Source: Treponema sp.
GTDB lineage: Bacteria > Spirochaetota > Spirochaetia > Treponematales > Breznakiellaceae
Direction of reading: 5' to 3'
Assembly: GCA_031273325.1 (NCBI GenBank)
Contig: JAISSB010000027.1
Coordinates: 1-33,871 of the forward strand
Length of the DNA: 33,871 nt
The number at the start of each line of letters is the position of its first letter. The first letter of the stretch is position 1. Under the pieces are notes generated by a model. That model saw only the letters and a program-made list of their open reading frames with translations. It searched no databases and was not told the DNA's origin. Positions 1 through 33,871 of this stretch are shown piece by piece. The translations under genes were made by a program, and so were the position numbers.

Positions 1-119
1 TCATTCTTAGCTAATTCTGAGTCATTCTTAGCTAATTCTGAGTCATTCTTAGCTAATTCTGAGTCATTCTTAGCTAATTCTGAGTCATTCTTAGCTAATT
101 CTGAGTCATTCTTAGTTAA
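1..119. repeat. 21-bp tandem array A1
   Basis: Five exact head-to-tail copies of a 21-bp unit fill 1-105, followed by a decayed sixth copy; the array probably starts before the window. Each unit contains the perfect palindrome TTAGCTAA and the string CTGAGTC. The array runs straight into the 42-bp array A2 through the near-palindrome CTGAGTCTCAG at 120-130. No gene is visible here. Confidence 0.95.
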
Positions 120-130
120 CTGAGTCTCAG

Positions 131-485
131 GGTCTGTCCCCCTTTTGTCGGGAATCTATCTTCATAATTTAGAGGTCTGTCCCCCTTTATCAGGAATCTA
201 TCTTCATAATTTAGAGGTCTGTCCCCATTGATCAGGAATCTGTCTTCATAATTTAGAGGTCTGTCCCCATTGATCAGGAATCTGCCTTCATAACTCAGAG
301 GTCTGTCCCCGTCAGTTAGGAATCTACCTTTATAATTCAGAGGTCTGTCCCCATTGATCAGGAATCTGCCTTCATAACTCAGAGGTCTGTCCCCCTTTTG
401 TCGGGAATCTGCCTTCATAATTTAGAGGTCTGTCCCCATTGATCAGGAATCTGTCTTCATAATTCAGAGGTCTGTCCCCATGAAT
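131..485. repeat. 42-bp tandem array A2 (GGTCTGTCCCC family)
   Basis: Nine copies, with GGTCTGTCC beginning at 131, 174, 216, 258, 300, 342, 384, 427 and 469, so the period is 42 bp with two 1-bp slips at C-runs. Read on the minus strand, GACAGA recurs every 21 bp, so the 42-bp unit is a diverged pair of 21-bp halves. The open frame across it on the minus strand (14-residue repeat GDRPL..) is judged a by-product of a unit divisible by three. The same family fills 22351-22985 in the opposite orientation. Confidence 0.95.
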
Positions 486-523
486 GATAAAAGTACGTAT
501 TCTTTTAAAGAAAAGGAGTATGT

Positions 524-865
524 GTGCACAAACAACTACGGATTTTTTTAATGTTGGGTATTTTCGGAGCGCTGTTGACGGCCTGTTCTAGTTTGATAGT
601 AGTTTTGGATTCGTTTTTAGAGCGTTATCCCTCCACTCAAGAAGGAAAAATAGAGCTATTCATCGACAATAAAACCCATGAAACCATCGTTGTTTTTGTG
701 ACCGATTATTTTTCCGGAGTAGAGTTAGCCCGCATTCCCACACAAACAGAGCAAAAAATACTCGTAACCAAAGGACGCTACCTCTACATCGCCGGAGGGA
801 ATACCCAATTACAGTATAGAAAACAAGCTCCCCTTTCTGACGGAGAAACATGGACCATATACTGA
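524..865 (+). CDS. Small putative lipoprotein, function unknown
   Basis: A 113-residue protein starting at a GTG, chosen because AAAAGGAG lies 5 nt upstream; the nearer ATG at 520 is out of frame. Residues 1-20 form a lipoprotein signal peptide with basic residues, a hydrophobic core and the lipobox LTAC, placing the lipidated cysteine at residue 21. The mature part of about 93 residues is rich in beta-forming residues, with no motif I recognise. It is probably anchored in the cytoplasmic or outer membrane. The gene sits immediately downstream of arrays A1 and A2, so its promoter must lie in the 38 bp after the last repeat or inside the repeats. It converges on the acyl-CoA synthetase with a 23-bp gap. 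Confidence 0.75.
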   Translation: MHKQLRIFLMLGIFGALLTACSSLIVVLDSFLERYPSTQEGKIELFIDNKTHETIVVFVTDYFSGVELARIPTQTEQKILVTKGRYLYIAGGNTQLQYRKQAPLSDGETWTIY

Positions 866-888
866 GTATATTTTTAAAAGGAATGCGG

Positions 889-2559
889 TTATACGGCGTT
901 TCGCTTTATTTTTTTCGTGGTTGTCATTTCCATAGGTTTGTCTAAAATCGTGACCCGTTCAATCTTTTGGTACGAGAGCAGCCGCTGATTAACTTCTGAA
1001 ATAATTCTGTTAATAATCTCTTTTGCCGAATTTTGCTCTTTGCATGTTTCCGGATTAGGAAAGACGAGAGCTTCAATCCGTTCCGTTTTCATTTTTTTAT
1101 TTGCCACAAACCCTCGCACCAGAATCTGCTCTATTTCGTCATACAGTTGGAATTCATTTTCAATTTCTTCCGGATACACATTTTTACCGCCTTCTGTCAC
1201 GATTAAATTCTTTGCCCGTCCCGTTAAATACAGGTATCTTTCACTGTCCATATATCCCAAATCCCCCGTCTTTAAATAACCGTCAGGCGTAAAGGTCTTT
1301 GCCGTCTCTTCGGGCATTTCAAAGTAGCCGCCCATAACCATGGGGCCCTTTACGACGATTTCTCCAACGCCGCGGTCGTCCATATTAATAGTTTTTACGT
1401 CAACTTGAGGGATGATTTTCCCGACGCTTGTTTCTTTATAGTGTTCTATCGGATTGAGGGTAAGGATTGGCGCCGTTTCTGTTAAACCGTAGCCCTGAAT
1501 AAAGTCAACGCCAAGCTGATTGTACGTACGGAATACGCTTGGCGCTAAGGGACCGCCGCCGCAAATGCAGATTCTCAACGTTGAGAGTGAAGCTTGCCGG
1601 AGTACCGAAGCGAATAATACTTTTCCCGGATTTTTGCCGGTTAACTTTTTGATCAAGCCGGAAAGACTCATCAGTGCGCGCATAATACCGTAGATGAGCG
1701 GCCCTTTTGCTTTAATACCGCGCATAATGCCGGCAAGTAATTTGTTAAAAAGCATAGGAACACCGAGAAACAAGGTGATCTTTGCCTCTTTGAGGTCTTT
1801 GAGAATAGCTTTCGTGACCATACGCTTCCCGAAGACTAATTCAGAGCCGCACGCAATCGTTTCAATAAATACCGCAAGCATCGTATACGCATGGTGGATA
1901 GGAAGTAAGGCGTAAAAAACGTCTGTCTCATACAGATCCAAATGTGCTTGGGCAAGAAAACAGTCTGAAACAAAATTTTTATGGGTCAACACAACACCCT
2001 TCGGTATGCCGGTTGTTCCTGAAGTAAAGAGAATAGCTGCCCGGTCTGTTTCGCGCGCTTGGGGAATCTGCTCATGCGGTCCGTCAAGATCATAGATATA
2101 CGTACCGATTCCTTTTTTCAAAGAAATGACGATACGCGCTCCGGAGTTAACAAAATGTTCGTGTTTTTCTTCGTCAGTGAATATAACCGACACCCGTGCG
2201 GTGTTGATCAACAGATCGCTTTCTTCATTTTTAATTTGATTATCAATCGGTACCACTGTTGCCCCTGCAAAGAGTATTGCAAGGTAGGCAACCGTCCATT
2301 CGGGGATATTTTTTCCGGTTACTGCAACCTGATCCCCGGCACGCACACCGTGACTGTGCAGATAGCGTGCAACAGCTTCAATTTTTGCGAGTGCTTCACT
2401 GTAACTCAAGCTCACCCGATCCGGATCGTAAATAGTGAAACAAGGGCGCGCTCCAAAGCGGCTCACGGTAATACGAAACAGTTCCGGCAGTGTCGGCCAT
2501 TCACCGTTAAAAAACGTTCCCCGATAAGAATCTAAAACTTTCCATGGTGTTCTTTCCAT
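889..2559 (-). CDS. AMP-forming long-chain acyl-CoA synthetase (FadD-like)
   Basis: A 556-residue member of the ANL adenylate-forming family. It should activate a fatty acid with ATP and load it on CoA (or possibly acyl carrier protein). Visible motifs in order: the AMP/ATP loop TSGTTGIPKGV (179-189), GYGLTETAP (356-364), TGDLG (431-435), the hinge region beginning GRAKNLIV (447-454) and the C-terminal lysine context TTTKKIKR. Length is normal for the family. The ATG start has AGGAG 9 nt upstream. There are no neighbouring fatty-acid genes, and the gene is transcribed away from asnS. Substrate chain length cannot be read from sequence; acyl-ACP synthetase is the main alternative. Confidence 0.85.
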   Translation of the reverse strand: MERTPWKVLDSYRGTFFNGEWPTLPELFRITVSRFGARPCFTIYDPDRVSLSYSEALAKIEAVARYLHSHGVRAGDQVAVTGKNIPEWTVAYLAILFAGATVVPIDNQIKNEESDLLINTARVSVIFTDEEKHEHFVNSGARIVISLKKGIGTYIYDLDGPHEQIPQARETDRAAILFTSGTTGIPKGVVLTHKNFVSDCFLAQAHLDLYETDVFYALLPIHHAYTMLAVFIETIACGSELVFGKRMVTKAILKDLKEAKITLFLGVPMLFNKLLAGIMRGIKAKGPLIYGIMRALMSLSGLIKKLTGKNPGKVLFASVLRQASLSTLRICICGGGPLAPSVFRTYNQLGVDFIQGYGLTETAPILTLNPIEHYKETSVGKIIPQVDVKTINMDDRGVGEIVVKGPMVMGGYFEMPEETAKTFTPDGYLKTGDLGYMDSERYLYLTGRAKNLIVTEGGKNVYPEEIENEFQLYDEIEQILVRGFVANKKMKTERIEALVFPNPETCKEQNSAKEIINRIISEVNQRLLSYQKIERVTILDKPMEMTTTKKIKRNAV

Positions 2560-2653
2560 AATAAAATCTCCTATTATTAATTATCTCCATGACATTTGAC
2601 ACTGCTTCTGTCATTTCGGTTGCAAGGTTAATCTTTTTTCTGTACGTCCGGTA

Positions 2654-2662
2654 TGCTATACT
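2654..2662 (+). promoter_or_regulatory. Extended -10 promoter of asnS, predicted leaderless
   Basis: The string TGCTATACT is an extended -10 element (TGn plus TATACT at 2657-2662). The asnS ATG follows after only 6 nt, so the predicted first transcribed base is the A of the start codon. No Shine-Dalgarno sequence is present, and no good -35 box lies 16-18 bp upstream, which fits an extended -10 promoter. Confidence 0.6.
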
Positions 2663-2668
2663 TACTCA

Positions 2669-4024
2669 ATGATGGTTCCATTAATCAAAGACCTTTTAAC
2701 TATGGCAGCGTCCGACTCTCCCGAAGTTACCGTCCGCGGGTGGGTTCGCAGTGTTCGGAATATGGCGACGGTATGTTTCGTCACCGTCAATGACGGTTCT
2801 TCGTTGGAAGGAATCCAGTGTACGACAGATACGCAGCAAAGCGAGCTTAAAACCGGTTCTTCGGTTGTGATACGCGGCCGTCTTATTCCGTCTCTGGCGT
2901 CTGGACAGACAGTAGAAGTGCAGATCGAAGAACTCACCGTCATTGGGGAAGCTCCGCCCGATTATCCGCTGCAAAAAAAGCGTCATTCCTTTGAATTTTT
3001 AAGAGAGATCGCTCATTTACGCGCCCGGACGAACACGTTTGGAGCGCTCACACGGATCAGTAATCGGCTTTCGTTTGCGGTGCATGAATTCTTTCAAAAG
3101 AACGGCTTTCAGCACATACACACGCCGATCATTACTACGAGTGACACCGAAGGAGCAGGTGCATTATTCCAAGTGACGACGTTAGATATGGAGCGCCGTC
3201 CTTTTGTTCCCGATTACAGTCAGGATTTTTTCGGAAAGAAGACTTTTCTTACCGTGTCGGGGCAGTTGGAAGCGGAGAGCTATGCGACAGCGCTTTCACG
3301 GGTTTACACGTTTGGACCAACGTTCCGTGCGGAACATTCCAACACGACTCGGCACCTTGCAGAATTCTGGATGATTGAACCTGAGGTTGCTTTTGCCGAT
3401 CTCAATGATAATGCAGCATTGGCAGAAGACTTTCTCCATTATCTCTTCGCGACCATTCTCCGTGACTGTGAATCTGATCTTGCTTTTTTTGAAAAAAATA
3501 TTGAAAAAGCTATTCTTGCGACGGTACAACAGGTTGCTGATTCTTCGTTCAGCCGCATATCGTACACCGATGCAGTGAAAGAATTAGAAAAACAGAATCA
3601 TTTCACCTTTAAGCCGTTTTGGGGTTGTGATCTTCAGACGGAGCATGAGCGGTTTTTGACCGAACAAGTCGCACAAGGACCGGTTATTGTGACTGATTAT
3701 CCGAAGGACATCAAAGCTTTTTACATGAAATTAAATGACGATCAAAAGACCGTCCGGGCTATGGATGTACTCGTGCCGCGCTTAGGGGAGATTATCGGCG
3801 GGGCGCAACGGGAAGATAATGTTGAGCGGTTGGAACGTCGTATTCGCGAGTCTGGTCTTAACCGGGGTTCCTACGCATGGTATGTGGACTTAAGAAGGTT
3901 TGGCACCGTGCCTCACAGCGGTTTTGGAGTAGGCTTTGAACGGCTCGTGCAGTACATTACCGGAATGCAAAATATCCGCGATGTTATCCCCTACCCACGC
4001 GCAGCCGGATACGCAAATTTTTAA
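2669..4024 (+). CDS. asnS: Asparaginyl-tRNA synthetase
   Basis: A 451-residue class IIb aminoacyl-tRNA synthetase that charges tRNA-Asn with asparagine in the cytoplasm. Residues about 20-97 form the anticodon-binding OB fold. Class II motif 2 is FRAEHSNTTRHLAEFWMIE (219-237) and motif 3 is GFGVGFERLV (418-427). The TTSDTEGAG segment (156-164), the C-terminal IRDVIPYPR motif and the length separate it from aspartyl-tRNA synthetase. Two ATGs lie in tandem at 2669 and 2672; the first is used because the -10 box TATACT ends 6 nt upstream, implying a leaderless transcript. No Shine-Dalgarno sequence is visible. The gene is monocistronic. Confidence 0.95.
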   Translation: MMVPLIKDLLTMAASDSPEVTVRGWVRSVRNMATVCFVTVNDGSSLEGIQCTTDTQQSELKTGSSVVIRGRLIPSLASGQTVEVQIEELTVIGEAPPDYPLQKKRHSFEFLREIAHLRARTNTFGALTRISNRLSFAVHEFFQKNGFQHIHTPIITTSDTEGAGALFQVTTLDMERRPFVPDYSQDFFGKKTFLTVSGQLEAESYATALSRVYTFGPTFRAEHSNTTRHLAEFWMIEPEVAFADLNDNAALAEDFLHYLFATILRDCESDLAFFEKNIEKAILATVQQVADSSFSRISYTDAVKELEKQNHFTFKPFWGCDLQTEHERFLTEQVAQGPVIVTDYPKDIKAFYMKLNDDQKTVRAMDVLVPRLGEIIGGAQREDNVERLERRIRESGLNRGSYAWYVDLRRFGTVPHSGFGVGFERLVQYITGMQNIRDVIPYPRAAGYANF

Positions 4025-4033
4025 TAAAAAGAA

Positions 4034-4092
4034 GGGGGCAGACCTCTGAACAGAACCGGGATTTTAAACGGGTACAGACCCTTGAATCAGAA
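4034..4092. repeat. Degenerate 42-bp family pieces downstream of asnS
   Basis: Two imperfect copies of the GGGGACAGACCTCTGA element lie at 4034-4051 (GGGGGCAGACCTCTGAAC) and 4070-4092, spaced about 37 bp. They resemble one worn unit of the 42-bp family and stand directly before a decayed coding remnant. Confidence 0.8.
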
Positions 4093-4229
4093 TCCGATAA
4101 CTCTTCCAGAAAACACCTCTACCGAGGATACCGTAGAATACACCGTGGGCATTAATTAATCCAAACAGCGATCTAATTACCGGTGATGCAACCGTTACTT
4201 TCACTCAAGCAGCAAAAACAGGAGGCTAA
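4091..4229 (+). pseudogene. Relic 3' end of a repetitive surface-type protein gene
   Basis: Two adjoining frames read sensibly as one protein tail: PENTSTEDTVEYTVGI, then after one frameshift near 4155, NPNSDLITGDATVTFTQAA and a stop at 4229. The ATVTFTQAA ending resembles the last strand of BACON or Ig-like modules of bacterial surface proteins; that likeness is from memory only. A strong terminator follows 35 nt after the stop, as expected for a true gene end. No start, upstream body or signal peptide remains, because the piece is cut off by 42-bp repeat elements. Confidence 0.45.
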
Positions 4230-4263
4230 TCTCTTAAGTACGAATTCATCGTGTTCTAATCGC

Positions 4264-4298
4264 GGGCTTCCTCATAAAGGGGAAGCCCTGTTTTATTT
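4264..4298 (+). terminator. Rho-independent terminator, plus strand
   Basis: The stem GGGCTTCC / GGAAGCCC (8 bp) with a short loop is followed by TGTTTTATTT. It follows the relic gene tail by 35 nt and may now serve asnS, 240 bp upstream. Confidence 0.8.
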
Positions 4299-4300
4299 AT

Positions 4301-4425
4301 GGGGACAGACCTCTGAATAAGGCAGATTTCTGATAATGGGGCAGACCTCTATGCTCCTCCCTTCTCTAGTTCCACAGTCACCTTTGCATATAGTGGAGTC
4401 TTTTTATTGGGGACAGACCTCTGTC
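4301..4425. repeat. Scattered 42-bp family pieces before dut
   Basis: GGGGACAGACCTCTGA-type elements lie at 4301-4318, 4336-4350 and 4409-4425. The last contains a perfect inverted repeat GACAGA-CC-TCTGTC (4412-4425) followed by a T-rich run on the plus strand, so it may also act as a weak terminator. Between them, the minus strand at 4349-4408 reads as an open tail ending YAKVTVELEKGGA and a stop, possibly another dead gene end. Confidence 0.8.
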
Positions 4426-4442
4426 TTATTTCTTTATTTTTT

Positions 4443-4955
4443 TTAAAGGATTCTCCCCAGTGCGTTGAGCATTCTTTTGAGGGTATTAAAAAATCCCCAC
4501 AGGGTGTTAAAAATATTTGATAGGAGACCGGTAGACCCAAAGCCTCCGCTTCCCCGTTCAGTGGACGATAAACTGTTTTGTTCAAAAGGAACAACGTGGC
4601 ACACGGGAGCAATAATTAACTGGGCAATCCGATCCCCATTATGCACCGTAACGGGGACAGTTCCCATATTAATAAGCAGTACCTGTATTTCTCCGCGGTA
4701 ATCGGAATCAATCGTGCCGGGCGCATTGAGTACCGTAAGACCATGCCGGAGAGCAAGCCCTGAACGGGGACGGATTTGCCCTTCAAACCCTAAGGGAATC
4801 ATTACCTTTAACCCGGTTGGAATGCAGACCCAAGCTCCCGGAGCGATAGATACCGGCTCTGCTATGATAGCGCTGATATCCATGCCTGCTGAACCGTTCG
4901 TTGCGTATGAAGGAAGTGGAACTTCAGGAGATTGTTTTACAAAAAATATGTGCAT
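4443..4955 (-). CDS. dut: Deoxyuridine 5'-triphosphate nucleotidohydrolase (dUTPase)
   Basis: A 170-residue trimeric dUTPase that hydrolyses dUTP to dUMP, keeping uracil out of DNA and feeding thymidylate synthesis. All five motifs are visible: SAGMDISA (22-29), RSGLA (64-68), GTIDSDYRGE (80-89, catalytic Asp83), GDRIAQLII (107-115) and the P-loop-like RGSGGFGSTG (134-143). The family usually stops right after motif 5, at about 145-150 residues; here 27 more residues follow (144-170), amphipathic and repeating every seven residues, encoded by a 21-bp DNA repeat. The start lies 5 bp after the fliA stop. AGAGGA is rather far upstream (15 nt), so translational coupling is likely. Confidence 0.93.
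   Translation of the reverse strand: MHIFFVKQSPEVPLPSYATNGSAGMDISAIIAEPVSIAPGAWVCIPTGLKVMIPLGFEGQIRPRSGLALRHGLTVLNAPGTIDSDYRGEIQVLLINMGTVPVTVHNGDRIAQLIIAPVCHVVPFEQNSLSSTERGSGGFGSTGLLSNIFNTLWGFFNTLKRMLNALGRIL
4446..4515 (-). repeat. 21-bp repeat inside the dut 3' end
   Basis: On the minus strand the last codons of dut repeat about every 21 bp and give the peptides FNTLWGF, FNTLKRM and LNALGRI. The copies are diverged, but the register is kept. The period matches the 21-bp arrays elsewhere, and one copy begins AGAATG like the unit of the array at 8512-8660. This suggests that a minisatellite was captured in frame. Confidence 0.6.
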
Positions 4956-4960
4956 GCGAG

Positions 4961-5737
4961 TTAACGAATTTCCTCTTGGATATTTTTTAGTTTTTCTTTG
5001 ATGTGGAGGATAGCTTTGGTATGTAATTGAGATACTCGTGATTCTGTTACGTTTAATACTTGTCCGATTTCTTTGAGCGTTAAATCTTCATAGTAATATA
5101 AAATAAGAACCTTTTTCTCTTTGTCCGGCAAAGCATTAATATTATCAATAATAATACGGCGTATATCTTCACGTTCTGCTAAAAATTCCGGATTAAGCGT
5201 TTGGGGAGCCTCAAGTTTGTCTCCTATAGAAGAACGGTTTGTATGATCATCACATGCCAATAATTTATCATTGAGAGAAAGTATAGAAGTACCTGATATT
5301 TTCAGCATCATTTTATAAAAATCTTCCTCTTTTACCCCAAGAAATACCGCGATTTCTTGATCGGTTGCAATGCGTCCAAGCTTTGCTTCCACAGTCTGTA
5401 CGGCATTTTCAACTTCACGGGTTTTTTGACGGACAGAACGCGGCACCCAATCAATTGCACGTAACTCATCAAGAATAGCTCCGCGGATCCGGGTAACGGC
5501 ATAGGTTTTAAACTTGACTCCCTTTGCAGGATCAAATTTATCAATGGCGTCCAGCAGCCCAAATACACCAAAGCCAACAAGATCATCAAATTCAACACTG
5601 GGCGGCATAGTTATCGCAATCTTTCCCGCTACATATTTTACTAATGGGGCATACTGCTTGATAAAATTATCGCGAATAGTTGAGTCTCTATTTTTTCTAT
5701 AGAGTATCCATAAGTTATGCTCTATGTTTTGTTCCAA
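4961..5737 (-). CDS. fliA: Flagellar sigma factor, FliA/WhiG family (sigma-28)
   Basis: A 258-residue sigma factor directing RNA polymerase to late flagellar and chemotaxis promoters. Region 2 is clear (DDLVGFGVFGLLDAIDKFDP, then KFKTYAVTRIRGAILDELR), followed by the sigma-28-typical DWVPRSVRQK. Region 4 near the C-terminus has the helix-turn-helix LTLKEIGQVLNVTESRVSQL. Length is normal for the family. The start codon is TTG, immediately after the TAG of the upstream gene, with AAAGGA about 7 nt upstream; no ATG fits as well. It is the fourth gene of the flhF operon and is followed by dut. The weak start codon may keep sigma levels low. Confidence 0.93.
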   Translation of the reverse strand: MEQNIEHNLWILYRKNRDSTIRDNFIKQYAPLVKYVAGKIAITMPPSVEFDDLVGFGVFGLLDAIDKFDPAKGVKFKTYAVTRIRGAILDELRAIDWVPRSVRQKTREVENAVQTVEAKLGRIATDQEIAVFLGVKEEDFYKMMLKISGTSILSLNDKLLACDDHTNRSSIGDKLEAPQTLNPEFLAEREDIRRIIIDNINALPDKEKKVLILYYYEDLTLKEIGQVLNVTESRVSQLHTKAILHIKEKLKNIQEEIR

Positions 5738-6238
5738 CTACCCGTCCTTTCGTAGCATAGTTTGTATGGCTGAAGCAATGACACTGGGGTCGTAATCTTT
5801 ATCCAAAGGAGTTTTCTTACGCGCTGAAGAACTCCGACTGGGATTCTGTATCCTCGGCTCAGGTGACGCTGAGTCTGCAATTTCTACACCTGAACTTTGA
5901 GCAACCGAAGCGTCTCCGGGAGATTCTTCAAACTCCGGCGAAATAACAGGAGGGATCTCACCTTTATCCCCATCTTGGACCGGTCTTTCAAGAGAATCAT
6001 CAACGGATATATCAACTTTCTGAATGCTTGCCGACGTATCCTCTACAGTATTAAATAAGTCGGGAAGAAAAGTCTGGATACAGAAAAAAGCCCCAACAGT
6101 TAAACCAAAGAAGAGTACACCAAAGATAAGCGCTCGAATACATACAATGAGTAAAGAAGAACCGCTCAGTAATCCTATTAAAAAAGATAATAAGAAAGCA
6201 GAGCCAGCACTAATACCACTTACTTTAAAATTAATCAT
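5738..6238 (-). CDS. Membrane protein with acidic cytoplasmic tail, flhG-fliA spacer
   Basis: A 166-residue protein of unknown function. Residues about 8-30 and 32-58 are hydrophobic and look like two membrane helices. The remainder is polar, acidic and low-complexity, rich in Ser, Glu and Pro, and ends with a short basic segment and a conserved-looking DYDPSVIASAIQTMLR. It overlaps the flhG stop by 4 nt (ATGA) and its own stop abuts the fliA start, so translation is coupled on both sides. A hypothetical gene between flhG and fliA is also found in other treponemes, as far as I recall. A part in flagellar assembly or placement is inferred from context only. Confidence 0.8.
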   Translation of the reverse strand: MINFKVSGISAGSAFLLSFLIGLLSGSSLLIVCIRALIFGVLFFGLTVGAFFCIQTFLPDLFNTVEDTSASIQKVDISVDDSLERPVQDGDKGEIPPVISPEFEESPGDASVAQSSGVEIADSASPEPRIQNPSRSSSARKKTPLDKDYDPSVIASAIQTMLRKDG

Positions 6239-7122
6239 AACTTCCTACTAAACAACCGTTTAAACAGCGCTCCGAAACCATTTTTTTGACGCAGCTCCGT
6301 TTTTTCCATGCGATCAACTAAATGTTGAATGCATATAGAAGCTTTGCCATGGTGATCTGTTATTATAAACGGTTTTTGATCCAATACTGCTTGAGCAACC
6401 CGCATATCATTGTAAATGAATCCCAAGTATTCCATCTCTATATTGAGAAACTGTCCTACAATATGAGTCATGCGTTCTGCCACTTGTCGTGCTTCCGTTG
6501 CGCTTTTAACCTGATTAACGACTAGTTTTAACCCGATGTTTAGATCTTCAAATTGAGACGCAATAATTTTAGCCATACTGTATGCATCGGTAATTGATGT
6601 TGGTTCCGGTGTTGTAATAATGATCGCATCATCAGCCGCCGCAATAAAATCAAGGACATTATTTGACACTCCAGCACTCGTGTCAATGATAATAATATCT
6701 GCATTGGTTAATGAATCAAGCTCTACGATAAAATTTTGCCGCTCGTCGTCACTTAAATTTGCAATCTGAGAGATACCCGTTACCCCAGCTACCAGAGAAA
6801 TACCGTATTTTGTTTCTAAAAGAATTTCTTTCATAGTTTTCTGTTTCCGCATAACGTGGTAAAGATTCCATTTTGGAACAATGTTAAGCATAACATTCAC
6901 ATTTGCAAGTCCTAAATCTGCGTCCATAACGACAACTTTTTTCCCCATTCGAGCATAGGCAATAGCCATATTAATAGAAATGTTCGTTTTTCCCACACCG
7001 CCCTTACCGCTGGTTACCGTGATAATACGGGTTCGTTTTGGTTCTTTGGGTTTAATGACTGACTCTGTGGAGACGTTTCGTTTCCGCATGAGCTCTCTTA
7101 AGCCTTCTGCTTGATCTTCCAT
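6235..7122 (-). CDS. flhG: FlhG/FleN flagellar number regulator, MinD-like ATPase
   Basis: A 295-residue ParA/MinD-type ATPase that controls the number and placement of flagella by acting on FlhF. The deviant Walker A KGGVGKT lies at 40-46, followed by the DADLGLAN loop and IIIIDTSAG (Walker B). I place the start at 7122 rather than an ATG 57 nt upstream for two reasons: GTGGAG lies 11 nt before it, and the protein then opens with MEDQAEGLR, the N-terminal DQAxxLR motif with which FlhG stimulates the FlhF GTPase. The gene starts 7 nt after the flhF stop and shares an ATGA overlap with the next gene. Confidence 0.93.
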   Translation of the reverse strand: MEDQAEGLRELMRKRNVSTESVIKPKEPKRTRIITVTSGKGGVGKTNISINMAIAYARMGKKVVVMDADLGLANVNVMLNIVPKWNLYHVMRKQKTMKEILLETKYGISLVAGVTGISQIANLSDDERQNFIVELDSLTNADIIIIDTSAGVSNNVLDFIAAADDAIIITTPEPTSITDAYSMAKIIASQFEDLNIGLKLVVNQVKSATEARQVAERMTHIVGQFLNIEMEYLGFIYNDMRVAQAVLDQKPFIITDHHGKASICIQHLVDRMEKTELRQKNGFGALFKRLFSRKL

Positions 7123-7129
7123 AGTGCCA

Positions 7130-8368
7130 TTATCTCCACTGAATTTGATCTGAAGGATTAGACGGAAATCGAGCTTCAATTTTTGCCCGATTTACATGAA
7201 AACCTTCAATGTTAATAAGAAAACGAACAATCGAAGCATTTTGAATATTATTCGGAACCTTTTGCCCATCAGTAATATATGAAATTGATTTTTGACGTTC
7301 TGCTAATGCACTAATAATATTACCGATACGCGGTGTTTCGTCTAATTTTGTCACAACAACTGAACGGTACGCAAAAGGCTCAAACTGTTGCATAATTTCT
7401 GTAATAGTATCTGCTTTTGTTGTTGCAGCAATAGCTAGGTGTATTTCTGAGGAAGTGCCGCATGCATCAAGAATCTGTTTCATTTCTCCTAATTTTGCAG
7501 AATCCCGAGGGCTTTTACCGATAGTATCGATGAGGAGCATATCGGTTTCTTCAGAATACAGAGCGATTGTTTTCTTGAGATCGTCATAATCATCAGCAAA
7601 GGAAACCGGTAAATCCATAATTTTACTGTAAGCTTCCAGTTGGGCACGCGCACCGATTCTAAACGCATCAATAGTGATCATCCGCACATTTATTGGACGT
7701 CTTCCTGAATTTCCAATACCGTAAATAGCTGCTAATTTTGCAATAGTTGTTGTTTTCCCAACTCCGGTTGGTCCAATGAGTGCAATAATACGCGGACGCT
7801 GTTGAAATTTTTCTTCTTTATAAATCCTGATACTTTCCCCAATCCATTCTAAAACTGAATCCTGTACCGCATTGTAATCATTGAGCATATCAATAGAACA
7901 TTCTTTTTTTATGCGTTCCTGAATGGTTTGTCTGAAACCGGGAGAAAAATCGTTAAGTATCAACAACTCGTCAACACGCTTTATCGTTGTATGTTCTGCC
8001 GGTACTGTATTGATCGTACCGGCATCGATTCGTTCTTTTAGGGTACGGACTTCATTGAGAACCTGTTGCAGTGTTGGATCTTTTTGAGTTTGAGTAGGCA
8101 CAACCGCAAGTACTTTTTTTCTTTCTTCCTCAAAATCACTCGCCTTCCGTGACAGTGCAGCTTCAGGAATGTTCAATGACGTCATATTCCGCGGCCCAAC
8201 ATTGGTCACAACTCCGGTTAATTCAACTCCTTCTTTTGTGAAGAATCCAAAAAGCCCACCCATACGGATGGTCTTATGATAGAGAATCGTTACACTTTTG
8301 CCATACTTCGTATGAATTTTATTGAGACACTCGGTGTAAGTAGGCGCTTGTTCTACAAAATACTCCAT
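7130..8368 (-). CDS. flhF: Flagellar SRP-type GTPase FlhF
   Basis: A 412-residue SRP-family GTPase that sets the site of flagellar assembly at the cell pole. The N-terminal basic/linker domain (1-130) is followed by an N domain and the G domain: GPTGVGKTT (199-207), IDAFRIGARAQL (233-244), DTIGKSPRD (281-289) and TKLDE (340-344). AGGA lies about 10 nt before the ATG. It heads the operon flhF-flhG-membrane protein-fliA-dut. In many spirochaetes flhA and flhB lie directly upstream; here the gene is instead preceded by a 21-bp repeat array and a divergent gene, so it needs its own promoter. A TATACT lies at about 8409-8414 on the minus strand, without a good -35 box. Confidence 0.95.
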   Translation of the reverse strand: MEYFVEQAPTYTECLNKIHTKYGKSVTILYHKTIRMGGLFGFFTKEGVELTGVVTNVGPRNMTSLNIPEAALSRKASDFEEERKKVLAVVPTQTQKDPTLQQVLNEVRTLKERIDAGTINTVPAEHTTIKRVDELLILNDFSPGFRQTIQERIKKECSIDMLNDYNAVQDSVLEWIGESIRIYKEEKFQQRPRIIALIGPTGVGKTTTIAKLAAIYGIGNSGRRPINVRMITIDAFRIGARAQLEAYSKIMDLPVSFADDYDDLKKTIALYSEETDMLLIDTIGKSPRDSAKLGEMKQILDACGTSSEIHLAIAATTKADTITEIMQQFEPFAYRSVVVTKLDETPRIGNIISALAERQKSISYITDGQKVPNNIQNASIVRFLINIEGFHVNRAKIEARFPSNPSDQIQWR

Positions 8369-8511
8369 TAAAATTTTCCTACATTGTCAAATGACAAAAA
8401 AAGTATAGTATATATCGAATTACAATGCTAGTCTTTTAAATGCAACTGTTCTTACTGTTTTAGCGTTTACCATGGCTTAATAATTAAGCTATCTTTATAA
8501 AGTATAGCTCA

Positions 8512-8660
8512 TTTTTTAGAATGTATTCTCCGAGTTTTAGAATGTATTCTACAAGTTTTAGAATGTGTTCTACAAGTTTTAGAATGTATTCTACAAGTTT
8601 TAGAATGTATTCTACAAGTTTTAGAATGTATTCTACAAGTTTTAGAATGTATTCTACTAA
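8512..8660. repeat. 21-bp tandem array A3 with phased inverted repeats
   Basis: Seven copies, with AGAATGT beginning at 8518, 8539, 8560, 8581, 8602, 8623 and 8644 (one reads AGAATGTGTTC), so the period is exactly 21 bp. Each typical copy carries the inverted repeat TAGAAT-GT-ATTCTA. The array lies in the divergent region between flhF (minus) and the RseC-like gene (plus). The minus-strand open frame across it is an artefact of the period. Confidence 0.95.
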
Positions 8661-8750
8661 CATTCAGGCTTGACATACCTATGATACTTAGTAAAACTGC
8701 AATGTGAAGCATTCAGCTATCGTTGTATTTGTAGGTAACGGAGGATAAGC

Positions 8751-9161
8751 ATGCATTACAGTATTCAACAAATAGAATCTCACAGTATCACTGTGGTACC
8801 AGAACATACTTGTTTTGGATGTATGCAGAGCACATGCAAACAACGCCAGGCAATGGTTATTGAACATACCGAGACCGGCTCTTTCTATGTTGGGCAGCAT
8901 GTAACGATTGAAACCTCAACGCACTCAAAAGTATGGGAATTTATAGTTGCTATTTGTGTGCCGCTTGCAAGTTTCATAGGTATTTTTGCACTTTTGCCGA
9001 TTTTTATTCCGTATATACCGGAACAATCACAGATAGCGTGCGCCTTTGGCGGATTTTTTATCAGTGCGTGCGTAGTATACCGTATAAAAAAGCAACACAC
9101 AACACTGTCTATCAAGCCCACCTCTGCCCAATGCGTACCTCTACGTGAAGAGGAACTTTAA
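8751..9161 (+). CDS. RseC/MucC-like membrane protein (SoxR-reducing family)
   Basis: A 136-residue protein. Its N-terminal part has a cysteine cluster (Cys21, Cys24, Cys29 in CFGCMQSTC) and a short beta-rich region with FYVGQHVTI. Two hydrophobic segments follow (about 63-88 and 94-110), then a polar tail. This order matches RseC/MucC proteins, which are linked to Rnf-type electron transport and redox or envelope stress signalling. The ATG is preceded by AACGGAGGATAAGC, with GGAGG 6 nt upstream. The 3' end overlaps the convergent polA 3' end by 50 bp. No rnf or rpoE genes lie nearby, so the role is inferred from the family only. Confidence 0.7.
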   Translation: MHYSIQQIESHSITVVPEHTCFGCMQSTCKQRQAMVIEHTETGSFYVGQHVTIETSTHSKVWEFIVAICVPLASFIGIFALLPIFIPYIPEQSQIACAFGGFFISACVVYRIKKQHTTLSIKPTSAQCVPLREEEL

Positions 9162-11841
9162 GCTGAACAGCATGTTCCATAGCTTGAAGAACTAAAACCG
9201 AATCTTTTTCAGGTTCCGGCGATTCTACAATAAGTTCGTCGTGAACCTGCATTAGTAATTGTGCGCGGCTCGCGCTTGTCTTGAGCAATAAATCAAGATC
9301 AATCATTGCTTTTTTTACAACATCGGCAGCAGAACCTTGAATTAAACTATTGATAGCCATTCGCTGTGCGGCTGCACGTTCTACTCTATTTGAAGAATTA
9401 ATACCGAAAATAGTACGGCGACGTCCAAATAAGGTAGTAATAAAACCGTCTTTTTCTGTTTCTTTAATAGTTGAATCCATAAATGAACGGACTCCTTTGT
9501 AGGTATCAAAGTAACTTTTAATAAATGAAGCTGCTTCGTGACGTGAAATCCCAAGAGTGTGACCCAATTTAAAAGCGCTCATACCGTACATAACGCCAAA
9601 ATTGATCGCTTTTGCCATTCGACGCTGCTCACTGCTCACCGATTGTTCCTCAATATGAAAAACAAGAGAGGCGGTTCTGACATGAATATCTGCATTATGT
9701 ATTAAGGCTTCAAGGAGATGTTCATCTCCTGAAATATGTGCAAGCATTATTAATTCTATTTGACTGTAATCCGCCGCAATGAAGCTCATACCCTCTGAAG
9801 CAATAAAAGCTTCACGAATTCTGCGCCCTTCGGCTTCCCGAATCGGGATATTCTGTAAATTCGGTTCCCGGCTGGACAGCCGCCCTGTTGCTGTTCCTGT
9901 TTGTATAAAACTGGTATGTATCCGTGATTCTCTGTCAATTCCATTAATTAACGTGTCAAGGTACGCTGACTGTAATTTGCTTAATAACCGGTAGCGAAGC
10001 ATCAATGCCGGCACCGGATCTTTATCCTTTAACTCTTCCAAAATATCACTGTCTGTTGAATATCCGCTCCGTGTTTTTCTTGTCGGCGGTAAGTTTCGTT
10101 CAGTGAATAATATTTCTTGCACTTGTTTTGGTGAAGCAGGATTAAAAGAATGTCCGACAGTAGCATACAGTGTTGTTTCAACATTTTTTAATTCGGCGCT
10201 AATTTCTACCCGGTATTTTTTAAGCGATTCAAGCTCAACTTTAACACCGACATGTTCCATATGTGCTAAAATTGGTACCAACGGCATCTCTAATGTCCAA
10301 AATAACGATTCTAAACCGGCTAACTGTGGTTCAAACAATGTTTTTAGCCGCATACAGAGATCGGCGTCTTCGGCAGCATAGCGAATCGCTTGATCCAAAG
10401 GCACAGTATCAAAGGTTTGTCTTTCCGGAACAACGGCATTGAATGGAAGCCCTTCATAATTAAAAAAAGACCGTGCAAGAGAATCTAAGGAATATGACCC
10501 GCGATCCGGTTCAATAAGCCATGCGGCGATCATGGTATCAAAAAACCGACAGTTAAAGTGTGAGATTCCCCATGCTCGTGCCACGGCATAATCATATTTT
10601 AGATTGTGCGTTATCACAGTTACTGCGGAATCAGCAAAAAGTTGTTCGAACAAATCTTTCACGATATACGGTTCTAAAGAGGGAGCAATTCCAGCATGAT
10701 GCGCCACCGGCACATAGAATGCTTCTTTTGGCTTGAGAGCAAAAGAAATTCCAACGGGGTGTGCATGCCACGAATCTAACGAATCTGTTTCAAAATCCAG
10801 AGCAATATACCGTTGTTTTCGTGCTTGCATAACGTACTGCTGCAATGTCGCCCGGTCAAGCACTGCACGGTACACCCCTGAACCCGATAAAGAAGGAACC
10901 TGCGGAGTATAATCAATTGTTACTGTCGGATCTAACATTTTTGCAGTTTCTTGCATACCTTCACGGATTAATACGACAGCGCCTGCATGGCGATCAAGTT
11001 CTGTAACGGACAATGAATCAAGATCACACGGTTCAATCGGCACTGTGGTACAGAGCGTGATCAACGTTTTTGAAAGACGTGCAGATTCATGACCAGTGCT
11101 TAAATAGGTAGCAACAGATCCTTTGATCGCAGCGATATTCCGGTATATTTCATCCAATGTTCCATACCGGCTTAACAGCCGTGCCGCAGTTTTTTCTCCA
11201 ATTCGTGCAATACCCGGAATGTTGTCAGATTTATCGCCCATCATAGAGAGCAGATCAAGAATTTGATCGGGACGAATTCCCCATTGCGCGCGTACCGTCG
11301 CTTCGTCTACCATTTCATACAACGCACTGTCCACTTTGTGTCTTAATACGAAGGTTTTACTGTCAATCAACTGTAATAAATCTTTGTCTTCAGAAATAAT
11401 ATAACAGCATCGAGATTCTTCGTGTGCGCGCTGTACCAGCGTTGCAATAATGTCGTCCGCTTCATACCCGCACAGTGAAAAAAGCGGCACCCCTAAAGCC
11501 CGAACAAATTTTTCAATCAGGGGAACTTGAGCATGCAGATCTTCGGGAGCGTGGTCTCGGCTTGCCTTATACTCCGGATACTGGTCGTGCCGAAACGTTT
11601 TTACCGGAGAATCAAAAACAAGTGCAAGATATTCCGGACGGTGTACGGTCATGTCTTCAGTACGAAACCCACTGTCAAGAAGCTGTATGAGTGTTCGCGC
11701 AAAGCCAAAGAGCGCCGAAATATTGATATGATCTTTGTTAAGGATCGGATGTTTAAAAAATGCAAAATAGGAACGGTAGATAAGTCCATAGCCGTCTACT
11801 ATATAGAGCGGTTTTTTTTCAATCATTAAAAGGTTTCCCAT
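9112..11841 (-). CDS. polA: DNA polymerase I
   Basis: A 909-residue, full-length polymerase for gap filling, Okazaki fragment maturation and repair. The 5'-3' exonuclease domain (about 1-310) includes GYEADDIIATL and the helix-hairpin-helix IPGIARIGEKTAA. The 3'-5' exonuclease looks active: DFET (349-352), NLKYD (413-417) and YAAED (488-492) keep the acidic residues. Polymerase motifs are DYSQIELIML (motif A, Asp691), RRMAKAINFGVMYG (motif B, from 740) and VHDE (motif C, 866-869). The ATG at 11841 lacks a Shine-Dalgarno sequence; the second ATG (11826, MIEKKPLYIVDGYG) has GGGAAA about 10 nt upstream and may be the true start. The gene lies 13 nt behind tRNA-Ile and shares its promoter. Confidence 0.96.
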   Translation of the reverse strand: MGNLLMIEKKPLYIVDGYGLIYRSYFAFFKHPILNKDHINISALFGFARTLIQLLDSGFRTEDMTVHRPEYLALVFDSPVKTFRHDQYPEYKASRDHAPEDLHAQVPLIEKFVRALGVPLFSLCGYEADDIIATLVQRAHEESRCCYIISEDKDLLQLIDSKTFVLRHKVDSALYEMVDEATVRAQWGIRPDQILDLLSMMGDKSDNIPGIARIGEKTAARLLSRYGTLDEIYRNIAAIKGSVATYLSTGHESARLSKTLITLCTTVPIEPCDLDSLSVTELDRHAGAVVLIREGMQETAKMLDPTVTIDYTPQVPSLSGSGVYRAVLDRATLQQYVMQARKQRYIALDFETDSLDSWHAHPVGISFALKPKEAFYVPVAHHAGIAPSLEPYIVKDLFEQLFADSAVTVITHNLKYDYAVARAWGISHFNCRFFDTMIAAWLIEPDRGSYSLDSLARSFFNYEGLPFNAVVPERQTFDTVPLDQAIRYAAEDADLCMRLKTLFEPQLAGLESLFWTLEMPLVPILAHMEHVGVKVELESLKKYRVEISAELKNVETTLYATVGHSFNPASPKQVQEILFTERNLPPTRKTRSGYSTDSDILEELKDKDPVPALMLRYRLLSKLQSAYLDTLINGIDRESRIHTSFIQTGTATGRLSSREPNLQNIPIREAEGRRIREAFIASEGMSFIAADYSQIELIMLAHISGDEHLLEALIHNADIHVRTASLVFHIEEQSVSSEQRRMAKAINFGVMYGMSAFKLGHTLGISRHEAASFIKSYFDTYKGVRSFMDSTIKETEKDGFITTLFGRRRTIFGINSSNRVERAAAQRMAINSLIQGSAADVVKKAMIDLDLLLKTSASRAQLLMQVHDELIVESPEPEKDSVLVLQAMEHAVQLKVPLHVEVRIGQRWA

Positions 11842-11854
11842 GAAAGAGTGGGTA

Positions 11855-11928
11855 TGGGCCCACCTGGACTTGAACCAGGGACCTACGGATTATGAGTCCG
11901 CAGCTCTAACCAACTGAGCTATGGGCCC
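11855..11928 (-). tRNA. tRNA-Ile2 (anticodon CAU, lysidine type)
   Basis: The cloverleaf is complete: acceptor stem GGGCCCA/TGGGCCC (perfect 7 bp), D arm GCTC..GAGC, anticodon loop CTCATAA and T arm CCTGG-TTCAAGT-CCAGG. Anticodon CAU is at 11892-11894. GACTCATAATC in the anticodon arm is typical of the AUA-reading isoleucine tRNA that needs TilS lysidine modification, not of initiator or elongator Met tRNA. The CCA end is not encoded. polA begins 13 nt downstream on the same strand. Confidence 0.9.
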
Positions 11929-11937
11929 CACATCGTC

Positions 11938-11966
11938 ACTATACAACAGCTCCTCAAAAAAGTCAA
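11938..11966 (-). promoter_or_regulatory. Sigma-70 promoter for tRNA-Ile2 and polA
   Basis: On the minus strand, TTGACT (11961-11966), a 17-bp spacer and TATAGT (11938-11943) form a near-consensus promoter. The expected transcription start is a few bases before the 5' end of the mature tRNA. Confidence 0.85.
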
Positions 11967-12022
11967 TTGATTGGCAGTTTTTTTTGACTCTTCATAGACC
12001 GTATTAAGATGACGATAAACGG

Positions 12023-13348
12023 TTATGCACTGTCTCTTTGACGAGCCAACATGTTTACTGTTTTTTCGTCAAGCGCATACCGTTCAATCAACAATAACGC
12101 TCCAATAAAAATAACTACCGGCACCGGACCGATAATGATTCGTATTGCAAACAGTGCTGAAGTACTTTGAACGGCGTCAGCACTGTAGCCGCCGATATCT
12201 AAGATCATACCGGACAAAAAAACTGCAAGCGACTGTCCTACTTTTGCAACAAACGTCCAAATACCGTAGTATGCCCCTTCTTTATGGTCTCCGGTGCGTG
12301 AAGCTTCATAGTCAATCGCATCCGGAACCATTGCAAACGGAGCAACATAACTAAAGCCGACACCAATACCTGCATAGACCATCATAACGAGAAAGAACAA
12401 GGGTCCCAATATATGTCCCACAGTAAAAATAGCAGCGCACGCGGTTGCAATAATGACGAAACAAATTTGATACGTACGTTTTTTTCCGATTTTTTTTGAT
12501 ATTAGAACAGACACCGGTATAAAAACCATAGCAGTAAGCAGTAACAGCAGCATTGCGGGTGTCGTAAGTGCTTCATTATGATAGATATATTTGGTATAGT
12601 ACACCAAAATTCCCTGTAACAATGTGATTCCGGTCAGATGGAGCGCATAGGTCATCAGTAATACAACATAGGGACGGTTCGTAAACACCACTTTATACGT
12701 GGCAAAGAACGGTTCAGTGGGAATAGTGTGGTTTGTTTTCTCTTTTGTACCAAAAAAAGTTAAAAGGGTTGTCCCCGCAATGATCAACCCTAATATCAAT
12801 CCTACCATAGAAAAACCAACTGTCTGATTGGGAAACAGACCGACTATCGGTTGCACCGCCGCAGCGCCGATAATAGTTCCAAACACTGCACAACCGAATC
12901 TATACCCGTTGAGACTCGTGCGTTCATGATAATCGTCGCTCAGTTCGGGGGTTAGTGAAGAGTAGGGGATATTAATGATCGTACTTGCAGTGTTGAGGAA
13001 CATCAACGCCACGGTTGCCCATACTGTCAAGAGACTCACACTGTCAATAGCGGGCTTTGTGAAAAAAAACCACATAGTTAATACCATGAGCGGCGCTCCG
13101 ATAAGTAAATACGGACGCCTCCGCCCGAACCGGGTTTTAGTCCGATCAGAGATATACCCCATGACCGGATCTGTTACTGCGTCCCATACTTTCCCGACCA
13201 TAACGGCAATCCCGGCAAGAGCAGCCGCAAGTCCAACCGTATCGGTTAAATAATTGAGACACCAAAAGCCGGTGACCGTAAAGAGCATATTACCCCCAAG
13301 GTCAAAAATGCCAAAACCTAATTTCTGTCGAACAGTCAACTGTGCCAT
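12023..13348 (-). CDS. GPH-family sugar:cation symporter (MelB/UidB-like)
   Basis: A 441-residue membrane protein with about 12 hydrophobic segments. The N-terminal signature of the glycoside-pentoside-hexuronide:cation symporter family is clear: KLGFGIFDLGGNM, WDAVTDPVMGYISDRTKTRF and GRRRPYLL between helices 2 and 4. It would import a sugar or glycoside with Na+ or H+ across the cytoplasmic membrane. GAGGATAAAT precedes the ATG closely. The gene stands alone, flanked by the tRNA-polA unit and the repeat-rich region. The family includes hexuronide carriers and uxuA lies 6 kb away, but they are not in one operon, so the substrate remains open. Confidence 0.88.
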   Translation of the reverse strand: MAQLTVRQKLGFGIFDLGGNMLFTVTGFWCLNYLTDTVGLAAALAGIAVMVGKVWDAVTDPVMGYISDRTKTRFGRRRPYLLIGAPLMVLTMWFFFTKPAIDSVSLLTVWATVALMFLNTASTIINIPYSSLTPELSDDYHERTSLNGYRFGCAVFGTIIGAAAVQPIVGLFPNQTVGFSMVGLILGLIIAGTTLLTFFGTKEKTNHTIPTEPFFATYKVVFTNRPYVVLLMTYALHLTGITLLQGILVYYTKYIYHNEALTTPAMLLLLLTAMVFIPVSVLISKKIGKKRTYQICFVIIATACAAIFTVGHILGPLFFLVMMVYAGIGVGFSYVAPFAMVPDAIDYEASRTGDHKEGAYYGIWTFVAKVGQSLAVFLSGMILDIGGYSADAVQSTSALFAIRIIIGPVPVVIFIGALLLIERYALDEKTVNMLARQRDSA

Positions 13349-13419
13349 ATTTATCCTCGCTTTTTAATAATTATATACAGCTAAATATAGCTCATGCGTA
13401 GCTAAAAATGACTCATCTT

Positions 13420-14003
13420 CAGAGGTCTGTCCCCGTACAGAGAAAAAAAGACTTCTTCTGCCGGAGAAGCCCTCTATTAAATACAAACTTATTCTAAGAG
13501 ATTATCTTTCGTTTTCTTAGTTCTTCTTCATTGCCTTCTTAAAATCAGAGGTCTGTCCCTGTGTAGAGAAAAAAGACTTTCCCACCGGAGAAGCCCCCTA
13601 TTAAATACAAACTTATTCTAAGAGATTACCTTTCGTTTTCTTTACTGCCTTCTTAAAATCAGAGGTCTGTCCCCATGGAGAAAAAAAGACTTCCCTCGCC
13701 GGAGAAGCTCTCTATATAAATACAGACTTGTTCTAAGAGATTATCTTTCGTTTTCTTTACTGCCTTCTTAAAATCAGAGGTCTGTCCCCGTTCAGAGAAA
13801 AAAGGTTTCACTCATCTTCAGAGGTCTGTCCCCTTATGGAGAGAAAAAAGACTTCTTCTGCCGGAGAAGCCCTCTATTAAATACAAACTTATTCTAAGAG
13901 ATTATCTTTCGTTTCTTTTACTGCCTTCTTAAAATCAAAGGTCTGTCCCTTGTGTAGAAAAAAAAGGCTTCCTCGCCGGAGAAGCCCTCTACTCTTCTTA
14001 GGT
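13420..14003. repeat. Six-copy cluster of ~115-bp repeats, each with a terminator-like hairpin
   Basis: Copies begin with CAGAGGTCTGTCCC (last copy CAAAGG..) at 13420, 13546, 13660, 13775, 13819 and 13936; full lengths are 114-126 bp, while the fourth (44 bp) and the last (about 68 bp) are short. On the minus strand each full copy reads GGGGACAGACCTCTG, an open tail KKAVKKTKDNLLE with a stop (KKAMKKN with a stop in the first copy), then a hairpin with GGCTTCTCCGG and a T-run. The last copy has GGCTTC and GAAGCC around the loop followed by eight Ts. They look like amplified gene ends with terminator. Confidence 0.9.
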
Positions 14004-14010
14004 ACAATGC

Positions 14011-14042
14011 TCTAGGCTTGTCCAAAGCTATGGACAGAGCAC
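14011..14042. other. Imperfect hairpin
   Basis: TGCTCT and AGAGCA form outer arms, with GTCC and GGAC inner arms around AAAGCTAT and an asymmetric bulge. There is no T-run and no known family was recognised. It lies between the repeat cluster and the terminator at 14060. Confidence 0.4.
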
Positions 14043-14059
14043 AATTATTACAAAACTAC

Positions 14060-14099
14060 AAAAAAAAACGGCGGGACTGTTGCATAGCACCCGCCGTTT
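14060..14099 (-). terminator. Strong rho-independent terminator, minus strand
   Basis: On the minus strand the perfect 10-bp stem AAACGGCGGG/CCCGCCGTTT with a 14-nt loop is followed by an unbroken T-run. It ends the gene at 14119-14802. Confidence 0.93.
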
Positions 14100-14118
14100 C
14101 AGCCGTCTGCCGTACTAG

Positions 14119-14802
14119 CTACGGCAATACGGCAGCTACAATCTCACCCCAATCACCCTTAAGCCCGCGGCTCTTGGACTGGAATGCCCCGCAGTAGGCA
14201 ATCCGCTTCCCCTCGTCGCTGCTCTTGTGTTCGACCACAAAGGGATTGCGGGTAACGAGCTGGCTGTGTCCAAAATCTTCCGGGTCGGTCGGCATGGGGT
14301 CGTCCGCCTCAAGTACCTTGTAGACCAGCACCCAGCCGTTGCAATCGTCCGGCACCGCCCGGCTGTCATTTTCCGCAACATGCCAGCGGATCGTGTGCGT
14401 CCTGGTCTTTGACGGCTCAATCTCAATCGCAACCCGCCATTGCGGTTTGCCGTGAGCCGTCTTCGTTTTGTCGTAGGGGCGCAGATTCATGCTTTCCAGT
14501 TGTGCGTCCGTTACTTCGTCCGGCGCATTGTAAAAATACCGCTGGCAAAAGTTACGCAGAAGCGGCTCGGTGCGCGCACGCGCCTCGAACCGCTCCTCAA
14601 CCTCCACCTTACTGCGGGTAGGCACTTCTGCGGCAAGGTGTTTAGCGTGCCATTCGGCGTACGCCGCCTGAAGCGCCGTTTGCGCATCCTCCGGAATATG
14701 ATTCCAGATTGGCGTGTTCCCCGCCGTGTTCACCTGAACGGTATCAATGATAAGCTTAAACTGCGCATCGTAGCCCACATACGTACGGTCAATGTAGTCC
14801 AT
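14119..14802 (-). CDS. GC-rich hypothetical protein with Fn3-like C-terminal region
   Basis: A 227-residue protein of unknown function. The N-terminal half looks helical (IPEDAQTALQAAYAEWHAKH). The C-terminal half looks like a beta-sandwich, with WRVAIEIEPSKTRTHTIRWH and an ending of type GKRIAYCGAF..LKGDWGEIVAAVLP. I recall similar proteins in Treponema and Bacteroidetes, often near accessory genes and unnamed. The ATG at 14802 is preferred over a TTG 45 nt upstream, because AAAAGGAG lies between them, although its spacing is long (16 nt). GC content is clearly higher than in the neighbours, and the gene has its own strong terminator. Together with the repeat clusters on both sides this suggests horizontal acquisition. 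Confidence 0.75.
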   Translation of the reverse strand: MDYIDRTYVGYDAQFKLIIDTVQVNTAGNTPIWNHIPEDAQTALQAAYAEWHAKHLAAEVPTRSKVEVEERFEARARTEPLLRNFCQRYFYNAPDEVTDAQLESMNLRPYDKTKTAHGKPQWRVAIEIEPSKTRTHTIRWHVAENDSRAVPDDCNGWVLVYKVLEADDPMPTDPEDFGHSQLVTRNPFVVEHKSSDEGKRIAYCGAFQSKSRGLKGDWGEIVAAVLP

Positions 14803-14910
14803 ATTCGCTGTTTTTTTGCTCCTTTTGAGGATATATCCCTTCAACAAATATCGGCAAAAATTTTGCCAATGATAAGAGAAACCACTTTAATGGACGGAGA
14901 GACCATTTTA

Positions 14911-15107
14911 GAAGTCTTGGAATATATTCCAGAAGTCTTGGAATACATTTTAGAAGTCTTGGAATACATTCCAGAAGTCTTGGAATACATTCCAGAAGTC
15001 TTGGAATACATTCCAGAAGTCTTGGAATACATTCCAGAAGTCTTGGAATACATTTTAGAAGTCTTGGAATACATTCCAGAAGTCTTGGAATACATTCCAG
15101 AACTTGT
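14911..15107. repeat. 21-bp tandem array A4 with phased inverted repeats
   Basis: Nine copies, with GGAAT beginning at 14919, 14940, 14961, 14982, 15003, 15024, 15045, 15066 and 15087: an exact 21-bp period. Most copies carry TGGAAT-AC-ATTCCA; some have ATTTTA in the right arm. On the opposite strand the unit matches array A3 at about 15 of 21 positions. Both flanks contain a related GGAGAGACC(A/G)TTTT string (14896 and 15127). The array lies upstream of the GC-rich gene; the plus-strand open frame across it is not considered real. Confidence 0.95.
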
Positions 15108-15171
15108 AGAAACTATTCTAGCGGGCGGAGAGACCGTTTTGTAGATCATGGTTAGCCGATTTTAAAAAGAA

Positions 15172-15504
15172 CTATGCCTTGTCTTGGGCTTTGCAATGTT
15201 CGGCGAGGGTTTTTTCTATCGCCTCGGCAACTATCCGCTCAATATTAGCGGCAACGGTCTCCTGCAAACGGTTAAGAGCGTTCTCCGCTCCAGAGGGCAT
15301 ATAAAGCAGTTTGTGGGCTTCGATTTCCAAGGCCGAGGCAAGGCGTTCCCGCCTATCGGCGGAGGGAAATGTGCGGGCACGTTCAACCATTGCAAGGTAA
15401 TGAGTTGAAATGTCGGCCTTTTCCGATAGTTTTTCCTGTGTCAAGCCTAGTTTCTGGCGGTTTATCTTGAAATTTCGAGCTAATATTTCTCTCATGTCTG
15501 TCAT
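15172..15504 (-). CDS. XRE-family transcriptional regulator
   Basis: A 110-residue protein with a Cro/C1-type helix-turn-helix in residues about 9-65 (NRQKLGLTQEKLSEKADIS, then THYLAMVERARTFPSADRRE). A C-terminal helical tail of about 40 residues ends EHCKAQDKA and may serve in dimerisation. No Shine-Dalgarno sequence is obvious at either the first or the fourth-codon ATG. A close paralogue lies immediately upstream on the same strand, and the two copies also share their 5' flanks, so this is a recent tandem duplication of about 400 bp. Its targets are unknown; the GC-rich neighbour at 14119 is one candidate. Confidence 0.85.
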   Translation of the reverse strand: MTDMREILARNFKINRQKLGLTQEKLSEKADISTHYLAMVERARTFPSADRRERLASALEIEAHKLLYMPSGAENALNRLQETVAANIERIVAEAIEKTLAEHCKAQDKA

Positions 15505-15591
15505 GTCTTTTAGTCAAATAACCTCTTTGGCAAGAATAATATGGTTTGACTCATTTCCTTTATGGTCATTGTTACCTAACCTTGAAAAGGG

Positions 15592-15919
15592 CTACGGCTT
15601 ATCCTGGGCTTTGCAATGTTCGGCGATAGATTCTTTTATGGCTTCCCGGACAACCTGCTTCATATCGGCAACAATCGACTGATGCAGACGTTCAAAAGAT
15701 TCATCAAGAGTACCCACTAAAAAGTTGGTGAGGTTCAACCGCAAGGGCTTTGGCAAGGCGTTCCAGCATTTCTGGCTTGGGGTATTTATTGCATGTCTCG
15801 ATCATGGCGATATAGTGGGTGGACACATCGGCTTTTTCGGCCAGTTGTTCCTGCGTCAAGCCTAGTTTCTGGCGGTTTATCTTGAAATTTCGAGCTAATA
15901 TTTCTCTCATACCTGTCAT
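15592..15919 (-). pseudogene. Second XRE regulator copy, split by a +1 frameshift
   Basis: The first frame gives 71 residues with an intact helix-turn-helix (LTQEQLAEKADVSTHYIAMIE) and stops at a TGA at 15704-15706. The next frame continues at once with DESFERLHQSIVADMKQ and ends EHCKAQDKP, which aligns with the tail of the paralogue at 15172. One extra base in GTGGGTACTCTTGATGA explains the break. The 71-residue product could still bind DNA but lacks the tail. The site resembles the prfB frameshift site, so a programmed shift cannot be excluded, although simple decay is the default reading. Confidence 0.8.
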
Positions 15920-16196
15920 GTCTTTTATTCAACTACCTCTTTGGCAAGAATATATGTTTTATCCCGCTCGACTCATTTCCTTTATGGTCATTATAGTTTG
16001 TCTAAGTGTGCATATTCCTATAGAATTTATGATTCCTTAGTGAAATTCAAGGAATCGTGCTGCAAAGCGGGTCAGTTTGACCTAATCCCTGCCCCTGTGG
16101 GTGGGTAGTTAGCATAAGGTGTTGGAAAAGTCAACGCCAAGGAGTTTTATTATGAAGCGGTGTTACTGGTGCAGAGAAATTTTAGGAGATTCTAAA

Positions 16197-16622
16197 ATGA
16201 AGAACACGTTCAAACGTTTCTGGATTTTTGCCATCGTTACGGCACTAGGCTTTTTAACGGTCGGTTGCTCCACCGACAACTACGAAATGCTTAACGGCGT
16301 TTGGGACAGAGGAGATATTGTTGTTACTTTTAATGATGATGTCGGTGTTTTCACTGAAATTAAGTCTCATAGTGGTTGGCAGCAAGTACTGAATAATGGG
16401 TCAATCAGTATTGGCGACCGAAAGTTTAGGAATATTACCAGAAAAATGAGTGATTTGTCGGGTGAATTGAAATGGAGTTGTCAGGAATTGATCTATAATG
16501 ATTCCACTTACGTTGTTTTAGGTTGGGAAGACTGTACAATCACTATGGATTCAAGCGGCAAAACTTTACAAACATACACCCTCAATGTTGTTGACCCATA
16601 TCAAACTTATACCAAAAAGTAG
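16197..16622 (+). CDS. Putative lipoprotein, function unknown
   Basis: A 141-residue protein whose signal peptide (1-23) ends in the lipobox TVGC, with the lipidated cysteine at residue 24. The mature domain starts with a LNGVWDRGDIVVTF segment and is rich in beta strands, like small treponemal lipoproteins with lipocalin-like folds; no function can be given. The start at 16197 has AGGAG 8 nt upstream. An in-frame ATG at 16152 also has AAGGAG at good spacing and would add 15 residues including CYWC in front of the signal peptide. I choose the downstream start because it gives a standard signal peptide. The gene stands alone, between the XRE genes and a convergent sigma factor. Confidence 0.75.
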   Translation: MKNTFKRFWIFAIVTALGFLTVGCSTDNYEMLNGVWDRGDIVVTFNDDVGVFTEIKSHSGWQQVLNNGSISIGDRKFRNITRKMSDLSGELKWSCQELIYNDSTYVVLGWEDCTITMDSSGKTLQTYTLNVVDPYQTYTKK

Positions 16623-16685
16623 CGGAGGTGTTGTAGTGTGAAAAGCATTGGCGGATTTCCCTTGTCTTTGCACGCATTAAAAGAA

Positions 16686-16716
16686 GCCCGGCGAGCGCGC
16701 GCAGCGCAATGACCGG
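16686..16716. other. GC-rich hairpin between convergent genes
   Basis: CCGG arms enclose a GCGC-rich inner palindrome, with a short T-rich run on either side. It may end the lipoprotein transcript, the sigma-factor transcript, or both. The T-runs are weak. Confidence 0.35.
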
Positions 16717-16812
16717 ACAAAAAGACTTTTCTATCAAATCTATCAAACAACAGTATGCGGTATTAATGCGGGTATTTTCTGAATGATGTACATCCCGTAA
16801 TGCACCTTCCCG

Positions 16813-17670
16813 TTAGGCAACGTAACTTTCAAGCATCTGTTGACGGGAAGGATGCTGAAGCCGTTTGAGCGCTTTTTTTTCAATTTGCCGTATACGTTCT
16901 TTTGTCAAATGAAATTTTTCTCCCACTTCACGGAGCGACATAGGGATACGGTTCTCTAATCCAAACCGGTATCGAATGATTTCTGCCTCTTTTTTGTCAA
17001 GCGTGCTCAGGACGCTTTCAATTTCATCGTGAAGCGAGCTTTGAATTGCATAATCATCGGGACTTTGATACTGTTCGTCAGCAATAAATTCCCCCAGAGA
17101 AGAATCTTTTTCCGTACACCACGCGTTCTCTAACGAAATTAACTCGCGGCTGATATTCACAATATCGTTGACATGTTGAGCGTCCATGCCCAATAAATTA
17201 GCAATCTCTTTAATTTCTGACTCTTCGCTGTGACTCTCCTGCACAATTTTACGCGCCCGCTCAATCTGAATTAATTCGTTTGCCCTATTAAGGGGAAGCC
17301 GAATCATACGCGCTTTTTCACAGAGTGCTTTGAGAATCGCTTGGCGAATCCACCACACTGCATAAGAAATGAAGTGATAACCTTTGTTTACATCATACCG
17401 TTCAACGGCACTCAGTAAACCGATATTTCCTTCACCAATCAGATCCATAAGTGACAATCCCTGCCCTTGGTATTTCTTTGCCACATTGACCACAAAACGC
17501 AAATTTGCATTAACAAGGCGTTTTACCGCTGTCTTGTCGCCGGCTGCCGCCGCGCGTGCTGTTTCATCTTCCTCTTCCCTCGTCAAGAGCGGAATACGGT
17601 TTATCTCTTTCAAGTATTGTGAAAGGATAGTAGTTTCTTGTGAAACAGAATGCGATTGTACTTTAGCCAT
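16813..17670 (-). CDS. Sigma-70 family RNA polymerase sigma factor (group 2, RpoD/RpoS-like)
   Basis: A 285-residue sigma factor without the large N-terminal region of the housekeeping RpoD. Region 1.2/2 is clear: LSQYLKEINRIPLLTREEE, RLVNANLRFVVNVAKKY, LMDLIGEGNIGLLSAVERYD and HFISYAVWWIRQAILKAL. Region 4 has SLREVGEKFHLTKERIRQIE followed by KKALKRLQHP. Size and order fit group-2 alternative sigma factors, which usually read the same promoter class as RpoD during stress or stationary phase. An ideal AAGGAGG lies 6 nt before the ATG. The gene is monocistronic; a possible promoter upstream has TTGGCA (17712-17717) but a poor -10 box. Confidence 0.92.
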   Translation of the reverse strand: MAKVQSHSVSQETTILSQYLKEINRIPLLTREEEDETARAAAAGDKTAVKRLVNANLRFVVNVAKKYQGQGLSLMDLIGEGNIGLLSAVERYDVNKGYHFISYAVWWIRQAILKALCEKARMIRLPLNRANELIQIERARKIVQESHSEESEIKEIANLLGMDAQHVNDIVNISRELISLENAWCTEKDSSLGEFIADEQYQSPDDYAIQSSLHDEIESVLSTLDKKEAEIIRYRFGLENRIPMSLREVGEKFHLTKERIRQIEKKALKRLQHPSRQQMLESYVA

Positions 17671-17769
17671 TGCTATCCTCCTTATCGGTTTTTAATAACT
17701 AGCAAAGATTGTGCCAACTGCTATTATTTAAGATTTTTTACAGCTTTATCCCCCCAATGACAGTGAAAA

Positions 17770-17798
17770 TTGCACTATCTCTTTCATTAATGTATACT
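17770..17798 (+). promoter_or_regulatory. Sigma-70 promoter of the mscS transcript
   Basis: TTGCAC (17770-17775), a 17-bp spacer and TATACT (17793-17798). The start site near 17805 leaves a leader of about 120 nt before the mscS ATG. Confidence 0.65.
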
Positions 17799-17850
17799 GT
17801 AAAAACAATCTTGCCGTTATGACGCCCCATACCGGCGGTTGTGATCGTGA

Positions 17851-17909
17851 ATCGAGTCACTTTGACTCGATCAAAAAAAAAGACAGAAACATTGAGTCAA
17901 AAGAACTCA
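17851..17909 (+). promoter_or_regulatory. Two hairpins in the mscS 5' leader
   Basis: The first hairpin is a perfect 9-bp stem ATCGAGTCA/TGACTCGAT with a 3-nt loop (17851-17871), followed by an A-run, so it is not a plus-strand terminator. The second is TGAGT/ACTCA with a 7-nt loop (17893-17909), ending just before the ribosome-binding region. Both contain GAGTCA, so the arms could also pair with each other. This could be a switch or an operator; no known riboswitch was recognised. Confidence 0.5.
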
Positions 17910-17925
17910 CTAGGGAAGAATAGGT

Positions 17926-18753
17926 ATGGATATACAAGAATTTATACAAGCTGTCGGAAAGCATATTCGTGAGGCTGATCCCATAGAGCTTCTCGTGAGC
18001 GTGCTGGGAACCATTGCTATGGCACTTGCAATTATTATAGTTTTTAATATTTTGCAATTAATTATCGGAACATTATTAAAAAAGCATTTAAATGGACAAC
18101 GTACCCTTTTATTAAAGAAATCGATTAAATATACCGGCTTTATTATGGCGCTCCTTTTTATATTCAAAAGTATGGGAATCGATACGTCAGCACTGTTAGG
18201 AGCTGCCGGAGTTGTTGGTATTATCATTGGTTTTGCTGCACAAACAACGGTTTCTAGTCTTCTTTCCGGTCTTTTTCTTTTGTCAGAAAAATCATTTAAA
18301 GTCGGTGATACCATTCAAATAGGAAATACTTTAGGCATTATTTTATCGGTCGATCTCTTATCAGTTAAGGTTCGTACGTTTGATAATATCTTTGTGCGTA
18401 TTCCTAATGAAACATTAATTCAAAATAATTTAATGACCTTAAGCCGTTTCCCCATCCGGAGGCTTGATTTAACTTTTACCGTTGCATACAGTGAAGATTT
18501 AGAAAAAATACGTGATGTGGTACTTGATATTACTGCAAAAAACCATTTTGTGTTGGTAAATCCTGGACCTTTATTCCGTGTTGATAAACTGGATCTTTCC
18601 GGAGTGCAGATTATTTTAAATGTATGGTTTGATTCAAATTATTTGCTTGATACGAAAACTTCTATGCTTATGGATATAAAACAGCGATTTGAAAAAGAAT
18701 GTATTGAGTTTTCGAAAATCAATATTCAACCGTTTCCGGTTGGTACGGTATAA
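17926..18753 (+). CDS. mscS: Small-conductance mechanosensitive channel, MscS family
   Basis: A 275-residue inner-membrane channel that opens on membrane tension and releases solutes during osmotic downshock. It has the minimal MscS layout: two N-terminal membrane segments (about 22-50 and 68-85), then the pore-lining third segment rich in Gly and Ala (LLGAAGVVGIIIGFAAQTTV, 90-109), the beta domain (FKVGDTIQIGNTLG) and the C-terminal alpha/beta cage. AGGGAAG lies about 8 nt before the ATG. It is followed after 30 bp by a lipoprotein gene, probably co-transcribed. A long leader with two hairpins precedes it. Confidence 0.92.
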   Translation: MDIQEFIQAVGKHIREADPIELLVSVLGTIAMALAIIIVFNILQLIIGTLLKKHLNGQRTLLLKKSIKYTGFIMALLFIFKSMGIDTSALLGAAGVVGIIIGFAAQTTVSSLLSGLFLLSEKSFKVGDTIQIGNTLGIILSVDLLSVKVRTFDNIFVRIPNETLIQNNLMTLSRFPIRRLDLTFTVAYSEDLEKIRDVVLDITAKNHFVLVNPGPLFRVDKLDLSGVQIILNVWFDSNYLLDTKTSMLMDIKQRFEKECIEFSKINIQPFPVGTV

Positions 18754-18783
18754 TGTATACAACATCACAATAGGGAGATATAT

Positions 18784-19251
18784 ATGAAAATTAACGGAAT
18801 ATTGCTCTTTTTTATGGTACTTTTCAGCAGTTGCGCCAGCTCTGTCCCATATCCTTATCAGGACGTTTCTTCGGTGGAATATGACAGTGTATACCGCGAA
18901 CCTGAAGGACTTGGCAGTATCCTTCCGCCATACGATAAGCCATTAACCGGTGACAATGAAATACGGGTACATAATCCCAACAGTTATCCTGTGTTGGTTG
19001 GTATCCGTAATAAAGAAGACAGTGGAATAGATATTATTGTTCCAGCACAATCAACAGGTTCCGGATATGTTCCTGACGGGAATTATGCAGTATATTTTGT
19101 TTTTTCTCCCGATCCGAATCTATTATTCCGGGGAGATAATATTAGGCAATTTTCAGAAAACATTGCTGAAATTCAATTTGGTACCTTTTGGAACGATCCG
19201 TATTACACACGAAACTTGGAAAAACTGGAAGAAGAAGCACAGTACGAATAA
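18784..19251 (+). CDS. Putative lipoprotein, function unknown
   Basis: A 155-residue protein with a 16-residue signal peptide and lipobox FSSC (lipidated cysteine 17). The mature part opens with a Tyr- and Pro-rich linker (about 20-55), followed by a domain with NEIRVHNPNSYPVLVGIRN that suggests a small beta-sandwich, and an acidic C-terminus. No family was recognised. AGGGAG lies about 7 nt before the ATG. It follows mscS by 30 bp and is probably in the same transcript, which suggests, but does not show, an envelope role linked to osmotic stress. Confidence 0.75.
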   Translation: MKINGILLFFMVLFSSCASSVPYPYQDVSSVEYDSVYREPEGLGSILPPYDKPLTGDNEIRVHNPNSYPVLVGIRNKEDSGIDIIVPAQSTGSGYVPDGNYAVYFVFSPDPNLLFRGDNIRQFSENIAEIQFGTFWNDPYYTRNLEKLEEEAQYE

Positions 19252-19315
19252 AATATGAAAAACTTCTTGACTTTTCTTTCAATGCATACAGTATGTTAAA
19301 CACGGAGGAAGATAT

Positions 19316-20380
19316 ATGCACATGACTATGCGGTGGTTTGGTCCCGGGTATGATCCGGTAACCTTAGAACAAATACGTCAGGTACCGGTTGTTAAAGGGG
19401 TGATTAGCACATTATACGCAAAACAGCCCGGTGAATTATGGGAAAAAGCAGAAATTGCTGCCCTTAAACAAGAAATTGAAGATTCCGGATTAACGGTTGC
19501 CGGCATTGAAAGTGTTAATATTCATGATGCGATTAAGACGGGAGCTCCTGAGCGAGATAACTATATTGAAACCTACATAAAAACGCTTAAACATATAGGG
19601 CAGGCGGATATTCACCTCGTATGTTATAATTTTATGCCTGTTTTTGATTGGACCCGTACTGATTTAGCAAAAAAGCGCGCCGACGGCAGCACAACAATGG
19701 CATATAATCAAAAGATTATTGACACGATTGATCCCAATAATATGCAAGCACTGATTGAACGGCAATCGAATGGATTTATGCTTGCCGGGTGGGAACCTGA
19801 ACGGCTTGCACGGCTCAAAGAACTGTTCGCTCTGTACGACACCGTTAATCCGGAAATATTATTTAATAATTTAAAGTATTTCTTAGAACAAATTATGCCG
19901 ACTTGTGATAAGTATAATATCAATATGGCAATACACCCGGATGATCCTGCATGGGCAATTTTCGGTCTTTCACGCATTGTAACAAATCAGGAACAGCTGC
20001 TCCGTCTTATGAGTGCAGTAGATAACGTACACAACGGTGTTACCCTTTGTACGGGAAGTCTCGGTACAAATCCAAACAATAATATTCCGGAAATTATTAA
20101 ATCACTAAAGAACCGCATTCATTTTGCACACATTCGCAATCTGTTGCACACGGCGCCCGGACAGTTTGAAGAAGCTGCCCATATCAGTGTTGACGGTTCT
20201 CTTGATATGTTCGCGATCGTTAAAGCACTGTATGATAATGGCTTTGACGGTCCTATCCGTCCCGATCATGGTCGGAATATATGGGGAGAAAAGGGAATGC
20301 CGGGTTATGGCTTGTATGACCGTGCGCTCGGAGCGATGTACCTCTATGGATTATGGGAAGCACTTGAAAAGCATGCATAG
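19316..20380 (+). CDS. uxuA: Mannonate dehydratase
   Basis: A 354-residue UxuA-family enzyme that dehydrates D-mannonate to 2-keto-3-deoxygluconate in glucuronate breakdown. The N-terminal MTMRWFGPGYDPVTLEQIRQ, the block CYNFMPVFDWTRTDL (103-117), MAIHPDDPAWAIFGLSRIV, HFAHIRNL and the C-terminal RPDHGRNIWGE match the family, including the Cys and His residues expected to bind the divalent metal. GGAGG lies 8 nt before the ATG. A possible promoter with TTGACT lies around 19266. The next gene, a PfkB-type sugar kinase, starts 6 bp later, so the two form an operon. No uxaC or uxuB is in the window. Confidence 0.93.
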   Translation: MHMTMRWFGPGYDPVTLEQIRQVPVVKGVISTLYAKQPGELWEKAEIAALKQEIEDSGLTVAGIESVNIHDAIKTGAPERDNYIETYIKTLKHIGQADIHLVCYNFMPVFDWTRTDLAKKRADGSTTMAYNQKIIDTIDPNNMQALIERQSNGFMLAGWEPERLARLKELFALYDTVNPEILFNNLKYFLEQIMPTCDKYNINMAIHPDDPAWAIFGLSRIVTNQEQLLRLMSAVDNVHNGVTLCTGSLGTNPNNNIPEIIKSLKNRIHFAHIRNLLHTAPGQFEEAAHISVDGSLDMFAIVKALYDNGFDGPIRPDHGRNIWGEKGMPGYGLYDRALGAMYLYGLWEALEKHA

Positions 20381-20386
20381 GTTTTA

Positions 20387-21421
20387 ATGAATATGACGCA
20401 CAAAGCAGAATTACTCTGTATCGGCAACGCTCTGATCGATATATTCGCTACTGTTCCGGAGCATTTTTTTGCACAGTATGCACTCAGCCAGCCGGCACAA
20501 CACTGTGACTATCACACGGTCATGCATATACTCGAAGCTATCCCTCAATACACGGTATGTTCCGGCGGAGGGGCAGCGAATGTTGCAAAGATTGCTGCAC
20601 ATGTAGGGATACGAACCGCATTTGTCGGGACTGTAGGGAGCGATAAGGCGGGTTCTTTAGACACGTTTGGGACACAGTTTTCCACAGAGTTAAGAGCAGC
20701 AGGCGTTACCCCCTTTTTACAAACTGTGTCAGAACCGACCGGTATTTGTGTACTGCTGAAAACTAAAACAGGAAAATCGCGCATCGTTGCCTGTCCTTCG
20801 GCGGCGCTTAAGCTTGAATCGGTTCCGGAAGAACTCGTGAATGGGATAAACCTGCTCGTACTCGAAGGATTTATTCTCGATCATGTGCATATACTGCAAC
20901 CGATTTTAACTATAGCGGAAAAACAAGGGATTCCCATTGCCCTTGATGGAGGTTCTCCGCTCATCGTACAACAGTATGCGCGGCAACTGATTAACTATTG
21001 CCGAACTTATCCTTTTTTGCTCTTTATGAACGAAGCTGAAGCTAACGCGTGGTATGAAACGGTGGGGAGCGATTATGAAGACATGTATGCGTTTATTAAA
21101 TCGCTGACAAAAGAAGGCGGTTTCCCGATCATTGCGGTCAAATTAGCAGGACGCGGCGCAAAAGTTTTTGCAAACGATTGCGAATACCATGTCGGGACAA
21201 CCTTTCTTGTTTCCAAAGAAAGTACGGGCGCCGGCGACGCATTCTGTGCGGCGTTCATTAGTGCGTGGCTTCAGAACCGATCTATTGAAAAATGCACCTC
21301 CCTTGCAAACAAAGCGGCAAGCATCGTGCTTAACGTGCCGGGAACTGCACTTGGAACACACGAAAAAGTACAACTAAGCAAACTATTATCCCCCTCGTTC
21401 CATGTATTCACATCCGCATAA
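20387..21421 (+). CDS. PfkB-family carbohydrate kinase, possibly KDG kinase
   Basis: A 344-residue ribokinase-fold kinase. The N-terminal GNALIDI, the substrate-loop signature CSGGGAANVAK (58-68) with AFVGTVGSDKAG, and the anion-hole/catalytic motif STGAGDAF (279-286, Asp284) are visible. The N-terminal part resembles adenosine-kinase-like members, but the position 6 bp after uxuA favours phosphorylation of 2-keto-3-deoxygluconate, the UxuA product. Substrate assignment is therefore by context. TAGG precedes the ATG at 20387; the ATG two codons later is an alternative start. Repeats begin 10 bp after the stop, and no clear terminator is seen. Confidence 0.8.
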   Translation: MNMTHKAELLCIGNALIDIFATVPEHFFAQYALSQPAQHCDYHTVMHILEAIPQYTVCSGGGAANVAKIAAHVGIRTAFVGTVGSDKAGSLDTFGTQFSTELRAAGVTPFLQTVSEPTGICVLLKTKTGKSRIVACPSAALKLESVPEELVNGINLLVLEGFILDHVHILQPILTIAEKQGIPIALDGGSPLIVQQYARQLINYCRTYPFLLFMNEAEANAWYETVGSDYEDMYAFIKSLTKEGGFPIIAVKLAGRGAKVFANDCEYHVGTTFLVSKESTGAGDAFCAAFISAWLQNRSIEKCTSLANKAASIVLNVPGTALGTHEKVQLSKLLSPSFHVFTSA

Positions 21422-21430
21422 TCCCTCTCC

Positions 21431-21530
21431 CGATCAACGGGGACAGACATCTAATTTATGAAGACAGATTTCTGACAAACGGGGACAGACCTTCACGAAG
21501 AGACTGTCCTCCATAAACGTGACAGTCTTC
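21431..21530. repeat. Two-copy 42-bp family piece followed by a hairpin
   Basis: GACAGAC recurs at 21442 and 21484, exactly 42 bp apart, with CGATCAACGGG in front as in array A6. Directly after it, GAAGAGACTGTC (21497-21508) pairs with GACAGTCTTC (21521-21530), leaving a 2-nt bulge. There is no T-run. Confidence 0.85.
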
Positions 21531-21569
21531 ACAAACAGACTGCCGAAGAGGGATAACTTTAAATTCCGA

Positions 21570-22215
21570 ATTTAAAAAGCTCTTTCACGACTCTCTAAAG
21601 CTTTTTTACAACTCTGTAAAACTTTTTTGCGACTCTCTAAAATCTTTTCATAACTTCGTAAAGCTTTTTCAGGACTCTCAAAATCTTTTCATAACTTCGT
21701 AAAGCTTTTTCAGGACTCTCAAAATCTTTTTCAGGACTCTCTAAAACTTTTTTAGGACTTTGTAAAGTTTTTTTACGACTCTCTAAAGCTTTTTTACGGC
21801 TCTCTAAGACTTTTTTATGATTCTCTAAAATTTTTTCACGATTCTTTAAAGCTTTTTCATAGCTCTCAAAAACATTTTCAGGACTCTTTAAAGCTTTTTC
21901 AGGATTCTCAAAAATATTTTCAGGGCTCCCTAAAGCTTTTTCAGGACTCTTTAAAGCTTTTTCAGGACTCTCAAAAACATTTTCAGGACTCCCTAAAACA
22001 TTTTCAGGACTCCCTAAAACATTTTCAGGACTCCCTAAAACATTTTCAGGACTCCCTAAAACATTTTCAGGACTCCCTAAAACATTTTCAGGACTCTCTA
22101 AAACATTTTCAGGACTCTCTAAAACATTTTCAGGACTCTCAAAATCTTTTTCAGGACTCTCAAAAGCTTTTTTAGGACTCTCAAAAACTCTTTCATAACC
22201 CCCTAAAACTCTTTT
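21570..22215. repeat. 21-bp tandem array A5 (~30 copies)
   Basis: About 30 copies of a 21-bp unit around AGGACTCCCTAAAACATTTT; the copies at 22000-22130 are nearly identical and those at the left end are diverged (AAAGC, AAATC and AAAAC variants). The core AAAA-CA-TTTT is an inverted repeat with a 2-bp centre. The minus strand is open across the array (heptapeptide ENVLGSP), but it starts at a TTG without a ribosome-binding site and has a proline in every heptad, so I do not call a gene. Confidence 0.95.
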
Positions 22216-22350
22216 ACCCTTCAAAAAAGCTGTTTCACTGGCGTTGGGGACACGGTGAGAAAAGGGAAACAAGGGGCAAGTAGGCTTTTTTGCACAAAAG
22301 CTTCGGTGCAAAGCTTAAAGGGGAAAGGGAGGCAATGGGCGGGTGAGCTT

Positions 22351-22985
22351 GCAGGCAGATTCTCGATTAATGGGGACAGACCTCTAGTTCACAAAGGCAG
22401 ATTCCCGATCAATGGGGACAGACCTTTAGTTCATAAAAGCAGATTCCTGATTAATGGGGACAGACCTTTAGTTCATAAAAGCAGATTCCCGATCAACGGG
22501 GACAGACCTTTAGTTCACAAAGGCAGATTCCTGATCAATGGGGACAGACCTCTGAGTCTTACAGACAGATTCTCGATTAACAGGGACAGACCTCTAGTTC
22601 ACAAAGGCAGATTCCCGATTAACAGGGACAGACCTTTAGTTCATAAAAGCAGATTCCTGATCAATGGGGACAGACCTTTAGTTCACACAGGTAGATTCCT
22701 GATCAACGGGGACAGACCCTTAGTTCACAAAGGCAGATTCCCGATCAATGGGGACAGACCTCTGAGTCTTACAGACAGATTCCTGATTAATAGGGACAGA
22801 CCTCTAGTTCACACAGACAGATTCTCGATCAACGGGGACAGACCTCTAGTTCACACAGGCAGATTCCCGATCAATGGGGACAGACCTCTGAGTCAGAACA
22901 GCAGATTCCTGATTAATGGGGACAGACCTCTGAGTCACAAGGTCAGATTCCCGATCAATGGGGACAGACCTCTGATTGAGAAATA
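22351..22985. repeat. 42-bp tandem array A6 (15 copies, GGGGACAGACC family)
   Basis: Fifteen copies of a 42-bp unit containing AGATTC, GATYAAY and GGGGACAGACC. GACAGA at the start of each 21-bp half in some copies shows the unit is a diverged dimer. Two tail types alternate: CTAGTTCACAAA and CTGAGTCTTACA. Within the first 30 positions nearly all differences are transitions, many at CpG steps (AACGGG against AATGGG or AACAGG). It lies 65 bp before the chemoreceptor gene, and its plus-strand frame is open from a GTG at 22255 to 22986. Confidence 0.95.
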
Positions 22986-23049
22986 AAACGCTTTCTCTCC
23001 AAGACCCACTTATGCTACTATGCAACTATCTTAACATGAGGGAACTATC

Positions 23050-25116
23050 ATGCAGTTAGCACCTAAAATTTCTTTGCTGATCGGCGTATTGGTATTCATG
23101 ATCTCGCTGGGTATTGGCAGCGCAGCCGTTATTGTTTCGTTAAGAGTCGTCGAGGAAATCGCATATTCGGCACTGCTCAGTCAGGCAGATTCGAGTGCGT
23201 TTATAGTCTCGGCCGAAATAGAAGCGCAACTCGCCGTCCTTCAGGAATTGGCGAACCGGATACGGGTGCGTACGATGAACTATGAGGAACAGCGCGAAGC
23301 ATTGCTCCCGGATATAGACCGCCTCGGATACTTGGATTTCGGCATTGCTGATATGCAGGGACATGTGCGCTATGTGAAAGAAAGCAATACGACGGCCGAC
23401 CTTTCACACCGAGACTATGTCAAGCAAGCTCTCGCAGGGAGAGCGGCAGCTTCAGACGTTCTAATCAGTACCGTTATCAATGCGCCGGTGATAATGCATG
23501 CAGTTCCTATTACAAACGATGCAGGAACAGTGGTCGGCACGCTTATCGGGAGAAAAAACAGCACCGCAATAACCGATTTTGCTCAATCAATACAGCTCGG
23601 CGACAACGATTATATCTTTATGGTCGATCACACGGGAAACGTGATCTCGCACACAAACGTCGAGCTGGTGATAAATCAGTACAATCCGATCAACGATCTC
23701 GACCCGAACAATGCCGAACTCAGACGCACCGTTCAAAGAGCGCTTGAACAAAAGCACGGGACGGCTCAATACAGCTTTTCCGGACGCGATATCATCGTCG
23801 GCTACAGTCAGGTTCCCGGCTTTTCGTGGATCCTCTTCGTCACTATGGATAGAGGAGAGCTGCTCACTGTAACGGACAATCTCAGAAACACTATTATTAT
23901 TATCGGCCTCGCGTTCCTGATCATCGGGATCGTCTGCGCTTATATTATCAGTGCGTCTATTACCAAACCAATCGTCTATTTATCGCGCATTTTGAAAGAT
24001 GTTGCGGCCGGAGACCTTACGAAGACCTATACCTTTAAATCCCGTGACGAGATCGGCGATATGGTGCGCTACTTTAATCAAACTATTGAAACTATAAAAC
24101 TGCTTATAAGCGACATTAAAGATCAAACGAAAGCTTCAAGTGATATTGGTACTGTCTTGTCGGTTACCGTCAATAAAACAGCCGTGTCCATTGATCAGAT
24201 CGTGGAGAAGATTCACAGTATTCAACAGAAAATACAAAATCAATCGGATTCGCTCCAAGAGATAGACACTGCTATGACCGATATTATCGGCGTCATTCAC
24301 CATGTGACCGATGCTATTAATCACCAAGCAACGCGCATTAGCCACTCGTCTGACGCTATCAAACAGATGCTGGGCAATGTAGACTCGGTACGGAAAACCT
24401 TGGTTACGAACATGAACGATGTGAGCAGTTTGTCAGAATCGTCTAAAGTCGGACAAGAAAGTATTCTTGAGGTTGTTCAAGATATACGGACAATGACTAA
24501 AGAATCAGAAGGGTTACTCGCGATCAACAGTATTATAGAAAATGTTGCAAATCAAACGAATCTCCTTTCGATGAATGCTTCTATTGAAGCTGCCCATGCA
24601 GGAGAAGCGGGAAAGGGTTTTGCCGTTGTTGCAGGTGAAGTACGGAAATTAGCTAAAAATGCAGCAGACCAATCAAAGGTGATTGCTAATACGTTAAACA
24701 CTATTAAGGATGCAATCAAAGAAATTACTGGATCAACTGATTCCGTTCTCAATAAGTTTGAACTGATCGATAATAAAATTACGGTCGTTTTAAAGCAGGA
24801 AGAACAGATTAACCGGGCAATAGATAACCAAGGAGCAGAAAGCTCTCTTATTTTGGAATCGATGCATGACTTAACGGACATTACCCACGACGTACATGAC
24901 GGTTCAAAATCTATTTTGCAAAAAAGCACCGTGATCGATTCCAGCACGAAAAATATTGCACGTATGGCGCATGCCATTATCGAAGGGATGCACGAGATGA
25001 TACAAAATACAGAAGAAATAGACAGTGCCGTAAAAAACGTACAAGAAATCAGCATTAATAATAAAGAAAATATTGATACCTTAGTGCAAAAAGTGTCCCG
25101 CTTTAAGGTTATTTAA
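23050..25116 (+). CDS. Methyl-accepting chemotaxis protein, dCache type
   Basis: A 688-residue transmembrane chemoreceptor. The first membrane segment is about 7-31, the periplasmic double-Cache sensor about 35-275 (with YIFMVDHTGNVISHTN and FSGRDIIVGYSQVPGFSW), and the second segment about 281-303. A HAMP domain follows (SITKPIVYLSRILKDVAAGD). The signalling tip includes NQTNLLSMNASIEAAHAGEA and GKGFAVVAGEVRKLAKNAA, reaching about 535. It passes ligand signals to CheA through CheW and so biases flagellar rotation. GAGGGAA precedes the ATG by about 6 nt. The gene stands directly after the 1.4-kb double array A5/A6, with only 65 bp for its promoter. The ligand cannot be told. Confidence 0.95.
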   Translation: MQLAPKISLLIGVLVFMISLGIGSAAVIVSLRVVEEIAYSALLSQADSSAFIVSAEIEAQLAVLQELANRIRVRTMNYEEQREALLPDIDRLGYLDFGIADMQGHVRYVKESNTTADLSHRDYVKQALAGRAAASDVLISTVINAPVIMHAVPITNDAGTVVGTLIGRKNSTAITDFAQSIQLGDNDYIFMVDHTGNVISHTNVELVINQYNPINDLDPNNAELRRTVQRALEQKHGTAQYSFSGRDIIVGYSQVPGFSWILFVTMDRGELLTVTDNLRNTIIIIGLAFLIIGIVCAYIISASITKPIVYLSRILKDVAAGDLTKTYTFKSRDEIGDMVRYFNQTIETIKLLISDIKDQTKASSDIGTVLSVTVNKTAVSIDQIVEKIHSIQQKIQNQSDSLQEIDTAMTDIIGVIHHVTDAINHQATRISHSSDAIKQMLGNVDSVRKTLVTNMNDVSSLSESSKVGQESILEVVQDIRTMTKESEGLLAINSIIENVANQTNLLSMNASIEAAHAGEAGKGFAVVAGEVRKLAKNAADQSKVIANTLNTIKDAIKEITGSTDSVLNKFELIDNKITVVLKQEEQINRAIDNQGAESSLILESMHDLTDITHDVHDGSKSILQKSTVIDSSTKNIARMAHAIIEGMHEMIQNTEEIDSAVKNVQEISINNKENIDTLVQKVSRFKVI

Positions 25117-25185
25117 AACGATACAGTCCGTATAGCGGGCGGTTTATGCTTGAATAGATGCGGACAGTATGTTAGATTAGTCTTA

Positions 25186-26547
25186 ATGATTATTATATTA
25201 CGGATTGTACTGGGAATTATTGGACTGGGACTTGTTGTTTTTGTCCATGAATTAGGGCATTTTTTAGCGGCGCGCCTTGTCGGTGTTGACGTTGAAGCTT
25301 TTTCTCTCGGTTGGGGGAAACCGATTCTCAAAAAACGTATTGGTGCGGTTGAGTACCGGATCGGGATGTTTCCCGTCGGCGGATACTGTAAAATGCGGGG
25401 CGAAAACGGCTTTCAAGAAGCTTATGCCGCTCATTTGACGGCAGTTCCCCCGGAACCGGGTACCTTTTATGGTGTTGCTCCGTGGCGGCGGATCATTATA
25501 TCGGCTGCAGGCCCCCTCTTTAATATACTGTTCGCCGTACTTGCACTCGCCGGCGTGTGGGGCGTTGGCTTTTCTATTCAAACACTTGAAAACAAAATAG
25601 TGCTTGCTTCAAGCATAGAATCTAAGGAATACCCGGCCGACGAAGCGCATTTGGCTACCGGGGACCGGATCGTTGAGATCGACGGGAAACCGATTGAAAC
25701 ATTTCGGGATATTCAAGAAAATATTGCCTTTAATCCGGAAAAGACTCTTCCGCTTACAGTCGAAAGAGACGGAGAGCTGCACACACTTACGATAAAGCCG
25801 ACATTGGATAAAACAACAGCAACGGGGCAGATCGGCGTATACTATTGGGCAGATCCGATAATTGCTGCCGTTACCCCCGACAGTGCAGCCGCACGTGCCG
25901 GACTACAGTCCGGTGACCGGATTCTTACGGTTAATGACGAACCGTTACTGTACACTGTTGCGCTCGTGCCGATACTTGAAGAACATCCTTTGTTCCTTGA
26001 AATAACTTATCGCCGTAACGGTGAAATGTACACAGCAAATCTCCCCGTTTCGTACACGGACACAGGAGCAGCCGATTTGGGTATTGAATTTGAAACGATC
26101 ACGTACAAAACACCGCAATTGAACCCATTGAGCGCCTTTGCAAAGGGAGTTGAAGAATCGGTGCGGACAGCCGTTATTTCGGTCAAGAGTCTGGGGCTTT
26201 TATTCCGGGGTATTGATTTGACTCAAGCTGTTTCCGGACCGGTCCGCATAACCTATATGGTCGGCGACACAGCAACGGCAGCCTTCAGTCAAGGGTTGCA
26301 TACCGGCTTTGTTACCGTGGCAAATTTCCTTGCCCTTATTTCTATTTCACTGTGCATTATGAATCTGCTCCCCCTGCCGGTGTTAGACGGCGGGTTAATA
26401 CTGCTTTTTATTATTGAGATAATCAATCGAAAACCGCTCAATCCGCGAGCAATTACCCTCTTTCAAACGGTTGGAATCATTCTTATCTTTGGCTTAATGC
26501 TCTTCGCCCTTTTTGGAGATATTCTGTATTTCGTTCACGGAGCTTAA
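25186..26547 (+). CDS. rseP: Site-2 (intramembrane) zinc metalloprotease RseP/RasP
   Basis: A 453-residue S2P-family protease that cuts membrane-spanning anti-sigma factors or signal-peptide remnants within the membrane. The zinc motif HELGH is at 21-25 in the first membrane segment and the second motif NLLPLPVLDGG at 393-403 supplies the third ligand (Asp401). PDZ domains lie between (GDRIVEIDGKPI and ARAGLQSGDRILTVNDEPL). I use the ATG at 25186 because the family starts a few residues before the first helix; a TTG 36 nt upstream would add 12 residues. Neither start has a good Shine-Dalgarno sequence. The 3' end overlaps the convergent tsaB by 54 bp. Confidence 0.93.
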   Translation: MIIILRIVLGIIGLGLVVFVHELGHFLAARLVGVDVEAFSLGWGKPILKKRIGAVEYRIGMFPVGGYCKMRGENGFQEAYAAHLTAVPPEPGTFYGVAPWRRIIISAAGPLFNILFAVLALAGVWGVGFSIQTLENKIVLASSIESKEYPADEAHLATGDRIVEIDGKPIETFRDIQENIAFNPEKTLPLTVERDGELHTLTIKPTLDKTTATGQIGVYYWADPIIAAVTPDSAAARAGLQSGDRILTVNDEPLLYTVALVPILEEHPLFLEITYRRNGEMYTANLPVSYTDTGAADLGIEFETITYKTPQLNPLSAFAKGVEESVRTAVISVKSLGLLFRGIDLTQAVSGPVRITYMVGDTATAAFSQGLHTGFVTVANFLALISISLCIMNLLPLPVLDGGLILLFIIEIINRKPLNPRAITLFQTVGIILIFGLMLFALFGDILYFVHGA

Positions 26548-27165
26548 CGCATTTCTCACATACAACGGTTCAATGGGACTTTCTTGTGCAAGCATGCTGA
26601 GTGCCGGTGCAATTCCCCGCCTTCGATGGGGATCTAAAACCATTCGCTGAGAATCCACCAACGGTTTTAGATCGGCATACAACAGATCAGCACCGGGACC
26701 GGTCAAAAGAATCTTCTCGCTTCCTTCGAACCACTGTGCAATACCGGCAGCAGCTATATCACAGTAGGGAGAAAGCCTTTGGCCGTCACGGTAGAGCGCA
26801 CTAAAATATTTATGCGTTTTCGCATCAATACTTGGAACAACGTAGCCGGGCCAGCCTTGTGCACCGTATGCCATACAATCAAGCGTTGGAGCAGTTTTAA
26901 GGGGGATATTAAGCGCACGAGCGATCCCTTGTGCGGTAGCAAAACCAATGCGGATTCCGGTAAACGAGCCGGGTCCCTGTACACAAGCAACAGCTTCTAA
27001 TGTTTGTACGTGAATATGGGCGAGATTTAAGAGCGATTCGGCAACAGTAAGGATTAATGATTCATGCTTTAAGCCGGAATCAACTTCGCTGTACCAAAAA
27101 CCGGCGGGAGTAGTAAGCGCGACAGAAAACACCGTCGTTACAGTATCAAACGCAAGAATAGTCAC
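26494..27165 (-). CDS. tsaB: tRNA t6A synthesis protein TsaB
   Basis: A 223-residue ASKHA-fold protein that partners TsaD in the transfer of threonylcarbamoyl to A37 of ANN-decoding tRNAs. Diagnostic segments are MTILAFDTVTTVFSVAL and CVQGPGSFTGIRIGFATAQG (about 61-80), followed by LDCMAYG. It lacks the metal ligands of TsaD, as expected. The start overlaps the tsaE 3' end by 20 bp, showing tight coupling. Its last 54 bp overlap rseP in the opposite direction. The t6A link suits the presence of tRNA-Ile2(CAU) in the window, itself a t6A substrate. Confidence 0.93.
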   Translation of the reverse strand: MTILAFDTVTTVFSVALTTPAGFWYSEVDSGLKHESLILTVAESLLNLAHIHVQTLEAVACVQGPGSFTGIRIGFATAQGIARALNIPLKTAPTLDCMAYGAQGWPGYVVPSIDAKTHKYFSALYRDGQRLSPYCDIAAAGIAQWFEGSEKILLTGPGADLLYADLKPLVDSQRMVLDPHRRRGIAPALSMLAQESPIEPLYVRNALSSVNEIQNISKKGEEH

Positions 27166-27604
27166 TCGTAGGTCCGCCTGTTACGGTAATTTTTCTTGTT
27201 TGTGAATCGACAATAGCAATGTTAACGAGAAAAGCGTCACGCGGAATAACACCGTGAATACGCTCACTCCATTCAATGACGGTAATGCCGTTACCGTAGA
27301 TTCTTTCTTCCACTCCAAGATTATAAAAATCGGCTTCATTTGCTAACCGGTAGGCATCTATGTGATATAAAGGGATAACGCCGTCATATTCAATAACGAT
27401 ATTAAACGTTGGACTTGTTATTTCTTCATGTATGCCGATCCCTCGTGCAATTCCTTTGGTAAAATAGGTCTTTCCCGCTCCTAATGCACCGTGCAAAGCA
27501 ACAACAGCATTTCTTTTAAGCTGTTGTTGCGCGAATAAAGCTCCGATTGCTATTGTTTGCTGGGGGGTAGTAGACAGTGATTCAAAAAGGTAGGGAACCG
27601 TCAT
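27146..27604 (-). CDS. tsaE: tRNA t6A synthesis ATPase TsaE
   Basis: A 152-residue P-loop ATPase of the TsaBDE complex. Walker A GALGAGKT is at 39-46, followed by GIGIHEEITSPTFNIVIEY, YHIDAYRL and a TVIEWSERI segment typical of the family. It resets the TsaD-TsaB heterodimer by ATP hydrolysis. The ATG lies inside the upstream gene, which it overlaps by 23 bp, and no strong Shine-Dalgarno sequence is seen, so translation is probably coupled. tsaB follows with a 20-bp overlap. Confidence 0.94.
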   Translation of the reverse strand: MTVPYLFESLSTTPQQTIAIGALFAQQQLKRNAVVALHGALGAGKTYFTKGIARGIGIHEEITSPTFNIVIEYDGVIPLYHIDAYRLANEADFYNLGVEERIYGNGITVIEWSERIHGVIPRDAFLVNIAIVDSQTRKITVTGGPTSDYSCV

Positions 27605-27845
27605 GATCCATGCTGTGTATACGTTGTTTTAAACTTCTTCTTAGAGGAACCAAGGGATAATCGACTGTGTCATTAACGGTAAGCAACACTGATTTTTCTC
27701 CCGTTGGTTTTGTTTCAATAGAAAAATCAATACGACTTTCAATAATCTTATTCAATATTTTAATGACAGCCGTTCCTCCATAAAACATACGGTAGTAAAT
27801 TGGGCTTGCTTTTCGCACAATATCTTTGATTTCAATTATTTCCAT
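27582..27845 (-). CDS. Conserved small protein upstream of tsaE, function unknown
   Basis: An 87-residue protein, mixed alpha/beta, without signal peptide or membrane segment, basic near the C-terminus (RRSLKQRIHS). No family was recognised. It heads the tsaE-tsaB transcript, overlaps tsaE by 23 bp and has its own promoter upstream. GGTGG about 8 nt before the ATG is a weak ribosome-binding site. The tight overlap argues for a real gene expressed with the t6A genes; whether it works with them is unknown. Confidence 0.75.
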   Translation of the reverse strand: MEIIEIKDIVRKASPIYYRMFYGGTAVIKILNKIIESRIDFSIETKPTGEKSVLLTVNDTVDYPLVPLRRSLKQRIHSMDHDGSLPF

Positions 27846-27874
27846 ATATAAGCCACCACTACAGTTTATCCTGC

Positions 27875-27903
27875 ATCTTATATAAAAACGGGAAAAACGT
27901 CAA
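27875..27903 (-). promoter_or_regulatory. Probable promoter of the tsaE-tsaB operon
   Basis: On the minus strand, TTGACG (27898-27903), a 17-bp spacer and TAAGAT (27875-27880) lie about 30 bp before the first gene of the operon. A second TTGACA lies 9 bp further upstream. Confidence 0.5.
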
Positions 27904-27908
27904 GAATG

Positions 27909-28685
27909 TCAAAAGCGCCCCACAATAATTCCGGTTACAACCCACTGCATGACTGCTTCAACTCTTAACCGGATAGCAGTCGGAATATCAACTCTATCTA
28001 CAATAAAATCGGCGATATGCGCGCCGGCAATACAGTATGCAAGCATTCCTTCACGTACCGGCTCAAAATATAATTGCATAATGAGACCGCTTTCTGCAAT
28101 AATAGGAACAAAATAAAAATTCATACTTCTAATATTACTCAGTGTGTATAAAAACCGCCGTGAATTCGCATTTATGTCCGCTCTAAAATACGAGTTTCCA
28201 AAATTTTCGTCCTGCAGCCGGAAAAAAAATGTTTCTTGCCGCGGAACCGTCGTTGCAGGAGGCGGGTCCGGTACATCAATTAATCGGAATGGACTTTCAA
28301 CTCGGCTAGCTTCTTCAAAAAGCGGGGTATGATCAAGTGTTGGAGAATGATAGTCGGGATCTTTGAGCGTTTTAATCTGTCCAACCGCATTGTATACATC
28401 AATAAATTTCGCATCTGTGGGGATAATCATCAATAATTCTACGAGCACTGTTGGATTTCTGCTTAAAATCGGGTCGGCGAGCGTTTTATCTAATTCTGAG
28501 CGGGACAGAAACTGTATCCCTTCAGAACGGTGGACAGAACTCACAAGCCCGGTTGGAGAAAACACTGTTTGACGGTGCTCACGGCTCAATCGTGGAAAGA
28601 TACTGTCAAAACTGCGGACGTTTTGCCCAAAACAAGGAACGAGTATTAAGCATTTAACCAAAAGCAACCATATATTCTTTTTCAT
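27909..28685 (-). CDS. Exported hypothetical protein (treponemal DUF6675-like)
   Basis: A 258-residue protein with an N-terminal signal sequence (MKKNIWLLLVKCLILVPC). The cysteine after LVP could be a loose spirochaetal lipobox; otherwise cleavage would be by signal peptidase I after FGQ. The mature part contains VELLMIIPTDAKFIDVYNAV and RRFLYTLSNIRSMNFYFVPI and ends in a hydrophobic beta-like stretch. It resembles a treponemal family I recall as DUF6675, of unknown function. I start at 28685, where GGGAG lies 6 nt upstream, rather than at an ATG 21 nt further up that abuts the rpe stop. It probably shares a transcript with rpe. Confidence 0.75.
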   Translation of the reverse strand: MKKNIWLLLVKCLILVPCFGQNVRSFDSIFPRLSREHRQTVFSPTGLVSSVHRSEGIQFLSRSELDKTLADPILSRNPTVLVELLMIIPTDAKFIDVYNAVGQIKTLKDPDYHSPTLDHTPLFEEASRVESPFRLIDVPDPPPATTVPRQETFFFRLQDENFGNSYFRADINANSRRFLYTLSNIRSMNFYFVPIIAESGLIMQLYFEPVREGMLAYCIAGAHIADFIVDRVDIPTAIRLRVEAVMQWVVTGIIVGRF

Positions 28686-28706
28686 ACAAACTCCCAACAT
28701 ATACAT

Positions 28707-29384
28707 TTATGACTTTATCGTGATATTCCCACGAAACTGTTGTACTAATGCGGCCTTATCCGGAGCATTGAAAAATGCTGAACCGGTTACCAATACATCT
28801 GCTCCTAAGGAGCGTGCATGTCCTGCATTCGATTCATTGATTCCACCGTCCACTGCAATAAGAAAATTGAAATGATATTTCGCTCTTAATTCCGCAAGGC
28901 TCCGTACTTTCTCTAAACATTCCGGAATTAAGTGCTGTCCGCCGAACCCGGGGTCAACAGTCATAACAAGCACTAAATCAACAAAGGGAAGCGACGGTTC
29001 CAGCATAAACACTGGAGTTGAAGGAACGATACTGATTCCGGCTTTTTTATGGGCATGCTGTATCACTTCAAGAAATTTATGTACATGTGCAGTTACTTCA
29101 AAATGAAAGCTAATATTATCAGCCCCTGAAGCAATAAATACTTCGAGCAATTGCTCTGGATGTGTTACCATTAAATGAATGTCAAAAACTGCGTTACTTT
29201 GAGGACGAAGATCCGAAATTAATTTCGGACCAAACGTTAAATTGGGGACAAAGCGATTATCTGTTACATCAAAATGTACCCATTCAGCTCCTGCAGCTTC
29301 AATTTCAGCAACTGCCGCTGCGAGGTTAGAGAAATCTGCCCCTAATAACGAAGGGGCAACAATGACCCGTTGCTTAGTATGCAT
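28707..29384 (-). CDS. rpe: Ribulose-phosphate 3-epimerase
   Basis: A 225-residue TIM-barrel enzyme that interconverts ribulose 5-phosphate and xylulose 5-phosphate in the pentose phosphate pathway. The N-terminal VAPSLLGADFSNL, VHFDVTDNRFVPNLTFGP, the metal-site DIHLMV, VMTVDPGFGGQ and VDGGIN are all present. The usual DG after the second strand reads DN, a mild variant. The ATG has no Shine-Dalgarno sequence; the -10 box ends about 10 nt upstream, so the leader is only some 4 nt. The hypothetical gene downstream is separated by 21 bp. Confidence 0.95.
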   Translation of the reverse strand: MHTKQRVIVAPSLLGADFSNLAAAVAEIEAAGAEWVHFDVTDNRFVPNLTFGPKLISDLRPQSNAVFDIHLMVTHPEQLLEVFIASGADNISFHFEVTAHVHKFLEVIQHAHKKAGISIVPSTPVFMLEPSLPFVDLVLVMTVDPGFGGQHLIPECLEKVRSLAELRAKYHFNFLIAVDGGINESNAGHARSLGADVLVTGSAFFNAPDKAALVQQFRGNITIKS

Positions 29385-29394
29385 ACAATTTAAC

Positions 29395-29423
29395 AGTATA
29401 CCTTAAAGGTGTGCGTTCTGCAA
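29395..29423 (-). promoter_or_regulatory. Promoter of rpe with a nearly leaderless start
   Basis: On the minus strand, TTGCAG (29418-29423), a 17-bp spacer and TATACT (29395-29400). The predicted start near 29388 is about 4 nt before the rpe ATG. Confidence 0.75.
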
Positions 29424-29429
29424 ATAGCC

Positions 29430-30293
29430 TCACGAGAATACAACTGTACGATTGTTATAGACAAGAACACGCCGTTCAATATGCGCCTGAACTGCACGTG
29501 CCAAAACACTTCGTTCAATATCTTGTCCCGTTGCGATCAGATCATCAACCGAAAATTTGTGATTTACCCGTTGCACATCTTGCTCAATAATTGGTCCGGC
29601 ATCCAGTTCCTCGGTAACATAATGCGCCGTTGCTCCAATGATCTTCACTCCCCGTACATAAGCTTGGTGATACGGTTTTGCCCCAGGGAAACCGGGCAAA
29701 AATGAGTGGTGAATATTGATAATACGGTTTGAGTACGCATTAATGAGAGCTGGTGGAATAATCTGCATATACCGTGCAAGTACAATAAAATCAGTACGAT
29801 ACTCGTTGAGTACCCGTATTTGTTCTTCTGTTTGCGCTTCACGGTTTGCCGCAGTAATGGGTATATGTTCAAACGGGAGCGAAAACCGTTCGGCGTCGGT
29901 GCGTACTTGTTCATGGTTGCTTATAATGACCGAAATATCAACGTTAAGCGATGCGGTTCTCCACCGTGCAAGTAAGTCTAAAAAACAGTGTGCATACTTT
30001 GATACAAAGATCGCCATACGTTGGTGTACTGCAGATTGGTACAGTTCCCATATCATATCAAATTTCCGTGCGGATTCATGGGTAAAAATTGTTTTAAAAT
30101 CGTCAAGACTCACAGAAAAACATTCTAAATCCCATTCGACGCGCATAAAAAACATGGCAGATTCATGGTCAGTGTGCTGATCAAGGTACACAATATTGGC
30201 GCCTAACCGGGCAAGCAATGCGGTAACATTTGCAATAATACCGTTACAGTCAGGGCATACCATGAGCAACACGGCTGTGTGGTGCCGGTTCAT
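29430..30293 (-). CDS. purU: Formyltetrahydrofolate deformylase
   Basis: A 287-residue enzyme that hydrolyses 10-formyltetrahydrofolate to formate and tetrahydrofolate, balancing one-carbon pools. An N-terminal ACT-like domain (about 5-85, CPDCNGIIANVTALLARLGA) precedes the formyltransferase domain with NIHHSFLPGF, GAKPYHQAYVRGVKIIGATA and HYVTEELDAGPIIEQD; the Asn, His and Asp of the active site are present. The ATG follows the argF stop directly, with GGGAG inside the argF end as ribosome-binding site, so the two are co-transcribed. A biosynthetic PurN is excluded by the ACT domain. Confidence 0.95.
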   Translation of the reverse strand: MNRHHTAVLLMVCPDCNGIIANVTALLARLGANIVYLDQHTDHESAMFFMRVEWDLECFSVSLDDFKTIFTHESARKFDMIWELYQSAVHQRMAIFVSKYAHCFLDLLARWRTASLNVDISVIISNHEQVRTDAERFSLPFEHIPITAANREAQTEEQIRVLNEYRTDFIVLARYMQIIPPALINAYSNRIINIHHSFLPGFPGAKPYHQAYVRGVKIIGATAHYVTEELDAGPIIEQDVQRVNHKFSVDDLIATGQDIERSVLARAVQAHIERRVLVYNNRTVVFS

Positions 30294-31211
30294 TTAAACT
30301 CCCAGCGTTGCAGCAAGCACAGCTTTGATCGTGTGTTTGCGGTTTTCTGCTTCGTCCCATGCGCGGCTTTGCGGTCCGTCTATCACCTCTGCAGTGACTT
30401 CTTCCCCTTTGATCGCCGGCAGACAGTGCAAAAAAATAGTATCCGTTCTTCCGGTTTTATCCATAAGCGCTTGATTAACCTGATACGGTCTCAAGAGGCT
30501 GCTGCGTTCAATTTTTTTCGATTCTTCTCCCATTGATGCCCACACATCGGTATATATTGCGTCTGCACCGTGTACTGCTTCAAGGTCAGCGGTCACTGAC
30601 ACTGTGGATCTGGATTTGGTTGCTATCTGTTGACAGCGAGCCAGAAAATCAGGGTCTGGATTGAGAGATTCCGGCGTGATAATGCATATATTCACACCCA
30701 TCTTTGCACAGATAACGGTCAAAGAACGCGCAACATTATTCCTTCCGTCACCAATGAATACGAGCAAGCGCGGCTGTTGTATGTTTTCTTCAAGAGTCAT
30801 AAGATCAGCCAAAGCTTGAGTTGGATGAAAATCGTCTGTCAATCCGTTGTATACCGGTACCCCGGCATACCGTGCAAGTGTTTCAACAGTTGCTTGTTTG
30901 AATCCGCGGAATTGAATAGCGCTGAACATACGGCCGAGTACCCGTGCGGTGTCTTCAATTGATTCTTTCGAGCCAAGCTGAATATCCGCCGTTGAAAGAA
31001 ACACCGGATGCCCCCCTTCCTCTCCAAAAGCTGTTTCAAACGCGCACCGTGTCCGCGTTGAGCGCTTTTCAAAGAGGAGCGCTAATGTTTTACCAACGAA
31101 CCGTTGTTGTGGTTGTTTTTCTGCCTTTAATTGCCGTGCGCTATCAAGGAGAAAACGAATCTCTTCAGCCGAATAATCAAATAAACTCAGTAATGATCTT
31201 CCTTTTAGCAT
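30294..31211 (-). CDS. argF: Ornithine carbamoyltransferase
   Basis: A 305-residue enzyme (from the chosen start) that forms citrulline from ornithine and carbamoyl phosphate, or runs in reverse in the arginine deiminase pathway. The carbamoyl-phosphate motif STRTR is at 51-55, FHPTQ at 128-132 and HCLPA near the C-terminus. No other arginine biosynthesis genes are present, so a catabolic role (arcB) is possible. An ATG 24 nt upstream is in frame, but the -10 box TATACT (31217-31222) lies between the two and ends 5 nt before the chosen ATG; hence a leaderless start at 31211. purU follows without a gap. Confidence 0.93.
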   Translation of the reverse strand: MLKGRSLLSLFDYSAEEIRFLLDSARQLKAEKQPQQRFVGKTLALLFEKRSTRTRCAFETAFGEEGGHPVFLSTADIQLGSKESIEDTARVLGRMFSAIQFRGFKQATVETLARYAGVPVYNGLTDDFHPTQALADLMTLEENIQQPRLLVFIGDGRNNVARSLTVICAKMGVNICIITPESLNPDPDFLARCQQIATKSRSTVSVTADLEAVHGADAIYTDVWASMGEESKKIERSSLLRPYQVNQALMDKTGRTDTIFLHCLPAIKGEEVTAEVIDGPQSRAWDEAENRKHTIKAVLAATLGV

Positions 31212-31216
31212 AGTAA

Positions 31217-31222
31217 AGTATA
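31217..31222 (-). promoter_or_regulatory. -10 box of argF, predicted leaderless
   Basis: TATACT on the minus strand is followed by TTACT and the argF ATG, so transcription should begin at or within a base or two of the start codon. The layout mirrors asnS (TATACT, TACTCA, ATG). No good -35 box is visible. Confidence 0.5.
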
Positions 31223-31264
31223 CTACCATAGGCATTGAGTATGAGTCTATCGTTCCTTTTACTT

Positions 31265-33160
31265 TTAAGAATTTTCGGACGGCTTCTCCGATACAACACG
31301 GTTTCTTCCTTTTTGTTTTGCACTGTAGAGGTACTGGTCGGCGCGGACGATAAGATGCTCTGGTTTATCGTTATTTGTCGGCACCATGCTCGCAACCCCG
31401 ATACTGATCGTTACCGATGTGGTACCAACGTCGTCAATGATAGGAACCTGCGTTTTTTCTACAGCAGAGCGGATATTCTCGGCAATTTGTAAGGCTCCGG
31501 CCAGTATAGTGTTCGGCAGCAGTAAGCCAAATTCTTCTCCTCCCATTCTCACTGCAAGGTCTGTCGAGCGCTTTGCCGCTGCTTTAAAAACGTCTGCTAC
31601 CGATTTTAAAAGACGGTCTCCTTGTAAATGTCCATACCGATCGTTATATGCCTTGAAGTGATCGATATCCATCATAAGAAAAGAAATGGGAAACTGTTGA
31701 CGGATCGCCCGTTTCCATTCATCTTTCATCCATATATCAAAATATCTCCGGTTTGCCAGCCCGGTCAGCGGATCGGTAAGCCCATACATCATAACGGTCG
31801 TAATATCGATAAGCATAACGAGTCTTCCCTGACTGTCGCCGGTTATCTGAATATCATCTGAAATAACATTAAAGAATTTGCGCCGTTCATTTTGAATTAT
31901 TTCACTGATACTTTCGGTATGACCGGTCAGTTGCAGTGCTTCGCCAATCATATTTTTAATATCGGGATTATCAAAGAGATCAAAAACGGACTGATTTTCA
32001 CATGCTTGCTGATTCATCCGGTTGGTCATATTAAACAGTGCCTTACTCATATGAATAATGCGGTTTTGTTTATCAACGACCATAATCGGATTCGGAGTAG
32101 CCGTAAAGATCGTTTGCAGAACGCCGGTTAATCTCGTGAGGGGCCTGATCAATGTGAAAACAAAGAAGTTGAATGCAATGAATATAATCAGAATGACGAG
32201 CAGCATCAGTAAAAAGGTTAAAGTCATGGGCGTGGAGAAAAACGTAACTGCATCAATGGGGCGGACTGCCAGCATATACCAGTCGAGCGACGGGAGATAT
32301 TTCAGCACATACTGTGTTTCGTCTACCACAAAGGCTGCCGTATCGTCAGGGTTAAGTAGTGACAGTTCTTCTTCGATGATTTTCTTGCCGGCAGATCCAA
32401 AGTAGTGATCGACAAAGGTTCTTTCAACGACAAAGGCACCGTCTGTTGCGCCGGTAACCGGACGTAAATCCCCTGCAACAAGCGTTGCGTTACGGGCGCC
32501 GGTTATCGCGCCTTTGCTGTTGAACAGATACAGTTCCGCGTTTGATGCGCTGCTGGCACTGCTGTCTTCATAGAGAAAGGAAAGAAAATCATTTAAATCT
32601 ATTTGAGTACCCACGGTACCAATGCCCCGTCCGTTGTCCCGCACCGGCACATTAATAAAGAGATAAGACCTATTTTGACTTAAGTAATCATAGTCTACGT
32701 TTACAATCATAGGCTTATCGGTATTAAGGGTATCAGCATACCACGCATGTGCGGGATTGTCCGGATCATAGGTATTGAGGAATCGATCGCCCTCATAATA
32801 CCGTTTGTCTTTGTCGCTTGCCCACAAAATAACGTGGCTGTAGGTCCCTCGTTGGTATTCAAGGATTTCCTCAATACCGACCCGCCTTAATACCTCATTT
32901 TCAGGATCAAGGAAAAACCGGCGGATCAGGGGAGAGGAAGCAAGCCGCAGTGCAAGCTCAAATTCCCGATTCAGATAATTTTCTACCGACCTCTGCTTAT
33001 TTCCAATGACTTGTATCAGTTCTTTTTTCGAGTACTCGTGGACAAATTGTTCCGTTCCGTTAAAAAATACAGCACTTCCGCCTCCTGCGATGGCAAAAAA
33101 GAAAACGACAGAGAAAATAATCGCTCTGTATATTAGTACATTGTTAATATTCCGAATCAT
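31265..33160 (-). CDS. Membrane diguanylate cyclase with dCache and PAS domains
   Basis: A 631-residue GGDEF protein that should make cyclic di-GMP. The first membrane helix is about 10-32, the periplasmic sensor about 40-300 (dCache-like, with YLFINVPVRDNGRGIGTVG), and the second helix near 308-335. A PAS-like domain follows (IFTATPNPIMVVDKQNRIIH), then the cyclase domain beginning DPLTGLANRRYF. The active-site motif is GGEEF at 540-544, and an inhibitory site RSTD lies five residues before it (531-534), so product feedback is expected. AGGAGG lies 14 nt before the ATG, a long spacing. The upstream region was cut short by the insertion element at 33216. Confidence 0.95.
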   Translation of the reverse strand: MIRNINNVLIYRAIIFSVVFFFAIAGGGSAVFFNGTEQFVHEYSKKELIQVIGNKQRSVENYLNREFELALRLASSPLIRRFFLDPENEVLRRVGIEEILEYQRGTYSHVILWASDKDKRYYEGDRFLNTYDPDNPAHAWYADTLNTDKPMIVNVDYDYLSQNRSYLFINVPVRDNGRGIGTVGTQIDLNDFLSFLYEDSSASSASNAELYLFNSKGAITGARNATLVAGDLRPVTGATDGAFVVERTFVDHYFGSAGKKIIEEELSLLNPDDTAAFVVDETQYVLKYLPSLDWYMLAVRPIDAVTFFSTPMTLTFLLMLLVILIIFIAFNFFVFTLIRPLTRLTGVLQTIFTATPNPIMVVDKQNRIIHMSKALFNMTNRMNQQACENQSVFDLFDNPDIKNMIGEALQLTGHTESISEIIQNERRKFFNVISDDIQITGDSQGRLVMLIDITTVMMYGLTDPLTGLANRRYFDIWMKDEWKRAIRQQFPISFLMMDIDHFKAYNDRYGHLQGDRLLKSVADVFKAAAKRSTDLAVRMGGEEFGLLLPNTILAGALQIAENIRSAVEKTQVPIIDDVGTTSVTISIGVASMVPTNNDKPEHLIVRADQYLYSAKQKGRNRVVSEKPSENS

Positions 33161-33215
33161 TGACGGTTTTTATACCTCCTTCCTTCACAGTTTTCGCTGA
33201 ATATATTGTCTTCCT

Positions 33216-33254
33216 TCAACTACCCCTGGGACAAGCCCAGTGGCTTGTAAATAG
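33216..33254 (-). mobile_element. Right end of an IS605/IS1341-type element, omega-RNA scaffold
   Basis: Directly after the tnpB stop, the minus strand has AAGCCACTGGGCTTGTCCC and then AGGGGTAGTTGAA. CTGGG/CCCAG forms the hairpin (33226-33240). This hairpin with a GGTAGTT tail is typical for the right ends of TnpB-carrying elements, which also encode the 3' part of the guiding omega RNA. The boundary is placed at about 33216 by inference. Confidence 0.6.
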
Positions 33255-33871
33255 CTACACCGGCTGAACGATGGTTATCGCTTCTACTATTGGCTGGTTG
33301 AACGCAGCCTGTCCCGATTGCTTTGACCGGGCATACTTATCACGGATATTCTTTGCAGCATTCACATCTGCATGATCCCTGTGTCCACAATGCGTACAGA
33401 CATACCGAGACTTATTACGGGAGCTTTTGTCAATGGTTCCACATCTATTACATTGCTGGGATGTATATCGAGGGTCTACATTAACTACATTAATGGCGTG
33501 CAGTTCACACTTGTATTTCAATTGTTGTTCAAATTGTGAGAATGACCAGTTTGAAAGCCACGAGTTGAACTGTTTTCCTTTGTTTTTCTGTGTTCTGATT
33601 CCCGTGAAATCTTCAAGGACCTAGGTCTGTACATCGATCTGCGCAGCTAATCGTTTGGTGATGCAATGGTTGCAGTCCGTCATATACCGCTTTTCCTTGC
33701 CAGCTTTCCGTTTGAGTTTCCGCTTTGCTGACCGGGTGCCTACTGACTGTACCTTCGACCGATTATATGCATACTTTCGTTTCACTGCCTTACATTTCTT
33801 TGATGAAATATTGGTGCCGTCTGAGAGGTGGTTATATAAGCCTCTATCTATTCCGATAATTGCTTTACCTG
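33255..33871 (-). pseudogene. tnpB: TnpB (IS605 OrfB) RNA-guided nuclease, amber-interrupted and cut by the window end
   Basis: The C-terminal third of a TnpB protein. The minus-strand frame from the window edge reads GKAIIGIDRGLYNHLSDG (RuvC motif with its Asp), then a basic helical stretch, until a TAG at 33621-33623; the same frame goes on with VLEDFTGI (catalytic Glu), the zinc ribbon CNRCGTID..CTHCGHRDH and HADVNAAKNI (third acidic residue). All three catalytic positions are intact and only the amber codon breaks the frame, so inactivation is recent. No tnpA is visible; it may lie outside the window. Confidence 0.88.

Follow-up and report, generated by a model that had tools for sequence, protein, structure and literature searches.

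Origin of a 42-bp satellite array in a Treponema genome, probably from the end repeats of a RAYT/TIRYT-type Y1 transposase

INTRODUCTION

What sequence does an extragenic tandem array in a bacterial genome grow from, and what sets the length of its unit? This question is raised by an array of 42-bp units found in a 33,871-nucleotide stretch of Treponema sp. DNA (contig JAISSB010000027.1, positions 1 to 33,871; hereafter, the window). A preliminary description of this array, based on its sequence alone, regarded the unit as a dimer of 21 bp that decays by cytosine deamination, perhaps at methylated sites. Here we relate the array to the transposase genes of the same genome and of its relatives and consider how it may have grown.

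RESULTS

Layout of the array and its surroundings

The array lies between a PfkB-family kinase gene (end at 21421, + strand) and a dCache chemotaxis-receptor gene (start at 23050, + strand). The following features of the window are referred to below.

22351 to 22985, + strand: array of 15 copies of the 42-bp unit
22372 to 22382, + strand: first copy of the core GGGGACAGACC, which recurs every 42 bp
22255 to 22986, + strand: open frame of 243 codons with a 14-residue repeat (GDRPLVHKGRFPIN), judged not to be a gene
21430 to 21497, + strand: detached, more diverged units of the 42-bp family (CGGGGACAGACATCTAATTTATGAAGACAGATTTCTGACAAACGGGGACAGACC), read directly
127 to 481, - strand: another array of this 42-bp family, in the opposite orientation to the first; halves identical at 12 of 21 positions
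13419 to 13971, - strand: direct repeats of 115 to 161 bp with one core each (reading GGTCTGTCCC[CT] on the + strand)
21576 to 22215, + strand: 21-bp array of unrelated sequence (AAAACTTTTTCAGGACTCTCT), flanked by two blocks of core units

Fifteen units follow each other in exact register from 22354 to 22983, at a spacing of exactly 42 bp (14.8 copies according to TRF), which bears out the count in the preliminary description. Each unit consists of a diverged 21-mer (GRCAGATTYYYGATYAAYRGG) and a 21-mer that resembles the end of RAYT transposase genes (GACAGACC...), with the core GGGGACAGACC spanning the boundary between these halves. The string GACAGACC is unchanged in all 15 units; AGG replaces the preceding GGG in units 6, 7, and 11. 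Two more of the earlier observations stand: GACAGA opens both halves in several units, specifically in 3 of the 15 (units 6, 11, and 12), and two alternative tails are mixed along the array, TAGTTCAYAMA in 10 units and TGAGTC... in 4, the last unit being a hybrid of the two. The second array, at 127 to 481, shows a higher-order period of 126 bp (3 × 42).

The direct repeats at 13419 to 13971 adjoin a sugar-transporter-like gene. The window also contains 21-bp arrays that are unrelated to the RAYT-end core, at 1 to 126, 8514 to 8657, 14910 to 15102, and 21576 to 22215; those at 8514 and 14910 represent one family. An Rfam search over the window returned a tRNA at 11855 to 11928 as its sole match.

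The core and the RAYT transposase genes

The draft genome of this organism (G000; 1.82 Mb) contains 1,255 exact copies of GGGGACAGACC (670 + 585), compared to a single copy of the reversed-pattern control; as the draft consists of 103 contigs, several of which end in arrays, copy numbers are uncertain and array lengths unreliable. Other genome statistics come from a 976-kb sample of G000 (L022 to L081 plus the window) that favors contigs with arrays or RAYT genes. In this sample, only 24 of 810 cores are found inside long open reading frames, which make up 75% of the sequence, and 97% are outside.

G000 yields 33 matches to the Y1_Tnp domain. One of the proteins, P0001, is recognized as a REP-associated tyrosine transposase (NF047646; 93.7 bits with a cut-off of 80), also matches PF01797, and contains HIH and YINQNP motifs, matching the Y---NP signature of class 2 RAYTs (PMC6006769). 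A domain search of its 165 residues detected Y1_Tnp only and no C-terminal helix-turn-helix, and for lack of that extension the protein was not assigned to subclass 2.1 (RAYT group 1), the subclass of the TIRYTs (PMC6006769). Named RAYT relatives in public genomes come mostly from metagenome-assembled genomes of Treponema.

Cores flank the full-length RAYT genes at both ends in 18 of 23 cases in G000, in 10 of 16 in the sister species G001, and in 11 of 13 in the sister species G002, against 1 to 1.5% for random placement. Its position is characteristic of each genome: ~59 bp upstream and ~20 bp downstream of the gene in G000, ~93 bp upstream of the gene and at its 3′ end in G001, and ~100 bp upstream (inverted) and ~19 bp downstream of the gene in G002. 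The flanking ends are mostly direct in G000 and inverted in G002 and in L122, a contig from the public genome of another spirochaete. On this evidence, GGGGACAGACC is the end sequence of RAYT genes and, judging from its position, would be a recognition site of the transposase. An unchanged core next to a freely varying remainder is what one would expect of a binding or cleavage site; recent common descent would also fit. G002 (L083 to L089) carries many copies of compact RAYT elements, the two ends of which are inverted GGGGACAGACC sequences ~620 bp apart. The upstream end of these elements is often a doublet, GGGGACAGACC...GGGGTCAGACC, with a spacing of 43 to 44 bp, and 21-bp arrays are absent.

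Relationship of the two halves

By letters, the halves of the main array agree at 7 to 12 of 21 positions per unit and at 8 of 21 in the consensus (shuffle P = 0.11, not significant); the earlier figure of about 12 of 21 was an overstatement. The signal lies in the purine/pyrimidine class, which is the same at 20 of 21 positions (P = 4.5 × 10^-5). In the array at 127 to 481, the agreement extends to 12 of 21 letters (P = 0.002) and 19 classes, and letter identities of 11 to 13 of 21 are seen in many sister arrays. Half-to-half identity in 14 related arrays of the genome sample, which have a common ancestry and do not constitute 14 independent tests, averages 10.9 of 21 at a shift of 21 vs 5.0 at other rotations.

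The origin of the halves is settled better by intermediates than by such identity statistics. At L024:8962-9033, successive 21-bp steps read GGGGACAGACCTCTGAATTAT, GGGGACAGATTTCAGAATTAT, and GGAAACAGATTCCCGAATTAT, a series intermediate between the two halves, and GGGGACAGATT units are found 21 bp from a normal core in L042 and L078. Hence, the CAGATT half is most plausibly a copy of the CAGACC half that has drifted, and the sequences support a unit that would have grown by doubling of a 21-mer. What the preliminary description called dimerization of the same 21-bp system thus holds for the dimer as such, given the class agreement and the intermediates, but not for its source, which is the RAYT-end 21-mer; the neighboring 21-bp arrays are unrelated in sequence. 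A special constraint on purine/pyrimidine class was considered and rejected: transitions and transversions between halves are split 12:1 here, which does not differ significantly from 87:42 in other arrays (P = 0.11).

Gaps between same-strand cores in the sample peak at 19 to 23 bp (167 of 721) and at 41 to 44 bp (200 of 721). Among the sister species, G001 has gaps of 21 and 42 bp, G003 of 21 and 24 bp, and G002 of 42 to 44 bp only. The last of these genomes is what lends some appeal to a different origin of the 42-bp unit, as the natural 42- to 44-bp spacing of a two-part transposase end, with the likeness of the halves due to convergence or chance: 21 of 37 core gaps in G002 are 41 to 44 bp and none are 19 to 23 bp, and these pairs occur without arrays and without a middle core, partly at the upstream end of RAYT genes, several of them directly upstream. 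Some 42-bp arrays in G001 also have a dissimilar second half, and the letter identity in the main array is weak. However, convergence or chance would have to account for the class agreement at 20 of 21 positions, the letter identity of the sister arrays, and the 21-bp series that grade from one half into the other, and G000 itself has the 167 short gaps. We consider this origin rather unlikely, although the 42-bp period may come partly from the transposase end itself.

Variation among the units

Two other explanations bear on how the units vary. The open frame runs across the entire array and could be taken for a gene encoding a repeat protein, with its 14-residue repeat under selection. However, a unit length divisible by 3 lets an open frame persist easily; variable columns are about equally frequent among third positions (7 of 14) and among first and second positions (11 of 28), with no sign of purifying selection, and among 20 of the 42-bp arrays with a length of 120 bp or more, 10 lack an open frame. 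A coding repeat was rejected on these grounds and must be considered extremely improbable.

Decay through deamination of methylated CpG cytosines, the model of the preliminary description, is also very unlikely, if slightly less so. Its claim that variation consists almost entirely of transitions is correct for the first 30 columns (335:14 transitions to transversions by pair differences, 9:1 by columns) and fails in the last 12 (5 transition and 6 transversion columns; Fisher P = 0.06 for the contrast). Over the entire unit, the ratio is 14:7. Codon alignments of the RAYT paralogues in G000, a control outside tandem repeats, give the same ratio (269:130 by column; 2.5 at fourfold sites). An equal excess in non-repeat DNA, the outcome that the preliminary description had itself set against its model, is thus what was found. 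Non-RAYT dispersed duplicates show a lower ratio, 1.0 to 1.5, and do not serve as the main control because they are probably coding paralogues under selection. Between adjacent units, the ratio is 7.9 in the main array and 3.5 for all 42-bp core arrays taken together, 2.1 in other 21-bp arrays, and 1.4 in other 22- to 23-bp arrays, and the transition excess is therefore mild at most. The changes are not concentrated at CpG steps, either: C/T at columns 11 and 18 and G/A at column 19 do involve CpG in some units, but these are the only variable columns among the first 30 that ever do, and the majority never do. The genome shows no CpG depletion (observed/expected ratio of 1.13), and transitions per compared base amount to 0.22 at CpG and 0.17 at other sites in core arrays, outside the core; the corresponding values for other 21-bp arrays are 0.070 and 0.079. 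The array drifts with the ordinary transition bias of the genome, and a CpG effect is absent.

Growth and homogenization of the arrays

The main array has a five-unit (210-bp) periodicity (P = 0.0026 at lag 5, one of eight lags examined), and units are more alike outside the core within arrays (24.2 of 30 positions) than between them (18.1 of 30), a pattern of concerted evolution. Both results support the earlier suggestion that variants spread by exchange. Altogether, the 976-kb sample contains 69 chains of 42-bp core spacing with up to 28 chained units. Relatives of the flanking genes in the sister species, compared in a search for an empty site, are 44 to 67% identical and lie on different contigs.

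We regard the array, with a probability of about 80%, as a higher-order satellite that consists of end repeats of a RAYT/TIRYT-type Y1 transposase and that expanded through unequal exchange or slippage. Under this scenario, a 21-bp piece with the transposase-end core would have been duplicated in tandem, with recombination or slippage between near copies giving rise to arrays of 21-bp monomers. One of two neighboring copies may then have changed by drift from ...ACAGACCTCTGA... to ...ACAGATTYCYGA..., with the core retained in the other, and the resulting 42-bp dimer would have been amplified and homogenized within arrays by unequal exchange or slippage. Higher-order blocks would have come next, by duplication of a 210-bp segment at 22351 to 22985 and as 126-bp blocks at 127 to 481, and the 42-bp family would have dispersed to many extragenic sites. 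The match between the core and RAYT ends, the doubled 21-mer with its intermediates, the higher-order structure, and the extragenic placement are parts of this scenario that were observed directly; nicking by the transposase may feed the growth of the arrays.

The 21-bp period in the genome and in relatives

Tandem arrays occupy 8.9% of the sample. Period 21 (92 arrays) and multiples of it prevail among them: of 147 arrays with periods above 30 bp, 51 have a period that is an exact multiple of 21. A separate class of 35 arrays has a 23-bp period. Single-linkage clustering resolves at least 27 families of 21-bp arrays that are unrelated to each other. The core is missing from nearly all of these families, and the RAYT end alone therefore does not explain the period. 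A common purine/pyrimidine template behind these families was rejected, as the best matches between pairs of them were on a par with those obtained after shuffling the units. Inverted repeats are more common in 21- and 23-bp units than in shuffled ones; half of the 23-bp families (e.g., L070:1-754 and L046:11075-11695) have inverted repeats with 6-bp arms vs 3% of shuffled units. No papers on 21-bp repeats in treponemes were found in the literature searched.

A core lies within 60 bp of 81% of the non-core arrays with 23-bp periods and 40% of those with periods that are multiples of 21 bp, vs 14% of random extragenic sites; the value of 30% for non-core arrays of other periods makes the excess for the 21-bp multiples modest. 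In G006 (L167 and L168), a member of another genus (g4), the motif upstream of RAYT genes is GTGCCAGA[GC]A (GTGCCAGASA; 400 copies, control 9), and gaps are mostly 19 to 22 bp in runs such as C3:23878-24351 and C9:17980-18259 and 42 bp at C12:14609-14996, so that a spacing of ~21/42 bp has recurred around a different core. Arrays of the 21-bp type are absent from G002 despite its 46 RAYT matches, and relatives free of RAYTs likewise have few or none. The number of families, the share of exact multiples, the recurrence around another core, and the proximity of cores to other arrays are hints that, in these spirochaetes, a RAYT-type single-strand nuclease, or replication trouble at its ends, drives tandem amplification of DNA in its vicinity, with steps of ~21 bp that correspond to two turns of the helix, and so yields satellites of many unrelated sequences. 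We offer this idea tentatively, as one that is more likely wrong than right.

DISCUSSION

The array provides a testable case of transposase-end repeats becoming satellites in a bacterium, with monomers, dimers, higher-order forms, intermediates, and an array-free sister species all found in one genus. The common 21-bp period, in a sample of which ~9% consists of tandem arrays, and its recurrence in another genus pose the question of what sets the repeat length in bacteria.

The closest known counterparts are the TIRYTs (Di Nocera et al. 2013, PMC3733652; PMC6006769), Y1 RAYT-like genes whose flanking repeats have GGGGWSAS in common and form families of moderate abundance that are also found as dimers or clusters away from the gene. 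Here, too, GGGGACAG fits GGGGWSAS and lies at a fixed distance from a gene for a Y1 RAYT transposase, and end repeats are also found away from the gene in dimers and clusters (1,255 cores and 69 chains). Unlike those of TIRYTs, the end repeats here form satellites, with chains of up to 28 units and a 21/42-bp period, the flanking ends in the window's species are mostly direct instead of inverted, and the protein is short (~170 amino acids), with Y1_Tnp alone and no C-terminal helix-turn-helix detected. The REP/REPIN/BIME sequences of E. coli and Pseudomonas and their RAYTs are similar in that hundreds of short extragenic repeats are tied to a tyrosine transposase gene and that tandem clusters are known; however, the units described here have no GTAG at a fixed place and only a 4-bp dyad, CAGA-NN-TCTG, whereas GTAG REPs have a stem of at least 5 bp.

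Eukaryotic higher-order satellites such as alpha satellite grow from monomers through dimers to multimeric higher-order repeats that are homogenized within arrays and divergent between them. By analogy, the Treponema arrays would follow the same order from monomer to multimer, with the same homogenization within arrays, but in a bacterium, on a scale of hundreds of base pairs per array, with a 21-bp monomer, and with no centromere.
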